Positions 1 through 64,000 of a DNA stretch of 64,000 nt are shown one piece after another. How positions within the stretch are numbered: position 1 is the first letter of the stretch; each line of letters opens with the position of its first letter. The stretch is from an uncultured Dehalococcoidia bacterium (GTDB lineage Bacteria; Chloroflexota; Dehalococcoidia; Lucifugimonadales; UBA3495): positions 1,219,936 to 1,283,935 of the forward strand of contig OY282565.1 in NCBI GenBank assembly GCA_958296445.1. Reading direction: 5' to 3'. The notes below the pieces were generated by a model. That model was not told the DNA's origin, made no database searches, and was given only the letters and a program-made list of their open reading frames with translations. Position numbers and translations under genes: made by a program.

Positions 1-822
1 ATCCTGCACCGAGGTTATGCCGTAGCCGCCCAGCAGTTGACCGGCGGCCCGCATCCCGTCCTCAAACTCCTGCGGACTGCGGGTATTGCCCAATCGTTGG
101 CGCAGAAAAGAGCGCAACTCGAACAGCGTTCCCGTAGGCTCGCCGCTAACCGGGTCGCGCTCAATCACGCCGCCCGGCGGGTCGGGCGTTTCCCGGTGAA
201 TACCGGCTAAGTCCAGCGCCCGGCTGTTAAGAGCCGCGGCGTGGCCGCTGCGATGCTCCAGCCAGACCGGATGCCCCGGCGCGGCGGCGTCCAGCTCCCA
301 GCGGTTAGGATGACGCCCTTCGCACATCCGCCGCTCATCATACCCATAACCGCGCACCCAAGCCCCGGCAGGCAAGCCTGCCGCCCACTGCCGCACCGCC
401 GCCTGCAACGCCGCAACGGACGTCACGCCCCCGCCGGACAACCCCCCAGCCCCGCAATCCAAATCCTGAAGCCGCCGCCCCAACCCCGGCAGATGGCAAT
501 GGGCATCGTTAAACCCGGGCAGCAACGCCAACCCCTGGCAGTCAATAACCTGCGTCCGCCCCACCCATCGCTTGTCATTCTGAGCAAAGCGAATATCACT
601 CCGGGCAAAGTGAATGTCACCCTGAGCAAAGCGAATGTCACCCTGAGCAAAGCGAATGTCATCCTGAGCAAAGCACCTGTCATTCTGAGCGAAGCGAAGA
701 ATCTCACCATTGCCGCCCACCGCCGCGATGCGCCCCCCGGCAACCGCCACGGCATCGGCGCGAGGGCAAGACTGCCCCAGCGTAAGCACATTGGCGTTAA
801 GCAGAATCAAGCTAACGTTCAT
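1..822 (-). CDS. Amidohydrolase, YtcJ-like family (3' end beyond window)
   Basis: A continuous frame runs from an ATG at 822 to the window edge, so only the first 274 codons are visible. The N-terminus has the small beta-sandwich typical of amidohydrolases (residues about 4-40, then VIDCQGLALLPGF), followed by the metal-binding HxH in FNDAHCHLPG near residue 110. Later segments (GYGYDERR, WLEHRSGHAAALNSRAL, GGVIERDPVSGEPTG) match the YtcJ/amidohydrolase-3 group of metal-dependent hydrolases; the substrate cannot be told. Oddity: residues about 42-84 are six copies of a seven-residue unit of the RFAQxDI kind, encoded by a 21-bp tandem repeat related to an intergenic repeat of this genome. It sits between the N-terminal beta-strands and the strand before the HxH. 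It lies downstream of lipA on the same strand and may be co-transcribed. The fold is clear; the specific function is not. Confidence 0.8.
   Translation of the reverse strand, partial: MNVSLILLNANVLTLGQSCPRADAVAVAGGRIAAVGGNGEILRFAQNDRCFAQDDIRFAQGDIRFAQGDIHFARSDIRFAQNDKRWVGRTQVIDCQGLALLPGFNDAHCHLPGLGRRLQDLDCGAGGLSGGGVTSVAALQAAVRQWAAGLPAGAWVRGYGYDERRMCEGRHPNRWELDAAAPGHPVWLEHRSGHAAALNSRALDLAGIHRETPDPPGGVIERDPVSGEPTGTLFELRSFLRQRLGNTRSPQEFEDGMRAAGQLLGGYGITSVQD
572..704. repeat. Six 21-bp tandem repeats inside the amidohydrolase gene
   Basis: Six units of 21 bp built on CATTCTGAGCAAAGCGAA follow one another. They are a variant of the dispersed element (GTCATTCTGAGCAAAGCGAA then GAATC) seen between genes elsewhere in the window. 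The 21-bp period keeps the amidohydrolase frame open. Confidence 0.9.
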
Positions 823-918
823 TCAAGAATAGCCATTGGACAAGGCGATGCGTCATCCCCGCGAAATCCGAAATCCGCGGGCAACACCAAAAACGCCCCC
901 CAACGCCCCCGCCCCCGC

Positions 919-1830
919 CTACCCCTTCGGCGCGAAAGGTAAGGAAACGAAGGCCGCATCGTGTTGCTCATCAGCATGATAGGAGCTTCGCACCAGCGGC
1001 CCCGAAGCCACGTGCTTGAAGCCCATTTCCAGCCCGGCAACCCGCAGTTGCTCGAACTCCGCCGGGGTATAGAAGCGGTCTATGGCGATGTGCTTGGCCG
1101 ACGGGCGCAGATATTGCCCGATGGTCAGCAGGTCGCAGTCAACGCCCCGCAGGTCGCCCATCGTCGCCAGCACCTCCTCCGCCGTTTCGCCCATCCCGAC
1201 GATGATACCCGACTTGGTGACCGTCGCCGGGTCAATTTCCTTGGCCTTTGCCAGCAACTCCAGCGACAGGTTATAGTTGCCCTTGGGCCGTACCCGCGGG
1301 AAAATTCGGACAGTAGACTCGATGTTATGGTTCAGCACCGCCGGGCCAGCCTCGATAACCCGCCGCAAGGCCGCCCAGTTGCCCGCAAAGTCGGGAATCA
1401 GCACCTCAACCCTACAATCCGGCATCAGTTCGCGTATCCGGTTGATACACGCCGCGAAAATGTGCGCCCCCCCGTCCGGCAAGTCATCGCGGTTCACCGA
1501 CGTTATGACGCAGTAGCGCAGGTTCATCGCCCGCACCGTTTCGGCCAGCCGCTTAGGTTCCTGCAAATCTATCCCCAGCGGCCGGCCGGTAGTCACCGCG
1601 CAGTAATGGCAACGCCGGGTGCAGATGTCGCCCAGAATCATAAACGTGGCCGTCCCGCGCCCCCAGCACTCGCCGATGTTCGGGCAGTGCGCCTCCTCGC
1701 AAACAGTATGCAACTCTTGACTCCGCATCAGTTCCTTGAGCTGCATATAGCGCGGGCTGCCGGGCATCTGCACCTTCAACCATTCAGGAAGCCGGGGCCG
1801 CAGTTCGACAGTGTTCTTAGGCTGGGTCAT
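919..1830 (-). CDS. lipA: Lipoyl synthase
   Basis: A 303-residue radical SAM enzyme that inserts two sulfur atoms into protein-bound octanoyl groups to make lipoyl cofactors for 2-oxoacid dehydrogenases and the glycine cleavage system. Both cluster motifs are present: the auxiliary [4Fe-4S] ligands C-x4-C-x5-C in CEEAHCPNIGEC (near residue 41) and the radical SAM CTRRCHYC (near residue 67). The C-terminal RSSYHA motif holding the third auxiliary ligand Ser is also there. Length is normal for the family. The ATG at 1830 is preceded by a GGGGGAA ribosome site; the longer open frame upstream overlaps gmk and is not coding. It follows gmk by 56 bp on the same strand, so aroA, gmk, lipA and the amidohydrolase could form one transcription unit. 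No lipB or lplA is in view. Confidence 0.97.
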   Translation of the reverse strand: MTQPKNTVELRPRLPEWLKVQMPGSPRYMQLKELMRSQELHTVCEEAHCPNIGECWGRGTATFMILGDICTRRCHYCAVTTGRPLGIDLQEPKRLAETVRAMNLRYCVITSVNRDDLPDGGAHIFAACINRIRELMPDCRVEVLIPDFAGNWAALRRVIEAGPAVLNHNIESTVRIFPRVRPKGNYNLSLELLAKAKEIDPATVTKSGIIVGMGETAEEVLATMGDLRGVDCDLLTIGQYLRPSAKHIAIDRFYTPAEFEQLRVAGLEMGFKHVASGPLVRSSYHADEQHDAAFVSLPFAPKG

Positions 1831-1886
1831 CGAGTTCCCCCGAAAGCCGGTTGAATAGGAATCCGGCGGATAACGCCTTTGGGCTA

Positions 1887-2588
1887 TTATAGCAACTGCA
1901 CCAGCCGGGGCGTCACGCGGCACTTCTCGGCGGTTATGATGGCGTCTATATCCGCGGCCGCCTGTCGCAGCCCCCCGTTTTCGTTGACCACCCGGTAATC
2001 GTATTCGTGAATCCGCGAAAGTTCCCCTTCCGCCGTTTTCAGACGCCGCTCCAGTTCCGCCGCCGGTTCGGTCATACGCCCTTGCAGCCGTTGCCGCAGT
2101 TCGTCCAGCGACGGCGGAATCAGGAAAATCAGCAACGTCTCCGGGGCCATCCGGCGGATGGTGGCCGCGCCCTGCACGTCGATTTTCAGGATAACATCCC
2201 GGCCCGAGCGCAGAGCGTCCCGCGCCTGGCTGCGCGGCACGCCGTACCAGCGGCCGTACACCTCGGCGCACTCCAGAAATTCATCGCGCTCCCGCATCCG
2301 CTCAAAAGCCCCGGGCGCAAGAAAAACATAATCCACCCCGTCCCGCTCGCCGGGACGCATAGGCCGCGTGGTGGCCGTCACCGCAAAATGCCACGGACGC
2401 TCCAGTTTCCGCAGTTCGTCCAGCACCGCATCCTTGCCCACGCCCGACGGCCCGGAAAGCACAACCAGCAACGGCGGCGAAGGCCCGGATTCCGGTATGC
2501 GCGAATCCAAAAGAACGCCCCCCACCCTAACCCTGCCCCGCCGGGGCAGAGAAATCTGGAGAACCATCCCCCGAAGCGGCAGGGGCAT
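1887..2588 (-). CDS. gmk: Guanylate kinase
   Basis: Phosphorylates GMP to GDP using ATP. The P-loop is GPSGVGKD: an Asp replaces the usual Ser/Thr after the Lys. The GMP-binding segment (TTRPMRPGERDGVDYVF) and the lid/GYRY-like region (IHEYDYRVVNENG) are present, and the kinase core of about 200 residues is complete. The start is uncertain. The ATG at 2588 would give an N-terminal extension of some 28 residues encoded by a palindromic intergenic element, and would overlap aroA by 62 bp. A GTG at 2525-2523 or a TTG at 2510-2508 gives a protein of normal length and is biologically more likely. The function is secure; the first 25 or so residues are not. Confidence 0.93.
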   Translation of the reverse strand: MPLPLRGMVLQISLPRRGRVRVGGVLLDSRIPESGPSPPLLVVLSGPSGVGKDAVLDELRKLERPWHFAVTATTRPMRPGERDGVDYVFLAPGAFERMRERDEFLECAEVYGRWYGVPRSQARDALRSGRDVILKIDVQGAATIRRMAPETLLIFLIPPSLDELRQRLQGRMTEPAAELERRLKTAEGELSRIHEYDYRVVNENGGLRQAAADIDAIITAEKCRVTPRLVQLL

Positions 2589-2641
2589 TTGCCGACAAAC
2601 CTTCCAATTCCCTCCCCTTCCGGGGGAGGGTTAGGGTGGGG
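2520..2641. repeat. Palindromic element between aroA and gmk
   Basis: Inverted arms CCCCACCCTAACCCT (2520-2534) and its exact complement (2627-2641) enclose two small hairpins (CTGCCCCGCCGGGGCAG and CCTCCCCTTCCGGGGGAGG). The same GAGGGTTAGGGTGGGG arm recurs near 16300, 16390, 32880, 42480 and 50930, always with a GC hairpin attached, so this is a dispersed REP-like family. Here it supplies the aroA stop codon and overlaps the possible gmk start. Confidence 0.85.
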
Positions 2642-4023
2642 TCGTTCACCAGCCTGTCCAAATCATCCCAAAACCCGGGATATGACACCGAAGCATCAGC
2701 CGCGCCGTGGATTAGCGTTTCCCCCTCTGCCAGCAGCCCGCAGACCGCCATCGCCATCGCCAGCCGGTGGTCGCCGTGCGACTGGCAGGCCGCGCCCCGC
2801 AGCCGTCCCGTTCCCCGTATCACCATCCCGTCCTCCCGGGCCTCGATGCTGGCCCCCAGGCGCGACAGCTCCCCCACCGTAGTGGCGATGCGGTCGGATT
2901 CCTTGACCCGCAGCTCGGCGGCGTCACGGATGACGGTTTCCCCCTCAGCGAAACAGGCTGCCACCGCCAGAACCGGAACCTCGTCCAAGATACGCGGAAT
3001 CATATCCCCCCCGATTTCCGTTCCGCGCAGTTGCCCCGAAGTTACCAGCACATCGGCCACCGGCTCGCCCCCCTCCGTGCGCTCGTCCACCAGTTGCAGG
3101 CTGTCGCCCGCCCCCATCGCCCGCAGCGCGTCTATGATTCCGGTACGGCTGGGGTTCAGCCCCACGCCGCGCACCAGCACTCGCGCCCACGGATGGCACA
3201 GCCCGGCCACAATCCAGAACGCCGCCGAACTGATGTCCCCCGGCACCGAAATATCCACCGCCCGCAACGGCCCCGGCCGCAACGCCAAATCCAGCCCATC
3301 GGCATCCACCCTTGCCCCCATAGCCGTGACCATCCGCTCGGTATGATCCCGCGACAGCGCCGGCTGCCGAATCACCGTATCCCCGTCCGCCGACAGCCCG
3401 GCCAGCAGGATACAGGACTTCACCTGAGCGCTCGCCACCGGCAAATCGTATTCGATGCCCCGCAGTGCCCCGCCGCGAATCGCCAGCGGCGCCAGCGCCC
3501 CGTCCTGTCGCCCCATCACCTGCGCCCCCATCCGCCGCAGCGGCTCAACAATGCGCCCCATCGGGCGGGAGCGCAACGAAGCGTCGCCCGTAAGCACCGA
3601 CAAAAACGGCTGCGCCGCCAATAACCCCGAAAGCAGCCGCATCGAAGTGCCGCTGTTCCCCGCGTCCAGAATATCCGCCGCCTCCTCCAGCACCGGCCCC
3701 CTACCCACAACCCCAGCCGTCCACCCCACCCCGGCATCCGCCCCCTGCCCTGCCCCCGTACCCCCCAACCCTGCTGCGTCGGTATCCGCCCCCCCAGACC
3801 CTGCCAAAGGCCCGCCGCTAATATCCACGCCCATACCCCGCAAACAGCCCAGGGTAGACATCACATCCGCCCCATCAGACAGCCCGGTAACCCGCGCCTC
3901 CCCATAAGCCATAGCATTCAGGATAAGAGCGCGGTGCGAAATGGACTTATCCCCCGGCACCGCCAACTCCCCCCCCAACCTCTCCGGCCTAGTAACAGCA
4001 CGCACCAACAAATCAGCCGCCAT
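2527..4023 (-). CDS. aroA: 3-phosphoshikimate 1-carboxyvinyltransferase (EPSP synthase)
   Basis: Transfers the enolpyruvyl group of PEP to shikimate-3-phosphate in the shikimate pathway. Conserved blocks appear in order: GDKSISHRALIL near residue 24, LDAGNSGTSMRLLSG near 117, LPVASAQVKSCILLAGL near 190, and the C-terminal DEVPVLAVAACFAEG and SHGDHRLAMAMAV blocks with the catalytic Asp, Glu and PEP-binding residues. At 498 residues it is longer than the usual 430 or so for two reasons. A Gly/Ala-rich insert lies at about 70-105. The last 35 or so residues (from DPTLTLPRKGRE onward) are translated from the palindromic repeat shared with gmk. The genuine domain ends near DDLDRLVN. The aromatic pathway gene tyrA lies 0.9 kb upstream on the same strand. 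Confidence 0.96.
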   Translation of the reverse strand: MAADLLVRAVTRPERLGGELAVPGDKSISHRALILNAMAYGEARVTGLSDGADVMSTLGCLRGMGVDISGGPLAGSGGADTDAAGLGGTGAGQGADAGVGWTAGVVGRGPVLEEAADILDAGNSGTSMRLLSGLLAAQPFLSVLTGDASLRSRPMGRIVEPLRRMGAQVMGRQDGALAPLAIRGGALRGIEYDLPVASAQVKSCILLAGLSADGDTVIRQPALSRDHTERMVTAMGARVDADGLDLALRPGPLRAVDISVPGDISSAAFWIVAGLCHPWARVLVRGVGLNPSRTGIIDALRAMGAGDSLQLVDERTEGGEPVADVLVTSGQLRGTEIGGDMIPRILDEVPVLAVAACFAEGETVIRDAAELRVKESDRIATTVGELSRLGASIEAREDGMVIRGTGRLRGAACQSHGDHRLAMAMAVCGLLAEGETLIHGAADASVSYPGFWDDLDRLVNDPTLTLPRKGRELEGLSANAPAASGDGSPDFSAPAGQG

Positions 4024-4107
4024 AACCCTCTCTAAAATATGAGTGTTGATGTTGAGAATTAAGCAAAAATATCCTCAACCGTCTTGTATATCAGCCTATT
4101 TGTAGAA

Positions 4108-4500
4108 TCAAGAGCGTGGAGTGAAAATCCTGCGAGCTAACCGCGTTATCAAGACGAATACCATTCCTATCCAGCCAATGTAAAAGGTGACGACAATAGC
4201 TACAGCCATCAGTCGAGAATTTTCGCTCCCCAAGATAATCATAGTTCCGGCATATCCAAATATGGCGGTCAAGCTACTGGCAACAGTGGCAAGCAGATTC
4301 TTGTCAGCCTTTGACAACGTCTCAAATACTACTACGAACAAGATGCTGGCCGCTACCAATAGCAAAGCCGTTCCTATACCATCCCTAGTCCAATCGCTTT
4401 CAGACGGGAGTACCTCGCGAATGACCAGCAGACCTATACCCAAGCAGGCCATCCCGGCTACCCAGACCCACGCGAATACTATCCAGTCGGTGCGATTCAA
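4108..4500 (-). CDS. Small four-helix membrane protein, unknown function
   Basis: A 130-residue protein with four hydrophobic segments: about residues 7-27, 43-62, 70-92 and 99-121. It ends in a basic tail (RLARRIFTPRS). The start is a TTG at 4500 with AGGA eight bases upstream. It follows another small membrane protein after only 9 bp, so the pair is probably co-translated and may form one membrane complex. I recognise no family. Base composition is less GC-rich than in aroA or tyrA on either side, which may mean the pair was acquired. Confidence 0.7.
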   Translation of the reverse strand: MNRTDWIVFAWVWVAGMACLGIGLLVIREVLPSESDWTRDGIGTALLLVAASILFVVVFETLSKADKNLLATVASSLTAIFGYAGTMIILGSENSRLMAVAIVVTFYIGWIGMVFVLITRLARRIFTPRS

Positions 4501-4509
4501 CTGGATTTC

Positions 4510-4800
4510 CTATTTTCCACCGCCAGAGTCGCCCCCGGTGGCCTGCCATATAATTCTTATCCCCCATACTGTAGTTATCGCGGACAGGATTCCCGACGGA
4601 ACAATCACCGCCGCCACAAAAATAATCCCCCCTTCCCTCAAAGCCAGTTTGACCGAATCATTAACCGCCGGAATGAAAAAGAACACCACCGCAGTAATTC
4701 CGCTGGTCAAGGCAAGCGAAAAGACAACGAAAATGACCCGCCAAGCGGTGCGATATTTCCCGTTCAGCGCAGGTATAGGATTTGGCACAGTCAGAGCCAT
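4510..4800 (-). CDS. Small membrane protein, unknown function
   Basis: A 96-residue protein with about three hydrophobic segments (near 20-42, 53-75 and 76-88) and a short Gly-rich C-terminus. The ATG at 4800 has AGGAG seven bases upstream; a TTG two codons earlier is a weaker alternative. It is the first gene of a two-gene unit with the four-helix protein that follows. No family is recognised. The region between it and tyrA has no other gene. Confidence 0.65.
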   Translation of the reverse strand: MALTVPNPIPALNGKYRTAWRVIFVVFSLALTSGITAVVFFFIPAVNDSVKLALREGGIIFVAAVIVPSGILSAITTVWGIRIIWQATGGDSGGGK

Positions 4801-4899
4801 AATCAAACTCCTTGTCCGCTCCCCGGCATCAGGAACTTACCTTAATCCCCCGGCAAACCCCCGCCAACCAATTACGTCAAACGCCCCGGAAACGCGGTT

Positions 4900-5913
4900 C
4901 TACTTCCGCCGCCGTTCCCCATCCTTGCCCCCGAAAAACCGCCGTTGCGCCTCCATCCCCTTGCGGCCCAGCAGCATCTCCCCCATTGACTCGGAAAAGC
5001 TCGGTATCTCCGGCGCATTGCGTTGCGCCCGGCCGCCCGGCGCCACCGCCCCGGACAGCCAGCGTTCCCGCTCCTCCGAAGCGTGCTGGAAAAGCTCCTC
5101 CATCGCCTCCGGGTCAGGCCCCGTTTCGTCCTTCAACTGGTTGCGTATTTCGTACAGTTCCCGGATGTACGTATCAATCCAGCTTACGATATGCTCCCGG
5201 TTGGTGATGGAAATATCCCGATGCATAATCACATCGCCCGAGGCCAGCCGCGACAAATCGCGGAAACCCGACGACGCCAGTTGCGCGATGTCGTCCCAGT
5301 TGGCGCTCTTGGAAACCGTCTGCATCAGCGCCACCGACATCATAAAAGGCAAGTGACTGACCGCCGCCACAAAGCTGTCGTGTTCCTCGGCGCTAATAAA
5401 AAACGGCTTGGCGCCCACGGCCTCCGCCATTGTTGTGACCGCCGAAACCGCCTGCTGCTTGGTGTCGGCGTTAGGAACGACGCAGTAGGCTTTGCCGCTG
5501 AACAGCCCCGGGTCGGCGTGTTCCGGCCCGGCGGTTTCCCGTCCCGCCATCGGATGCCCCCCAACGTACTGCACCCGCCCTGGCAAAAGCTCCGCCGCCC
5601 ACTCAGCGACCACCCGCTTGGAGCTGCCCACATCGGTCACCACCACATCCTCCTGCAACTGCGGGCCGATGGTTTCCATCAAGTCGCGCATCGCCATCAC
5701 TGGCGTAGCCAGCACCACCACGTCGGCCCCCTCAATGACCGGCTGAATCCGCCCCTCCACCTTATGAAAAGCGCCCCGCTTCTGCGCCCCGTTGCGGGCA
5801 TGGCTGTCATAGTCCGTCCCCGCCAGCTCCAGGTTACGCAAATCCGACTCCCGCAGCGCCAGCGCCAGCGAGGTTCCAATCAAGCCAGTGCCGATAATCG
5901 CTATCTTAGCCAA
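4900..5913 (-). CDS. tyrA: Prephenate dehydrogenase
   Basis: NAD(P)-dependent oxidative decarboxylation of prephenate (or arogenate) toward tyrosine. The N-terminal Rossmann motif is GTGLIGTSLALAL (residues 8-20). The family signatures GGHPMAGRE near residue 118 and HDSFVAAVSHLPF near 200 hold the substrate-binding His residues. The 337-residue length suits a dehydrogenase without a chorismate mutase domain; a C-terminal helical region follows the dimerisation domain. The start is a TTG at 5913 with a strong AGGAGG seven bases upstream. It shares its orientation with aroA, from which it is separated by the two small membrane genes. Confidence 0.93.
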   Translation of the reverse strand: MAKIAIIGTGLIGTSLALALRESDLRNLELAGTDYDSHARNGAQKRGAFHKVEGRIQPVIEGADVVVLATPVMAMRDLMETIGPQLQEDVVVTDVGSSKRVVAEWAAELLPGRVQYVGGHPMAGRETAGPEHADPGLFSGKAYCVVPNADTKQQAVSAVTTMAEAVGAKPFFISAEEHDSFVAAVSHLPFMMSVALMQTVSKSANWDDIAQLASSGFRDLSRLASGDVIMHRDISITNREHIVSWIDTYIRELYEIRNQLKDETGPDPEAMEELFQHASEERERWLSGAVAPGGRAQRNAPEIPSFSESMGEMLLGRKGMEAQRRFFGGKDGERRRK

Positions 5914-6279
5914 AGCGGTTCCTCCTCAGCTTGTCGAAAGGCCCGCCCCTATCCGCCGCGGGCATCTCCGTTGAGCCGCCGCTCCCCACCCGGGGGCCAA
6001 CGGCATAAAGCACCATTAAAACCCCATTCTACAACATCCCGCCCCCCGCAACACCCCACCCCCGCCACAGGTATTCTTAACGTGCGCCGGAATTGCCGTT
6101 GTGATTCCGCCCCGCCCCGTCATTCGCCCCCCGCCGCCCGCAATTCCGGCCCCCTGCCATTCGCCGCCCCGCCATCCGCAATTCTCTATCGCAGAGGATC
6201 TACCGTAGGGGCGCACAGCCGTGTGCCCTCGCCCCCTCGAACACGTCCACCCACCGCCCAACTACAGACGATCCCGCCC
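5914..6279. other. Intergenic stretch with dispersed repeats
   Basis: No gene is seen. The stretch contains single copies of two recurrent segments: the AACGTGCGCCGGAATTGCCG motif near 6079 and a CCGTAGGGGCGCACAGCCG hairpin unit near 6202. Confidence 0.7.
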
Positions 6280-7212
6280 CTAAAGGCCCGCCAAAGCAAC
6301 CTCCGCAATGTCGGTGCGAACAACTTTCCCATAAGGCTGCCGCTCGCGGCACAAGCCAGCCGCCAGCAATATATCATGCAAATTTTCGTACTCCGGCCGC
6401 CCCAGCACCGGGCTGTCCGGCCATTGCCCCTGCCCCTGGTAACGGGCAATCGAAGCCGCCAGCACCTCAACCGACGTATCCGGGAAAAACCCCGCCACCG
6501 CCCCAGCAACATCCCTTGAGTCGGCAGACGAAAGCCATCGAAGCGCCCGGGCAAACCCCAGAGTAAACCGGGCCGCCGTTTCCGGCTGCGTTTCCAAAAA
6601 TCGGTGAGTCGCGGCGAAAGAGCTGTACGCCAGAGGCCCGTTTTCCGGCCCCAGAGCCGCCAGCAGATGCCCCGCGCCGTCGGCGATTAACTGCTGTACC
6701 ACCGGCTCCGCCACATGAACATACTCGGCCCGGCCCTCCCGAAAGGCGGCCACCGCATCGTCCAGCGACAGCCCGGTCAGCAGCTCCAGCTCCGAAAGTT
6801 CGATACCATGGCGGCGCAGCGCATACTGAAAAGAAGCCCAGGGCATAGGCGAAAACCCCACCGGAATAACCCGCCTGCCCCGCAGCGACTCCCAGGCAAA
6901 GGTTTCTTGAGGCTGGCGGCCCAAGATAAAAAACCCGTCCCGCGAGTTTATCTTGGCGAAATGCAACGGCACCGTTTCCGCGCCCCAATCCGACGCGATG
7001 ATAGAGCGCATTATCCCGCTCTGCACAATATCCGCCGCCCCATTATGCAGGGCGCTCAACGGATGCGGAAACCGGGGCGGGCAAGTGCTGAACTCCACAT
7101 CCAGCCCCTCCCGCTCCAGAAACCCCCCGGCCACCGAAACATAGATCGGCGTATAAAAAATCGAGCGCCAAGTCTCCATCAACCGCAAGGAATGCCGCAA
7201 GCCGGAAGCCAT
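6280..7212 (-). CDS. NMT1/THI5/SsuA-like substrate-binding domain protein, cytoplasmic
   Basis: A 310-residue protein with the periplasmic-binding-like fold of the NMT1/THI5 group: YTPIYVSVAGGFLEREGLDV near the N-terminus, then LHNGAADIVQSGIMRSI and LRGRRVIPVGFSPMPWASFQYALRR. In transporters, members bind sulfonates, nitrate or thiamine precursors. This one has no signal peptide or lipobox, and there is no permease or ATPase beside it. It could therefore be an enzyme-like or ligand-sensing member rather than a transport component. The ATG at 7212 has GGAGG ahead of it. The substrate is unknown. Confidence 0.75.
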   Translation of the reverse strand: MASGLRHSLRLMETWRSIFYTPIYVSVAGGFLEREGLDVEFSTCPPRFPHPLSALHNGAADIVQSGIMRSIIASDWGAETVPLHFAKINSRDGFFILGRQPQETFAWESLRGRRVIPVGFSPMPWASFQYALRRHGIELSELELLTGLSLDDAVAAFREGRAEYVHVAEPVVQQLIADGAGHLLAALGPENGPLAYSSFAATHRFLETQPETAARFTLGFARALRWLSSADSRDVAGAVAGFFPDTSVEVLAASIARYQGQGQWPDSPVLGRPEYENLHDILLAAGLCRERQPYGKVVRTDIAEVALAGL

Positions 7213-7343
7213 AAATCCTCCCTATTAACCGCGCAAGTAGCCGTCCGTCATTGCCGTCTGTCATTCTGAGCAAAGCGAAGAATCCCCCCTTGGGCAGCAA
7301 GACCCTTTCCCCCACCCGCCAACCCAACAAGGCAAACCAAAGC

Positions 7344-7709
7344 CTAACGCGCCCTAACCTTTTCAATCACCTCAACAAGCCGGTATCCATAAAGCGAAGC
7401 GTCTTGCGGCACCTCCTCCCCCTCCGGCCATAGCTCGTACTGCTCCATGGAAATCCGGTAGCGGTAGCCCGGCTGGTGGTCGAACCCGTCAATCTCTTGG
7501 TAAAAAAGCTCGCCGTCCACCACCAAACAGCTTTGGGGCGCCACCCCAACGCACGGCTCCCGCTCCGGCCCGACGCTAACCTCCAGCACTACGCCGCCGC
7601 CCGCCGCCGCGCCGCCGCCCATCCCCGCCCCGCCGTCCCCCCCCGCCCCGGAGCAGCCAAACGCCAGCATAGTAGACAACGCAAGGATTAACTGCCAGAT
7701 GATTGCCAC
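7344..7709 (-). CDS. Small lipoprotein, DUF4377-like
   Basis: A 121-residue protein with a short hydrophobic leader and a lipobox LAFGC, so the mature chain should be lipid-anchored at Cys 19. A Gly/Ala-rich linker follows. The globular part (CVGVAPQSCLVV, then IDGFDHQPGYRYRI, then YGYRLVEVIEKV) matches the DUF4377 pattern of small secreted domains often found near META/HslJ proteins; its role is unknown. The start is a GTG at 7709 with AGGGGG upstream. The two Cys residues of the domain could form a disulfide. Confidence 0.7.
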   Translation of the reverse strand: MAIIWQLILALSTMLAFGCSGAGGDGGAGMGGGAAAGGGVVLEVSVGPEREPCVGVAPQSCLVVDGELFYQEIDGFDHQPGYRYRISMEQYELWPEGEEVPQDASLYGYRLVEVIEKVRAR

Positions 7710-7744
7710 GCCAACCCCCTATGATACCAAGCGATTGCGCCCCG

Positions 7745-8545
7745 CTACTCCTCCAAGAAAGGCAGCAGCGCCCCTAGAAACCCCTCCGGGTCCTCCACCT
7801 GCGGGATATGGCCGATGCCCGGCAGAATCACCTTGCGGGCGTTCACGATATTGTTGTGCAGCAACTCCTCGCCGTCGCGCAGGCGGTCAATCTCGCCGTA
7901 CAGCACCATCGTCGCCGACGCCTTAATCAGCGGCAGCCGCGACATAATATCGTACCAGGCCAGCGACTCCATCAGGTTGCGAACCCAAAGCCCCGCCTTG
8001 GCCCGGCTGTCGTTGTTCTTGTCCAGCCATTCCTCCGTCGGATGGGCAAAAGTAGTGGCGTCCTGCAATTCTTGGAGTGTGCGCGGCTTGGGCATACCGT
8101 CGCCGTCATATTGGGCCAGCGTGTCGGCCAGCCGCTCCTTGGCGGTAAAGGCGTTCCAGACCGGCGCCCCCACCAGCGTCAGCTTGTCCACCCGGTCGGG
8201 AAAGCTGGCCGCCGTTTCCGTAGCCAGCACCGCGCCCACCGAATTGCCCACCACGTGCGCCCTATGAATGTTCAGCACCTGGCACGCCTCGTCCAGAGCG
8301 CGGGCGTAGTCCGGCAAGTTGAAGTGCCGCCGCGGCTTGTCCGAATCCCCATGCCCCAGCATATCGAAGGCATAGACCGTGTAGTTCCGGCTGATGGCGT
8401 CAATCACGTATTCCCAAGTCCAGACCGAGGTTCCCAGCGGGTGCAACAGCACCACCGGATAACCCGCCCCCTTCTTGACGAAGTGCATATTCCCCTCGGG
8501 AGTAGGAACGCTGTCGGTAAGGTCGCGCCGAACAAACAAAGCCAT
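7745..8545 (-). CDS. Alpha/beta hydrolase
   Basis: A 266-residue alpha/beta hydrolase. HPLGTSVWTWE forms the oxyanion-hole region, GNSVGA holds the nucleophile Ser near residue 100, GEIDRL supplies the acid, and GIGHIPQVEDP supplies the catalytic His near the C-terminus. It resembles the C-C bond hydrolase/epoxide hydrolase branch, but the substrate cannot be told. The ATG at 8545 has GAGGAGG six bases upstream. A consensus -10 box and two copies of a palindromic motif lie upstream, so it is probably a regulated single gene. Confidence 0.85.
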   Translation of the reverse strand: MALFVRRDLTDSVPTPEGNMHFVKKGAGYPVVLLHPLGTSVWTWEYVIDAISRNYTVYAFDMLGHGDSDKPRRHFNLPDYARALDEACQVLNIHRAHVVGNSVGAVLATETAASFPDRVDKLTLVGAPVWNAFTAKERLADTLAQYDGDGMPKPRTLQELQDATTFAHPTEEWLDKNNDSRAKAGLWVRNLMESLAWYDIMSRLPLIKASATMVLYGEIDRLRDGEELLHNNIVNARKVILPGIGHIPQVEDPEGFLGALLPFLEE

Positions 8546-8581
8546 GATGCCTCCTCTAGCGAAACGCGGCGTTCAGAATCT

Positions 8582-8628
8582 GTAACCGTTACGCTGCTGT
8601 GTAACCGTTACGCTATGGTAGCATTATA
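8582..8628 (-). promoter_or_regulatory. Promoter -10 box and paired operator-like sites for the alpha/beta hydrolase
   Basis: On the minus strand a perfect TATAAT (8628-8623) is followed by two direct copies of AGCGTAACGGTTAC (8614-8601 and 8595-8582), spaced 19 bp apart. Each core GTAACGGTTAC is itself an inverted repeat around one base. Their position between the -10 box and the start codon is where a repressor would block transcription. No -35 match is evident. Confidence 0.6.
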
Positions 8629-8679
8629 CCGCGCCCCGCGCATTCCCTGATTTCCGCCCACCCCCTTTCGGAGTGAAGC

Positions 8680-9942
8680 ATGGCCGCCCCCGACTACTAC
8701 AACCTCCTAGGCATTGCCCGCAACGCCAGCGAAGAGGAAATACGCCGCGCTTTCCGCCGCAAGGCGATGGAGTACCACCCCGACCGCAACAAAAACCCCA
8801 ACGCCGAGGAAAAATTCAAGGAAATCAACCAAGCCTACCAAGTCCTTTCCGACTCTGAGAAGCGCTCAAACTACGACCGGGAGCGCCCCCCCGCCAACCC
8901 CGCCCGCCCCCCCGGAAACGCCGCCGCCAACGACCGCGAACCCCCCTACGGCAACGCAAGAGAATCGGGAACCCGTCGAAACTTCCGCGGCAGGTCTCAA
9001 GAACGCCAAAGCCGCCGGACAGAAAACCCCACCGGCAACCGCGCCGGATTCGAGCATCCCTTCGGCAACCCCCGCCACGACGCCAAACAAACAACCCGCC
9101 AAGAACAGGAACGCCAATCCCGCCAAGAGCAAGAGGAATCGGAACGCCAATCCCGCCGCGCCCAAGAAGACCACGACCGCCAAACCCGCCTAGATCAGGA
9201 AGAACAGGAACGCCAAACAAGGCGCATCCAAGAAGAGCAGGAACGCCAAGAACGCCGAACCTTCGAGGAACAAGAGCGCGAAGAGCGCCTAAGCCAAGAA
9301 GTCCAAAAGCTATGGGCAAACTACGAATCCGAGCGTAAATCCCGCCGAGCCCAAGAAGACCACGCCCGCCAATCCCGCCTAAAGCAGGAAGAACAGGAAC
9401 GCCAATCCCGCCGCGCCGAGGAAAACCGCGACCGCCAAACCCGCCTAGAGCAAGAGGAACAGGAACGCCAAGCTCGCCGCGCCGAGGAAAACCGCGACCG
9501 CCAAACCCGCCTAGAGCAGGAAGAACAGGAACGCCAAGCCCGCCGCGCCGCGGAAGACCGCGACCGCCAAGCCCGCCTAAAGCAGGAAAAACAAGAGCGC
9601 CAAACCCGCCTAGAGCAAGAGGAATTGGAACGCCAAGCCCACCGCGCCGAAGAAGACCGCCAACGGCAAGCCCGCCAAGAGCAGGAAGAACAGGAACGCC
9701 AAGCCCGCAACGCCGAGGAAGACTGCCAGCGTCAAGAGCGCCTGAAACAGGAAGAACAAGAGCGCCGGGCCCGCCGGGCCCAAGAAGAACAGGAACGCTG
9801 GACACGCTTAACCGAAGAAGACCGCCTACGCCAAGAGCGGGAAATACGGCAACGCCGGGCCGCCTTAACCACGACTGAATCCCGCCCCCTCTCCAACCGC
9901 ATCCGCTCCCGCCTCCGCAAAGTATTCGGCATTATGCGATAA
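8680..9942 (+). CDS. J-domain protein with long 11-residue charged repeats
   Basis: A 420-residue protein. Residues 1-70 are a complete J domain with the HPD tripeptide ([19 protein letters not shown]), able to stimulate Hsp70 ATPase. Residues about 125-395 are almost only Arg, Glu, Gln and Ala, in an 11-residue rhythm ([22 protein letters not shown]) forming 22-residue doublets. This predicts one very long charged helix or right-handed coiled coil. The last 20 residues ([16 protein letters not shown]) are basic and amphipathic, possibly binding nucleic acid or membrane. There is no G/F-rich region or zinc finger. The ATG at 8680 has GGAG six bases ahead. Partner and role are unknown; another DnaJ lies at 49.5 kb. 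Confidence 0.85.
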
Positions 9943-11181
9943 TGAGCCACCCCCCAAGAAAACCGCCCAATCCCCACCCCCGCTTGTAATTCTAGTTGCC
10001 TGCAATTCTAGCCGCCTGTCATTCTGGCAACCTGTCATTCTGGCCGCCTGTCATTCTGAGCAAAGCGAAGAATCCCGCCTTGGGCGTCCAGACCCTCCGC
10101 TTCGCTCAAGGTGGCAAAGGAAATTTCGCAATCAGCCCGATACTGCCAACAGTCCCCCCGCTACTACCTCTCCGGGCAACCGCCATTCCCGCGAAAGCGG
10201 GAATCCAGAGCATCCCGCCCAAGCCAATTCCCCAAAGGCAAGGCCGTATGAATTCCCGCCTTCACCGGAATGACCGCGGAGCGCAGGACAACGATTATGA
10301 TACTGGTCGCGGTGCAACCCGCTACCACCCCCGCGCTCAACCGCCATTCCCGCGAAAGCGGGAATCCAGAGCATCCCGCCCCAAGCCAATTCCCCAAAGG
10401 CAAGGCCGTATGCATTCCCGCGAAGGCGGGAATGCCAGCGGAGCGCAAGGAAACGGTTATGCTACTGCCAGCAATCAACCCGCTACCACCCCCGCGCTCA
10501 ACCGCCATTCCCGCGAAAGCGGGAATCCAGAGCATCCCGCCCCAAACCAACCTTCCAAAAGCAAGGCCGTATAGATTCCCACCTTCCCGAGGAATGCCAG
10601 CGGAGCGCAAGGAAACGGTTATGCTACTGCCAGCAGTCCCCCCGCTACCATCCCCGCGCTCAACCGTCATTCCCGCGAAAGCGGGAATCCAGACCACCCC
10701 GCCCCAAGCCAATTCCCCAAAGGCAAGGCCGCATAGATTCCCGCCTTCGCGATAATGACGGCGTAGCTCGTGGAAACGGTTATGCTACTGCCAGCAGTCC
10801 CCCCGCTACCGCCCCCGCGCTCAACCGTCATTCCCGCGAAAGCGGGAATCCAGACCACCCCGTCCCAAGCCAATTCTCCAAAAGCAAGGCCGTATAGATT
10901 CCCGCCTTAGCGGGAATGCCAGCGGAGCGCAAAAACGGTTATGACACTGCGGGGCATCCCCCCGAAAAAATCTCGCCCCCGCCATTCTGATGACACTTCC
11001 CCCTTGCCAACCCTGAACACACCCCCCTAACATAATACCTGTAAACCCCAAACAACCGGCCAGCCCGCAAACCGCCCCCAACCCGGCCGCCAACCCAAAA
11101 TGGTGCCAAATGGTGCTAAATGGCGCCGAAACAAAAAAATTCCCAACCCCGGAGCGAAAAGAAATCTCCCCATCCCCCCGG
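9943..11181. other. Gene-free stretch dominated by repeats
   Basis: It holds a GTCATTCTGAGCAAAGCGAA element near 10050 and the 161-bp array described separately. From about 10960 to 11181 nothing is recognised before the otsA promoter. Confidence 0.7.
10146..10950. repeat. Tandem array, five copies of about 161 bp
   Basis: Five units follow each other with a period of 161-162 bp; the shared CGCTCAACCG step falls at about 10334, 10495, 10657 and 10818. Each unit contains two inward-facing palindromes of the TTCCCGCGAAAGCGGGAA type, an AAGCCAATTCCCCAAAGGCA block and a GGAAACGGTTATGCTACTGC block. There is no coding signal. Confidence 0.9.
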
Positions 11182-11182
11182 T

Positions 11183-11211
11183 TTGACCTTTACCCGTCCG
11201 TATGCCAGAAT
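11183..11211 (+). promoter_or_regulatory. Promoter of otsA
   Basis: A TTGACC -35 box (11183-11188), a 17-bp spacer and a CAGAAT -10 box (11206-11211) would start transcription near 11218. This favours the GTG at 11265 as the otsA start, since the upstream ATG at 11202 lies within the promoter. Confidence 0.55.
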
Positions 11212-11264
11212 CAAGCTGCCTAGGAGCGACGGCGGAACACCGCAAGGGCCGCAGAGGGAGCAAC

Positions 11265-12773
11265 GTGCGAGAACCCATCTGGAGCAGAGACCGCCTGCGC
11301 CGTCTGGTCAACCGGGAGATCGGCGACTACCGCATTATTGTCGTTTCCAACCGCCAGCCCTACGTCCACGAGCTGGTTGACGGCGACCTGCGCGTCACCA
11401 CCCCGGCCGGCGGCGTCACCACCGCCATTGACCCCCTCATGCAGGAATGCGCCGGCACCTGGATCGCCCACGGCGGCGGCGCCGGCGACTACCTGGCCGT
11501 AGACGACAAAAACCGGGTCATGGTTCCCCCCGACGACCCCTCATACACCCTCCGCCTCCTCTGGCTGACCGACGAGCAGCAACAGGGCTACTACTACGGC
11601 GTTTCCAACGAGGGGCTTTGGCCCCTTTGCCACAACGCCTTTATCGAACCCACCTTCGAGCAGTCCGACTGGGAAACCTACGTCGCAGTCAACCGCGCCT
11701 TTGCCCGCCAAGTCACCGAGGAAATCGCCGGCCGCCCCGCCGCCGTTTTCATTCAGGATTACCACCTAGCCCTGCTGCCCCGTTTCCTCCGCGACTCCGA
11801 CCCCGACGTCATTACCGCCCAGTTCTGGCACATCCCTTGGCCCAACTACGAAATTTTCCGCATCTGCCCCTGGCAGGACGAACTGCTGGACGGATTGCTC
11901 GGCAACGATATGCTCGGCTTTCACCTCGGCGACCATTGCGACAACTTTATGGAAGCCGCCTCCCGCATCCTCGGCGCCCGCGTCAACCAAGAATACAGCC
12001 TAGTCTACCACCGCGACGACTCCACCCTAGTTCGCCCCGTTCCCATCAGCGTAGACTTCCACCAACTGGAAACCGAAGCCCAAACCCCCGAAGTAGCCAG
12101 CGAAATGGAGCGGCTCACCGCCGAATGGGGCCTCCAGGACCGCATAGTCGGCTTGGGCATTGACCGCATTGACTACACCAAAGGCATCCCCCACCGCATC
12201 CGCGCCATCGGCCGTTTCTTGGAGCGCAACCCGCAATACATCGGCAAAATAGTCTTTATCCAGGCCGGCGTCATGAGCCGCACCAACATCATCGCCTATC
12301 AGCAACTATCCGACCAGATTGAACGCCTGCTCGACGACGTAAACAGCCGCTTCGCCACCGACAACTGGCAGCCCATAATGTATATGCCCACCGACCTGCC
12401 CCATTTGACGCTCATGGCCCTGCGCCGCCTAGCCCGCTTCTGCGTAGTAAGCTCGCTCCACGACGGAATGAATCTGGTCGCCAAGGAATACGTCGCCAGC
12501 CGGTTCGACCACGACGGCGTCCTCATCCTAAGCCCCTTCACCGGCGCCGCCCTAGAGCTAACCGACGCCCTAATCGCCAACCCCTACGACATAGAGCGCT
12601 TCGCCGGAGCCATCCTCCAGGCCGTAGAAATGCCCCGCCGCGAGCGGCAAGTCCGAATGGCGAATATGCGTGCCGTAGTCCAAGAAAACAACATCTACAA
12701 ATGGGCCGCCCGCTCCCTAGTAGATATGATGCAAGTAGGCCGCCGCGCCCGCCGCCCCATCCGAAGCACCTAA
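11265..12773 (+). CDS. otsA: Alpha,alpha-trehalose-phosphate synthase (UDP-forming type, GT20)
   Basis: Makes trehalose-6-phosphate from a nucleotide-glucose and glucose-6-phosphate. Family blocks: VSNRQPY at the N-terminus, PAGGVTTAIDPLM, the acceptor site FIQDYHLALLPRFLR, FWHIPWPNYEIFR, the phosphate-binding GIDRIDYTKGIPHR, and the donor-site DGMNLVAKEYVASR. At about 502 residues from this start the length is normal for a single-domain synthase. The GTG at 11265 is preceded by AGGGAG at the right distance; an ATG at 11202 would add 21 residues but overlaps the promoter. otsB follows after a repeat-filled gap on the same strand, giving the two-step OtsA/OtsB trehalose route, usually tied to osmotic or desiccation stress. 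Confidence 0.95.
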   Translation: MREPIWSRDRLRRLVNREIGDYRIIVVSNRQPYVHELVDGDLRVTTPAGGVTTAIDPLMQECAGTWIAHGGGAGDYLAVDDKNRVMVPPDDPSYTLRLLWLTDEQQQGYYYGVSNEGLWPLCHNAFIEPTFEQSDWETYVAVNRAFARQVTEEIAGRPAAVFIQDYHLALLPRFLRDSDPDVITAQFWHIPWPNYEIFRICPWQDELLDGLLGNDMLGFHLGDHCDNFMEAASRILGARVNQEYSLVYHRDDSTLVRPVPISVDFHQLETEAQTPEVASEMERLTAEWGLQDRIVGLGIDRIDYTKGIPHRIRAIGRFLERNPQYIGKIVFIQAGVMSRTNIIAYQQLSDQIERLLDDVNSRFATDNWQPIMYMPTDLPHLTLMALRRLARFCVVSSLHDGMNLVAKEYVASRFDHDGVLILSPFTGAALELTDALIANPYDIERFAGAILQAVEMPRRERQVRMANMRAVVQENNIYKWAARSLVDMMQVGRRARRPIRST

Positions 12774-13091
12774 CCCGCCCAATAATTCCCCTAATGTTTC
12801 GTAATTCCAGCCAACCCCATCATCCCCGCGAACCCGGCCATCCCCGCAAACCCCGTCATTCCCGCGAAAGCGGGAATCCAGCCGTCTCGCCAAAAGTCAA
12901 CTTTGTCATTCCAGCGAACCCGGCCATTCCAACGAACCCCATCACCCCCGCGAACCCGGCCATCCCCGCGAACCCCGTCATTCCCGCGAAAGCGGGAATC
13001 CAGCCGTCTCGCCAAAAGTCAACTTTCCCGATACCGCCAGTCTATGCATCACCGCTTTTGCGGAAATGATGGGCGGAAAGCGCAATCTGAA
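12774..13091. repeat. Repeat-filled gap between otsA and otsB
   Basis: Two copies of a 122-bp unit, each with the palindrome TTCCCGCGAAAGCGGGAA plus GCCGTCTCGCCAAAAGTCAA, begin near 12855 and 12977. The open frame extending upstream of otsB through this stretch is repeat translation, not protein. Confidence 0.8.
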
Positions 13092-13910
13092 ATGCCCCAC
13101 CTGCTAAACATCTGGCCGTCAATCACCGCCCGCCTCCTGAAAAAACCGGAGAACGGGCGCATCCTAGCGCTCTTCGACTACGACGGCACCCTAACCCCCA
13201 TAGCGGCCCGCCCCGAGGACGCCCTACTCCCCCCCGAAACGCAACAGCAACTGACCGCCCTAGCGGCCCACCCCCGCTGCATCGTCGGCATTGTAAGCGG
13301 CCGCAGCCTAGCCGACCTTACCGCCCTAGCCGACATCCCCAACCTGATCTACGCCGGCAACCACGGAATGGAAATTCGCGGCCCCGGCCTGAATTTCACC
13401 CACCCCGACGCCATAACCGCCCGCGCCGCCCTAGAGCGGACGCAATCAACCCTAGCCGCCGCCCTGTCCCACATCCCCGGCATCATCATCGAAGACAAGG
13501 GCCTAACCCTAACCGTCCACTACCGCGCCCCCGTCAACGCCGCCCCCGACAACCAACGCCAAGCCCTAACCCGCGAAGTAGACGCCGCCGTAACATCCGC
13601 CGCCGCCCATTACGTCGAAACCGGCCAACTCCGCCTAACCCGCGGCAAAATGGTGCTGGAAGTGCGCCCCGCCATCCCCTGGGACAAAGGCAAGGCCATC
13701 GAAAAAATCCGCGAAAACTACAACGACCGCCCCATCCCCCTATATTTCGGCGACGACCGCACCGACGAAGACGGCTTCCGCGCCGTACAGCAAATGGGCG
13801 GCCTAGCAGTATTCGTAGGCCCACCCCGTCAAAGCACCACAGCCCTACACCAGCTAGAATCCCCCAAAGAAGTATCCCAAACCCTGCGCCTGCTACTAGA
13901 GGAACTCTAA
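13092..13910 (+). CDS. otsB: Trehalose-6-phosphate phosphatase
   Basis: A 272-residue HAD-superfamily phosphatase that removes the phosphate from trehalose-6-phosphate. Motif I is FDYDGTLTP near residue 32 (nucleophile Asp and acid/base Asp). GIVSGRSLADL holds motif II, GNHGMEIRG is the family-typical cap-contact loop, and the Mg2+-binding motif IV is FGDDRTDEDGF near 220. The ATG at 13092 is chosen because the frame upstream of it is only translated repeat sequence. It pairs with otsA. Length and all motifs are typical. Confidence 0.94.
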   Translation: MPHLLNIWPSITARLLKKPENGRILALFDYDGTLTPIAARPEDALLPPETQQQLTALAAHPRCIVGIVSGRSLADLTALADIPNLIYAGNHGMEIRGPGLNFTHPDAITARAALERTQSTLAAALSHIPGIIIEDKGLTLTVHYRAPVNAAPDNQRQALTREVDAAVTSAAAHYVETGQLRLTRGKMVLEVRPAIPWDKGKAIEKIRENYNDRPIPLYFGDDRTDEDGFRAVQQMGGLAVFVGPPRQSTTALHQLESPKEVSQTLRLLLEEL

Positions 13911-13943
13911 CGCCACAGACCCCTTTCAATACCAGGCATAGCC

Positions 13944-14030
13944 GTCTGAATCAGGATTTTCAGGATTAAAGGATTCGCTGGATAGGCGAAATCCTGAAAA
14001 TCCTCTAATCCGGTAAATCCTGATTCAGAC
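13944..14030. repeat. 87-bp palindromic element (GTCTGAATCAGGATT family)
   Basis: Terminal inverted arms GTCTGAATCAGGATT and AATCCTGATTCAGAC enclose further mirrored AATCCTGAAAATCC-type segments. A sibling lies at 32147-32231, and half-elements occur near 14068, 32281, 42007, 42205, 42403, 42555 and 51313. No coding capacity. Confidence 0.85.
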
Positions 14031-14102
14031 AATTCCATCCATCCATCCAAACCCCCTAAACCCGAAAACCCTGATTCAGACAAAAATGAGACGATAACCC
14101 CG

Positions 14103-14552
14103 TCAGCGGTCGCGCTCCATTTCCCCCACCTTGTCAATCCGCCGCTGGAACCGCGCCTCCGGCATATAATCCGCCCCCAAGAACGCCGCGATTACCTCTT
14201 TCGCCGTTTCGATGCCGATAACCCGCCCGCCCAGGCAGATAACGTTCATATTGTTATGCTCCACCCCCTGCCGCGCCGTGTACGTGTCATGGCACAGCCC
14301 CGCCCGAATCCCGGCGGCCTTATTGGCCGCGATGCTGGCCCCCACGCCGCTGCCGCAAACCATAACCCCCCGCTCCGCCCGGCCCTGGTTCACCCAGCGG
14401 GCCACTGCCGCCGCGAAGTCGGGAAAATCATCGCTGGGGTCAAGGGTATGCGCCCCAACGTCCACCACCTCATGCCCCGCCGACTCCAGCCAGGGCAAAA
14501 TCTGGGCCTTCAGGTCAAATCCGGCGTGGTCTGCGCCGATGGCGAGCTTCAT
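14103..14552 (-). CDS. rpiB: Ribose-5-phosphate isomerase B
   Basis: A 149-residue RpiB/LacAB-fold isomerase interconverting ribose-5-phosphate and ribulose-5-phosphate in the non-oxidative pentose phosphate pathway. GADHAG at residues 6-11 binds substrate, VCGSGVGASIAANK near residue 65 holds the catalytic Cys and anion hole, and HDTYTARQGVEHNNMNVICLG follows with the catalytic His and the conserved Asn residues. The length is typical. The ATG at 14552 has only a weak ribosome site. It is divergent from the HAD gene at 14.8 kb, with a perfect palindrome in between. Confidence 0.93.
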   Translation of the reverse strand: MKLAIGADHAGFDLKAQILPWLESAGHEVVDVGAHTLDPSDDFPDFAAAVARWVNQGRAERGVMVCGSGVGASIAANKAAGIRAGLCHDTYTARQGVEHNNMNVICLGGRVIGIETAKEVIAAFLGADYMPEARFQRRIDKVGEMERDR

Positions 14553-14638
14553 AGCGGCTGCTTTCCTGCGGTTTTGCGGTTCCGCCCCAAACGGCCTTTC
14601 CCCGCTGCGTCAAGAATACCGATATGCCGTCCCGCTGC

Positions 14639-14663
14639 CAATGCCTAGCAACGCTAGGCATTG
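14639..14663. promoter_or_regulatory. Perfect 11-bp-arm palindrome between divergent genes
   Basis: CAATGCCTAGC, a three-base AAC loop and its exact complement GCTAGGCATTG. There is no T-run after it, so it is a better candidate for a protein-binding site or leader structure than for a terminator. It lies 87 bp upstream of rpiB and 165 bp upstream of the HAD gene. Confidence 0.5.
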
Positions 14664-14827
14664 CCGGAAAATAAGGGCGGCAGAAACGGCGAACAGCCCG
14701 GCAAACCCCCGCAATTTCCCCAATACCGCCCGTCCGGGTTCGCATCGGAATCTATGCCGTGTTAGACTGGCCTATCTGCCGAAACAGTGCCGGGCGTTTT
14801 CCCGCGCCCCGGCCTGGCGGGCCCGTT

Positions 14828-15574
14828 ATGATAAAAGTAATCACCTTCGACTTCTACAACACCCTGGTAAAATTCTGGCCCCCCCTAGAGGAAATCCAGC
14901 AGGACGCCTGCCGGAAAATGGGCCTCGCCGTTTCCCGCGAAGCAATCCGCCGCGGCTACGCCAAGGCCGACATCCTGTTCAACCGGGCCAACGAGGAAGA
15001 GCCGCTGTCCCTGCGCTCCCCGGAGCGGCGGCTAGAGTTTTTCGCCGAATACGAAGGGCTGATCCTCGAAACCGCCGGCGTCCCCGTCACCCCGCTACTG
15101 GCCCGGCAAATATGGGGGCTGGCAATCGCCGTTCCCAAAGAATTTGCCCCCTTCGAGGACACCATCCCGGCCCTGGATGCCCTGCGGGAGCGCGGCTACC
15201 GCTTGGGCGTAATAACCAACTTGCGGGCCGATCTGGAACCCCTGATACGCCGCGCCGGGCTGGAAAGCATCCTAGAGTTCTCCGTCAACCCGCCCCAAGT
15301 CCCTTCCCCCGCCGGGGCAGCACCGGGGCAAGGCCGCGCCAGGGCCGAAAAGCCCCATCCCCCCATATTTCACGAAGCCCTACGCCGCGCCGCCGTAGCC
15401 CCGGATGAAGTCCTGCACGTAGGCGACCAAATCCGTTCCGACGTCGCCGGCGCCCGCGCTATGGGTATGCGGGCCGCCCTCCTCGACCGCGGCGGCTGGC
15501 ACGACCCGGTACAAGACTGCCCCAAAATCGCCACCCTAAACGAACTAATCGGGCTGCTCCAATCCGCCCCGTAG
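14828..15574 (+). CDS. HAD-superfamily hydrolase, unknown substrate
   Basis: A 248-residue HAD enzyme. Motif I is TFDFYNTLVKF, motif II is GVITNLRADL, motif III is the Lys of AEKPHPPIFHEALRRA, and motif IV is HVGDQIRSDVAGARAMG. The helical cap between motifs I and II makes it a subclass I phosphatase or dehalogenase-like enzyme; the substrate is open. Just before the motif III Lys is a Pro/Ala/Gly-rich insert of about 16 residues (SPAGAAPGQGRARA) read from a GC-rich hairpin-like sequence, which looks like repeat invasion. The ATG at 14828 is chosen because the HAD strand begins two residues later. Confidence 0.85.
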   Translation: MIKVITFDFYNTLVKFWPPLEEIQQDACRKMGLAVSREAIRRGYAKADILFNRANEEEPLSLRSPERRLEFFAEYEGLILETAGVPVTPLLARQIWGLAIAVPKEFAPFEDTIPALDALRERGYRLGVITNLRADLEPLIRRAGLESILEFSVNPPQVPSPAGAAPGQGRARAEKPHPPIFHEALRRAAVAPDEVLHVGDQIRSDVAGARAMGMRAALLDRGGWHDPVQDCPKIATLNELIGLLQSAP

Positions 15575-15617
15575 CCCCCGAAACAATCAAAGCAAATCAA
15601 CCTCCAGGAGCCAAGAA

Positions 15618-16268
15618 ATGACACAGCAAACCCACAACGGACAGCACGACCCGGTTCGGGTAATCGTCTGGTACGACTATATTTGACCGTGGTGCTACAT
15701 CGGCCTGGAGCGGGTCGACAAGCTGGCCCAAGAATTTGACCTCGCCGTTGAGGGCCGCGCCTACCTGTTGCGTCCCGACACCCCGCGGGAAGGCGCGGAA
15801 CGCCCGCCACGCCCCGGCGAAACCCCCGACGAACTTTCGGAACCCCTGCGCGGCCAAGCCCGCGAGTCGGGCCTGATTATGCGCCCGCCCCCCTACACCC
15901 CCAACACCCTGTACTCCCTCGAAGCCACCGAGTACGCCCAGCAGCACGGCAAATTTATGGAGTTCCACCACGCCGCCTATAAAGCATTCTGGGACGACCG
16001 CAAAGACATCGGGCAAATCGAAACCCTAGCCGACATCGCCAACAACGTAGGGCTGGACGGCGCCGATATGGCCCAAAACCTAGAGCAGGGCGCCCACTCC
16101 CAAACCGTCATAGCCCAATACCACCAAGCCCTCCAATACGGCATAAACGGCATCCCCACCTTCCTAGTAGGCGACCCATCCGCCAGCCCCAAACAAGCCC
16201 TAATGTTCACCGGCGCCCACCCCCTCCCAGTATTCAAGCAAGCAATGCAGCACTACCTAAACCAGTAA
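15618..16268 (+). CDS. DsbA-family FrnE-like oxidoreductase with in-frame TGA (probable selenoprotein)
   Basis: The frame starts at ATG 15618 (AGGAG seven bases upstream) and encodes 216 positions ending at 16268, with one TGA at 15684-15686. That codon falls exactly where the first Cys of the DsbA-type CPWC site is expected: residues read VIVWYDYI, then TGA, then PWCYIG. Downstream the FrnE/DsbA fold is intact, including the cis-Pro loop GINGIPTFLV near residue 175 and the final FTGAHPLPVFKQAM block. Such proteins exchange thiol/disulfide bonds in the cytoplasm. A short hairpin can be drawn after the TGA, as bacterial SECIS elements require, but I could not fold it. The alternatives are a single nonsense mutation or a sequencing error. 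No sel genes are in the window. Confidence 0.85.
15702..15728 (+). promoter_or_regulatory. Candidate SECIS hairpin after the in-frame TGA
   Basis: By hand, GGCC (15702-15705) pairs with GGCC (15725-15728) and AGC (15709-15711) with GCT (15722-15724), with a three-base bulge. The loop opens with GGG about 26 nt after the TGA, within the usual distance for bacterial SECIS loops. The pairing is short and has not been computed, so treat it as a suggestion. Confidence 0.3.
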
Positions 16269-16587
16269 CACCCCCCGCCTCGACAGCGCCCCGCCGAATG
16301 AATATCCCTCCCCCACCGGGGGAGGGTTAGGGTGGGGGCGTCCGCCCTAAAACCGGGTGCGCCGCCCTGAACCGGCAGCGCCCCGCCGAACATCCCCTCC
16401 CCCACCGGGGGAGGGTTAGGGTGGGGGCGTCGTCCTGAACCGGCCTCCACCACCCTAAACTGGCGACCATTCCCGCCCATCCTCGTCATTCCCGCGAAAG
16501 CGGGAACCACGGCAGCGCAGGATACAATCAAGACGGCAATCGTTGGAAAGCCGATTCGCGGAAATAAACCCATAAGGTGATCGCCCT
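16269..16587. repeat. Two GGGGGAGGGTTAGGGTGGGG elements between genes
   Basis: Two near-identical units (about 16302-16341 and 16384-16430) of the CCCTCCCCCACCGGGGGAGG hairpin plus TTAGGGTGGGGGCGTC family. A TTCCCGCGAAAGCGGGAA palindrome follows at about 16490. No gene. Confidence 0.8.
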
Positions 16588-17694
16588 ATGGCCGACTGCA
16601 AGCACTGCGGAAACAAAGCCGGCTTCCTCCGCCGGGTTCACGGCGAATGCCAGTCAGCCCGCGACCGCGGCTGGCAAGAAATGGTAGCAACCGCCGCCCA
16701 AGCCGCCGCCGCGCCCGGCTTCAGCCAGACGCAACTGCGCCGCGACCTGCTGGACATCGCCAAACGCTCTTTCTTTGACGGCGAGGGCATCAACGCCGCC
16801 ATCGCCGAGGGCTGGCATCGCGCCGTCGCCGACAGCCTTTCCGACGGCATCCTAACCCAAGACGAAGAAGCCCGCCTGCGCGATTTCCGGGACAAATTCG
16901 CCATCGAAGACCGGCGCGACAACGCCGCCGCCGCCCTAGAACGCGCCGCCCAAGACCGCGTGATGCTCGACGCCCGCTTGGCCGCCCTAGCCGTAACCGG
17001 CGGCCAGGCCCACCTCGACAGCCTATCCCAAACCCTCCCCAGCCTGAACATCACGCCCGGCGAAGAACGCCGCCTGCTCGCCCAAGCATGGGAAGCGGCG
17101 GTAGAGGGATCCCTCGAAGACGGCGTACTGTCCCTAGACGAAGAGGCGGCCCTGATCCGCTACCTTACCCATTTCAACCTGACAGTCGCCGACGTCGACG
17201 GCAACGGGGCGCACCACAATATGGTCAAATCCGCCGTCATCCGCGAGCTGGCCGAGGGAACCGTCCCCCAGCGCCAAAAGGTTTCCGGCCACCCCTTCAA
17301 CCTGCTGAAATCCGAAAAGCTGGTATGGGTGTTCGACGGAGTGGACTACATCGAAACCAAAACCCGCCGCGAGCGGCGCGGCACATCCCACGGCGTAAGC
17401 ATCCGCGTCGCCCGCGGCCTCTACTACCGCCCCAGCACCTTCCGCAGCCAGCTCCACGAATGGGAAGAAAGCGTCCACGCCGACACCGGAATCCTCGGCG
17501 TAACCACCAAACACATCTACTTTCACGGCCCCAAAAAACGCTTCCGGGTGCGGCTGGACAAAATCGTATCCTTCGACCCCTACAACGACGGCATCGGCAT
17601 AATGCGCGACGCCCTCTCAGCCAAACCCCAAGTCTTCATAGTCGGCGACGGCTGGTTCATCTACAACCTAGTAACCAACATATCCAGCCTCTAA
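16588..17694 (+). CDS. Unknown protein with N-terminal zinc-ribbon-like motif
   Basis: A 368-residue protein that I cannot assign. It begins CKHCGNKAGFLRRVHGEC, a possible zinc-binding knuckle (Cys 4, Cys 7 and Cys 21 in reach). Residues about 45-115 and 150-210 contain two similar helical segments (SDGILTQDEEARLRDF and EDGVLSLDEEAALIRYL), which resemble TerB-like or EF-hand-like acidic repeats. The last 130 residues look beta-rich (GVTTKHIYFHGPKKRFRVRL, then IVSFDPYNDGIGI), like a PH-like or GRAM-like domain. There is no signal peptide or membrane segment. The start ATG follows AAGGTGATC. The domain parallels are by eye only. Confidence 0.75.
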   Translation: MADCKHCGNKAGFLRRVHGECQSARDRGWQEMVATAAQAAAAPGFSQTQLRRDLLDIAKRSFFDGEGINAAIAEGWHRAVADSLSDGILTQDEEARLRDFRDKFAIEDRRDNAAAALERAAQDRVMLDARLAALAVTGGQAHLDSLSQTLPSLNITPGEERRLLAQAWEAAVEGSLEDGVLSLDEEAALIRYLTHFNLTVADVDGNGAHHNMVKSAVIRELAEGTVPQRQKVSGHPFNLLKSEKLVWVFDGVDYIETKTRRERRGTSHGVSIRVARGLYYRPSTFRSQLHEWEESVHADTGILGVTTKHIYFHGPKKRFRVRLDKIVSFDPYNDGIGIMRDALSAKPQVFIVGDGWFIYNLVTNISSL

Positions 17695-17990
17695 CGCCGC
17701 TTGCCCTATAATCCCGCCGCCATCCCATAATCCCCACGTAATCCCGTAATCCCCGCGCCATCCCGCCATTCCCGCCGCCCGCCCGTCATCCTGAGCAACT
17801 GTCTGCAATTATGAGCAAAGCAGTCCGTCACCCTAGGCAACTATCCGTCATTATGAGCAAAGAAGTCCGTCATCCTAGGCAACTATCCGTCTAGGCAACT
17901 ATCCGTCTAGTCAACTGTCTGTCATTCTGAGCAAAGCGAAGAATCCCACCTCGGGCAGTGAGACCCTTCGCCGCCCTGCAAACCCGCGCC
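17695..17990. repeat. Diverged GAGCAAAGCGAAGAATC-type repeats
   Basis: Near 17800-17950 there is a run of degraded copies of the GTCATTCTGAGCAAAGCGAA element, interleaved with a repeated TAGGCAACTATCCGTC step, between two convergent genes. No coding signal. Confidence 0.65.
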
Positions 17991-18965
17991 CTACGCCAAC
18001 GCCAACGCCCCGGTAAGCGGCGCCGCCCCGCCGCCCTGCCCGCCGCGCACCAGCAGCACCGGGTCGCCCGACTGCCGCACCACCCGCTCGGCTATGCTCC
18101 CCAGCACCAGACGCCCCACACCCGAGCGCCCGTGCGTGGTCATCGCCACCAGATTGTTGGCAGTGGCCGAGGCCAAGTCGGCGATCGACTCCGCCACCGG
18201 GCCATGCAGCAATCGCGTTTCCACTGCCGCCGCGCCCTGCCCCGCCAGCCGCTCCTTCAGCCCGGCCAAGTAGCCCTCGGACTCCCCGTCCAGAACCCGG
18301 ATATAGTCTTCATAGGAAGGAATCCCCTGCATCGTTTCCGACGGGCCGATGGACACCGAGCGATAGTATTCTTCCCCCGATGGGTTGACCTGCGCCAAGT
18401 CCACCGTAAGCCCCATCGCCGCCGACAGATACACCACGTGCGGCAGAATCTCCTCGGCCAGCTCCGAACCGTCCACCGGAACCGTCAGCCGCTCGAAAGC
18501 ACTCTCCGGGGCCGTCTGTTGCCCCGAACCCGCCCGGATTATCAGCAGCGGGTTATGGGTAAGATGCAGAACCTTGTCGGTCACGCTGCCCAGCCACCAG
18601 CGGGCCAGCCCCGCCCGCCCGTGACTGGACATTGTTATCAGCGTCCCGGGATCTTTGTCCGCCTCTTCCACGATAGCCGCGGCCGGCTCGGCGGACGGCG
18701 TAGCCGTTTCCACCCGCAGCCCCCCGCGCCGCAGCCCGGCGGCCACCGACTCCGCGTAGAACCTAGCGTGCCGCGCCCGGTTGGCCGCCAGTTCCTCCAA
18801 GTGCAGCCCCGGATTCAGAGATTGCGGTATGCTGATATGTTCCGGCTCCACGGCGTACAGCAGCGTCACCGGCAGCGACAGCCCAGCTGCCAGCGACCGC
18901 GTATATGGCAGCACCTGCTCCGATACCTCAGATCCGTCCAATGGCGCAAGGATTCGTGTATACAT
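17991..18965 (-). CDS. Tandem universal stress protein (two UspA domains)
   Basis: A 324-residue protein with two fused Usp domains. Domain 1 starts YTRILAPLDGSEVSEQVLPY and ends near SSHGRAGLARWWLGS; domain 2 starts RLTVPVDGSELAEEIL and ends TTHGRSGVGRLVLGSIAERV. Both keep the Gly-x2-Gly-x9-Gly-Ser ATP-binding pattern, although the first has Ala-Arg-Trp-Trp in its middle. These cytoplasmic proteins bind ATP and act in stress tolerance; partners are unknown. The ATG at 18965 starts right at the first beta-strand; an ATG at 19019 adding 18 residues is possible but less likely. Confidence 0.88.
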   Translation of the reverse strand: MYTRILAPLDGSEVSEQVLPYTRSLAAGLSLPVTLLYAVEPEHISIPQSLNPGLHLEELAANRARHARFYAESVAAGLRRGGLRVETATPSAEPAAAIVEEADKDPGTLITMSSHGRAGLARWWLGSVTDKVLHLTHNPLLIIRAGSGQQTAPESAFERLTVPVDGSELAEEILPHVVYLSAAMGLTVDLAQVNPSGEEYYRSVSIGPSETMQGIPSYEDYIRVLDGESEGYLAGLKERLAGQGAAAVETRLLHGPVAESIADLASATANNLVAMTTHGRSGVGRLVLGSIAERVVRQSGDPVLLVRGGQGGGAAPLTGALALA

Positions 18966-19073
18966 CGAAATCGCCCATCCTAAGTAAGTTTGCCCGGCAA
19001 TTTTACCCGGCAAGTTCACCCGGCAAGTTCACCCGGCGAATTTGCCCGGCGCGGCGGCAAAGGCCGACCCGGG

Positions 19074-21038
19074 TCAGTCATCGGCCGGCGACGGGGCGGG
19101 AGCGGGGGGCAGCCCGGCCGCCGGCCGCCCCCTTAGTTCGCCGCTCTCCAAGTCATCAAGAACGGCGGCGCTTTCCGATTCGGCCAGCAGCCCGTAGTTC
19201 ACCGCGTACAGCCTTTCGTAAACCCCGCCCAAGGCCAGCAGTTCGTCATGGTTGCCGCTCTCAACCAGGCTGCCCCTATCGAGTACGATAATCTTGTCGG
19301 CGTTGCGAACCGTCGAAAGCCGGTGCGCGATTACGATCGACGTCCGCCCCTTCAGCACCCGTTGCAACGCCTGCTGAATCATTATCTCGGTCTGCGTGTC
19401 TATGTTGGCCGTCGCCTCGTCCAGCACGATTACCCGCGGGTCGCCCACCACGGCGCGGGCGAAGCTGATTAGCTGCCGCTGCCCCACGCTCAGGTTCACC
19501 CCCCGCTCCGCCAGCACCGTGTCATAGCCCTGCTCCAGGTTCATTATAAACTCGTGCGCCCCCACGGTTCTGGCCGCTTCCACCACTTCCTCATCAGTGG
19601 CGTCTTCTTGGTTATAGCGGATATTATCGGCCACCGTGCCGGAAAACAGATACGGCTCCTGCAACACCATACTCATCTGCCCGGCCAGCGACCGCCGGGT
19701 GACGCCCCGTATATCATACCCGTCCACCAGTATCCGCCCCTGCGTCACGTCGGCAAAGCGGTGAATCAGCGTTACCATCGTGCTTTTCCCGGCCCCGGTT
19801 GAGCCGACAATTGCCACGTTTTCCCCCGGACGGATATGCAGATTGATGTCTTTCAGCACGTCCACCCCCGGCACATAGTGGAAATAGACGTTCTCGAACC
19901 GTATTTCCCCCTGTACCTGCGGCAGTTCCCCGGCGTCCGGCTCATCCTTAACTTCCGGCTCCAGATCCAGCACCTCGAAAATCCGCACCCCGGCGGCCAT
20001 CGCCCGCTGGAGCTGGCTGTACTGCATCGTCAAGTGACGGATCGGCTCAAAGAACCGCTGGATATAGAAAGCGAAGGCCACCAGCACCCCGATCTCCGGG
20101 CTGGTTCCGCCCACCAGCAGCCCCCCGGCCAGCACCACGCCGAACCCCATCGCCAGCCCGATGAGCAGTTCCACCATCGGCTGCAACCCGCCCGAAAAAC
20201 GGCTGGCCTCCAGATTGGCGTTCAGATGCTCGGTATTCAACTTGTCGAAGTGGGCCATATTGGCCTCTTGACGATTGAGACTCTGCACCACCCGCACCCC
20301 GGTGATGTTCTGGTTGTATTCGCCGTTCACCATAGCGATAGCCCGGCGAATCCGCATAAACGAATGACGCGCAAACTTCTGCCAGTAGCCCAGAATGAAA
20401 AACAGGGGCGGCACGATGCACAAGCAGATAAGCGCCAGTTGCCAGTCTATTATCAGCATCATCGTGATAATGCCGAACAAACTCAGCAGGTCGGAAAAGC
20501 TCTGCACGATAAGCTCAAAGGTTTCCTGCAACTGCAACACGTCGCTCTGACTGCGCGACATTATCCGCCCCACCGGCGTGCGGTGATAGAAAGATGGCGA
20601 CATTTCCTGCAAATGGTTGAACATCTTTGTACGCAGGGAATACAGAATCCCCTGCCCCACCCGCGGCATAAAAACGAATTGCAGATAATTGGCCCCAAAG
20701 TGAATCACCGCCACCAGCAGGAACGCCCCCCCAATCCAGTGCAACAGCGACAGATTGTTTCCCTTGATCGCGTCGTCTATCCCCACCGCCACCAAGTAAG
20801 GGATAGAAACGTTGGCCGCGGTGTACAGCGTCACCGCCAGCACCGCCAGAATCGCGTCGCGCTTGTAGGGAGCGATGTACGTCATCAGCCGCATCACAAC
20901 CCGATGGTCGTAGGCCGCGCCCACGATGGCCTCATCGCTCAGATTGTCCGCAGTGGGGGCGCGGTCGCCGGCCGCGTTCAGCCCGCGCATCCCCCCCATC
21001 ATTCCGCCAAAGCCGCCTCCCGGCCCTCCCATTCGCAT
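19074..21038 (-). CDS. ABC exporter half-transporter, catalytic-Walker-B partner
   Basis: A 654-residue fused membrane and ATPase half-transporter. After a Gly/Met-rich N-terminus and a short cytosolic lead, six transmembrane helices span about residues 60-345. The ATPase domain follows: GSTGAGKST near 430, signature LSVGQRQL near 530, Walker B VIVLDEATANID with the catalytic Glu, and IAHRLSTVRNAD holding the H-loop. The signature is non-canonical (Val for Gly), while the partner gene has a canonical signature but lacks the catalytic Glu. Together they match an asymmetric heterodimeric multidrug exporter of the TM287/288 or BmrCD kind. The start ATG lies one base after the partner stop (TAG-T-ATG), which implies translational coupling. 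The substrate is unknown. Confidence 0.92.
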   Translation of the reverse strand: MRMGGPGGGFGGMMGGMRGLNAAGDRAPTADNLSDEAIVGAAYDHRVVMRLMTYIAPYKRDAILAVLAVTLYTAANVSIPYLVAVGIDDAIKGNNLSLLHWIGGAFLLVAVIHFGANYLQFVFMPRVGQGILYSLRTKMFNHLQEMSPSFYHRTPVGRIMSRSQSDVLQLQETFELIVQSFSDLLSLFGIITMMLIIDWQLALICLCIVPPLFFILGYWQKFARHSFMRIRRAIAMVNGEYNQNITGVRVVQSLNRQEANMAHFDKLNTEHLNANLEASRFSGGLQPMVELLIGLAMGFGVVLAGGLLVGGTSPEIGVLVAFAFYIQRFFEPIRHLTMQYSQLQRAMAAGVRIFEVLDLEPEVKDEPDAGELPQVQGEIRFENVYFHYVPGVDVLKDINLHIRPGENVAIVGSTGAGKSTMVTLIHRFADVTQGRILVDGYDIRGVTRRSLAGQMSMVLQEPYLFSGTVADNIRYNQEDATDEEVVEAARTVGAHEFIMNLEQGYDTVLAERGVNLSVGQRQLISFARAVVGDPRVIVLDEATANIDTQTEIMIQQALQRVLKGRTSIVIAHRLSTVRNADKIIVLDRGSLVESGNHDELLALGGVYERLYAVNYGLLAESESAAVLDDLESGELRGRPAAGLPPAPAPSPADD

Positions 21039-21039
21039 A

Positions 21040-22896
21040 CTAGCCCCCCCTCACCCCCAAGATTCCCTCCCCCTCCGGGGCCGGCTGGGAACGCCCCCCC
21101 GATTCCGGGGCGGCAAGGGCCACATCCAGCATCAGCTCCTCCTGCGGGCGCAACTGGAGTTCCAGTATTTCCCGGTAAATGCCGTTGGCGTCATACAGAT
21201 TCCCATGAGTTCCCTGCTCCACAATCCGCCCCCGCTCCAGCACTATGATATGGTCGGCGTCCCGCACCGTGCTGAGACGATGGGCAATGACAAACGTAGT
21301 CCGCCCTTTCATCACCGCCACCATAGCCCGGTGAATCAGCCGCTCCGTTTCCACGTCCACACTGGAAGTCGAATCGTCCAGTATCAGCACCGGCGGGTCT
21401 ATCAGCACGCTACGGGCGATGGACAGCCGTTGCCGCTGCCCCCCGGAAAGGGTGGTTCCCCGCTCGCCAACCCAAGTATCGTAGCCGTCCGGCAGCGTCA
21501 TAATATGGTCGTGAAGCTGGGCCACCTTGGCCGCCCGTATCACGTCGTCCAGCGACGCCCCGGACGCGCCGTAGGCGATGTTGTCCCGGATAGTGGCGCT
21601 GAACAGGAACACATCCTGCTGCACGATGCCCACATTGCGCCGCAGCGACTCCAGCGTCAGGCTGCGGATGTCCCGCCCGTCTATCGTAATCCGCCCTTCG
21701 TCCACCTCGTAGAACCGGGGCAGCAGGTTTACGATAGTGCTTTTCCCGCTGCCCGGAGCCCCCAGAATGGCTATGACCTGGTTCCGGCTGGCCGTAATAT
21801 CCACATTACGCAGGGCCGGAGTCCGCGGGTCATAGCCGAAAGAAACGTTCTCAAAACGCACCCTGCCCTCGGCCCGCCCCAGCTCCTCGGCGTCCTCCCG
21901 CTCCGCCACCGGCGAGCGGGCGTCCAGCACATCAAACAGCCGCCGCCCCGACGATATCGCCCGCGAAAAGCTGTTGATAATGAAGCCCGCCATCCTAACC
22001 GGGAAAGTAAGCTGGTTCAGATACAGCATAAACGTAGCCATTTCCCCAACGGTCAGGTCGCCCCGCAGCACCTCCCAGCCCCCGTACCACAGAATCAGCC
22101 CCAAGGCAATCGTGAAGTAAAAGGACATCCAGGCGCTGTTGGTGCCTTGCGTCCGCTCCGACAGGAAGTATTCCCCTCGCAACTGCTGCGCCTTGCGCTC
22201 GTACTTGCGTTTCTCAAACTCTTCGGAAGCGAAAGCCTTGACCACGTTCATCCCCACCAGATTCTCTTGGAGAACGGTCACCGTTTCGCCCATAGTTATC
22301 TGCACCCGCGTCCACATAACCCGCAGGCGCCCCATCACCAGCACGGAGCGAACCAGGATAAAGGGGATAAACGCCAGGCTGATTAGGGCCAGCTCCCAGT
22401 TGATAAACACCAGTATTATGGGCAGAATCGTGGCCCGCAGCCCGGCCTCAATGGAGCGCACCATCCCCATATTCACGTAGCGGCGGATGGCCTCCACGTC
22501 CGCGGTGGCCTTGGACATCAAATCGCCCGTGTGTTCCCGGTCGTGGTAGGCGAAGCTCATGTGCTGCAACTTGTCATAAAAGCGGTTGCGCAGCACATAA
22601 GAGACTTTCTGCGACAGCGAATCGGTGGTATAGGTTCGCGCGAAGTCGAACACCCCCCGGGCCAGACTGGCCCCCAGCAGGCCCAAGGCCAGCCACACCA
22701 GCGTGCTGGTCGCCGGATCCCGCCACTGGAAGGTTTCCGCCACCGCGTCATGCCAGACCATCGTGTCTATGGCTAGGCCGAACAGGAACGGGATAAACAG
22801 CGAAAATCCGACGGAGACGCCCACCGTCACGTATGCCAAAATAAGGCGGGCGCGAAACAGCCAGGCGATGCGGTTTATGCGTATCAGTATATCCAT
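21040..22896 (-). CDS. ABC exporter half-transporter, degenerate-site partner
   Basis: A 618-residue half-transporter with six transmembrane helices (residues about 15-320). Its ATPase domain has Walker A GAPGSGKST near 395, the canonical signature LSGGQRQRLSIARS near 500, and Walker B VLILDDSTSSVD, where Asp replaces the catalytic Glu. The H-loop IAHRLSTVRDAD is present. Combined with the downstream gene, one ATP site would be fully canonical and the other degenerate, as in known heterodimeric exporters. It is the first gene of the pair. The ATG at 22896 has little ribosome-site support but begins the family-typical N-terminus. Confidence 0.92.
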   Translation of the reverse strand: MDILIRINRIAWLFRARLILAYVTVGVSVGFSLFIPFLFGLAIDTMVWHDAVAETFQWRDPATSTLVWLALGLLGASLARGVFDFARTYTTDSLSQKVSYVLRNRFYDKLQHMSFAYHDREHTGDLMSKATADVEAIRRYVNMGMVRSIEAGLRATILPIILVFINWELALISLAFIPFILVRSVLVMGRLRVMWTRVQITMGETVTVLQENLVGMNVVKAFASEEFEKRKYERKAQQLRGEYFLSERTQGTNSAWMSFYFTIALGLILWYGGWEVLRGDLTVGEMATFMLYLNQLTFPVRMAGFIINSFSRAISSGRRLFDVLDARSPVAEREDAEELGRAEGRVRFENVSFGYDPRTPALRNVDITASRNQVIAILGAPGSGKSTIVNLLPRFYEVDEGRITIDGRDIRSLTLESLRRNVGIVQQDVFLFSATIRDNIAYGASGASLDDVIRAAKVAQLHDHIMTLPDGYDTWVGERGTTLSGGQRQRLSIARSVLIDPPVLILDDSTSSVDVETERLIHRAMVAVMKGRTTFVIAHRLSTVRDADHIIVLERGRIVEQGTHGNLYDANGIYREILELQLRPQEELMLDVALAAPESGGRSQPAPEGEGILGVRGG

Positions 22897-22987
22897 CTAG
22901 GCAGACACTTGTTCCAGTCCTTTCCGGCCTTGAATCAGCCGGGGCTGTTTTTCCTTAGTATGTGGCCCGATATGCAGCCGCGCCGGG

Positions 22988-24739
22988 CTACATCCGTTCC
23001 GGGGCGTCCATCCCCATCAGCTCCAGCGAGCGGCGAAACACTATCTGCGCCGACTCCACCAGCTTGAGCCGCGCCAGAGTCACGTCCGCATCCTCCGGGT
23101 TGGCGGAAATCACCCGACAGTTTTCGTAGAAAAGATGAAACGCCGTCGCCAGCTCCATAGTGAAATGCGCCAAATGATGCGGTTCCAGCGTCCGCGCCAT
23201 CTGCTGCACCAGCTCCGGCAGCCGCAGCATAGCCCGCACTAACGCCAGTTCGCTGGGGTCGTTGAGCAAGGAAACGTCGCCCCCGCTCCAGTCAATATCC
23301 CGTTCCCGCGCCAGATTCAGGATACCGGCGTTGCGGGCGTGCGCGTACTGCACATAATACACCGGATTTTCCGACGATTCCTTTTTCGCCAGCTCCAAAT
23401 CGAACTCCATTTGCGTGGACGGAGTCCGGGCCAGAAAGAAATAGCGGCAGGCGTCCCGGCCCACCTCATCGGCCAGCTCCCGCAGCGTCACAAAATCCCC
23501 GGTGCGCTTCGACGCCCGCACCACCTCGCTCCCCCGCTTAAGCGTCACCATTTGGGCTATCAGAATCGTCAGCCGTTCCGGGCTGATGTCCAGCCCCTCC
23601 ACCGCCGCCTTCATCCTCGGCACATGACCCTGATGATCCGCCCCCCAGATGTTCACCACCGCATCATAACCGCGCCCCACAAACTTGTTGTAGTGATAAG
23701 CAATGTCCGAAGCGAAATACGTAGGCTCGCCCGACGAGCGCACCACCACATTGTCTTTTTCGTCCCCCAGCATCGTCGAATTAAACCACAGGGCCTCCTC
23801 CCGCTGCGAAAGATACCCCTTTTCCCGCAGCCGCCCCAACGCCGTGTCATACTCGCCGCCGACATACAGGCTGCGCTCGCTGAACCAGTTGTCGAACTCA
23901 ACCCCAATCCGGCCCAAGTCTTCCCGAATCAGGCCAACCATTTTTTCGCGGCTCAAATCCCCGATTTCCCGCACGGCCTGCTCATACGCATCGCTGCCGG
24001 GGGGCTGATTCAGGAACCGCTCCCCCTCGGCGTCGGCGATTTCTTGGGCCAGCTCAACGATATACTCGCCCATATAGCCGTTGGGCGGCATAGGCGCATC
24101 CTGCCCAAATGACTGCCGGTATCGCGCCATCACCGAGCGGTAAAATGCTTCCATCTGGCTGCCCGCGTCATTGACATAATACTCCCGCGTGACCTGGCAC
24201 CCCGCGGCCTCCAGCACATTAGCCAAAGCGCTGCCCAGCACCGCCCCCCGGGTATGCCCCACATGAACCGGCCCGGTAGGGTTTACGCTAACAAACTCAA
24301 TCATAACCCGCCGCCCGCCCCCGGCCCCTTCAGCCCCGGCCCCATCAGGCCCAGCCCCGGCGCCGCTCGCCAAGTTGCCAAAAGCCGCGCCCGCCTGCCG
24401 CACCACCTCCACCTGCCGCTGCAACCAGTCGTCTTTAAGCCGGAAATTGATAAACCCCGGCGCAGCCACCTCCACCGATCCCACAGCCTCCCTTTCCACC
24501 CCCTCATTCTTGCGGATATATTCCGCCAGCGTCTGCGCCAGCTCCAGCGGGTTAATCCGCGTAGCCCGCGCCAGTCGCAAAGGCAAATTAGTGGCGAAGT
24601 CCCCATGCTCGGGATTCCCCGGATGCTCCACCTGTATCTCAGGCATAGTCTCCAGGCGCAGCACCCCGTCACGGCGGGCCGCCTCAACCGCCGAGGATAC
24701 CAAACGCCGAATATCGTCAATAAGCGGAGCAGGGGGCAT
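22988..24739 (-). CDS. argS: Arginine--tRNA ligase
   Basis: A 583-residue class I synthetase charging tRNA-Arg. The N-terminal additional domain includes NPEHGDFATNLPLRLAR, the HIGH-type motif is HVGHTRGAVLG near residue 157, YYVNDAGSQMEAF follows, and the C-terminal DALR anticodon-binding domain (residues about 460-583) ends in SLELMGMDAPERM. The KMSKS region is degenerate, as usual for ArgRS (VRASKRTGDFVTL near 395). An extra Gly/Ala-rich stretch (GAGAGPDGAGAEGAGGG) lies just before the catalytic domain. It is upstream of the ABC exporter pair on the same strand with a 90-bp gap, probably a separate unit. Confidence 0.96.
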   Translation of the reverse strand: MPPAPLIDDIRRLVSSAVEAARRDGVLRLETMPEIQVEHPGNPEHGDFATNLPLRLARATRINPLELAQTLAEYIRKNEGVEREAVGSVEVAAPGFINFRLKDDWLQRQVEVVRQAGAAFGNLASGAGAGPDGAGAEGAGGGRRVMIEFVSVNPTGPVHVGHTRGAVLGSALANVLEAAGCQVTREYYVNDAGSQMEAFYRSVMARYRQSFGQDAPMPPNGYMGEYIVELAQEIADAEGERFLNQPPGSDAYEQAVREIGDLSREKMVGLIREDLGRIGVEFDNWFSERSLYVGGEYDTALGRLREKGYLSQREEALWFNSTMLGDEKDNVVVRSSGEPTYFASDIAYHYNKFVGRGYDAVVNIWGADHQGHVPRMKAAVEGLDISPERLTILIAQMVTLKRGSEVVRASKRTGDFVTLRELADEVGRDACRYFFLARTPSTQMEFDLELAKKESSENPVYYVQYAHARNAGILNLARERDIDWSGGDVSLLNDPSELALVRAMLRLPELVQQMARTLEPHHLAHFTMELATAFHLFYENCRVISANPEDADVTLARLKLVESAQIVFRRSLELMGMDAPERM

Positions 24740-25442
24740 AACCGTCCATTCCTCGCAGTTTCATACTACCCGCCGCCCCCACCTAACCCGGAGCGGCAAG
24801 AAAGAAAGTCAACTATACCACATCAACGCCCTGCCTATCCCCACCCCACCCCCATCATTCCCACCCCCACAGGCAACAACCCCGGGAACCGAGGGAACCC
24901 CCGTAGGGGCGCACAGCCGTGCGCCCTCGCCCCCGCCCCCATCACCCCCCGCAAAGGCAAGAACCCCGGGAATCGCAAGAATCCCCGTAGGGGCGCACAG
25001 CCGTGCGCCCTCGCCCCCGCCCCCATCATCCCCCGCAAAGGCAAGAATCGCGGGAACCGAGGGAACCCCCGTAGGGGCGCACAGCCGTGCGCCCTCACCC
25101 CCCGCCCCCATCACCCCCCGCAAAGGCAAGAACCCCGGGAACCGCGGGAACCCCCGTAGGGGCGCACAGCCGTGCGCCCTCACCCCCGCCCCCATCACCC
25201 CCCCACAGGCAACAATCCCCAACCCCCACCATATTTCTATCATCAATCAAAAAAGTTAAATTACTACAGCCCAATCCCCCCAACCCCCACCGCCGGCCCC
25301 TCCTAAATACGCCCTGCGTCCGGCCGGGGCGATTGGGGGATTGCCCTATTCTGAGCAAAAAGGAACGCGCCGGGAACACGGGGGTTGCCGTGCGCCCGGC
25401 GCGGGTTGGGCGGGGGTTGGCGTGGCAGGGTGAGCGGGCGGG
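24740..25442. repeat. Four copies of an 85-bp unit in a gene-free stretch
   Basis: From about 24870 to 25200 a unit of 83-85 bp repeats four times; CCGTAGGGGCGCACAGCCGT starts at 24901, 24984, 25069 and 25154. Each unit carries the GGGCGCAC-AGCC-GTGCGCCC hairpin plus a CCCCGCAAAGGCAAGAA block. The remaining 240 bp show nothing recognisable. Confidence 0.85.
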
Positions 25443-27356
25443 CTAAGGGCAGTAATACAGATTGCCTAGATCGGCGTACTCTAACTGGTCACGCAGACTG
25501 GCCGGTACGCACCCGGTCAGATTGTTCTCAGAGAGGTACAGTCTTCTCAGGTTGGCGAGGTTGCCCAACTCCGGCGGTATCTCACCGCTCAACTGGTTGT
25601 CCCAGAGAAACAGCCCTTCCAGGTTGGCGAGGTTGCCCAACTCCGGCGGTATCTCACCGCTCAACTGGTTGCCGCTGAGATCCAGCCCTGTCAGGTTGGC
25701 GAGGTCGCCCAACTCCGGCGGGATCTCACCGCTCAACTGGTTGTCCCCGAGAGACAGCTTTGTCAGGTTGGCGAGGTCGCCCAACTCCGGCGGGATCTCA
25801 CCGTTCAATCCGTTGTAGTGGAGATACAGCCCAATGACCCTGCCGTTGATGTCGGTGGCGACGCCTAACCATTCACCATAGGGAGAATCGCTCAGCCAGT
25901 TGGTATTGTCGTGCCAGTTATCGCCGTCCGTAGCATTGTAGAGAGCTACGAGAGCTGGCATTGCATCTACAATTGCTACTGCCTTTGGAGCACCACAGAA
26001 CAAAAGTTCAGAAGGGTCTTGGTAAAAGTCGTGAAGGTCAGGGTTTTCACTCCACCCCTCCTCCAACTGCTGGCGCAACTGGTCCGGTACGCACCCTCTC
26101 AACTGGTTGTCTATGAGATCCAGCAACTCCAGGTTGGCGAGGTTGCCCAACTCCGGCGGTATCCCCCCGCTCAACCCGTTGCCGTAGAGATCCAGCATTT
26201 GCAGGTTGGCGAGGTTGCCCAACTCCGGCGGTATCTCACCGCTCAACCGGTTGTAGTCGAGCCACAGCGTTTCCAGGTTGGCGAGGCTGCCCAGCTCCGG
26301 CGGTATCTCACCGCTCAACCCGTTGGACTCGAGATCCAGCAGTCCCAGGTTGGCGAGGCTGCCCAACTCCGGCGGTATCTCACCGCTCAACCCGTTGTCG
26401 TGGAGAACCAGCACTTTCAGGCTGGTTAGGCTGCCCAACTCTGGCGGTATCCCCCCACTCAACCTGTTGACGCCGAGCCACAGCGTTTCCAGGTTGGCGA
26501 GGTTGCCCAACTCTGGCGGTATCCCCCCGCTCAACCCGTTGCCGCCGAGAGACAGCCATGTCAGCCTGGCGAGGTTGCCCAACTCCGGCGGTATCTCACC
26601 GCTCAACCCGTTGCCGTAGAGATCCAGCACTTCCAGGTTGGCGAGGTTGCCCAACTCCGGCGGTATCCCACCGCTCAACTGGTTGCCGCCGAGATGCAGC
26701 CCTCCCAGGTTGGCGAGGCTGCCCAGCTCCGGCGGTATCTCACCGCTCAACCCGTTGTACTTGAGAGCCAGCAATTCCAAGTTGGCGAGGTTGCCCAACT
26801 CCGGCGGGATCTCACCGCTCAACTCGTTGTAGTTGAGATCCAGCCATTCTAGGTTGGCGAGGTTGCCCAGCTCCGGCGGGATCTCACCGCTCAACCCGTT
26901 GCTGCTGAGGTCCAGCTCAGTTACCCTGCCTTCGCTGTCGGTGGTGACGCCGCGCCATTCGCCCATAGGCAAGTCACTTCCCCAGCTTTGGAAATCCGAC
27001 AATCCCTCGAGCATTGTTTCCTTGAGTACCATCAGCACTTCTCTATCCGTCATAGCTGAGGTTTTATCTAGCGGCGGATTGGGCGGCGTTGGCGGCGTGG
27101 GTACAGCAAGGGTGGGCGGCGGTGGTGGCGGCGTGGGTATAGCAAGGGTGGGGGTGGGCGCGGTGGTGGCCCGGGGCGCAGGGGTGGGGCTTGCGGTGGC
27201 TTGGGTTGCGGGCGTTGGCCGGTCGGCGGCGGGGGTAGCGGTTGCTTCCCCGGTTGCTTCCGGGGAGCCACCGCCGCCGCAGGCCGCGATGGCGGCCAGC
27301 AGTATCAGCGCGAGAGCGCAAATCCCGAGGAAAAGTCGGGGGGGCAATCTGGACAT
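25443..27356 (-). CDS. Lipoprotein with plant-type leucine-rich repeats in two modules
   Basis: A 637-residue secreted protein. A hydrophobic signal and lipobox (LLAAIAAC, Cys about 25) anchor it to the membrane. A Thr/Pro/Ala-rich stalk follows (residues about 30-110). Module one has about 12 LRRs of 24 residues (LxxLxLxxNxLSGEIPPELGNLAN) closed by a GCVPDQL cap. Module two has its own N-cap (ALYNATDGDNWHDNTNWLSD) and about five LRRs, closed by GCVPASLRDQ. The repeat type with the GxIP step is that of plant receptor LRRs and their bacterial counterparts; the role is probably surface binding. The ATG at 27356 has AGGAG eight bases ahead. Near-identical 72-bp DNA repeats suggest recent repeat expansion. 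Confidence 0.9.
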   Translation of the reverse strand: MSRLPPRLFLGICALALILLAAIAACGGGGSPEATGEATATPAADRPTPATQATASPTPAPRATTAPTPTLAIPTPPPPPPTLAVPTPPTPPNPPLDKTSAMTDREVLMVLKETMLEGLSDFQSWGSDLPMGEWRGVTTDSEGRVTELDLSSNGLSGEIPPELGNLANLEWLDLNYNELSGEIPPELGNLANLELLALKYNGLSGEIPPELGSLANLGGLHLGGNQLSGGIPPELGNLANLEVLDLYGNGLSGEIPPELGNLARLTWLSLGGNGLSGGIPPELGNLANLETLWLGVNRLSGGIPPELGSLTSLKVLVLHDNGLSGEIPPELGSLANLGLLDLESNGLSGEIPPELGSLANLETLWLDYNRLSGEIPPELGNLANLQMLDLYGNGLSGGIPPELGNLANLELLDLIDNQLRGCVPDQLRQQLEEGWSENPDLHDFYQDPSELLFCGAPKAVAIVDAMPALVALYNATDGDNWHDNTNWLSDSPYGEWLGVATDINGRVIGLYLHYNGLNGEIPPELGDLANLTKLSLGDNQLSGEIPPELGDLANLTGLDLSGNQLSGEIPPELGNLANLEGLFLWDNQLSGEIPPELGNLANLRRLYLSENNLTGCVPASLRDQLEYADLGNLYYCP

Positions 27357-27917
27357 AGGAACAACTCCTATTCCGGGTTTTGTTGGCCCGTCGGTTTGGC
27401 GGGATTGTAGCGTATTTGGGCTAGGTTGTATGCCGGTTCTGCGTCCGGGTATTCTCAACATAAGCGGACATTGGATTTATAATCGGCTATCAGCCCATAA
27501 CAAGAGGCTTGACAATGGCGCGGCCCCGGGCTTACCGCCACGATGCCCGCTGCCCCGGTTGCGGTTCTAATTGGATGCGCAAGGATGGGTTCTCCGGCGG
27601 CCGGCCGGCTTACCGCTACGGAGACTGCCGCCGCCGCCACCATCATCCCCACCGCTACCGACGTGATAGACTTCGCCCTGTTCCTAGGGCTGGCCGCCCT
27701 GTTCCTAGAATTTCTAGCCTAACCCAAAATCCCCAACCCAACCCGAGCCACCCCGAAACCCCGTCATTCCTTAACCCGAAACCCCGCCATTGCCCGGAAC
27801 CCCCGTCATTCCCGCCCCCATCCGTCATTCCCGCGAAAGCGGGAATCCAGAATACCCCTTGCCTATAACAACCACGCTTACAGCTAAAAAACACAAACAC
27901 CCACCGGGAGGTTCACT
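27357..27917. other. Gene-poor stretch upstream of the S51 peptidase
   Basis: Apart from the possible zinc-ribbon remnant, there is a duplicated CCCTGTTCCTAG step (about 27678 and 27699) and a TTCCCGCGAAAGCGGGAA palindrome at about 27828. Nothing else is recognised. Confidence 0.6.
27515..27650 (+). pseudogene. Possible remnant of a zinc-ribbon transposase N-terminus
   Basis: From ATG 27515 (AGAGG upstream) the frame reads CPGCGSNWMRKDGFSGGRPAYR then YGDC. This resembles the N-terminal zinc ribbon of IS1-type InsA proteins, but one of the four Cys positions is Tyr and the similarity stops after 45 codons. Another frame starting at the ATG near 27587 gives a 45-residue peptide with one hydrophobic segment ending at 27721. 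Neither is convincing as a functional gene. Confidence 0.3.
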
Positions 27918-28652
27918 ATGTCCGGCACAATAGCGCTAGTCGGCGGCGACGAGTTCCGAGCAGGCTGCGAGGATATGGACCAGGAAATCATGCAAGCATC
28001 CGGCAAACACCCGGCCAGCGTAGTCATCATCCCCACCGCAGCCGTAACCGGCCCCGAGAAAGCCGCCAACGACGGCGTAACCCACTTCTCCGCCCTAGGC
28101 GCCGCGGCCACCCGCCTGATGGTGCTGGAACCAAGCCACGCCAACGACAACGCCCTGATACAACCCGTCACCAACGCCGACGTCGTCTACTTCACCGGCG
28201 GCAGCCCCGACCACCTGTTAGCCGTGCTGCGCTCCAACGGCGGCCCCGGCTCAACCCTGCTGCGCCTGCTCACCCAAGGGCTAGAGCGCGGCCTAGTGCT
28301 GGGCGGCTCCTCCGCCGGCGCCATGGTTATGGGTTCCATAATGCGCCGCCCGCCCCTCTATCCCGCCCATAACCCGGCCCAAGACGAAAAAAACCGCTGG
28401 GTGGACGGCCTAGGCATCGCCCCGGGCGTCTGCGTGCTGCCCCACCACGAGCGGCGCGACCCCGCCGAAACCCTGTCCGAACTGCGCCGTTCCGCCCCTG
28501 CCGGAGTAGTCTACCTAGGCATTGACGCCCGCACCGGAGTAATAGGCCGCCCCGGCCAATGGCAAGTGGCCGGATTCGGCAACGTAACCGTCTACCAAGG
28601 CGCCGACTTCGCCGTATTCGGCGCAGGCCAACAACTGCCCGCCGGATTTTAG
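27918..28652 (+). CDS. Peptidase S51 / cyanophycinase-like protein
   Basis: A 244-residue serine hydrolase of the S51 family (cyanophycinase and dipeptidase E relatives). IALVGGDEF begins the first strand, FTGGSPDHLLAVL follows, and GGSSAGAMVMG near residue 135 is the nucleophile elbow with the catalytic Ser. LPHHERRDP lies where the family keeps its His and acid residues. Cyanophycinase cleaves beta-Asp-Arg from cyanophycin, but many relatives cleave other peptides, and no cyanophycin synthetase is in view. The ATG at 27918 has GGGAGG six bases upstream. Convergent with hisIE. Confidence 0.82.
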   Translation: MSGTIALVGGDEFRAGCEDMDQEIMQASGKHPASVVIIPTAAVTGPEKAANDGVTHFSALGAAATRLMVLEPSHANDNALIQPVTNADVVYFTGGSPDHLLAVLRSNGGPGSTLLRLLTQGLERGLVLGGSSAGAMVMGSIMRRPPLYPAHNPAQDEKNRWVDGLGIAPGVCVLPHHERRDPAETLSELRRSAPAGVVYLGIDARTGVIGRPGQWQVAGFGNVTVYQGADFAVFGAGQQLPAGF

Positions 28653-28665
28653 CCGCCGCCCCAAC

Positions 28666-29286
28666 CTACCCGCGGCGGGCCCGCAATTCCTCCCAGACCT
28701 GTTCCGGCTTCACCCCCGACGCCGCCATCAGCGTCAGCGTGTGATACATCAAGTCGGCGATCTCCGCTGGCAGCCGCTCCGTTTCCCCCTGAGCGGCCGC
28801 CAGCGCACTCTCCCCCGCTTCCTCAATAACCTTCTGCGCGATGCGGCCCACCCCTTCCTGCAACAGCTTGACCGTATAGCTCCCCTCGGGCATTTCCCGC
28901 TGCCGATCCTGGATGGTAGCGTACAGTTCGCCCAGAATCCCGGAGCCGGTATCCGTGTCTTCGTACCCCTCCGGCAGCCCTTCCAGCAGATTGAAAAAGC
29001 AAGACGACTCGCCGGTATGGCAAGTTGGCCCGTCCGGGTCAACCTTCAGCAACAGAGTATCCCCGTCGCAGTCCAGCCACGCCTCCCGCAGATTCAGATA
29101 ATTCCCCGACACCTCGCCCTTATGCCACAAATCTTCCCGGCTGCGGCTGTAAAACCACACCTGAATCCCCTCGACCGTGCGCTTGACCGAGCCGGGGTTC
29201 ATATATCCCAGCATCAGCACCTTGCCGGTATTGATGTCCTGGGCAATGGCCGGAACCAGCCCCTGCTCATTCAACTTGACTTTCAC
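28666..29286 (-). CDS. hisIE: Bifunctional phosphoribosyl-AMP cyclohydrolase / phosphoribosyl-ATP pyrophosphatase
   Basis: A 206-residue fusion carrying out the second and third steps of histidine synthesis. HisI (residues 1-110) keeps MLGYMNPGSVKRT, the VWFYSRSREDLWHKGE block, and the zinc ligands DCDGD and CHTGESSCF. HisE (about 115-206) is the MazG-like pyrophosphatase: GSYTVKLLQEGVGRIAQKVIEEAGE and ADLMYHTLTLMAASGV. The start is GTG at 29286 behind a G-rich site. The hisF gene lies 1.8 kb upstream on the same strand, separated by a HAD gene and a mobile cassette. Confidence 0.95.
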   Translation of the reverse strand: MKVKLNEQGLVPAIAQDINTGKVLMLGYMNPGSVKRTVEGIQVWFYSRSREDLWHKGEVSGNYLNLREAWLDCDGDTLLLKVDPDGPTCHTGESSCFFNLLEGLPEGYEDTDTGSGILGELYATIQDRQREMPEGSYTVKLLQEGVGRIAQKVIEEAGESALAAAQGETERLPAEIADLMYHTLTLMAASGVKPEQVWEELRARRG

Positions 29287-29371
29287 ACCTATACCCCCTT
29301 TTCAATAAGCAAGAAACGAGCAGCAAGAAACGAGCGACAGCCCATTCTAACTACTCACTCCTCTACCCTAA

Positions 29372-29383
29372 CTCCTAGTTTGA
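29372..29383. repeat. Left flanking direct repeat of the 737-bp cassette
   Basis: CTCCTAGTTTGA, matching CTCCTAGTTTAA at 30121-30132 in 11 of 12 positions. It directly abuts the left terminal inverted repeat. Confidence 0.75.
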
Positions 29384-29409
29384 TTCTGGTGCATTTTGCT
29401 GGGTAGTTG

Positions 29410-29811
29410 TCATAAGGAAAGTCCGGCGGCACGGTCGTGACTGAGCTCTTCACAGAAATGCTTAATTACCCCCGCCGCCATACGACAGAAGAAATCCCGC
29501 GAAACGACATCCGGCAACCACTGCTGGGCAGCTTCCGCTGCCCTAAATTTCGCTCCGGCTTCCGAACCATCGTATCCGCCTCGATATTCGCACAACCTGT
29601 TGTTATGTTCTGCATCCCAATACGTCACACGCCAGGCAGTCCAGCGAGCATCGGCCTCGTGCGGCCCTACATAACCCGTGACCGTATGCCCGGTTTCCCA
29701 GTCATCCTCCTCATCCCGCCACTCCCATTTGAACCTCCAGCAGTCCGCGAACCTCCCGCTCGCGAACCTCTGCCGCGCGCCCGCTACCTTCTCCCAGATT
29801 ATTGCATCCAT
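29410..29811 (-). CDS. Unknown cassette protein, 133 residues
   Basis: A soluble, Trp- and acid-rich protein (WRFKWEWRDEEDDWETGHTVTGYVG, split here as WRFKWEWRDEEDDW then ETGHTVTGYVG) with no signal peptide, membrane segment or family I recognise. The ATG at 29811 follows GAGGTGGAGCA, a good ribosome site. The frame ends within a few bases of the left terminal inverted repeat. It lies 33 bp downstream of the other cassette gene and is probably co-transcribed with it. Alternating aromatic and charged residues suggest a small beta-sheet fold. It may be the cargo of the mobile cassette; a toxin, an anti-phage factor or another accessory role are guesses only. Confidence 0.65.
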   Translation of the reverse strand: MDAIIWEKVAGARQRFASGRFADCWRFKWEWRDEEDDWETGHTVTGYVGPHEADARWTAWRVTYWDAEHNNRLCEYRGGYDGSEAGAKFRAAEAAQQWLPDVVSRDFFCRMAAGVIKHFCEELSHDRAAGLSL

Positions 29812-29844
29812 TGCTCCACCTCTTGCTTAAAGTCAGTTTACGGG

Positions 29845-30084
29845 TCAAGGACTCCGGTCGTCCTCGAACCTCACCAACACGGCTACCCGTAGATAGAACC
29901 GGGCAGGAAATTTCAGATTGCGCTTGTATGCCAGATTTTTTAGCATTTGGTCGCCAACCACGTCTGCGCCCATCAATCCGGCAGCACTGTGAATGCCAAA
30001 ATCGCCAAGGGGCCTAGCGTTCCTCGCTATGTATGGGTCTGGGCCTGGAAAAAGCCTAACCGGATGGGACTTGTCATCAGACAT
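29845..30084 (-). CDS. Unknown cassette protein, 79 residues
   Basis: A small protein with no recognised family. The ATG at 30084 has AAGGAG at ideal spacing, and that ribosome site overlaps the inner edge of the right terminal inverted repeat, so translation signals are carried by the element itself. The N-terminus is hydrophilic (MSDDKSHPVRLFPGPDPYIA), the middle is Gly/Ala-rich, and the C-terminal part is a likely beta-strand segment (FYLRVAVLVRFEDD). It is the first gene of the two-gene unit inside the cassette. Confidence 0.6.
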   Translation of the reverse strand: MSDDKSHPVRLFPGPDPYIARNARPLGDFGIHSAAGLMGADVVGDQMLKNLAYKRNLKFPARFYLRVAVLVRFEDDRSP

Positions 30085-30120
30085 CGTTACTCCTTAACTA
30101 CCCAGCAAAATGCAACAGAA

Positions 30121-30132
30121 CTCCTAGTTTAA
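30121..30132. repeat. Right flanking direct repeat of the 737-bp cassette
   Basis: CTCCTAGTTTAA, the partner of 29372-29383. It includes the stop codon of the adjacent HAD gene. Confidence 0.75.
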
Positions 30133-30833
30133 CGCAACCCTGCCGCAATAAGCCCCGGCAGCTCCAGCAGGCTGGTAATGCGATGCCGCGGCGGTGGCAG
30201 CCCGTCGCGCAGCCCCCGCCCGCCCCGGTCAATCCATACGGCGTTGATTCCCGCCTCCGACGCCCCGAACACGTCCTCATAGTGCCGGTCGCCCACATAC
30301 ACCGTCGCCTCCGGCGGCAGCGACAACCGCCGCAGCATTTCCCGGAAAAGCTCCGGCTGCGGCTTGTAGCAACGGGCCATTTCCGACGACAGCACCGTCT
30401 CAAACCGGAAATTCAGCAGTTTCAGGTTAGGCAACAAAAACCCGTCATCCGCGTTGGAAAGCACCGCGATACGGTAGCGCCCCTGCAATTCCCCCAAAGC
30501 CTGCGCCGTTTCCGGGAACGGCTCCCGCCGCGACAGATCAGCGAAAAACCGCCGCGTAGCCGCATCGGCGTCCCCGCGTATCCCCATAGACTCGAAAGCC
30601 AACCGGAACCCCCCGGCCCAAGCGTCAAAATAAGTCTGAAAGGGCAAATCAGGATTAGTCCGCCGCTCCCGGAACTGCTCCTCAGACTTATGCCAGCCAT
30701 CCCACAACTGTTCCGGCGTAGCCTCCAGCCCCTGCTCCTCAATAATCGCCCGAAAGCTACGCTGCCACTGCCCCCCAGGATCCTGCACCAGCGTCTGGTA
30801 CATATCAAAAATCACAGCCTCAATCTCAGCCAA
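30129..30833 (-). CDS. HAD-superfamily hydrolase, unknown substrate
   Basis: A 234-residue HAD enzyme of the phosphoglycolate phosphatase/dehalogenase-like group. Motif I is VIFDMYQTLVQ, with Tyr in place of the usual Gly after the second acidic position. Motif II is IAVLSNADDGFLL, motif III the Lys in MARCYKPQPELF, motif IV TVYVGDRHYEDVFGASEAG. The start chosen is the TTG at 30833, which has GGTGGGGG at the right distance; the longer frame upstream reads into a dispersed repeat. Its stop codon lies in the right flanking repeat of the mobile cassette. It stands between hisF and hisIE, but a histidinol-phosphatase role is only a possibility. Confidence 0.83.
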   Translation of the reverse strand: MAEIEAVIFDMYQTLVQDPGGQWQRSFRAIIEEQGLEATPEQLWDGWHKSEEQFRERRTNPDLPFQTYFDAWAGGFRLAFESMGIRGDADAATRRFFADLSRREPFPETAQALGELQGRYRIAVLSNADDGFLLPNLKLLNFRFETVLSSEMARCYKPQPELFREMLRRLSLPPEATVYVGDRHYEDVFGASEAGINAVWIDRGGRGLRDGLPPPRHRITSLLELPGLIAAGLR

Positions 30834-31063
30834 CGAAACGCCCCCACCTGTCATTCCCAAATCATCCTGTCACTCCCGCCCATCCCGTCATTCCCGCGAA
30901 AGCGGGAATCCAGCCGTTCCCCAGCCGCTCCGGTGATGCAAAGGCCGTATTGTACCAGGGCCGCGGATCCCCGCTTTCGCAGGAATGACGGCGCGGGCCG
31001 CAATCACAACAGCAATTCCAACGCAAGTTAATAATACCAAATTCGCCATACCAAAAACCCCCG

Positions 31064-31900
31064 CTAACCCGCGTAAGGCCGCACCGCCACCCCGCGCCCG
31101 CCCAAATAATCTTTCGCCTCCCCAATAGAATACTCCCCAAAGTGAAAAATAGACGCCGCCAGCACCGCATCCGCCCGCCCCGCCTCCAGCGCGTCGTACA
31201 GATGCCCCAGATTCCCCGCCCCCCCGCTGGCGATTACCGGCACCGGCGTAGCCTCCGACACCGCGCGGGTAAGCTCCAAATCATAGCCCCGCTTCTGCCC
31301 GTCCTCGTCCATACTGGTAAGCAGTATCTCCCCCGAACCCAACTCCACCGCCCGCGCCGCCCACTTAACCGCGTCAATCCCCGTAGGCGTCCGCCCCCCC
31401 CGCGTATACACCTCCCACCGCGAACCCGCGTCCAGCCCCAGCCCCCCGCCGCCTGCCCCCCGATGTTCCGAGTGTTCCGGGCGTTCCGCCCCCCAAGACA
31501 CCCGCTTGGCGTCAATGGCGACCACAATACACTGGTTCCCGAACTGCGCCGCCCCCTCGCCGATCAGAGCCGGATTATTCACCGCCGCCGTATTCAGCGA
31601 AACCTTATCCGCCCCGGCCTTCAGCATCCGCCGGATGTCCCCCACATTCCGAATCCCGCCCCCCACCGTAAGCGGAATAAACACCTCCTCCGACACCCGC
31701 CGCACCACATCAACCATAGTATCCCGCGAGTCCGAGCTGGCCGTAATGTCCAAAAACACCAGCTCGTCCCCCCCCTCCCGGTCATACACCGCCGCCAGCT
31801 CCGCCGGATCCCCCGCATCCCGCAGCTCCACAAAGCTAACGCCCTTAACCACCCGCCCCCCGTCCACATCCAAACAAGGAATAATCCGCTTAGTCAACAA
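31064..31900 (-). CDS. hisF: Imidazole glycerol phosphate synthase, cyclase subunit
   Basis: A (beta-alpha)8 barrel that closes the imidazole ring and releases AICAR and IGP, working with His[20 protein letters not shown] holds the first catalytic Asp, [10 protein letters not shown] the second. [16 protein letters not shown] and [17 protein letters not shown] bind the substrate phosphates. At 278 residues it is some 25 longer than usual because of a Gly-rich insert ([16 protein letters not shown] region) after the second catalytic Asp. The start is a TTG at 31900, which gives the standard N-terminus; the upstream frame is not conserved. No hisH or hisA is in the window. Confidence 0.94.
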
Positions 31901-32459
31901 ACCGGCCCACCACCCCCTAATCAAGATTAAGAAAACCCCGCCAGCAGTATACCACCCCACCCCCACCCCCGCCCCCTATCTCACCCTGAGCAAAGCCCGT
32001 CCCCCTGAGCAACTATCTGTCATTCTGAGCAAAGCCCTGTCATTCTGAGCAAAGCGAAGAATCTCACCTTGGGCAGTGAGACCCTTCCCTGCGCTCAGGG
32101 CGACAAAGCGGAATTTCGCAATCTCCTCCAGTCTCTCAGCATAATTGTCTGAATCAGGATTTACCGGATTAGAGAATTTTCAGGATTCCCCATCCGGTTA
32201 ATCCTTTAATCCTGAAAATCCTGATTCAGACAAACTCCGAGGATTCCCAAAATTCCCCCATCCTGAAAATCCGTTAATCCCGAAAATCCTGATTCAGACA
32301 AACTTCCCCAAATTCCCCCATCCCGAAAATCCCAAAACTCCGAACCCCCCAATTCAGACAATAACGCGCCCCGCCCCGCCCCAAGGTTGGCGCAGCCAAC
32401 CCCGTGCGCTAAAATACCCTCCAGTCACCGCAACCCAAAACAAAGCCGGGAGGTCTACT
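31901..32459. other. Gene-free stretch with dispersed repeats
   Basis: It contains GTCATTCTGAGCAAAGCGAA copies near 32026 and 32038, a full GTCTGAATCAGGATT palindromic element (32147-32231) and further half-elements to about 32360. Confidence 0.75.
32147..32231. repeat. 85-bp palindromic element (GTCTGAATCAGGATT family)
   Basis: The same terminal arms as the element at 13944-14030, with internal mirrored AATCCTGAAAATCC and CCGGATTA steps. It is followed by at least one decayed half-copy. Confidence 0.8.
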
Positions 32460-32855
32460 ATGGCGATCACATTAGCCGAAGCGAACCAAATCGTCGAAGG
32501 CGCGGTAGACGCCGCCACCGAAATGGGCATCAAAATCAACGTAGCCGTCTGCGACGCCGGCGGGCGCCTCATCGCCTTCAACCGAATGGACGGCGCAATC
32601 TGGGGCGGAGTCTACGGCTCCCAAGGCAAAGCCGTAGCCAGCGCCGCCTTCGGCCGCTCCAGCGGCGAGCTTCAGGAACGCGCCGGCACCCCCATAATTT
32701 CCGGCATCCTAGCCGCCGAAGGCGGCCACGGCATCCCCAGCCAAGGCGCCCTCCCCATCATCCGCAACGGCATGGTCGAAGGCGCCTGCGGCGTAGGCGG
32801 CGGCACCAGCCAGCAAGACGAAGACTGCGCCGCCGCCGGCATAGCCAAACTCTAA
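32460..32855 (+). CDS. GlcG/HbpS-family protein (DUF336)
   Basis: A 131-residue single-domain protein of the GlcG/HbpS family: INVAVCDAGGRLIAFNRMDGA near the N-terminus, KAVASAAFGRSS in the middle, and LPIIRNGMVEGACGVGGGTSQQDEDCA at the end. Members bind heme or other small ligands, or accompany glycolate and diol metabolism; nothing nearby narrows it down. The ATG at 32460 has GGGAGG eight bases upstream, and the gene is followed by a clear terminator. It is convergent with the helicase gene. Confidence 0.85.
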   Translation: MAITLAEANQIVEGAVDAATEMGIKINVAVCDAGGRLIAFNRMDGAIWGGVYGSQGKAVASAAFGRSSGELQERAGTPIISGILAAEGGHGIPSQGALPIIRNGMVEGACGVGGGTSQQDEDCAAAGIAKL

Positions 32856-32872
32856 CCCCCACCCAAAAATCC

Positions 32873-32905
32873 CCTCTCCCCCGGGAGAGGGCCAGGGTGA
32901 GGGCG
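32873..32905. repeat. GGGAGAGGGCCAGGGTGAGG REP-like element
   Basis: A CCTCTCCC-CCGGGAGAGG hairpin plus a GGTGAGGGCGC tail, a variant of the family at 2520, 16302, 16384, 42467 and 50906. Confidence 0.6.
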
Positions 32906-32907
32906 CA

Positions 32908-32940
32908 CAGGGCGGGATCAAATCCCGCCCTGTCTTTCTG
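32908..32940 (+). terminator. Rho-independent terminator of the GlcG/HbpS gene
   Basis: An 11-bp stem CAGGGCGGGAT (32908-32918), a three-base loop and its exact complement (32922-32932), followed by TCTTTCT. It is also the first structure met by read-through from the plus strand into the convergent helicase gene. Confidence 0.8.
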
Positions 32941-32951
32941 GCCTTTGTTGG

Positions 32952-35171
32952 TTAATGTAGCATTACGTGAAATTTGGCCGGGTCATGGCCGAATTTGGTC
33001 AGTAATTGCTCGCACAGGCGGGCAGTCAGCTTTGAGTTATGTTGGCAATTTAAGTAAAGGTTGTTGGACAACTTCTTGTAAAACTTAAAATTTGCCCCCT
33101 TAGCATTGACAGGTCTTGAGTTAATCAAATATCTGTTACTGTTTTCCATTGTGACTGGACAATCCTCTTTAGCTATAAAGCCTCCCTGAACCAGCCAATC
33201 GGCAGTTTGCCAGATAAGGTCGGCCCAGCTTCTAACCGACGTTTCGTTACCTAGGGAGTCTCGAAAGCGGATCGGTTTATCCGAAATGGCTTTGGATGGA
33301 TCAATTTTGCCCCATTCGCCAAGTTGAACAAACGTCTTCCACTCACTTACATCTGCCTGAACGGGATGGGGATTTTCAGTTACTGGACTCGGCACCAGCG
33401 TATCCCGGTGGGATACCTGCGCAAGCAACCCGGTTTCCTGCGCTACGACTTCCAGCACCTGCCACACGCGATCTCTGGCATTTTTGTAAATTAGCCGTCC
33501 GTCGGGAATCTTGGATCCCAGCTCGTCCAGTTCACCTTTCCAGTCCGCAAGTTCCTGTTTGAGGCTGATGACCCATTCGGAGAACAGCCAGTATTCTTCC
33601 AGTGCGTTTTTCGGACGGGATTCTTCCGGCAACTCAGCGATATAACCCTCGAACACTTGGAGCAGGCCGTCACTCGCCAATTCCGACTCCCTGTCCGAAA
33701 TCAGGGAACGCAACTCGTCTTTCCGCTCTTCATCCGCCCCACCGGCCCGCCGCCGCTCCTCTTCCAGCAGATTCCGCAATGCCGCCTCCAGTTCCGGGTT
33801 CATATCAGTCAACCTCCGCAGTTCCTCACTAACAGGCAACTGGGCTTGAATATGGGCATCCAAGTGGCAAAGGTCGCAGACCAGTTCGTGCCGCTCGCCG
33901 CAGCGGGTTTCGTAGCTCCAGCGTTCCATTGCCCGCCACGCGCCGCAACGCAGACAATCCTTGCCGAAAGGATTTTGACAGACGACGCAAAGGTGACTGG
34001 CCGCCGGGGAAACTCCGTCGCAGTTCTCGCACCGCACGACCGGGGCGTATCCGCCGGGATTGTCGCCGCGAGATTGCAACGACCATTGCCGGTTATCCTG
34101 CGGCAGTCCGTGGATTTCGGCATTGCCCGCCAAATCAAGAATCAAGCAATCGCCGCCATCGGCTTTGGGGCGCAGGCCGCGGCCCACCATCTGCAAGTAC
34201 AGCGCCAAGCTCATCGTAGGGCGGGTTATAACAATGCAGGAAGCGTCGGGCAAATCGAACCCCTCATTGGCGACTGCCACATTGACCAGCACCCGGACGC
34301 TTCCATCGCCAAAGGACTGGACGGCCTTGGCTCTTTCGTCCGCCGCCGTGTCGCCGAGTATCACGGCGGCGGTGATTCCGGCATCATTGAATACCGCCGT
34401 CAGGTTGCGGGCGTGGTCTTGGCCTATGGCGTAGACAATGGTACTGCGTTCCGCAGCGTGGAACTGCCAAAAACGCAACGCCCCAGCGGTCATAACATCG
34501 GGGCGGTCGCTGTTGGCCTCTTCGATGCCTAATTCGCCATAGTCGCCTGTGGTGGTGATTTCGCCGCCGCGTATGATTTCCTCTGGCCTCGGCATATGGA
34601 CACTAGCCTGGCACAGCCAGCCTTTGGCCTGTAGCTCGCCGACTTGAGGGCCGTAAATCAGTTTGTGGAAAAGGTGGTCAAAACCCTCGAACTTGGACAA
34701 CCGCCACGGTGTGGCTGTCAAGCCGATAATCCGCCCCGGCCACTGTTCAATCGCCCGTTCCCAACCTGCGGCGGTTGCGTGATGCGCCTCGTCAATCACC
34801 AGCAAGTCATTGCTGCTATACCTTCCCCAAATTTCCATCACGGAAGTGCGCCTGCCAACGGTTTGGGCCATCAGAACAACCGCGCCGTTGGGAATTGACG
34901 GCGCATCATTGCCGATCGGCCAAGTTTTGAGGCTGATTGCCGACGCGCCGGCATCGGTCAGCATCCCGCAAGTCTGGTCGGCCAGCTCCGCGCGATGGGT
35001 GAGCCAGACAGCCTTGCGTCCGCTGTGCAGCCAGCGTCTTAGCAGTGCCCCGGCGATGTGAGTCTTGCCGCCGCCAGTGGGCAACTGGAGCATTACCCGC
35101 GCCCTGCTAGGTATCAGGCTGTCTGCCGCTTGCTCCAAAAGTTCCTGCTGATAACCGCGCAGTTCGGTCAA
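32952..35171 (-). CDS. SF2 DEAH helicase, RadD-like, with zinc-binding and extra C-terminal regions
   Basis: A 739-residue SF2 helicase. Motif I is LPTGGGKTHIAG, motif II VIDEAHHATA, motif III GLTATPWRLS, and motif VI QMVGRGLRPKA. After the two RecA domains come several Cys pairs (CENCDG, CVVCQNPFGKDCLRCG, then CDLC) that probably bind zinc, as in RadD (YejH). A charged coiled-coil region spans about 450-540. The last 150 residues include a separate domain (SWADLIWQTADWLVQGGFI and LNCQHNSKLTARLCEQLLTKFG) that I think resembles tails seen on restriction-associated proteins. The start is TTG at 35171 behind GGAG. It is less GC-rich than its neighbours. DNA repair or defence are both possible. 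Confidence 0.85.
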   Translation of the reverse strand: MTELRGYQQELLEQAADSLIPSRARVMLQLPTGGGKTHIAGALLRRWLHSGRKAVWLTHRAELADQTCGMLTDAGASAISLKTWPIGNDAPSIPNGAVVLMAQTVGRRTSVMEIWGRYSSNDLLVIDEAHHATAAGWERAIEQWPGRIIGLTATPWRLSKFEGFDHLFHKLIYGPQVGELQAKGWLCQASVHMPRPEEIIRGGEITTTGDYGELGIEEANSDRPDVMTAGALRFWQFHAAERSTIVYAIGQDHARNLTAVFNDAGITAAVILGDTAADERAKAVQSFGDGSVRVLVNVAVANEGFDLPDASCIVITRPTMSLALYLQMVGRGLRPKADGGDCLILDLAGNAEIHGLPQDNRQWSLQSRGDNPGGYAPVVRCENCDGVSPAASHLCVVCQNPFGKDCLRCGAWRAMERWSYETRCGERHELVCDLCHLDAHIQAQLPVSEELRRLTDMNPELEAALRNLLEEERRRAGGADEERKDELRSLISDRESELASDGLLQVFEGYIAELPEESRPKNALEEYWLFSEWVISLKQELADWKGELDELGSKIPDGRLIYKNARDRVWQVLEVVAQETGLLAQVSHRDTLVPSPVTENPHPVQADVSEWKTFVQLGEWGKIDPSKAISDKPIRFRDSLGNETSVRSWADLIWQTADWLVQGGFIAKEDCPVTMENSNRYLINSRPVNAKGANFKFYKKLSNNLYLNCQHNSKLTARLCEQLLTKFGHDPAKFHVMLH

Positions 35172-35269
35172 TATCGCATCTCCGCCGGATGATTCGGGGT
35201 TGACCTACACTGCGAAAATATATCACATTACACTCGCCGCGCATACACCCTGTTACCTTGCCGCCACGT

Positions 35270-35947
35270 TCAAGGCACAAACGCCGTAACCCCCGCCGGC
35301 CCCCCGCTGCCCCCCGACAGCCCCAGCACCCCAACCACCACCACCGCCCCCGTAGCAGGCAGCCGCTCAAGATTCGCAAGATTCTCCAGCACAATCCGCG
35401 GCCGCGCCAGAACCAGCCTGCTAACGGCAAACCCCTCGTCAACCCCCGGCTCCACCCCCGCCGTATCCGTCCCCAGCCCGGCAACCCCCCGCCCGTTCAT
35501 CAGCACCCCTGCCGCCTCCGCGCCAAACCCGGGGAAATGCAACTTACCCCTATCATCCAGCCCCAGATACCGCGCCGGATCATCCCAAAGTTCTCCCCAC
35601 CCGGTAAGCAACAAAACAACGCACCCGCCCGGCACATCCCCGTAGCGCGACTCCCAAGCCAGCAAATCCGCCACCGTCAAGGCATAATCCCCATTGCCCC
35701 GACACTGCCCGCGGACATCAATCACCACCGCCGCCCTGACCAGCTCCCCCGCCGCATACCCGTCAACAGTCCGCCCGCCCGAATAAAAACTGGCCGGAGC
35801 CGTCAGATGCGTACCGGCGTGTTCCCCCATAGAAAACCGCCGCAGATAATAACCGTCCCGCCCGATGTCCGCCCACCCCTCAAACTCCACTGCCGGATCC
35901 CCCGGCCACCGCGGCATCCCCGCCGACACCGGATGACTCAACCCCAC
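35270..35947 (-). CDS. Cyclase-family hydrolase (kynurenine formamidase-like)
   Basis: A roughly 225-residue protein of the PF04199 cyclase family: GLSHPVSAGMPRWPGDP at the N-terminus, then GEHAGTHLTAPASFY with the metal-binding HxGTHxD/T region (here HAGTHLTAP, with Thr where Asp is common), VVLLLTGW, and GLGTDTAGVEP near the end. Relatives hydrolyse N-formylkynurenine or other amides and lactones; the substrate here is not known. The start is uncertain. The GTG at 35947 gives the family-typical N-terminus, and a GGCCCCGGC hairpin (35966-35986) lies just upstream. The long frame beyond it overlaps another gene and is not coding. Confidence 0.8.
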   Translation of the reverse strand: MGLSHPVSAGMPRWPGDPAVEFEGWADIGRDGYYLRRFSMGEHAGTHLTAPASFYSGGRTVDGYAAGELVRAAVVIDVRGQCRGNGDYALTVADLLAWESRYGDVPGGCVVLLLTGWGELWDDPARYLGLDDRGKLHFPGFGAEAAGVLMNGRGVAGLGTDTAGVEPGVDEGFAVSRLVLARPRIVLENLANLERLPATGAVVVVGVLGLSGGSGGPAGVTAFVP

Positions 35948-36032
35948 AATTTCCGACCACGCAATGGCCCCGGCAACGCCGGGGCCAAAATTCCTTTCCT
36001 GCCGTCCGATTTTCTCAGCTCCAACGCGCCCG

Positions 36033-36233
36033 CTACGCCGACAGCGCCCAAGGCCGGAGCCACCCGGCGTCCTCCACCTTCTGGCGGATAACCTCCCGGT
36101 CAACCCAGCGCATCGCCGACTGCCAGTCCTCCGCGAAAGCCAGCGTCGCCCGCTCCGGCCTCGTCCCATGCACCGTGCACCGCTCCCTAGGGTACTCCTC
36201 GTTGATGACATAGCCGCGATAAAAGATTTTCAC
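36033..36233 (-). CDS. Small unknown protein, 66 residues
   Basis: The frame from GTG 36233 has GGAG eight bases upstream and ends just before the cyclase gene, suggesting a two-gene unit. The product (KIFYRGYVINEEYPRERCTV, ending in a Trp-containing tail) is soluble, with mixed charge. I recognise no family. A longer version from a TTG at 36317 is possible but lacks a ribosome site. Confidence 0.5.
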   Translation of the reverse strand: MKIFYRGYVINEEYPRERCTVHGTRPERATLAFAEDWQSAMRWVDREVIRQKVEDAGWLRPWALSA

Positions 36234-36577
36234 AGTGCGCTCTCCATACGGCGAAATCGCCGCAACAAATTCAACGCACTTATGTTCTAATAAACCCGGC
36301 AAAAAATCAACCGGCAACTGTCATCAATTTTTTCACCCCAAAACCGCCCTCCGGCCCAAAGGCGCCGGCCAAAGATACCGAAAACGTGCGCCGGAATCGC
36401 CCTCGTAATCGCGCCCCGCCCCGCCATTCCCCCGAAAAACGCCACCTCCGAATGACACCCCCGTAGGGGCGCACAGCCGTGCGCCCTCTTTCGCGGGAAT
36501 GACGGGATGATTCCGCCAATATCAACCCACGTTAAGAACGCCCGATTAAGAACGCGCCGTCACTCCCAACTCCCCAA
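36234..36577. other. Intergenic stretch with dispersed repeats
   Basis: It contains one CCGTAGGGGCGCACAGCCGT unit near 36463 and an AACGTGCGCCGGAATCGCCC segment near 36384. No gene seen. Confidence 0.65.
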
Positions 36578-37843
36578 CTACCCCCCGCCCGCTTCCGCCA
36601 GAAACTCCGTCAACGGACGCGACTGCTGCGCGGACGCAATCATATCCCGCACCACCACCTCGCCCTTCAGAATCTCATCATCGCCCAGAATCAAAGCGTA
36701 AGGAATCCCCAAAGCGTTGGCCTGCCGCATCTGGCCGCGCAGCCCCCGCGAGCCGCTGCTCAGAATCGCCCCCACCCCGGCGCGGCGCAGCTTGACCGCC
36801 AGCTCCAGGGCCGCCGTCCGCGCATTTTCCCCCACATTAGCCACCAGATAGCGGGGCGACGGCTCATCGGGAACCGGGGCCTCGCTGCGCTTCAGGTTCA
36901 GCGTGAGCCGCTCAATGCCGGTGGCGAAGCCGATGCCCGGCGTAGGCCGCCCCCCCAGTTGGGCAACCAGCCCGTCATAGCGCCCCCCGCCGCAGATAGT
37001 AGACTGCCCCCCGGCGTCCGGCGGCTGAATCTCAAACACCGTGCGCGTATAATAATCCAGCCCCCGCACCAGCCGGTGGTCTACCGTGTAGGGCAAACCC
37101 ATAACGTCCAGATAGCCCGCCAGCTTGTCCCAATGCTCGCGGCAGCCGTCGCAGAGATAATCGGTGGAGCGCGGCGCCTCGTCGCCCAGAGCGCGGCAGG
37201 TTTCCACCTTACAATCCAGCAGCCGCAACGGATTGCGCTCCAGCCGCTCGCGGCAGTCGGGGCAAAGCCGCGGCTGATGGCCCGCGTAGTAATCGCGCAG
37301 CCGCTCCACATAGGCCGGGCGGCAGTCGCCGTCGCCGATGCTGTTCACCAGCAGATTAACGTCGCGCAGCCCCAGGCTGCCCATCAGCTCCCAGGCCACC
37401 TCGATAACCTCGGCGTCCACCGACGGATCGGCGTCGCCCAGCGCCTCCACCCCGAACTGGTGATGCTGCCGGAACCGCCCCGCCTGCGGCCGCTCATAGC
37501 GGAACACCGGGCAAAAATAATACATCCGCACCGGCTGGGGCAAATTATGCATCCCATGCTCCAGATAAGCCCGGCAGACCGGCGCGGTGCCTTCGGGCCG
37601 CAGCGTAACACTGTCGCCCCCCCGGTCCTCAAACGTATACATCTCCTTTTCCACAATGTCCGTCCCCTCGCCCACCGAGCGGACAAACAAATTGGAATCC
37701 TCAAAGGCCGGCGTATCAATCCGCCCATACCCAAACCGCCCGGCAACCCCCACCGCCCTAGCCTCAATGAAACGCCAGTACTTCTGCTCATCAGGCAAAC
37801 GATCCGCAGTGCCCCGCGGCGCACGAAAAACCACAATCGTCAC
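36578..37843 (-). CDS. hisS: Histidine--tRNA ligase
   Basis: A 421-residue class II synthetase. Motif 1 lies around WRFIEARAVGVAGRFGYGRIDTP, motif 2 is RMYYFCPVFRYERPQAGRFRQHHQFG, the histidine-binding motifs are LVRGLDYYTRTVFE and ICGGGRYDGL, and motif 3 is GIGFATGIERLTL. The C-terminal anticodon-binding domain (VANVGENARTAALELAVKLR onward) is complete. An internal Cys cluster in the insertion domain (CPDCRERLE and CDGCREHWD) may bind zinc. The start is GTG at 37843, or a GTG three codons later with better ribosome-site spacing. It is downstream of the PvuII-like methyltransferase gene in the same direction. Confidence 0.96.
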   Translation of the reverse strand: MTIVVFRAPRGTADRLPDEQKYWRFIEARAVGVAGRFGYGRIDTPAFEDSNLFVRSVGEGTDIVEKEMYTFEDRGGDSVTLRPEGTAPVCRAYLEHGMHNLPQPVRMYYFCPVFRYERPQAGRFRQHHQFGVEALGDADPSVDAEVIEVAWELMGSLGLRDVNLLVNSIGDGDCRPAYVERLRDYYAGHQPRLCPDCRERLERNPLRLLDCKVETCRALGDEAPRSTDYLCDGCREHWDKLAGYLDVMGLPYTVDHRLVRGLDYYTRTVFEIQPPDAGGQSTICGGGRYDGLVAQLGGRPTPGIGFATGIERLTLNLKRSEAPVPDEPSPRYLVANVGENARTAALELAVKLRRAGVGAILSSGSRGLRGQMRQANALGIPYALILGDDEILKGEVVVRDMIASAQQSRPLTEFLAEAGGG

Positions 37844-37898
37844 TCCGTAAGAGGATGTGTGATGCCCATTTTAATTGATCGCCGAATTATATTCCAGT

Positions 37899-38891
37899 CT
37901 ATACCGGCCTGTCCCTAGCCGCCCACTGGGTTAGGTCTACGGATTCGCCTTGCTTAATCTTATCGTATACGTTTCGCAGTGTCTCAACTGCGCTTGATTT
38001 CCCCAAAAACCTAAATGCTGAAGCCGCTATGTACTCGGATTCAGTATCGAAGGCTATCCAGTGCCTCTGTTGCGACTCTGCCGACCAGCCGGTAGTATTC
38101 GACCCGGAAAATATGTCCACAACCAAGTCGCCGGGTTCTGTAAGAAAACTTATAAAAAACTCCGGCAGCCTGACCGGAAATCTGGCAGGGTGACTTTTCA
38201 CCCCTATAGCCCGGCACGATCTGATGTACGCGCTGTTGGATTCCGTGTTGGGAATTTGAAGCAAATTCGACGGTATCGCGCCCTTGCCAGCATTGCCGAA
38301 TCCTTTGCCGATGTCATGCCCTGATGGCCGTTTCGTGGGAACATAAAACTTTTCTGGATCTTTCAGTAGCCTCTTCATACGGGGCCCGTACTCAACAAGA
38401 ACGTTGGTAACATCTGCTTTGGGATATTCGGTTTTGCTGAACCACCATACCGTATTAACTGCATCTTTGGCTCGTATCTTTCTTTTATTGACCCACTCGA
38501 TTGGCCCCGGCAGCTTCGAGGGATTGAACCAGTAGAAATCTTCTGCTAAGTAGAAGCCCAGGTCGTCGCAAAAATGTATAGGGATGCGGAAATTGTAAAG
38601 ACTTCTGGTAGGCGCACCCTTTTGGTATGCTCCGCCCAAATCAAGGACAAAACTTCCATCATTTTTGAGCTTTCTGTAAACGATTCTAGCGAATTCAGAA
38701 AGCCATTCGATATATTCGCTCTGCTGTTTGTTGCCATACTCTTTCTCTCGCTGAAGGGCGAAGGGAGGGCTGGTCACGACCAAATTGACGCTCCCATCGG
38801 GAATATGGGTTAGCAGCTCCCCAGAATCTCCGCAGTAAGCCTCCCCCCAAGCCGTAAAATATGCCGGAGCCTTGGGAAATAGCCCTTCCAT
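37899..38891 (-). CDS. PvuII-type N4-cytosine DNA methyltransferase
   Basis: A 330-residue beta-class amino-methyltransferase. The catalytic motif TSPPFALQREKEYGN near residue 40 precedes the AdoMet motif VVDIFSGSNTTG near 275, the order known for M.PvuII. As recalled from that enzyme, similarity runs along the whole length (EDFYWFNPSKLPGPIEWVNK, KDAVNTVWWFSKTE, RPSGHDIGK, SHPARFPVRLPEFFI). The TSPPF form points to N4-methylcytosine. By homology it protects CAGCTG; that specificity is inferred. The ATG at 38891 has AGAGG upstream. It is divergent from the controller and nuclease genes, as in the PvuII system. Base composition is lower in GC than the surroundings. Confidence 0.93.
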   Translation of the reverse strand: MEGLFPKAPAYFTAWGEAYCGDSGELLTHIPDGSVNLVVTSPPFALQREKEYGNKQQSEYIEWLSEFARIVYRKLKNDGSFVLDLGGAYQKGAPTRSLYNFRIPIHFCDDLGFYLAEDFYWFNPSKLPGPIEWVNKRKIRAKDAVNTVWWFSKTEYPKADVTNVLVEYGPRMKRLLKDPEKFYVPTKRPSGHDIGKGFGNAGKGAIPSNLLQIPNTESNSAYIRSCRAIGVKSHPARFPVRLPEFFISFLTEPGDLVVDIFSGSNTTGWSAESQQRHWIAFDTESEYIAASAFRFLGKSSAVETLRNVYDKIKQGESVDLTQWAARDRPV

Positions 38892-38926
38892 CTCAACCTC
38901 TCGCTAAATGCTACTTATATGATGTA

Positions 38927-38937
38927 GACTAATAGTC
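38927..38937. promoter_or_regulatory. C-box operator of the restriction-modification system
   Basis: GACTAATAGTC matches the GACTnnnAGTC core bound by R-M controller proteins, framed by ATGAT on the left and ATCAT on the right. It lies 24 bp upstream of the controller gene and 36 bp from the methyltransferase start. Only one perfect box is visible; a degenerate second box may lie at 38911-38920. Confidence 0.7.
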
Positions 38938-38960
38938 ATCATAACACAGAAAATCCGTTT

Positions 38961-39203
38961 ATGCAATCCGACAATTCCAATAAAACGGCAAGAGAAATCT
39001 TTGCCCGAAATATGAGAAAGTTCCGCAAACTCAAAGGGTTGTCCCAAGAAGATCTGGCTGAGTTGTCAGGACTTCATCGTACTTACGTGGGATCAGTTGA
39101 ACGAGGAGAGCGAAATATATCTATAGATAACATAGAACGCTTGGCTAATGCCCTAAACTTAAACATCGTGGACTTGCTTGCAGAAAATGAACCAACACCC
39201 TGA
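38961..39203 (+). CDS. Restriction-modification controller protein (C protein)
   Basis: An 80-residue helix-turn-helix protein of the Xre/C-protein type: [20 protein letters not shown] then [19 protein letters not shown]. Controller proteins bind C-boxes in front of their own gene and time the expression of the nuclease after the methylase has protected the chromosome. A C-box is present upstream. The nuclease gene overlaps its 3' end, the arrangement known from PvuII and related systems. The ATG at 38961 fits the domain start. Confidence 0.92.
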
Positions 39204-39672
39204 CATAACAATTTTTAATAAACTATATGCAGGTATTTTGAGGTTTCAAGAGCTGGCGAACCGACACGGAATCCCTGATATATTTCAAGATAATGGAGGA
39301 AAATTACTTCAGGTTTTGCTAATTACCGGCTTGGAGGCATTGCCAAGCCGCGAAGGAAATGACGCCAGAGATGCCACAGGCCAAGAATACGAATTGAAAT
39401 CCGTAAACACTTTACGGACAAAGAGCTTTTCGACTCACCATCATATCAACCCAGGAATTATTGCGAAATACCGGGAGGTTCACTGGATATTCGCCGTATA
39501 CGAGGGCATAAAGCTCCTGGCAATCTACCGCCTAACCCCCGAAGACTTAGAGCCATATTATACCAGATGGGGAACGAAATGGCACAATGAAGGCGGCAAA
39601 GACATCAACAACCCCAAGATACCGCTAAGGTATGTTGAGGAACACGGCGAGCTAGTCTACAAGGCAGACTAG
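39187..39672 (+). CDS. PvuII-type restriction endonuclease
   Basis: A 161-residue nuclease closely matching R.PvuII (157 residues) as I recall it: [68 protein letters not shown]. The PD-(D/E)xK site is present (Asp of GNDA, Glu and Lys of EYELK), as is the HHH loop that reads the centre of CAGCTG in PvuII. CAGCTG is therefore the predicted target. The ATG at 39187 aligns with the PvuII N-terminus; a TTG three codons earlier is possible. It overlaps the controller gene by 17 bp. Composition is less GC-rich than the core genome. Confidence 0.93.
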
Positions 39673-39700
39673 TAAACCCTGCTTATAAATGCATCCCCCC

Positions 39701-40960
39701 CTACACCCGCCCCTCCCCCTCCAGCGCCGCCAGCTCCCCCGCTGTCAACCCCCCAATCCCGCACAGCACCTCCGCGTTATGCTCCCCCAGCAACGGCGGC
39801 TGCCGGTTCGGCGTCCCCGGCGACCCCGCCAAATGTATCGGAGTGTTCACCGTGCGAAATATCCCCCCCATATCGTTCCCCCCGTTAATAAACATCCCCC
39901 GCGCCTCCAAATGCGGGCAGCCATCCAAATCCGCCTGATCCTGCACCATCCCCATCGAATACCCGATCTCAATCAGCCGTTGGGTTACCTCAGCCTTGGG
40001 CCGCTCCCTAGTCCATTCCTCAATAGCCGGCACAAAATGACTCATATAAAACTCGCCGCTGACCCCCTCCCCCAGATAGCGCGAATCCCCGGTCAAATCC
40101 TCCCGCCCGATGAGCCGCCAGAGGGCCCGCCACTTCTCCGCGCCGCCGGCCCCGGCCAACACCACATAGCCGTCCTTAGCCCGCAGAGTAAGCTGAGCAC
40201 TCAACATATTGCTCCGCTCCCGCCCCGCCACCTGCCCCGTCGCCTGATAAAAAGGCATAGTGCTGGTCATGTGGGCCGCCATACAGTCATACATCGCCAT
40301 ATCCAGATATTGCCCCTGCCCGGTGCGGCGGCGGCTCTCCAGCGCCAGCATAATCCCCAGCGCCGTCCACACCCCCGGCACCGAATCGCCGATATTATCC
40401 CCCACCATCTGCGGCCCCGCGTCGCCCCACTCCTCCGGCGGCCCGCCCGTGACCGTCATCCACCCCCCCATCCCCTGTACGCAAGGATTGTTGGCCGGCC
40501 AATGGGAATACGGCCCCGGCGCCGGGCCCTCCGGATCGCCGTAACCCGTAAGACTAGCGTAAATAATCCCCGGATTGATTTCCCGCAGCCGCTCATAGCC
40601 CAATCCCAAACGCCGCAGCGCCCCCGGCCCCCAGTTGTCCAGCAACACATCCGACCCGGCCACCATCCGCTCGAAAGCCCCCCTGCACCGCGCATCGCGC
40701 AAATCAAGGGTAACGCTCTTCTTGTTCCGGTTCAGCCCCAGATAGCGCGAGCTTACCCGCTGCCCGTCTGGCCCTTCGATAAACGGCCCGTTGCCCCGCC
40801 CCCGCTCCCCGCTGCCGGGCCGCTCAATCTTGATAACCTCCGCCCCCATATCCGCCAGAATCATCGAACAGAACGGCCCGGCCACGATATGCGTAACATC
40901 CAGCACCCGCAGCCCCTCCAAGGGAAGTGGGACAGGCACGCTCCCCGGCTGGCTAGTCAT
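39701..40960 (-). CDS. Class III CoA-transferase (CaiB/BaiF family)
   Basis: A 419-residue CaiB/BaiF-type enzyme moving CoA between carboxylic acids. LRVLDVTHIVAGPFCSMILADMG (read as LRVLDVTHIVAGPF then CSMILADMGAEVIKIE) and LNRNKKSVTLDLRD are the N-terminal signatures. MVGDNIGDSVPGVWTALGIM holds the conserved catalytic Asp region near residue 185. The substrate (formyl-CoA, succinyl-CoA, carnitine-type or other) cannot be told. The start ATG at 40960 shares its A with the stop TGA of the upstream carbonic-anhydrase-like gene (TGATG), so the two are translationally coupled. A GTG one codon earlier is an alternative. Confidence 0.9.
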   Translation of the reverse strand: MTSQPGSVPVPLPLEGLRVLDVTHIVAGPFCSMILADMGAEVIKIERPGSGERGRGNGPFIEGPDGQRVSSRYLGLNRNKKSVTLDLRDARCRGAFERMVAGSDVLLDNWGPGALRRLGLGYERLREINPGIIYASLTGYGDPEGPAPGPYSHWPANNPCVQGMGGWMTVTGGPPEEWGDAGPQMVGDNIGDSVPGVWTALGIMLALESRRRTGQGQYLDMAMYDCMAAHMTSTMPFYQATGQVAGRERSNMLSAQLTLRAKDGYVVLAGAGGAEKWRALWRLIGREDLTGDSRYLGEGVSGEFYMSHFVPAIEEWTRERPKAEVTQRLIEIGYSMGMVQDQADLDGCPHLEARGMFINGGNDMGGIFRTVNTPIHLAGSPGTPNRQPPLLGEHNAEVLCGIGGLTAGELAALEGEGRV

Positions 40961-41526
40961 CACTGCCCCTCCTCCTCCCTGGTTTGAGGAATCTCCAGAC
41001 CCAACTGAGGATTCGACGGAATCTGCAACCCCAACCCGTTGGCAATAAACCGTTTGGCGTTGCGAACATAATTAGCCGTAGGATTTTCCAACCGCGCCTC
41101 CTGCGCCAGACTCAGCGGGCGAATCTGCCCCGGCACCCCGATAACCAGCGAGCGGGCCGGAACATGACCGCGCACGATGGCCCCCGCGCCGATAAACACA
41201 TAATCGCCCACATCGGCATCCTCCAGCAACACCGCATTGACCCCCACCAGCACATTGCTGCCCACCCTGCCCCCGTGAACCACCGCCCCGTGAGTAAGCA
41301 GCACATTGTCCCCCAGCTCCAGATGGTCGTCGGTATGCAGGGTGCAGTTGTCCTGCAACGAACAATTCTTCCCAACAACGATGTCCCCGTAATCCGCCCG
41401 TATCACCGCCCCCGGCCAAACGCTCGAACCCTCCCCAACAGTAACGTCGCCAACAATATAAGCGGCTTCGCTCACAAACACCGATGGATGAATTTTCGGA
41501 AACTTCCCGTCAAGTCCGCGTATCAA
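40960..41526 (-). CDS. Gamma-carbonic anhydrase family hexapeptide protein
   Basis: A 188-residue left-handed beta-helix protein: repeated hexapeptides (VGDVTVGEGSSVWPGAVIRA then DYGDIVVGKNCSLQDNC) with the three His ligands in LHTDDH and LLTHGAVVHGG. Members are gamma-class carbonic anhydrases or related acyl-CoA-linked proteins such as CaiE/PaaY. Its coupling to a CoA-transferase favours the CaiE/PaaY side, where hydratase or thioesterase activity has been reported. The start is TTG at 41526 with GGGGAGG five bases ahead, giving the usual IRGLDGKFPKIHPSVFV opening. Confidence 0.88.
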   Translation of the reverse strand: MIRGLDGKFPKIHPSVFVSEAAYIVGDVTVGEGSSVWPGAVIRADYGDIVVGKNCSLQDNCTLHTDDHLELGDNVLLTHGAVVHGGRVGSNVLVGVNAVLLEDADVGDYVFIGAGAIVRGHVPARSLVIGVPGQIRPLSLAQEARLENPTANYVRNAKRFIANGLGLQIPSNPQLGLEIPQTREEEGQ

Positions 41527-42592
41527 ACAAACCTCCCCAACCAGTCCCAAAATCACCAAACTTCAACCCCACCAGAATACAGCCTCCGCCCCCCAACCGC
41601 CACTGCCAAGACACCCATACCGCCAACTTCCAATCCTTTATCCGCCCCCTGTCATCCTACTCGCCCCCCCGCCATTCCGCCCGCCCCTCTGCCATTCTGC
41701 CCGCCGTCTGTCATTCCGCTCGCCCCCCTGTCATTCTGAGCAAAGCGAAGAATCCCACCTTGGGCGGTAAGACCCTTCCCTACACTCAGGGCGTCAACTG
41801 TCTGTCACCCTGCCCGCCCGCCCGTCATTCTGAGCAAAGCGAAGAATCCCACCATGGGCAATAAACCCCCTCCCTACGCTCAGGCTGTCAACTGTCTGTC
41901 ACCCTGCCCGCCCCCCTGTCATTCTGAGCAAAGCGAAGAATCCCACCATGGGCAATAAACCCCCTAGCCTAGCTCAAGCCATCAAAGCAAAAATCCTGAA
42001 AATCCCCAAAATCCCGCAAATCCTGATTCAGACAAAGGCGCCCCGGTAACTTCCAATCCTTTATCCGCCCCCCGTCATTCCGCCCGCCCGCCTGTCATTC
42101 TACCCGCCCCCCTGTCATTCTGAGCAAAACGAAGAATCCCACCTTGAACAGCAATCCCCCTAGCCTAGCTCAAGCCATCAAAGCAAAAATCCTGAAAATC
42201 CCCAAAATCCCGCAAATCCTGATTCAGACAAAGGCACCCCGGTAACTTCCAATCCTTTATCCGCCCCCCGTCATTCCGCCCGCCCGCCTGTCATTCTACC
42301 CGCCCGCCCGTCATTCTGAGCAAAGCGAAGAATCCCACCTTAGGACAGCAATCCCCCTAGCCTAGCTCAAGCCATCAAAGCAAAAAATCCTGAAAATCCC
42401 CGAATCCTGCAAATCCTGATTCAGACAAAGCCCCTAAGAACCGAAAGTCCGATAAAGCTACAAAATCCCCTCCCCCTCCGGGAGAGGGTTAGGGTGGGGC
42501 GTCCCCCGGCCATATCAGACAATCCGCGAGCAATTTCACCCGAAAATCCCCAAACCCCCAAAATCCCGATTCAGACAAAGAACCCAAAACGC
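41527..42592. repeat. One-kilobase repeat region
   Basis: It contains at least five GTCATTCTGAGCAAAGCGAA copies (about 41731, 41823, 41917, 42116, 42311). A unit of about 196 bp (from ACTTCCAATCCTTTATCCGC through TCCTGATTCAGACAAA) appears near 42047 and 42244, with an earlier partial copy near 41624. A GGGAGAGGGTTAGGGTGGGG element lies near 42480. No gene. Confidence 0.8.
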
Positions 42593-43165
42593 CTAAAGCC
42601 CCAAAGCCCCCTTAACCCCCTGCAAGCTATAATAACAAGCATAAGCCACCACAAAAAACTTAACCTGCTTCCCCAACCCCACCGCCAGCAAAAACCGCCA
42701 CAGCGGATAACGCAGCGCCCCCGCGGCAATCCCCGCCAAATCAAACAGCGGATTAGGCGCCGCCGACATCAAAAACAGCAAAAGCCACCCCCGCCGCCGC
42801 ATCCAGCCCTCCACCCGCCCGTAAAAACGCCCCCGACTGATTACCCTGTTCCCGCTATAGCCCAGAAAATAGCCCGTAAGCTCCCCCAAAGTCCCGGCCA
42901 GCCCGGCAATCACCGCAATGGCCGCCGGATTCAGAAAAGTAGCCGTAGTGCAGGTAATCGCCAAAGCCGGCACCGGCACCACCAGCCCGCCGCTCGCCAG
43001 CAGCACCGCCACCGCCACCGCCCCATAGCTCAGCCGCCCCACTTCAATCCGGTCATGCAACAAAAAAGCGCCCGCCGCCACCGCCGCCACAAAAACCAGA
43101 ATCGCCAGCCGCCCCCGCCAGCTAGACGCCGCCCGCTCCAGCCGCCCCATCAAATAACCGGGCAA
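42593..43165 (-). CDS. VTT/DedA-like membrane protein
   Basis: A 190-residue membrane protein of the SNARE-associated/VTT (DedA, TVP38) type. There are about five hydrophobic segments, with the conserved re-entrant region GGLVVPVPALAITCTTATFLNP near residue 60, GTLGELTGYFLGYSGNR, and RRGWLLLFLMSAAPNPLFDLAGIAAGALRYP (read as APNPLFDLAGIAAG). Relatives act in membrane lipid handling (undecaprenyl phosphate or phospholipid flipping). The start used is ATG 43165; a second ATG four codons on (43150) is possible. It lies 60 bp downstream of the alpha/beta hydrolase on the same strand. Confidence 0.85.
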   Translation of the reverse strand: MPGYLMGRLERAASSWRGRLAILVFVAAVAAGAFLLHDRIEVGRLSYGAVAVAVLLASGGLVVPVPALAITCTTATFLNPAAIAVIAGLAGTLGELTGYFLGYSGNRVISRGRFYGRVEGWMRRRGWLLLFLMSAAPNPLFDLAGIAAGALRYPLWRFLLAVGLGKQVKFFVVAYACYYSLQGVKGALGL

Positions 43166-43224
43166 CGAGCCGGGCCCGGCGGCATCAGGCGGAGTGTCAA
43201 GCGGCTGTGCGATGCCGGTACGAC

Positions 43225-44148
43225 CTACGCCACCGGCCCGGACTCAGACGGCCCGGACTCAGACGGCCCGGACTCAGACGGCCCGGACTCAGACGGCCCG
43301 GACTCAGACGGCAACGTCTGCGACAGAAAGCCGGTAAGTATCCGGTTGAACTGCTCCGGCTTTTCCATCTGAGGCCAATGACCGCATTCCGGGATAGTAT
43401 GAATCGTGCTGCCAGGCAACGCCAGCCGCGCGTTTTCCGCCTGCGCCGCCGGTATGATAGTATCCTCCTCCCCCCAAACCGTAAGCAGCGGCGCCCGCAG
43501 CCCCCCCAGCCGCCCCAGCAAATTATGCTCCGGGCGCAGCCCCATCAGATTCACCCCCGACCGCACCGACTGCAACATCACATGAGGCGCATGAGGCAAG
43601 CAGCGCACCCGCAGCATCTCCGGCAGTATATCGTCCAGAAAATCGGGCGGCCGGTAAAATATCCGCCGCGCCACCGCCGCCTTGCCCAGCATCCGCGGCT
43701 GATAAATAAGCTCCCCCACCACCGGAATTGAAATCAGCCGCAACGGCCAAGACAACCGCCGCCCCAGCCCTGCCGGACACACCAGCGCCACCTTTTCCAC
43801 CCGCTCCGGGTACTCCAGCGCCGTAAGCCCCGCAATCAGCCCCCCCGCCGAATTGCCCACCACCGAAAACCGCTCTACCCCCAGCTCGGCGGTAAAATCG
43901 GCCAAGAAATGGGCCGCCGTATCCGGCGCATAATCCAGATGAACCGGCAGCCCCGAATCCCCGTACCCTGGCAAATCAATAGCGATAACCGTAAAACCCG
44001 CATCGGCCACGGCGTCAATGTTGCAATGCCAAGTAATCATAGAGGTAGCCAGCCCATGCACCAAAAGCACAACCGGCCCCTCCCCCGCCACGGCATAGCG
44101 GACATTGATTCCGCCCACCAGCAAGTCCTCAATTCGAGCCCGCTGCAT
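43225..44148 (-). CDS. Alpha/beta hydrolase with pentapeptide-repeat tail
   Basis: A roughly 307-residue alpha/beta hydrolase. LLVHGLATSMITWHCNID is the oxyanion-hole loop, VVGNSAGGLIAGL the nucleophile elbow (Ser near residue 105), GEEDTIIP supplies the acid, and IPECGHWPQMEKPEQF the His. The last 25 or so residues are five copies of PSESG, read from a 15-bp DNA tandem repeat, with no counterpart in the family. The start is uncertain (ATG 44148, or 44166, or further upstream); none has a good ribosome site. The substrate is unknown. Confidence 0.82.
   Translation of the reverse strand: MQRARIEDLLVGGINVRYAVAGEGPVVLLVHGLATSMITWHCNIDAVADAGFTVIAIDLPGYGDSGLPVHLDYAPDTAAHFLADFTAELGVERFSVVGNSAGGLIAGLTALEYPERVEKVALVCPAGLGRRLSWPLRLISIPVVGELIYQPRMLGKAAVARRIFYRPPDFLDDILPEMLRVRCLPHAPHVMLQSVRSGVNLMGLRPEHNLLGRLGGLRAPLLTVWGEEDTIIPAAQAENARLALPGSTIHTIPECGHWPQMEKPEQFNRILTGFLSQTLPSESGPSESGPSESGPSESGPSESGPVA
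43235..43309. repeat. Five perfect 15-bp tandem repeats in the hydrolase 3' end
   Basis: Five identical GGCCCGGACTCAGAC units. Because 15 is a multiple of three, copy-number change would add or remove PSESG without breaking the frame. Confidence 0.95.
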
Positions 44149-44239
44149 CAACCCCGTACCAGCCATCATCCCCCATAAACCCAAATCCATATCCCACCCC
44201 ACCCCGCCTATCCCCACCCCAACCGCCCCCATCAACCGC

Positions 44240-45455
44240 CCACCCCAACCCCAGTATTCTTACGCCGCTTTTAACGACACCCGTAGGGGCGCACAGCCGT
44301 GCGCCCTAGTATCTAGCCCACCAACTGCCCGCCCATCCCCGGTATTCTTAGGCCGACTTTAATGACCCCCGTAGGGGCGCACAGCCGTGCGCCCTATCTG
44401 GCCCACCAACCACCCGCCCATCCCCGGTATTCTCAGGCCGCTTTCAATGACCCCCGTAGGGGCGCACAGCCGTGCGCCCTAGTATCTAGCCCACCAACCG
44501 CCCGCACCATCCCCGGTATTCTCAGGCCGCTTTCAATGCCCCCCGTAGGGGCGCACAGCCGTGCGCCCTAGTACCTGGCCCCAAAAGAAAATTCGGCATT
44601 CCCAACGTGCGCCGGAATTACCGTTGCAATTGCGCCCCGCCCCATCATTCCCGCGAAACCAAGAATCCACAGCCCACGCCCAATACAGCCTTCGCACCAC
44701 CGGAGCGTCTGGATTCCCCCTTTCCCGGAAATAACGGGATGATTTTAGCAACATCAACACCCATTAAGAACACCCCAACCCCAACCACGCCTATCAACCC
44801 CCCGCCCCAACCCCGGTATTCTCAGGCCGCTTTCAATGACCCCCGTAGGGGCGCACAGCCGTGCGCCCTAGTACCTGGCCCCAAAAGAAAATTCGGTATT
44901 CCCAACGTGCGCTAGAACTGCCGTTGCAATTACGCCCCGCCCCGTCATTCCCACGAAAGCAGGAATCCACAGCCCACGCCCAATACAGCCATCGCATCAC
45001 CGGAGCATCTGGATTCCCCCTTTCCCGGAAATAACTGGATGATTTTAGCAACACCAACACCCGCTAAGAACACCCCAACCCCAACCGTGCTTATCAACCG
45101 CCCATCCCATCCCTGGTATTCTTAGGCCGCTTTCAATGACCCCCGTAGGGGCGCACAGCCGTGCGCCCTAGTACCTGGCCTCAAAAGAAAATTCGGTATT
45201 CCCAACGTGCGCCGGAACTGCCGTTGCAATTGCGCCCCGCCCCGTCATTCCCCCTTTCCCGGAAATAGCGGGATGATTTTAGCAACATCAACACCCGTTA
45301 AGAACACCCTAACCCCAGCCGCCTAACCCAGCCACCCATCCTAGCCCCCTATCCCGAGAAAATTGCGAAGCCCCCCACCCCCCAAGCCAAAATTCCCCGC
45401 CCCACCCAAAACCCCGGCACCAAACAGACACCGCAAGCAATCCCGCAATCCCCCG
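44240..45455. repeat. Nested repeat region: 88-bp units within 300-bp units
   Basis: The CCGTAGGGGCGCACAGCCGT hairpin unit starts near 44281, 44370, 44455, 44543, 44843 and 45143. The first four are 85-90 bp apart. From 44543 onward a larger unit of exactly 300 bp (44543, 44843, 45143) also contains AACGTGCGCCGGAA, a TCCCGCGAAA-type palindrome and GATGATTTTAGCAACA; the third copy is shortened. There is no gene in the 1.2 kb. Confidence 0.85.
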
Positions 45456-47936
45456 CTAAGTCAACCCCCCCTCCCCCTCACCCCCCACCGGCGATTCCCC
45501 CACCCTAAGCATAATCCCCTCCGCCCCGGCGTCCACCACCACGTGACTGCCCGCCGCCAGCTCGCCCGACAGCACCAGCCGCGCCAGCGGATTCTCCAGA
45601 CTCCGCTGTATCGCCCGCCGCAGCGGCCTAGCCCCGTACACCGGATCAAACCCGTCCCGGGCCAGCCGCACCCCCGCCTCGCGCGTCAGCTCAAAAGTGA
45701 TTCCCTGCTCCTCCAGCCGTTGCCGCACCTCCCGCGCCATCAGCCCCACAATCTCCACAATCTGCTCCTGCCCCAGCGGATGAAACACAATGGTTTCGTC
45801 AATCCGGTTCAGAAACTCCGGCCGGAAAGCCCGCTTCAGCGCCGCCTCCACCGACTCCCGCAACTCCCGCATCTCGTCCCGCCCGTCCCGGCTGTCGGGA
45901 CGGAACCCGAAAGGCTGCCGACGCACCCCCTCGGTGCCTAGATTGCTGGTCATTATAATGATGGTATTGCGGAAATCAACGGTTCGCCCGTGACCGTCGG
46001 TCAGCCGCCCGTCCTCCAGAATCTGCAACAGTATGTTGAACACATCGGGATGCGCCTTCTCGATTTCGTCGAACAGCAACACCCGGTAAGGCCGACGCCG
46101 CACCGCCTCCGTAAGCTGCCCCCCCTCGTCATACCCGAGATAACCGGGCGGCGCCCCCACCAGACGCGAAACCGTATGCCGCTCCATATACTCCGACATA
46201 TCCACCCGCACCATATTGGCCTCGTCATCAAACAGGAACTCCGCCAGCGCCCGCGCCAGCTCCGTCTTGCCCACCCCGGTCGGCCCCAGAAAAATAAAGC
46301 TGCCGATCGGCCGCCGCGGGTCGCTCAACCCGGAACGGGAACGCCGTATCGCCTCGGAAACCGCCGTCACCGCCTCCTCCTGCCCGACGACCCGCCGGTG
46401 CAGCTCCCCCTCCATACTCACCAGACGCTGCCCCTCACCCTCCAGCAGGCGCCCCGCCGGAATCCCCGTCCACGCCGACACCAGTTGCGCGATTTCCAGC
46501 TCATCCACCACCCGCCCCGACTCATCATCCCGCCGCCCCGACTCCGCCTGCCGCAGCCCGTCGTACTCCTGTTGCAACCGCAGCCGCTCGGTGCGCAGTT
46601 CCGCCGCCCGCTCGTAGTCCGAGCGTTCCGCCGCCGCCATTTCCTGGTCATTCAGGCGCCGGATTTGTTCCTCCCGCTCCTTGAACGACGCCGGCAAACT
46701 TTCGGCGTCAATCCGCAGCTTGCTCGCCGCTTCGTCAATAAAATCCACCGCCTTGTCCGGCAGTTGACGCCCGGTGATGTAGCGGTCGCTGAGCCGCGCC
46801 GCCGCCTCCAGCGCCGCCCCGGTGATAGTCACCTTATGGTGAGCCTCATAACGGGGCCGCAGCACCTTCAGAATCTCCACCGTCGCCTCCACCGACGGCT
46901 CCTCTAGGTAAATCGCCTGAAACCGCCGCTCCAAAGCCGAATCCCGCTCAATATATTTGCGGTATTCGTCCAGCGTAGTCGCCCCCACGCACTGCATATC
47001 CCCCCGCGCCAGAGCGGGCTTCAGCATATTGCTGGCGTCCACCCCGCCCTCGCTGCCCCCCGCCCCCGCCATAGTATGCAACTCGTCCAAGAAAAGAATC
47101 ACCTCCCCGCTGGCTTCCGTAACCTCGTCAATAACCGATTTCAGCCGTTCCTCGAACTCGCCCCGAAACTTGGACCCCGCCACCATACCCGGCAAATCCA
47201 AGGCCAGCACCCGCCGGTCTTTCAGCGAATCCGGCACATCGTCCGACGCAATGCGCTGCGCCAGCCCTTCCACAATGGCCGTCTTGCCCACCCCCGCCTC
47301 GCCGATAATCACCGGATTATTCTTGCGCCGCCGGGTAAGGGTTTGCATCACCTGACGTATTTCCGCATCCCGTCCCACCACCGGATCCAGCCGCCCCTCC
47401 CGCGCCATCCGCGTCAAATCTACGCTGTAACGCTCCAGCGAGCGGTAGCGGCTTTCCGCCTCCGGGTCGTCTACCCGGTGGCTCCCCCGCACCTGCGTCA
47501 ACGCCTGATACACCCGCTCCCGGTCTATCCGGTGCGCCTTCAGTATCCCCGCCGACAGCCCCTGCTGCTCCATAACCGCCGCGATAAACAGATGCTCCGC
47601 GCCGATAAAATCGTCATTCAGCCGCGCCGCCTCCGTCCGCGCATTCTCCATCAGCCGCTGCGCCCGAGGCGTAGGATAAATCTGGTTGGCGTCATACGCC
47701 AGCTTAGGCGCCGACTCCAGCCCCTGATGCAAAGCCGCCCGAATATCCCCCAACGGCGCCCCCAACTCCCCCAGAATCCGCGACGGCACCCCATCCTCCA
47801 GCTCCAGCAAAGCCAGCAAAATATGCTCCACATCCCACTGGCTATGCCGGTGCCGCCGCACCAGCTCCTGCGAATTAGCCAACACCTGCCGAGCCTGATT
47901 AGTAAACTGATCATTCGCCCTATCCCGCGCAACCAT
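45456..47936 (-). CDS. ClpC-type AAA+ unfoldase
   Basis: An 826-residue Hsp100 protein. The N-domain covers residues 1-145. AAA-1 has [13 protein letters not shown] and [16 protein letters not shown] short middle region with a UVR-like segment ([19 protein letters not shown]) is of ClpC type rather than the long ClpB propeller. AAA-2 has [14 protein letters not shown] and [13 protein letters not shown]. After Walker [12 protein letters not shown] sits where ClpP-binding loops (IGF/VGF type) occur, so it probably feeds ClpP; no clpP is in view. The ATG at 47936 starts the N-domain; the longer frame upstream is repeat translation. It shares a cluster with an HspR-like repressor and a DnaJ. Confidence 0.93.
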
Positions 47937-48701
47937 AGTCCCGCCTCCAAAACCGGCCCAGTCCCCCAGGCCATCATATCTAACCTGTTCCCCTACCAAT
48001 CCCCCTGTCATTCTGAGCAAAGCCAAGAACCCCACCTAGTCCCGCCATCAACGCCCCCCGTAGGGGCGCCCAACCGTGCGCCCAAGCATCAACCCGCAAA
48101 GAATCCCGCATTCTCAACGTGCGCCGGAATCGCCCTTGTAATTCCGCCCGGCGCCGTCATTCCCGAGAAAAATGCCCCCCGTAGGGGCGCCCAGCCGTGC
48201 GCCCAAGCATCCGCCCGCAAAAGAAAACCCCGCATTCTCAACGTGCGCCGGAATTGCCGTTGTAATTCCGCCCTGCGCCGTCATTCCCGAGAAAAATGAC
48301 ACCCGTAGGGGCGCACAGCCGTGCGCCCTAGTATCAGCCCGCAAAGAATCCCGCATTCTCAACGTGCGCCGGAATTGCCGTTGTAATTCCGCCCTGCGCC
48401 GTCATTCCCGAGAAAAATGCCCCCCGTAGGGGCGCACAGCCGTGCGCCCAAGCATCCGCCCGCAAAGAAAACCCCGCATTCCTAACGTGCGCCGGAAATG
48501 CCGTTCTGACTACACCCCGCACCGTAATTCCCGCGAAAACAGGAATCCACAACCCTAACCCAATACGGCCTTCCCCTCACCTGAGCATCTAAATTCCCCC
48601 TTCCGCCGGAATGACGGGATAATTTCGGCAATATCAACACCCGTTAAAAACACCGGGAATTTCCCACTACCATATCCCTCCCGACCCCTAAATAAACAGA
48701 T
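47937..48701. repeat. Four copies of a 121-124-bp unit in a gene-free stretch
   Basis: CCGTAGGGGCGC units begin near 48058, 48179, 48303 and 48424, each followed by CAACGTGCGCCGGAATTGCC and GTCATTCCCGAGAAAAATG. Two of the four (48058 and 48179) have CCCA for CACA in the hairpin. A decayed tail resembling the 300-bp unit at 44.5 kb follows to about 48660. Confidence 0.8.
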
Positions 48702-49043
48702 TCAGCACCCCCGCCCCCGACCATCGTTCTCCCTGCCCCGCTGCTGCCGCCGCAGCAAAGCCACCGTCTCGGTAAGCGCGGCCACCTCCCCCTCCAGCTC
48801 CTCCACCCGCGCCATCAGCTTCAGCGCCACCTCCGCCCCGGCCAGATTAACCCCCATATCCTCAATAAGAGTTCGCAGCCGCCGGATACGCTCAATATCC
48901 GCCATCGAATACAGCCTTTGCCGCCCCCGAGTGCGCGAAGGCCAAATCAGCCCCGCCCGCTCATAATGCCGCAGCGTCTGCGCATGAACCCCCACAATAC
49001 GGGCCGCCACGCTAATAGCGAAGCAAGGCTCATCCTGAAACAT
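48702..49043 (-). CDS. hspR: MerR-family regulator, HspR-like
   Basis: A 113-residue MerR-type repressor: CFAISVAARIVGVHAQTLRH, then YERAGLIWPSRTRGRQRLYS as the winged helix-turn-helix, followed by a coiled coil (ARVEELEGEVAALTETVALL) and a charged tail. It lacks the metal-sensing Cys pattern and matches HspR, which represses dnaK, dnaJ and clpB operons in several phyla by binding HAIR elements together with DnaK. Its neighbours, a Clp ATPase and a DnaJ, support that role. The ATG at 49043 has GAGGGAG four bases ahead; upstream ATGs lack such a site. I found no clear HAIR sequence by eye. Confidence 0.82.
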   Translation of the reverse strand: MFQDEPCFAISVAARIVGVHAQTLRHYERAGLIWPSRTRGRQRLYSMADIERIRRLRTLIEDMGVNLAGAEVALKLMARVEELEGEVAALTETVALLRRQQRGRENDGRGRGC

Positions 49044-49499
49044 TTGCTCCCTCATCATAAACCAATCCCCCAACCATCCGCTTTGTCACCCCGCCCGCCC
49101 CCCATCCGTCATTCCGCCCGCCCCCCGTCCGTCATTCCGCCCACCCCCTATCTGTCATTCTGAGCAAAGCGAAGAATCCCGCTTTGGCATACAAAACCCA
49201 ACCCGTAGCCCAAGACGGCAAAACGCCGCGCCAAACATCACCGCCCCCCGGCCGACTAGCCATCGGCAACGAAACGCCCCCGTCCGTCATTCCGCCCGCC
49301 CCCTATCTGTCATTCTGAGCAAAGCGAAGAATCCCGCTTTGGCATACAAAACCCAACCCGTAGCCCAAGACGGCAAAACGCCGCGCCAAACATCACCGCC
49401 CCCCGGCCGACTAGCCATCATCAACCAACCGCCCCTATCAGCCATCCCAAGCAAAGCCCCGCCTTGCCACACAAAACCCACCCCCACCCCCCCAACCCC
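49044..49499. repeat. 155-bp duplication with GAGCAAAGCGAAGAATC elements
   Basis: A 155-bp unit containing GTCATTCTGAGCAAAGCGAA and CAAGACGGCAAAACGCCGCG occurs twice (element starts near 49154 and 49309). No gene. Confidence 0.8.
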
Positions 49500-50489
49500 C
49501 TACCCGCCGCCAACCAACCCCCCCAGCCGCAGCTCCCGCAGCCCGCGAAACAGCTCAACCTCCTCGCTCGACGCCTCAACCGGCAACCGCACCTTCACCG
49601 TCACATACAAATCCCCCCGCCGCCCCCCGCCCGACAGCGACGGCATCCCCAGCCCCGACAGCCGGAACCGCCGCTCGTTGGGCGTATTGGGCGGCACCGT
49701 CAGCGCCACCTGCCCCGAAAGCGTCGGCGCCACAATCTCCGCCCCCAGCACCGCATCATCCAGCGCCAAATCAACATCCGCGTACAAATCCCGCCCTTCC
49801 CGCCGGAACCGCTCATGCTCCAGCAACGACACCACCAGATAAAAGTCGCCCCCCTGAGCCCCGCCCGACGCGATATGAACCCGCGAACCCTGGTCAACCC
49901 CCGCCGGAATCTTCACCTCCAGCGTGCGCCCGTCATTAGTCCGCAGCGTGCGAATCGCCCCGTGAAAAGCCTCCTCCAGCGTCACCTCCACCGGATACTC
50001 CGGCGGCGGACGCCGCGCCGCCCCCCGCGCCGCGCCGAACAAATCCTCAAAACCGCCCCCGCCCCGTCCGCTGCCCGTATCCCCAAAACCGCCCCCGCCC
50101 CGCACCCCGCCCAAATCCTCAAACCGCCCGCCGCGCCCGCCGCCGAACCCGCCCCCGCCCCGCCCGCCGAAGCTGGCGAAAATATCCTCAAACCCGCCGG
50201 CGTCCCCCGTCCAACGGAACCCCCCGCCGCCCGGCCCGCGCCCGCCGCCCGCCGCCCCGTACTCCCCGGCATGACGCCAGTTCTCCCCATAGCGGTCATA
50301 TTTCTTGCGCGATTCCTCATCAGACAAGACGCTATACGCTTCGTTAATTTCCTTAAACTTCTCTTCCGCCGCCGCATCATTCTTATTCACATCCGGGTGA
50401 TACTGCCGCGCCAGCCGCCGGTACGCTTGACGAATATCCTTCTCCGACGCCCCCCGGCCCACCCCCAGCACCTCATAATAATCACCCAT
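49500..50489 (-). CDS. CbpA-like DnaJ (class B, no zinc finger)
   Basis: A 329-residue Hsp40. The J domain (residues 1-70) has [20 protein letters not shown] with HPD. A long Gly-rich linker with repeated GGGGF and FEDLF steps covers about 85-185. Two C-terminal substrate-binding domains follow ([19 protein letters not shown] and [20 protein letters not shown]). The Cys-rich zinc-finger region of class A DnaJ is missing, so it resembles CbpA. The ATG at 50489 has GGAGGTGG eight bases ahead. With hspR and the clpC-type gene it forms a heat-shock cluster; no dnaK or grpE is in view. Confidence 0.93.
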
Positions 50490-51461
50490 AAAACCACCTC
50501 CAAGCAGTAATCTACCCACCCCAACCCCAGCCCGCCAACAAAACAACCTAACACCCCACCATACTAATACTTGACAACAATCCTGTCAACTATCCCCACC
50601 CCAACAACTCAACCCCCCACCCCATACCAACCCCCCCATCCCCACTACTCGCCACCCCCGGCCATACCCCCCCTATCCCTAACACGCCCCCCGCACCCCC
50701 TCAACCCCCACTACCCGCCACCCCCGGCCATACCCCCTATCCCCAACACGCCCCCCGCACCCCCTCAACCCCCACTACCCGCCACCCCCGGCCATACCCC
50801 CTATCCCCAACACGCCCCCCGCCCCCCCTCAACCCCCACCCCGTAGGGGCGCACAGCCGTGCGCCCGCCCCCGCCGCAACCACACCCGAATCCCAACAAC
50901 AAAATCCCCTCCCCCTCCGGGGGAGGGCTAGGGTGGGGGCGTCCCCCGTCCATCCCCAACACCCCCCCGTGCAATTGATGACACCAACCCCTTGCCAACC
51001 CCGATAACAACTCCCTAACATAATAACGTGCCATAACCCAAACAACCCGCCCGTAATCCCAGCCCGCCCGTCATTCCGTCCAGCCTGTCATTCTGAGCAA
51101 AGCGAAGAATCCCACCCTAAACCGCCAGCCTTTTCCCCATCGCCCGCAATCCCAACCCGCCCGTCATTCCGAGCAACCCCCCTGTCATTCTGAGCAAAGC
51201 GAAGAATCCCGCCCAACAACCCAAATGTCCAAAAATGTCCGAAAATGTCCGGCAAAACAAAAAACCCGAACCCCCAAACTGCCAAAACCATCCCGCCAAT
51301 CCCCCAATCCCGAAAACCCTGATTCAGACAACGAAACGGGGGAAAATGGGGGAAAATGACAGGAAAATCAAAAAATCCCGCGCCAACCCCCAAAACGGCA
51401 GGAAACGGCGGGAAATGGCCGGAAAAATAAAAAATCCTACCCCCCCAGAGGTGAACCCCCA
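50490..51461. other. C-rich gene-free stretch with short tandem repeats
   Basis: From about 50640 to 50830 a unit of about 62 bp (CACTACCCGCCACCCCCGGC plus CATACCCCCTATCCCCAACA) repeats three times. A CCGTAGGGGCGCACAGCCGT unit near 50842, a GGGGGAGGGCTAGGGTGGGG element near 50918 and two GAGCAAAGCGAAGAATC copies (about 51096, 51191) follow. No gene. Confidence 0.75.
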
Positions 51462-52040
51462 ATGAGCCTAAAATCCATCCGCAACCAAATCAACGCCCTA
51501 CGCCGAAAATTCGCCTTCCCCCTAGCCATCCTCCGCCTCCGACGCATCTCCGAGGAATACTGCCACGACTGGCACACCGCCCTAACCAACAACAAACCCC
51601 TACCCCAAGCCCACCCCTTCATCCTGAAAATCGCCAAAGAGGTAATGCCCCTGAACACCTTTATGTCCCTGCACCACTACCTAAACCGCCAACGCGACCA
51701 AAAAACCACCCCCGAACCCCGGGCAATCGCCGTAACCCTGTTCCCCCATCACGCCAACAGCCTCCTATTCACCCATCTGTTCGCCGGCGAACTAACCCCC
51801 CGGCCCAAACCCGCGCCCCCTTTCGGCATCATCCCCCGCCAACGCCCCCAACGCACCCGCGCCATAGACCCCCGTTCCCGCGCCATCGCCCGCCAATTAC
51901 GCGAAACCCTCCGCAACCCCCGCCCAACCCCGCGCCACCCCCGCACATTAAAAATACCCATTTCCCCGGAGGGATTCACGCGGACGCCAAGAGGTGCTAT
52001 AATGGCACTCTGCCAGCGTTCCCCGATAGCTCAGCGGTAG
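51462..52040 (+). CDS. Unknown basic protein overlapping tRNA-Asn
   Basis: A 192-residue protein, strongly basic and Pro-rich in its second half. Third codon positions are mostly C or G, as in real genes here, and AGAGGTGA precedes the ATG at good distance. I recognise no family and no membrane segment. Its last seven codons run into the tRNA-Asn gene (which starts at 52020), and the tRNA promoter lies inside its 3' end, which is unusual. Either the overlap is real or the functional product ends earlier in related genomes. The N-terminal third (ILRLRRISEEYCHDWHTALT) looks helical. Confidence 0.6.
   Translation: MSLKSIRNQINALRRKFAFPLAILRLRRISEEYCHDWHTALTNNKPLPQAHPFILKIAKEVMPLNTFMSLHHYLNRQRDQKTTPEPRAIAVTLFPHHANSLLFTHLFAGELTPRPKPAPPFGIIPRQRPQRTRAIDPRSRAIARQLRETLRNPRPTPRHPRTLKIPISPEGFTRTPRGAIMALCQRSPIAQR
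51975..52003 (+). promoter_or_regulatory. Promoter of tRNA-Asn
   Basis: TTCACG (51975-51980), a 17-bp spacer and a perfect TATAAT (51998-52003), 16 bp before the mature tRNA 5' end. It lies within the 3' part of the preceding reading frame. Confidence 0.7.
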
Positions 52041-52094
52041 AGCGGGCGGCTGTTAACCGCTAGGTCGCAGGTTCGAATCCTGCTCGGGGAGCCA
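52020..52094 (+). tRNA. tRNA-Asn (anticodon GTT)
   Basis: A 75-nt cloverleaf: acceptor TCCCCGA pairs with TCGGGGA, D-arm AGCTCAGCGGTAGAGC, anticodon loop CTGTTAA with anticodon GTT, T-arm with GGTTCGAATCC. Discriminator G and an encoded CCA follow (52091-52094). Confidence 0.97.
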
Positions 52095-52119
52095 CCCCCT
52101 CCTAAAACATCAGACCCGC

Positions 52120-52797
52120 CTAAAACGACGTCAGCGACCCGTCCACCATCTCCAGCCGCCGGTCGCCCGCCTCGGCCAACGCCAAATCATGAGTAGCGGC
52201 AATAACCGTCGTGCCGTCGCCCGAGATTTCCCGCAGCGTAGCCGTAATCGCCCTAGCCGTAGTAGTATCCAGCTCCCCCGTAGGCTCATCGGCGAAAACC
52301 ACCTCCGGCCTAGTCACCAGAGCGCGGGCAATAGACACCCGTTGCTGCTCGCCCCCCGAAAGCTCATAAGGACGGTGCCTGGCCCGCGGCCCCAGCCCCA
52401 CCGAATCCAGCGCCGCCTGCGCCCGCCGCCGCCGCTCCCGCCAAGCAACCCCTATTATATGAAGCGGCAGCTCCACATTCTCCTGCGCCGACAGCAAGGG
52501 CATCAGCCCAAAAGACTGGAAAACAAACCCGATTTTGCGCCGCCGCAATTCCACCAGCTCCCTTTCCGGCAGTTTCGACAAGTCTTGCCCCCGGAACAGC
52601 GCCGAACCGCTGGTAGGCCGGTCCAGCCCCGACAGCAGGTTAAGCAGCGTGGTCTTGCCCGAACCCGAGCGCCCGGTAAGCACCAGCAACTCGCCCGCCC
52701 CCACCTCCAGGGTCACGCCGTTGACTGCCCAAACCGTCGCGCCCCCGCTCTCAAATGCCCGGCTCACACTAGCGGCGGCGATAATCCCCTGGCTCAT
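52120..52797 (-). CDS. ABC transporter ATP-binding protein, LolD/MacB type
   Basis: A 225-residue ATPase: Walker A GRSGSGKTTLLN near residue 42, Q-loop FVFQSFGLMPLLSAQENV, signature LSGGEQQRVSIARAL near 145, Walker B VVFADEPTGELDTTTA, and H-loop AATHDLALA. The sequence type is that of MacB/LolD/FtsE ATPases that drive FtsX-like permeases, which lie just upstream in the same operon. Its ATG overlaps the stop codon of the preceding ATPase gene (ATGA). A second ATPase is encoded with it, so two different ATPases may pair with two different permeases. The substrate is unknown. Confidence 0.93.
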   Translation of the reverse strand: MSQGIIAAASVSRAFESGGATVWAVNGVTLEVGAGELLVLTGRSGSGKTTLLNLLSGLDRPTSGSALFRGQDLSKLPERELVELRRRKIGFVFQSFGLMPLLSAQENVELPLHIIGVAWRERRRRAQAALDSVGLGPRARHRPYELSGGEQQRVSIARALVTRPEVVFADEPTGELDTTTARAITATLREISGDGTTVIAATHDLALAEAGDRRLEMVDGSLTSF

Positions 52798-53771
52798 TCC
52801 GGCGTCCTCTGGCCGCCCCGCGAATCATCGCCCCGTGAATCATTGGCGGGCGGCCGCAGCGTAATCCGTCCGTCTTCCCAATCCAAACGGGCCAATCCGC
52901 GCTGACGGAAACTGTCGGCGTACTCTTGGGGCAGTTGCAGCCGCCCCGCCTCGTCCACCACCAGAAACTCGTCCTCGGTGCGAGAACCGTCCCGCTGGTA
53001 CGATGCCGTCGAAATCGTCTCGGAGCTAATCCGCCCGTCGCGGATATGCACCACCCGGTCAACAAACTGCGCTACCCCCGGATAGTGAGTAACGATGATT
53101 ACGGTTACGCCGAAGTCGCGGTTCAGGCCGCGCAGCATATCGAACACCATAACCGCGTTGGCGGTGTCCAGCTCGCCGGTAGGTTCGTCCGCCAGCAGCA
53201 ACGGCGGCTGGTTGGCGAGGGCCACCCCGATGGCCGCCCGCTGCTGCTCCCCGCCGGAAAGCTGGTGCGGCATCCGCCCCGCCAGCCGCCCTATCCCCAG
53301 CGCCTCCAGCACCTCCCCGGCCCAAGCCCGGCGGTATCCGGCGGCCCGCCCGGCCAACGCCATCGGCAGCTCGAGGTTGTCCGCCACGCTCAGATAAGGC
53401 AGCAGGTTGCGGGCCGTAGCCTGCCAGACGAACCCCACGTCCTGACGCCGGTACTGCACCAAACCCTGCTCCGATATGTTCAACAAGTCCCGACGCCCCA
53501 CGCTGACCTGCCCGGCCGACGGCCTGTCCAGCCCGGCCAGTATATTCAGCAAAGTGCTTTTGCCGCTGCCGCTGGCCCCGACAATCGCAATCAGTTCCCC
53601 TGCGTCAACGCTCAGGTCCAGCCCGCGCAACGCCACCACTTCCAAATCGGCCCGTTTGTAAATCTTGAACAAATCACGGCAGACGACAAACGGATCCCCC
53701 GCTCCCCCCTGCTCGGAAACCGGGGCCAGGACGCTGCCATACCGGATTGACGAATCCATAGATGCCGCCAT
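52794..53771 (-). CDS. ABC transporter ATPase with C-terminal AbrB-like extension
   Basis: A 325-residue protein. Residues about 25-260 are a MacB/LolD-type ATPase: GASGSGKSTLLNILAG, Q-loop-like FVWQATARNLLPYLSV, LSGGEQQRAAIGVAL, LLLADEPTGELDTANA, and VTHYPGV. Residues about 265-315 form a separate short domain (DEFLVVDEAGRLQLPQEYAD then SFRQRGLARLDWEDGRITLR), which looks like an AbrB/SpoVT swapped-hairpin fold used for dimerisation or DNA binding. The start is ATG 53771 or 53759; the segment between the permease stop and this gene holds a duplicated GAATGGGAGAATG step. The order on the minus strand is permease, permease, this ATPase, second ATPase. Confidence 0.9.
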   Translation of the reverse strand: MAASMDSSIRYGSVLAPVSEQGGAGDPFVVCRDLFKIYKRADLEVVALRGLDLSVDAGELIAIVGASGSGKSTLLNILAGLDRPSAGQVSVGRRDLLNISEQGLVQYRRQDVGFVWQATARNLLPYLSVADNLELPMALAGRAAGYRRAWAGEVLEALGIGRLAGRMPHQLSGGEQQRAAIGVALANQPPLLLADEPTGELDTANAVMVFDMLRGLNRDFGVTVIIVTHYPGVAQFVDRVVHIRDGRISSETISTASYQRDGSRTEDEFLVVDEAGRLQLPQEYADSFRQRGLARLDWEDGRITLRPPANDSRGDDSRGGQRTPE

Positions 53772-53784
53772 TCTCCCATTCGCG

Positions 53785-56700
53785 TCATTCTCCCATTCGG
53801 AGAACCTGTTGAAGTTGCAGTTTGCCGGTCACCCAAGTAAGCCACAGGCCGCAGAAAACGGTCACCCCGGCCAAGATAGCATAGGATACCAGCAACCGCC
53901 GCCAGTCGGCGGTAAACACCAGCGAAGGCGTGGCCCGCGCCCCTCCCTCCACCACTTCCATCAGCGGCAGCAGCCCGGAACCGATGAGCCAGCCCAGCAA
54001 GGTTCCCAATCCCACCCCGCATATCGTCATCAAGCAAAGGTTGGCCCACACAATCCGTTGCATCTGCCCCCGGGAAATGCCCAGAGTGCGGAGCAGGGCA
54101 AACTCCGTCTGCCGTTCCTTAGCGTCCAAGTGCGAAAACAGCAACAGCCCCGAAGCGCTCGCCACCGCCACCGCCAGAAACAGCAGAACCAGCAGGGCGC
54201 CCCATCCGGCGTTCACCAAAGGCTGCTCCACCCGCAGGGCCACCATACTCGGCGCGTGCAGCGCGTCCCTGATGCTCGCCCCTTTCTCGCGCAGAACTGC
54301 CGCCACCGGCCCGGCCCCCCGCTCATCCCCAGCCCAGCCCGCGCCGTCCCCGGCCAGCCACAGCTCATTGGCCCCCCGGGGCGGAAGCGGGCTGTATCGC
54401 AGGGTTGCCTGAGTAAACCGCGACAAGTCAACCACGGCAAAGGGCCGGCTACCGGGATTCAGCGTCGGGAAAAACTCAACTTCCGCCGCCACTTCCAGCA
54501 GCAAGGCATAGGTGGACATCCCCAGAATGATTGTGTCGCCCACCTCGGCATCGGCCACCTCCAGAAACTCGGAGCTGACCAGAGCGGGAATCGGCGTGTC
54601 CGCGCCCCCGGCCCTGAACCCGGTAAGCCCCAACGCCCCCGACGCCCAGCTAAACCGGCTGGTAACGCCAAACTCGCCCCCCGCAGCCGATTGGCTGATT
54701 TCCAGTGAGGATAACCCGGGCCTGCGGAAGTCTTCAATCGCGCCCCAGCCGTCACTAGAGCTGAAATCGTGAATCAGCCTATCGCCGCCCGGAGTCACCG
54801 CATCGGCCCGCCCCAAGAATATCGCGCCCCCGTCGCTCCCCCGGAACCGATGGCGCACCGAAAGGGAAATCAGCTCCAGCGGCGGTTTCAAGTCCGGGCC
54901 GGGCCGCTGTTCCCAGACCCTTTCGTTGCCCAGCCCCTCGGCAGTCAAGTCCAGAAGCAAACGCGACCACCGGGTATCCGTCAAGTCGCCCATCCAGCCG
55001 TCGGCAACCTGCCCTTCCGAATCCCGCAGCCGCGCCCAAAGCCCCACATTGCGGGCCGCCCCCCCGGGCCGGGCCCAAAGGGCCAGCGCCGTAGCGTCGG
55101 GCGGCAAGGGAACGCCGTCGGCTGTCGGCGCAGGCAGCCCCCCGGACAAGCCGTTGCGTAAGGTTTGCGACAACCCCTCCAGCGATTGCCCGTCGGCAAA
55201 GTCATCCCGGAACCAGGCCGCCCCGGCGATGCTGTCGGCGTCAACCGCCAACAGCGTCCCGGAAGTGCTGAAGCCGGTAGTTGTAAGATATGCCGGAGAA
55301 CGGAAAACGTCGGCCGCCGCCGCCACGTTCCCGGCCCCGCCGATATGGGCGGCCAGATTGTCAACGCGGTCCCGCCCGCCGTACTGCAAGCGCAGGTCGG
55401 CCCCGGCGTCATACAACGCCCGCTCTTCCTGCCCGCGCTCCAGAGTGGATGAAAAGGCGCTGCCCATCACGCCCATCGCCGTCGCCAGCATCACCAGCAC
55501 GATTAACAACGCAGGCGTCATCGGATCCCGGGACAGATGCCGCAGCACGTGAACCAGCCAAGTAGGCCCCACCGGCCCGGCCAGCCGGGCCAGCACCGCC
55601 GCGGCCCACGGGAACACCCGCAGCACAATCAGCCCGGCGGCGACCAGCCCCAGCACCGGCCCCAGCAACAGGCTGTAGTCTACGCTCAACTCCCGGCTGC
55701 CCAAGGACTGCACCACAAACGCGCCCCGGCTCTGAAGCTGCCACCACAGCAGCCCTATCAGCGCCAGCAGCGCCACATCAAGGTAATAGCGATGCAACAG
55801 ACTAGCGGTTGGCGGACGCGCCCCGGCCTGCCGCGCCTCAACGCTCCCCCGCCGCGCCGCCGCCAGCGTGGCAACGGTAAAGACCGCCACCGCCAAAACG
55901 CCCCCGGCCAGCCCAAGCAGGAAAGCGTCCCTAGAAAGCCCCACCGGAACCCCGGCCAAAGCCCCGGCCGTGCCGCTGAGCTGAAAGAAAATCACCCCCA
56001 GCAGCTTAACAAGTCCCAATGCCAGGAAAGGCCCTGCAATCACGGCGGGCGCGGCCAGCAGCAGCCCCTCGCCAAGCCCCAGAACGCCAAGCTGCCACAC
56101 CGTCGCCCCTCGGCTTTTCAGCATAGCGATCTCACTGGCCCTCGACCGCACTATCAGCCCCGCCACCAGCGCCAGATAATAGACCAGGATGCCGGTCACC
56201 ATAAACAGCACCAAGAACAGGGGCAACCGGGCCAGCAAAAGCTGCTCCTCGAAGCTCCGCAACTGGTTGTCCAGCCGTATCGAGTAGCTGGAGTTCTTTA
56301 GCCCGGTGGAGATTGCCCGTTCAATCCCGGCGAGTATTAGTTGCGCTTCCTCCACATCATCGGCCCGCATCCCCCGCTTGTCGGGAAAGAACCGCCAGGT
56401 CGTATCGGTATACAGCGCAGGGTAGGCCCCCAGCACCCGCTCAATCAGGGCGTCCTCGGCGGTGAAAAGGGGTATCAGCGTCCAGCGGTCGTCCTGCTTG
56501 CTGAGAGCGGAAGACAGCCCATACCAGAACTCATCAGAGGGGGCCGTTATCTCGAAAATGGCGGCGATTCGCACTTCAACGGGCGGGTGGCCGTCAAAGG
56601 ACGTTGCCGGAAAGACATCCATTACATCGCCGACGCCCATCCGAAGCAGCCCCGCCCCCAACTCGTCCACCGCCACGTCTACGGGCTGCCCCGGCGCCCC

Positions 56701-57177
56701 CGCCCCCTCCGGCCAGACCCCCTCCAGCACCCGGATACGCCCGGAAAGCCCGGTAAGGTGAAAGAGCGCCCCCCTGGGCCTAGTATCCCTGTCCAGCTCC
56801 AGATGCGGGTATCCTTGAAAAAAGAACGTAGCCGTTTCCAAATGACGCGAATGTTCCTTCAGGAAAGGGCGGAAAGGCCCGGCCACATTCCGCTCTACAA
56901 AGTCATCCCTAGCTTGAAAGGCCCGGCGGCGGCCTTCCACGTCCGCCGGGTCATCCCGGCTACTAAAGGAACGCGCCCAGAAGTTGACTTCCTCCGGCGG
57001 GGCCTGGGCCAGCGCCCCGCGCAGCGCGGCATTGGCGAGCAGCCCGGAGAAAATCACCCCGCTGGACATCAAGGCGACGGCCAGCAAGATGCCGCCGAAC
57101 AGCGCCGCCTCCAGCCTCCAGCCGTTGACGGCGCGGCGCAGGGCCATCACATAGGCGAATCTCAGCAACGAAGCCAT
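53785..57177 (-). CDS. Large FtsX-like ABC permease, second of pair
   Basis: A 1,130-residue membrane protein. One transmembrane helix near the N-terminus (residues about 25-47) precedes a large extracytoplasmic domain. An FtsX core of several helices follows at about 300-560 (LVLFMVTGILVYYLALVAGL and later ones), then a second large extracytoplasmic domain (about 560-990). Three final helices end near VTGKLQLQQVLRMGE. This duplicated FtsX layout is that of MacB-like or lipoprotein-releasing permeases of unusual size. The ATG at 57177 lies 4 bp after the stop of the upstream permease; an earlier ATG at 57207 would overlap that gene. It probably forms a heterodimer with it. Confidence 0.9.
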   Translation of the reverse strand: MASLLRFAYVMALRRAVNGWRLEAALFGGILLAVALMSSGVIFSGLLANAALRGALAQAPPEEVNFWARSFSSRDDPADVEGRRRAFQARDDFVERNVAGPFRPFLKEHSRHLETATFFFQGYPHLELDRDTRPRGALFHLTGLSGRIRVLEGVWPEGAGAPGQPVDVAVDELGAGLLRMGVGDVMDVFPATSFDGHPPVEVRIAAIFEITAPSDEFWYGLSSALSKQDDRWTLIPLFTAEDALIERVLGAYPALYTDTTWRFFPDKRGMRADDVEEAQLILAGIERAISTGLKNSSYSIRLDNQLRSFEEQLLLARLPLFLVLFMVTGILVYYLALVAGLIVRSRASEIAMLKSRGATVWQLGVLGLGEGLLLAAPAVIAGPFLALGLVKLLGVIFFQLSGTAGALAGVPVGLSRDAFLLGLAGGVLAVAVFTVATLAAARRGSVEARQAGARPPTASLLHRYYLDVALLALIGLLWWQLQSRGAFVVQSLGSRELSVDYSLLLGPVLGLVAAGLIVLRVFPWAAAVLARLAGPVGPTWLVHVLRHLSRDPMTPALLIVLVMLATAMGVMGSAFSSTLERGQEERALYDAGADLRLQYGGRDRVDNLAAHIGGAGNVAAAADVFRSPAYLTTTGFSTSGTLLAVDADSIAGAAWFRDDFADGQSLEGLSQTLRNGLSGGLPAPTADGVPLPPDATALALWARPGGAARNVGLWARLRDSEGQVADGWMGDLTDTRWSRLLLDLTAEGLGNERVWEQRPGPDLKPPLELISLSVRHRFRGSDGGAIFLGRADAVTPGGDRLIHDFSSSDGWGAIEDFRRPGLSSLEISQSAAGGEFGVTSRFSWASGALGLTGFRAGGADTPIPALVSSEFLEVADAEVGDTIILGMSTYALLLEVAAEVEFFPTLNPGSRPFAVVDLSRFTQATLRYSPLPPRGANELWLAGDGAGWAGDERGAGPVAAVLREKGASIRDALHAPSMVALRVEQPLVNAGWGALLVLLFLAVAVASASGLLLFSHLDAKERQTEFALLRTLGISRGQMQRIVWANLCLMTICGVGLGTLLGWLIGSGLLPLMEVVEGGARATPSLVFTADWRRLLVSYAILAGVTVFCGLWLTWVTGKLQLQQVLRMGE

Positions 57178-57181
57178 ACGG

Positions 57182-60100
57182 CTAGGCCCCTTCCCGCAGG
57201 GCGTCAACCGGGCTGATGCGCTGGGCCAATAACGCCCCGAAGGCCGCCGAAGCCATCACCGCCGCAGTCAAACCGGCCAGAACCGATACCAGCAACAGGT
57301 TATGCACCTCGGGAATCACCGGCGGCACCGGATCGGCGCCGCTGGCCGTTAAGTCCAGCAGTTGCACCAGCTCCAAACCCGGCCAGTATCCGATAGCCGC
57401 CCCGGCGGCGATAGCCAAGCCGCCCATCAGCCACCTTTCCGCCGCCAAAGACAAGAAAAGCTGTCGCCGGGATAAGCCCAGCGACCGGGCTACTGCGGTA
57501 TCAACCCGCCCGGCCCGCACCGACGCCACGCTGTGGAGCAACAGTACGGTCACCGTCGCCAGCCCAATCCCGGCCATGCTCAACCCCGTAAGCCCGTTCC
57601 AGCCCCCGCCGGCCAAGGGATTGCGGGAAGCGACGCCGGCCGCCGCTTGGCGGCTGGTGATGGAAGCCAGCGCGGGCAGCTCCGCCGTTACCCCGGCAAT
57701 CACCGCCTCGCGGTCTTGGGCCGGGTCAAGGGAAAGCCAGATTTCTTGAGGGGATGTTTCCGCGCTGCCCGGCGGAAAGAACCGCAGGTAAGACAAATAG
57801 CCGTCAATGTCCAGCAACAGGAAAGGCCGCCGGAAACTGGTCACCGTAGGGAACAGGTCGCTCACTCCCACCACCTCGACAGGAATGGAAGCCCGCCCGT
57901 GCCGGATGCGGACGCTTTGCCCCGGATACAGGCCCGGCCCCCCAATGGCCGGAAGCGGCAGGGATACCGGCGGGATGTGCATACCCCGCTGTTCGCCGCC
58001 GAAAGGCTCATCCCAAGAAAAAATGAGTCCCGCCTCCCCGGAACGGGCCCCGCCGGCCCCGGTTTCCAGCCTGTCGGGAACGCCCGCCCCGGCCCCCAAA
58101 GGCGCCCACCGGCCCGGCCGGTCGAAACCTTCCATAACCACCCCTTCCGCCGGGAGCGACGGGCCAAAGACAGTGAAATCATCCACAAGAACACGCCCGG
58201 CCGTCACCTTTACAAAGGAGCTGGTGCTGAAGAAAATCGCCGCCAAAGCCCATTCCCGGTTGGATTCAATCACCCTTTCGGGCAAGTCGCCGCCGAAGAA
58301 CCGCCAGCCCCCGGAATCGGTTTCGCCCGGCCCGGCGAATCCGCCCGCGAACCCGCCCAAAGACACGTTCCGGTAGCGTCCCTTGGCATCGGCCAATCTC
58401 GCCCAAACGTTGATGTCGGCTTGCAGTTCGCGCTCCTCCAGATCCCCGGTTTCCAGCCACACCCCCACCCGCTCAATGCCCGGCGGAAGTGGCGTTCCGA
58501 ATCGCTCCCCGGCCGGCGCGTCGCTGGCGGAGTGAATTAGGGCGGCCAGCTCCGGCAGCGTAGCGTCGGCGAAGTCATCCCGGAACCACGCCGCCTGCGC
58601 CATGGCGTTGGGGTCGGCGGCTATAAGCAAAGCGGGCGCCCCGGCCTGCCCTTGCACCAGAGTAATCGAATCCCGCAATACCGGAGTAGTGGCCCGCACG
58701 CCCGGCAACGCCGCCAGACGTTCACTCAGACTAGCATCAACGCCCGGCCCGGAAATGCGGATTTCGCCGCCCACCCGGTACAAAGTCTGCTCGCTCTGAC
58801 TCCGCGACAAGGTGGATTGAAAGGTGGCACCAAACACCCCCAAGGCCGCGGCCAGCATAAGCATCACCGCCAGCGACGACGGCAGCACCGGGTCGCGGGA
58901 CAAGCGGGCCAGCGTAAGGGACAACCACCCCGGCCCGAACCTCGCGCACAGCCCCATAGCCAACCGAACCAGCAAAGGCAGCAGGCGCATCAAAAGCAAC
59001 GCCGCGGCCAGCAGCCCCAGCACCGGCCCCAGAATCAGGGCCGGGTCTACGTCCAGCCCGCGCGACGCCAAGGCGCGGGACACGAAACCGTCCCGCTGCT
59101 GGAACTGCCACCAGACCAGCCCCACGGCCAGCAGCGCCGGAATGTCCAGATAGTAGCGGTGGTAAAAGGAAACCGTCGGCGGCCTAGAGCGGGCGGCCAG
59201 AGCGTCGGCCATTCCCGTCCGCGCCCGCCCGGCCGCCGACGCCGCCAACACCGCCACCGACAGAATCGCGCCCGCCGCTCCCATCCAGAATACATCGCTG
59301 GACAAGGCCACCTCGATGGGGCCGCCGCCCACATCCCCGAAAGTGGGCAGCAACAGGAAACGGACAACCAGCCAGGCCAGCAGCGGCCCGGCCGCCACCG
59401 CGACTAGGGCCAAGACCCCCTCGGCCAGCAGCAGCACTCCGCAGACTTGAACCACGCCCGCGCCCCGGCTTCGCAACAAACCCACTTCGTCGGCCTGGCT
59501 GCGGCCCAGTATTCCGGTAATCAGCGCCAGAAAATACAGGACGACGATAACCACTAGGGAAACGAATACGTATACCGGCACCCGTGCCAGCGTCAAGTCC
59601 CGCTCGAATTCATCCAGGGTCAGCCCCAGCCGACTGAAAACGAAAGTGCGGGGGTAAGCCTTGTTCAAGTCCGTTTCCAGACCATCCAGGGCTTCCTGAG
59701 TAGCGTCCACCGTCCCGGCGGTGATTACCGACGGGTCAACGAAAACGTTAAAGCCGAAGTCGCCGACAGCGGTGGGAAACCGGCGGCCCATAACTTGCAG
59801 AAAGTCATCCTCGGACACATATACCGGCACAACCAGCATTTCGCCGACGGTTTGGACGCTGAACTGGCTGGGCGTCCCCATCCAGTATTCTTCCCGCGGG
59901 TTGACGGGCGCGGCTATTCCCACGATGTTGAGGATGATGCGTTCCTCCGGCGCGGCCCGGAAGGGCGTAATGAACAGCCGGTCGCCCGTTTCGTAGCCCA
60001 TATCGCGGGCGGCCCGCTGGCCGACCACGGCCTCCAGCTCCACGCCGCCGGGCCCGGCAGTTCCGCCCCTTTGCGGCCAGTTCCCTTCGAGGATACGGGA

Positions 60101-60523
60101 ATGCTCGGTAAACCCGGTCATAAAAAAGGGCCTTCCCGATGGGGAACCCAAGGGCGGCGTTTGCGGCGCGGGGTTGGTGGTGAGCGCCATTCCGGTCTGG
60201 GCGCGTCCGAACCGCTCCAGCCCCGCCGTCATCCCGCCGATTCGCCGTTGCGCCGCCTCTTCGGTAATGCCGCGGAGCTGGCCGTAGTCCTCCGGGCCGA
60301 GGGGCCGGTTTTGCGACAATACCTGAACGTGCAACGCTGTCGGCGACTCGCTGAACAGGGCGTGACGCACTCCCGCCTCCGCCAGCGCCTGCGAATAAAG
60401 GGCAGTGGCGCTCAACAGCGTCACGGCGGACAGGATGCCCAGCGCGGCCACGGCGGACAATCCCCAAGCCCGGCGCAACCGCCTGCGCATCACCCACAGC
60501 GAAAGCCGGAATAACTGCATCAT
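57182..60523 (-). CDS. Large FtsX-like ABC permease, first of pair
   Basis: A roughly 1,113-residue homologue of the following permease with the same plan: an N-terminal helix (WGLSAVAALGILSAVTLLSA), an extracytoplasmic domain, a core of about six helices (VFVSLVVIVVLYFLALITGI and following), a second extracytoplasmic domain of about 400 residues, and three C-terminal helices ending ISPVDALREGA, the classic FtsX ending. The proteins probably shape or export an envelope substrate, with the two ATPases of the operon supplying energy. The start is ATG 60523. A TATAAT box lies only 8-13 bases upstream, so the mRNA may be leaderless. No substrate-binding or membrane-fusion protein is encoded nearby. 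Confidence 0.9.
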   Translation of the reverse strand: MMQLFRLSLWVMRRRLRRAWGLSAVAALGILSAVTLLSATALYSQALAEAGVRHALFSESPTALHVQVLSQNRPLGPEDYGQLRGITEEAAQRRIGGMTAGLERFGRAQTGMALTTNPAPQTPPLGSPSGRPFFMTGFTEHSRILEGNWPQRGGTAGPGGVELEAVVGQRAARDMGYETGDRLFITPFRAAPEERIILNIVGIAAPVNPREEYWMGTPSQFSVQTVGEMLVVPVYVSEDDFLQVMGRRFPTAVGDFGFNVFVDPSVITAGTVDATQEALDGLETDLNKAYPRTFVFSRLGLTLDEFERDLTLARVPVYVFVSLVVIVVLYFLALITGILGRSQADEVGLLRSRGAGVVQVCGVLLLAEGVLALVAVAAGPLLAWLVVRFLLLPTFGDVGGGPIEVALSSDVFWMGAAGAILSVAVLAASAAGRARTGMADALAARSRPPTVSFYHRYYLDIPALLAVGLVWWQFQQRDGFVSRALASRGLDVDPALILGPVLGLLAAALLLMRLLPLLVRLAMGLCARFGPGWLSLTLARLSRDPVLPSSLAVMLMLAAALGVFGATFQSTLSRSQSEQTLYRVGGEIRISGPGVDASLSERLAALPGVRATTPVLRDSITLVQGQAGAPALLIAADPNAMAQAAWFRDDFADATLPELAALIHSASDAPAGERFGTPLPPGIERVGVWLETGDLEERELQADINVWARLADAKGRYRNVSLGGFAGGFAGPGETDSGGWRFFGGDLPERVIESNREWALAAIFFSTSSFVKVTAGRVLVDDFTVFGPSLPAEGVVMEGFDRPGRWAPLGAGAGVPDRLETGAGGARSGEAGLIFSWDEPFGGEQRGMHIPPVSLPLPAIGGPGLYPGQSVRIRHGRASIPVEVVGVSDLFPTVTSFRRPFLLLDIDGYLSYLRFFPPGSAETSPQEIWLSLDPAQDREAVIAGVTAELPALASITSRQAAAGVASRNPLAGGGWNGLTGLSMAGIGLATVTVLLLHSVASVRAGRVDTAVARSLGLSRRQLFLSLAAERWLMGGLAIAAGAAIGYWPGLELVQLLDLTASGADPVPPVIPEVHNLLLVSVLAGLTAAVMASAAFGALLAQRISPVDALREGA

Positions 60524-60530
60524 GCGAAGG

Positions 60531-60536
60531 ATTATA
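60531..60536 (-). promoter_or_regulatory. TATAAT -10 box of the FtsX/ABC operon
   Basis: On the minus strand TATAAT ends 8 bases before the ATG at 60523, so transcription would begin at or next to the start codon. No good -35 box is visible at standard spacing. Confidence 0.45.
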
Positions 60537-60637
60537 CCGGCCCGGCAACGCGGGTGCCGCAATCCCGGCGAAAACCGATGTCCCGCCGCGGATCAATCAG
60601 CGGGCCGCCACAGAGAGCAGGATTCGCGTCCCATCGC

Positions 60638-61025
60638 CTAGTGCAGATAGCAGGCCACGAAATGATTGGGGGAAACTTCTTTCAGCCCAGGTTCCTCTTC
60701 GGAGCAGCGCCGCATAACAGTCGTGGCCGATAAAAAGATAGCTTACCCCCAAGTCGCTTTGCAGTTCTTCCAAGAGATTGATAATCTGCGCCCGGATGGA
60801 AACGTCCAAGCCGGAAACCGGCTCATCCAGAACAATCAGCCGCGTCTCTGTAGCCAGAGACCTGGCAATGGCTATCTGCTGGCACTGCCCCCCGCTGAAC
60901 TCATGGGGAAAAAGCGGCGACATATCGGGCTGCAACCCCACCAACTGCATCACTTCGCCCACCCGGTCATTGATTTCCCAGCGGGAAAGGCTGGTATGGA
61001 TTTCCAGAGGTTCGCCTAATACTCG
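60638..61025 (-). pseudogene. Decayed Opp/Dpp-type ABC ATPase fragment
   Basis: From about 61025 the frame reads GRVLGEPLEIHTSLSRWEIN, then HEFSGGQCQQIAIARSLA, LIVLDEPVSGLDVSIRAQII and SYLFIGHD, the C-terminal half of an oligopeptide-transporter ATPase of the OppF/DppF kind. The Walker A half is gone. Just after the H-loop His-Asp the frame is lost, and the expected family tail (RCSEEEPGLKEVSPNHF then VACYLH and a stop at 60638) continues in another frame, which implies an internal deletion of the region in between. The signature has Cys for Arg (SGGQCQQ). There are no permease genes nearby, so it is a remnant. Confidence 0.75.
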
Positions 61026-61073
61026 GCCCCACTAGAGTTGCCGGAAATATGGCGAATATCAGTGCCTGCAACG

Positions 61074-61119
61074 TAAAAACAAGCGGCGGAAAGGGCGATT
61101 TGCCGCCTTTTCCGCCGCT
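61074..61119 (-). terminator. Rho-independent terminator of nupC
   Basis: An 11-bp stem (AGCGGCGGAAA with its complement; 61082-61092 and 61109-61119), extended by a weaker inner stem, is followed on the minus strand by a T-run (61080-61074). It lies 62 bp after the nupC stop. Confidence 0.75.
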
Positions 61120-61180
61120 GGATGGATGATTCCGGGATGATGGACGGCAAGCCCCGGCCTGCCCACGCCTAACGCCGCGT

Positions 61181-62413
61181 CTAGATAAGCAGGCTTGCCA
61201 CGCAGGCGGTCATCATCATTGCGAAGGTGCCGCCCAGCATAGCGTGGAACCCCAGCTTTGCCAGCTCCAGCCGCCGCTCCGGGACTATGCCGCCGATGCC
61301 GCCTATCTGTATGCCGATGCTGCCGAAGTTGGCGAATCCGCAGAGCGCGTAGGTCAGAATCGTCTTGGTTCGCTCGCTCAGCGCCACGCCCGAATCGGGC
61401 TGCGACCACTCGGACAGCGTGGCGTAGGCGATAAACTCGTTCAGCACCATCTTGATGCCCAGCAGCTCCCCGGCGAGCAGGGATTCCCGCCACGGAATGC
61501 CCATCAGCCAGGCGAAGGGCGCAAAAACGTAGCCGAATATGCCCGACAGCGACCACTCCCACGACTGCCCGAACCAGCCGCCAATCCAGCCGCCGAACAG
61601 TTCCAGCAGCGCGTCCACCATCGCCACCAGCGCCAGCACGGCGATGAGCAGGGCGGCCACGTTCAGCGCCAGACGCAGCCCGTCCAGCGCCCCCCCGGCC
61701 GCCGCGTCTATCACGTTGCCGTGGGTTTTCTCCGGTTGCATTTCCACCCGGCCCATTGTTACCGACCGTTCCGTTTCGGGAATCATCAGCTTGGCAATCA
61801 GCAGGGCTGCCGGGGCCGAAATCACCGACGCCGATACCAGATGCCCGGCGTCTATGCCCATAGCGACGTAGGCCGCGAAAACGCTGCCCGCGATGGTGGC
61901 GAACCCGCCGGTCATCAGCGCCATCAGTTCGGAGCGGGTCATGCTGCCGATGTAGGCCCGCACCACCAGAGGCGCTTCCGTCTGCCCCATAAACACGTTG
62001 GCCGACGCCGCCAGCGTCTCCGAACCGGACGTCGCCAGCGTCCGCCGCATAATCCAGGCAAAACCCCCCACGATTCGGGGTATGATGCCCAAGTGATAGA
62101 GAACCGCCGTAAGCGATGATACGAAAATTATGGTGGGCAGCACCCGGAAAGCTATGAAGTGATGGGAGTTTTCCTCTCCGAAAACGAAGCCGCTGCCTGC
62201 GTCGGTAAAGGCCAGAATCGCGGCGAAAAAGTCGCCGATGCCCTGAAATATGCTAACCCCTACCGACGTTTTCAGGATGAACAGGGCCAGCGCGAATTGC
62301 AGTAACAGCCCGCCCCCGACGATGCGAAAGTTGATTTTCCGGTTGCGGTCGCCAATCAGCCAGGCCAGCCCCATAATGACCGCCAACCCCAGCAGAGCAA
62401 TCCAGCGTTCCAA
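61181..62413 (-). CDS. Concentrative nucleoside transporter (NupC/CNT family)
   Basis: A 410-residue inner-membrane symporter importing nucleosides with H+ or Na+. Typical CNT elements: FVFGEENSHHFIAFRVLPTI (read FVFGEE), FVSSLTAVLYHLGIIPRIV, the substrate-binding GQTEAPLVVRAYI region, MTGGFATIAGSVFAAYVAMG, and the final KTILTYALCGFANFGSIGIQ then IGGIGGIVPERR. The start is TTG at 62413 with GGGAGG directly upstream at good spacing; the longer frame beyond is not coding. A terminator follows the gene. Cation and nucleoside preference cannot be read with certainty. Confidence 0.93.
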   Translation of the reverse strand: MERWIALLGLAVIMGLAWLIGDRNRKINFRIVGGGLLLQFALALFILKTSVGVSIFQGIGDFFAAILAFTDAGSGFVFGEENSHHFIAFRVLPTIIFVSSLTAVLYHLGIIPRIVGGFAWIMRRTLATSGSETLAASANVFMGQTEAPLVVRAYIGSMTRSELMALMTGGFATIAGSVFAAYVAMGIDAGHLVSASVISAPAALLIAKLMIPETERSVTMGRVEMQPEKTHGNVIDAAAGGALDGLRLALNVAALLIAVLALVAMVDALLELFGGWIGGWFGQSWEWSLSGIFGYVFAPFAWLMGIPWRESLLAGELLGIKMVLNEFIAYATLSEWSQPDSGVALSERTKTILTYALCGFANFGSIGIQIGGIGGIVPERRLELAKLGFHAMLGGTFAMMMTACVASLLI

Positions 62414-62481
62414 AGGCGCCTCCCTGTGCCTCCATTTCCGGCAATGCTCCGATTCTATCCCGCCGGGCTGCCGGGCTGCCG

Positions 62482-63294
62482 CTAATCCGGCGGCGTTTCT
62501 TCCCCGATTTCCCGCCCGCAGTGGGGGCAGGTTCTGATCGCGGGGCTTTGGCGCTGGTTCACCTGCTCCATAAAGCCGGAACCCAGGATGCCGGCCGGCA
62601 AGGCGAAAATTCCGATGCCCAGCAAGGCAATCACCCCGGCCAGTATCCGCCCCAGCGGGGTGACGGGCGACACGTCGCCGTAGCCGACGGTGGTGACCGT
62701 GATGATTCCCCACCACATCGCCGCCGGAATGCTGGAAAAGTTGTCCGGCTGCGCCGATTCTTCGACGAAATACATCAGCGACGAGGACAGCACCAGCAGC
62801 GTCCCCACTACCGACACCACGGCCAGAAGTTCGTTTTTTCGCGACACGATGGCGAAAACCAAAGCCCGCATCCCCGGCGAGTAGCGGGCCAGCCGCGCCA
62901 TCCGGCTAACCAGCCGCAAGGCCCGGAGGACGCCCAAGCCCCCGCCGCCAGCCGCCAGCAACAGAATAATGAAATACGACAGCACCGCCGCCGCATCGGC
63001 CACCATCAGCGGCTGGAGCATATAGCGCAGCCGCCCTCTGACCGGATGGGCAAACCGGGGTTCGGTGGTGCAGGCCCACAGCCGCGCCAAGTACTCAACG
63101 GCGAATATGCTGAAAGACACCGTTTCAAAATAGAGGAAAAAATTGGGCGCGGCGGCGTGAATTTTCTCATCAGTGCTGATAACCAGGGCCGTCACGTTGC
63201 TGATAATCAGCAGCATCAGCGCCATATCCACCGCCCGGCTCACCCAGTCGCCGCTTTCCCCAATCTCCAGAATTTCGTAAATCCTTCGTTTCAT
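62482..63294 (-). CDS. Voltage-gated-type potassium channel
   Basis: A 270-residue six-helix channel. S1-S4 lie in residues about 20-150; S4 carries spaced Arg residues (LRALRLVSRMARLARYS), as in voltage sensors. S5 (LLAVVSVVGTLLVLSSSLMY), the pore helix AMWWGIITVTTVGYGDVSP with the TVGYGD selectivity filter, and S6 (LGRILAGVIALLGIGIFALP) follow. The short cytosolic tail ends in CPHCGREIGEE, a single CxxC pair that may bind metal or sense redox state. There is no RCK domain. K+ selectivity is clear from the filter; the gating behaviour is inferred. Confidence 0.92.
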   Translation of the reverse strand: MKRRIYEILEIGESGDWVSRAVDMALMLLIISNVTALVISTDEKIHAAAPNFFLYFETVSFSIFAVEYLARLWACTTEPRFAHPVRGRLRYMLQPLMVADAAAVLSYFIILLLAAGGGGLGVLRALRLVSRMARLARYSPGMRALVFAIVSRKNELLAVVSVVGTLLVLSSSLMYFVEESAQPDNFSSIPAAMWWGIITVTTVGYGDVSPVTPLGRILAGVIALLGIGIFALPAGILGSGFMEQVNQRQSPAIRTCPHCGREIGEETPPD

Positions 63295-63374
63295 CTCCGC
63301 CCGCCTCGTTCCGTCCGTTTCCCCCTGCCTTTACCCTTGGCCGCCCGCCGCGCCCACATTTTGCTGACATTTGC

Positions 63375-63402
63375 TTGGCGAATTTATCCGTTGGGCTATG
63401 CT
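63375..63402 (+). promoter_or_regulatory. Possible promoter of the DrrA-type gene
   Basis: TTGGCG (63375-63380), a 16-bp spacer and TATGCT (63397-63402). An operator-like palindrome lies just downstream. Confidence 0.4.
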
Positions 63403-63417
63403 ATCATTTATACAGTA

Positions 63418-63432
63418 GTACGAAATCCGTAC
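63418..63432. promoter_or_regulatory. Operator-like inverted repeat GTACG-N5-CGTAC
   Basis: GTACG (63418-63422) and CGTAC (63428-63432), placed 46 bp before the ABC ATPase start and just after the possible -10 box. The position suits a TetR- or PadR-type repressor, which often controls DrrAB exporters. Confidence 0.45.
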
Positions 63433-63477
63433 AAGCAAAGGCAATTTGGGCGGTATTTTCAGGGGCGGGGTATTTCA

Positions 63478-64000
63478 ATGAACGCTGCGGCTTCCTCCTC
63501 CAACGCCATAGAAACCCAAGGGCTGGTGCGCCGGTTCGGTTCAGTGCAGGCCGTAGACGGCATTGACCTGACCGTGCGGCAGGGCGAAATCTACGGGTTC
63601 CTAGGCCCCAACGGCGCGGGCAAAACCACTGTCATTCGGATGCTGGTCACCCTGCTGCTCCCCACCAGCGGGCGCATCACGGTGGCCGGGTACGACGTAA
63701 TGCGCCAGCCCGACCAAGTTCGCAGCCGAATCGGTGTCGCCCTCCAAGAGGCCGCGCTGGACAACAAACAGACCGGCCGGGAGCTGCTGCGGCTTCAAGG
63801 CCGGCTCTACGGCCTGAATCGGCGCGAAATAGACCGGCGAATCAAGGAGCTGTCGAGCCTAGTGGACATCGGCGAGGCTATGGATCGGTTTATCGGCACC
63901 TACTCCGGCGGGATGAAGCGCCGCCTCGACCTAGCCGCCGCCCTGATTCACCGGCCCGACGTTCTGTTTCTTGACGAGCCCACCACTGGCCTCGACCCCA
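63478..64000 (+). CDS. DrrA-type ABC transporter ATP-binding protein (3' end beyond window)
   Basis: The first 174 codons of an ABC-2-type exporter ATPase: GLVRRFGSVQAVDGIDLTV, Walker A GPNGAGKTTVIRML near residue 44, the Q-loop at GVALQEAALDNKQTGRELLR, signature YSGGMKRRLDLAAALI, and Walker B VLFLDEPTTGLDP, where the window ends. The Q-loop form with ALDNKQTGRE is typical of the daunorubicin-resistance (DrrA) group, which works with a DrrB-like permease that should follow. The ATG at 63478 has GGGGCGGGG upstream. Confidence 0.92.
   Translation, partial: MNAAASSSNAIETQGLVRRFGSVQAVDGIDLTVRQGEIYGFLGPNGAGKTTVIRMLVTLLLPTSGRITVAGYDVMRQPDQVRSRIGVALQEAALDNKQTGRELLRLQGRLYGLNRREIDRRIKELSSLVDIGEAMDRFIGTYSGGMKRRLDLAAALIHRPDVLFLDEPTTGLDP

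Follow-up and report, generated by a model that had tools for sequence, protein, structure and literature searches.

The window, a 64,000-nucleotide stretch of DNA from a Dehalococcoidia genome assembled as one contig (4.0 Mb, 93% complete), carries on its forward strand a DsbA/FrnE-family gene at 15618-16268. Translated with TGA as selenocysteine (Sec, U), this frame encodes 216 amino acids; its sole internal stop is the TGA at codon 23 (15684-15686), and the protein reads MTQQTHNGQHDPVRVIVWYDYI-U-PWCYIGLERVDKL... and ends at a TAA. The active-site motif is IUPWCY, in which the frame translation and the relatives place the presumed selenocysteine, U23, at the head of a U-P-W-C site; the remaining part of the motif, PWC, is encoded at 15687-15695 on the same strand, and its C26, the only cysteine of the protein, is the presumed resolving residue. 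A profile search matched PF01323 (DSBA) at 7.6e-32 over residues 15-211, a match that spans the TGA, and the DSBA domain score is 111.1 bits against a curated cut-off of 25.6. The probability of a 193-codon open frame arising by chance at this base composition is approximately 0.007; the homology alone settles that the reading frame is real. An earlier note, made from the sequence, had claimed a single TGA in place of the first CPWC cysteine of an otherwise intact gene, and the frame and the PF01323 match agree with this. The good ribosome site that it described is the Shine-Dalgarno-like CAGGAG at 15604-15609, just 5' of the ATG, and its conserved cis-Pro loop is the GIPTF segment (residues 178-182, 16149-16163, forward strand), which faces the active site. 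Its expectation that annotation would split or truncate the gene at the TGA also holds, as the standard code yields only a 166-amino acid open reading frame from a TTG start at 15768 to 16268, so that the gene is likely to be truncated in annotation. Around residue 187 the window protein contains 8 extra residues, an insertion not shared by the relatives in the alignment.

A HAD-family hydrolase gene (14759-15574, forward strand) ends 43 bp upstream and is a neighbour of the dsbA gene in 25 of 28 relatives, making it a possible operon partner. The order otsA-otsB-rpiB-HAD-dsbA is conserved, and the neighbourhood also includes two ABC transporter genes and argS; none of these conserved neighbours suggests a substrate. 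Downstream of the gene, window positions 16260-16550 contain repeated GC-rich intergenic segments (ccctcccccaccgggggagggttagggtggggg), possibly a dispersed repeat. Elsewhere in the window, 8680-9942 encodes a DnaJ-like protein with an N-terminus that resembles a J domain by eye and a long low-complexity tail of RQ/E-rich repeats; no match to it was found in the flanks around the relatives' copies of the selenoprotein gene. The window has other in-frame TGA codons with a UxxC/UxxS-like pattern, but these appeared to be chance occurrences, lying in the wrong frame or upstream of a start.

Matches to the protein were found in 85 of 147 related genomes, and almost every strong match has a single TGA. 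The named relatives belong to Chloroflexota, as MAGs of the SAR202 cluster or of Dehalococcoidia; SB0662_bin_29 is the closest, with 81-85% identity. When the codon was inspected directly at the family and order level, 63 of 64 genes had TGA at this U-P-(W/F/Y)-C position; the 64 include a paralog from the host genome (UPFC) and leave out one frame in which the Sec site holds Ser and the resolving position holds Ala. A second set came from 301 Chloroflexota genomes drawn evenly, of which 41 gave a match at E<=1e-25. The codon is TGA in 27 of the 29 sequences read and TGC or TGT in the other two. Combining both sets, 90 of the 93 genes across Chloroflexota have TGA at precisely this codon and three have a cysteine codon (TGC/TGT), proportions that hold for this subfamily and not for all DsbA homologs, as the search threshold is biased towards close relatives. 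The protein is conserved before as well as after the TGA, with identities of 42-84%.

The genome of the host encodes the complete Sec machinery. The selA product scores 440 bits with the Pfam model and 536 bits with TIGR00474 (cut-off 268). The selB frame encodes 630 amino acids including the C-terminal SelB part and scores 308 bits, or 333.6 with that part, and selD scores 376 bits. The tRNA-Sec scores 67.9 bits (cut-off 47) and is called by ARAGORN as tRNA-SeC with anticodon tca. The host selD (L020:1501-2439, reverse strand) is itself a selenoprotein gene, with a TGA at codon 17 in the context HCAGU. Two further DSBA-type frames with TGA occur in the same genome. The first, L102 (C1:3439101-3439631, reverse strand), is a second FrnE-like selenoprotein gene with a U-P-F-C motif, approximately 43% identity and a hairpin of its own; TGA is also present in the orthologs of L102 from other SAR202 genomes. 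The other, L124:1480-2103 (near C1:2124854), is a DSBA-domain frame with one TGA and a U-P-F-V motif that also matches PF22234 (Rv2466c-like, mycothiol-dependent nitroreductase) and resembles the "DsbA 3, UxxV" selenoprotein described from GOS data (PMC2398784).

Among the relatives, selA is present in all 27 TGA-bearing genomes of the second set. The selA search gave no match in eight other TGA-bearing genomes, all of them incomplete (56-88%); tRNA-Sec is present in four of these, and G009, G029, G039 and G043 (66-87% complete) gave neither a selA nor a tRNA-Sec match. Missing contigs likely explain the absence of sel genes in G029, G039 and G043, because other members of their genus have selA. 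The Cys-bearing genomes without selA are G091 (91% complete) and G370 (98% complete, one contig), and G412 has a Cys form of the gene, yet selA is present. The only tRNA-Sec-model match in G091, at 50.7 bits, falls in the same band as the secondary matches of other genomes. Phylogenetically, the Cys copies from G091 and G412 are each nested in Sec clades with support of 100/99 (that of G091 at family level), so that at least two Sec-to-Cys replacements appear to have occurred in the subfamily; the Cys gene of G370 is a long branch of uncertain position. That Sec is ancestral and near-obligatory in this FrnE-type subfamily throughout Chloroflexota, with the Cys forms secondary and sometimes accompanied by loss of the Sec machinery, is a tentative reading to which we give slightly less than an even chance.

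A SECIS-like hairpin lies at 15700-15718 on the forward strand, as indicated by folding, synonymous constraint and covariation. It occupies about 13-32 nt past the TGA and has an 8-bp stem in the window gene. The apical UGGAGC (15706-15711) starts 19 nt past the UGA, and its GG (15707-15708) is invariant among 22 diverse sequences. The element thus has the features expected of a bacterial SECIS, a hairpin soon after the UGA and a small apical loop with a guanosine. After the TGA, the family codons read CCN TGG TGC TAC RTC GGC CTG GAR MGN GTC GAC. Measured against the family pool, relative codon entropy falls to 0.40, 0.37 and 0.06 for +5, +6 and +7, and to 0.26 and 0.59 for +10 and +11, whereas it averages 0.94 over the remainder of the gene and 0.93 upstream of the TGA; these low-entropy codons build the arms and the loop of the hairpin. 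The 30-nt segment folds more stably than synonymous-codon shuffles that keep the protein: the mean z was -2.45 and 61 of 63 genes were negative, and 15 control windows elsewhere in the same genes gave mean z values between -0.21 and +0.11. Dinucleotide shuffles of the window's own hairpin were unremarkable (z of -0.2 to -0.7); the informative control is the synonymous-codon shuffle over the family rather than the dinucleotide shuffle of one hairpin.

Stem pairing was counted in two explicit registers. In the named stem 77% of cells pair, compared with 20-48% for slid versions in one register and 21-66% in the other. Compensatory changes in the stem include CG to UA or GC and GC to AU, and the covariation score was reached by one of 500 shuffles. 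RNAalifold gave no consensus helix and no single register with either 22 or 55 sequences, probably because subgroups differ in which of two registers the upper stem adopts. An Rfam scan of the window returned nothing except one tRNA. The hairpin is well supported as an element under synonymous-site selection, and less so as one fixed secondary structure.

Because the host encodes the full Sec machinery and TGA recurs in 90 of 93 related genes, the gene is most likely a genuine selenoprotein gene with its TGA read as selenocysteine. The U-P-W-C site claimed in the earlier note is supported by the machinery, the hairpin and the relatives alike. The checks that the note proposed found all four of selA, selB, selC (tRNA-Sec) and selD, a SECIS-like hairpin under selection just 3' of the TGA, and TGA, rarely Cys, at the codon in relatives; none of the results named there as grounds for rejection, such as a complete genome devoid of all sel genes, TGC/TGT in the close relatives or further lesions in the gene, was encountered. 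A sequencing or assembly error masking a TGC or TGT codon is suggested by the cysteine found at this site in other phyla, for example in a Caballeronia plasmid copy and in D. radiodurans FrnE, but the same TGA codon in independently assembled genomes argues that it is not a read error, and a selected hairpin follows it; we regard an error as exceedingly improbable. A pseudogene or truncated gene, in which the TGA terminates translation and the 3' part from the TTG at 15768 is a remnant or a separate gene, would match the standard annotation, which lists only the 166-amino acid frame. It is nonetheless very improbable given the conservation on both sides of the codon, the lack of a second lesion and a TGA that is conserved, not scattered. 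The homology uninterrupted by the in-frame TGA would equally suit a genome-wide reassignment of TGA, or its read-through as Trp or Cys. However, rpiB and an ABC transporter gene are among the window genes that end in TGA, so that the genetic code is not generally changed; moreover, the codon stands where Cys otherwise stands and the Sec machinery is complete, leaving this explanation as highly unlikely as a pseudogene.

An AlphaFold2 model built from a 21-sequence alignment has a mean pLDDT of 89.4 and places U23-P-W-C26 at the beginning of the first helix. With this model as the query, the best PDB matches from Foldseek are D. radiodurans FrnE (TM 0.76-0.79) and S. coelicolor SCO1869, which are also the closest solved structures by sequence; kappa GST and 2-hydroxychromene-2-carboxylate (HCCA) isomerase are further structural matches. 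By eye, the window protein has no signal peptide. It also lacks the C-terminal CxxxxC of the FrnE type, so that its regeneration must differ from that of D. radiodurans FrnE. From the fold and the likeness to FrnE, together with the missing CxxxxC, we infer a cytosolic U-P-W-C thiol oxidoreductase that uses another reductant. The product is almost certainly a cytosolic DsbA/FrnE-type thiol-disulfide (selenenylsulfide) oxidoreductase with Sec at the nucleophilic position. The gene, the conserved TGA, the machinery, the selected hairpin and, by prediction, the fold are shown here; that Sec is actually inserted, and with what redox direction, partner and substrate the enzyme works, is inferred, as follows. 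SelA and SelD would produce Sec-tRNA-Sec, and SelB, on binding the hairpin approximately 20 nt past the UGA, would deliver it there. The U23 selenolate would act as the N-terminal nucleophile that attacks disulfides or other oxidised thiol substrates, C26 would resolve the Se-S intermediate in the manner of the CPWC site of FrnE, and the enzyme would be regenerated by a reductant other than a C-terminal CxxxxC.

The protein may, alternatively, not be a disulfide reductase but perform other chemistry of the DsbA/kappa-GST/HCCA-isomerase superfamily, such as glutathione- or low-molecular-weight-thiol-dependent reduction or isomerisation, which would leave the Sec reading unaffected. The kappa GST and HCCA isomerase matches, the missing CxxxxC and trehalose and HAD neighbours that give no hint of a substrate are compatible with such a role. 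On the other hand, FrnE disulfide oxidoreductases are the top matches by sequence as well as by structure, UxxC is a redox motif, and kappa GST and HCCA isomerase are not known to carry a CxxC. We consider this other chemistry unlikely but not negligible, and retain the thiol-disulfide oxidoreductase as the preferred assignment.

SAR202 is an abundant deep-ocean and sponge-associated group. Standard gene callers truncate the gene, so that this redox enzyme is overlooked or misinterpreted when SAR202 genomes are annotated. The results also tie the marine "DsbA-like" selenoprotein to a likely major host lineage. They provide, across the phylum, a natural collection of Sec/Cys exchanges that is useful for asking why Sec is kept; two of the exchanges are in genomes that lack selA. 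If Sec is indeed ancestral, the usual Cys-to-Sec direction would be reversed at phylum scale and these abundant bacteria would depend on Sec for a cytosolic redox step.

Among known systems, NF041057, the Rcas_1661-family (seleno)lipoprotein ("DsbG-like"), also comprises thioredoxin-like UxxC selenoproteins, but it is a separate lipoprotein family for which the window protein scores 38.6 bits against a cut-off of 190. The SCO1869 DsbA oxidoreductase (PDB 3GL5) belongs to the same DsbA/FrnE subgroup by sequence and fold and is a Cys form. FrnE of D. radiodurans (DR_0659; PDB 5CNW, 5CO3, 5CP1) shares the fold, the position of the CPWC site, the predicted cytosolic location and the cis-Pro loop; in contrast, it has Cys rather than Sec, possesses the C-terminal CxxxxC and is only about 24% identical. 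FrnE proteins have been described as thiol oxidoreductases of the cytoplasm, and those of Deinococcus carry CP(W/F)C; a C-terminal CxxxxC for regeneration occurs in many FrnE proteins and is absent in some, and the D. radiodurans protein is a proposed disulfide reductase whose mutant shows sensitivity to both cadmium and diamide (PMC8945050).

The closest parallel is the DsbA-like UxxC selenoprotein family, which has been reported in 41 bacteria (PMC5029168). It appears as nine Sargasso Sea sequences of COG2761/PF01323 in 2005 (PMC1088965), as the 63 sequences of GOS "DsbA 1" in 2008, commoner in marine samples (PMC2398784), and as "DsbA-like protein form 1" in a 2026 review (PMC13188914). The window gene shares with these descriptions PF01323, UxxC, marine bacteria and a bacterial SECIS after the UGA, and it belongs to this already described family. 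The descriptions cited give no host assignment for the Sargasso and GOS members, whose likeness to the window gene is by description, whereas here the host is a SAR202/Chloroflexota bacterium, with tree, synteny and machinery. No paper on this gene in SAR202 or Chloroflexota was found in the open-access literature, and the near-fixation of Sec in the subfamily across SAR202 and much of Chloroflexota may be new.
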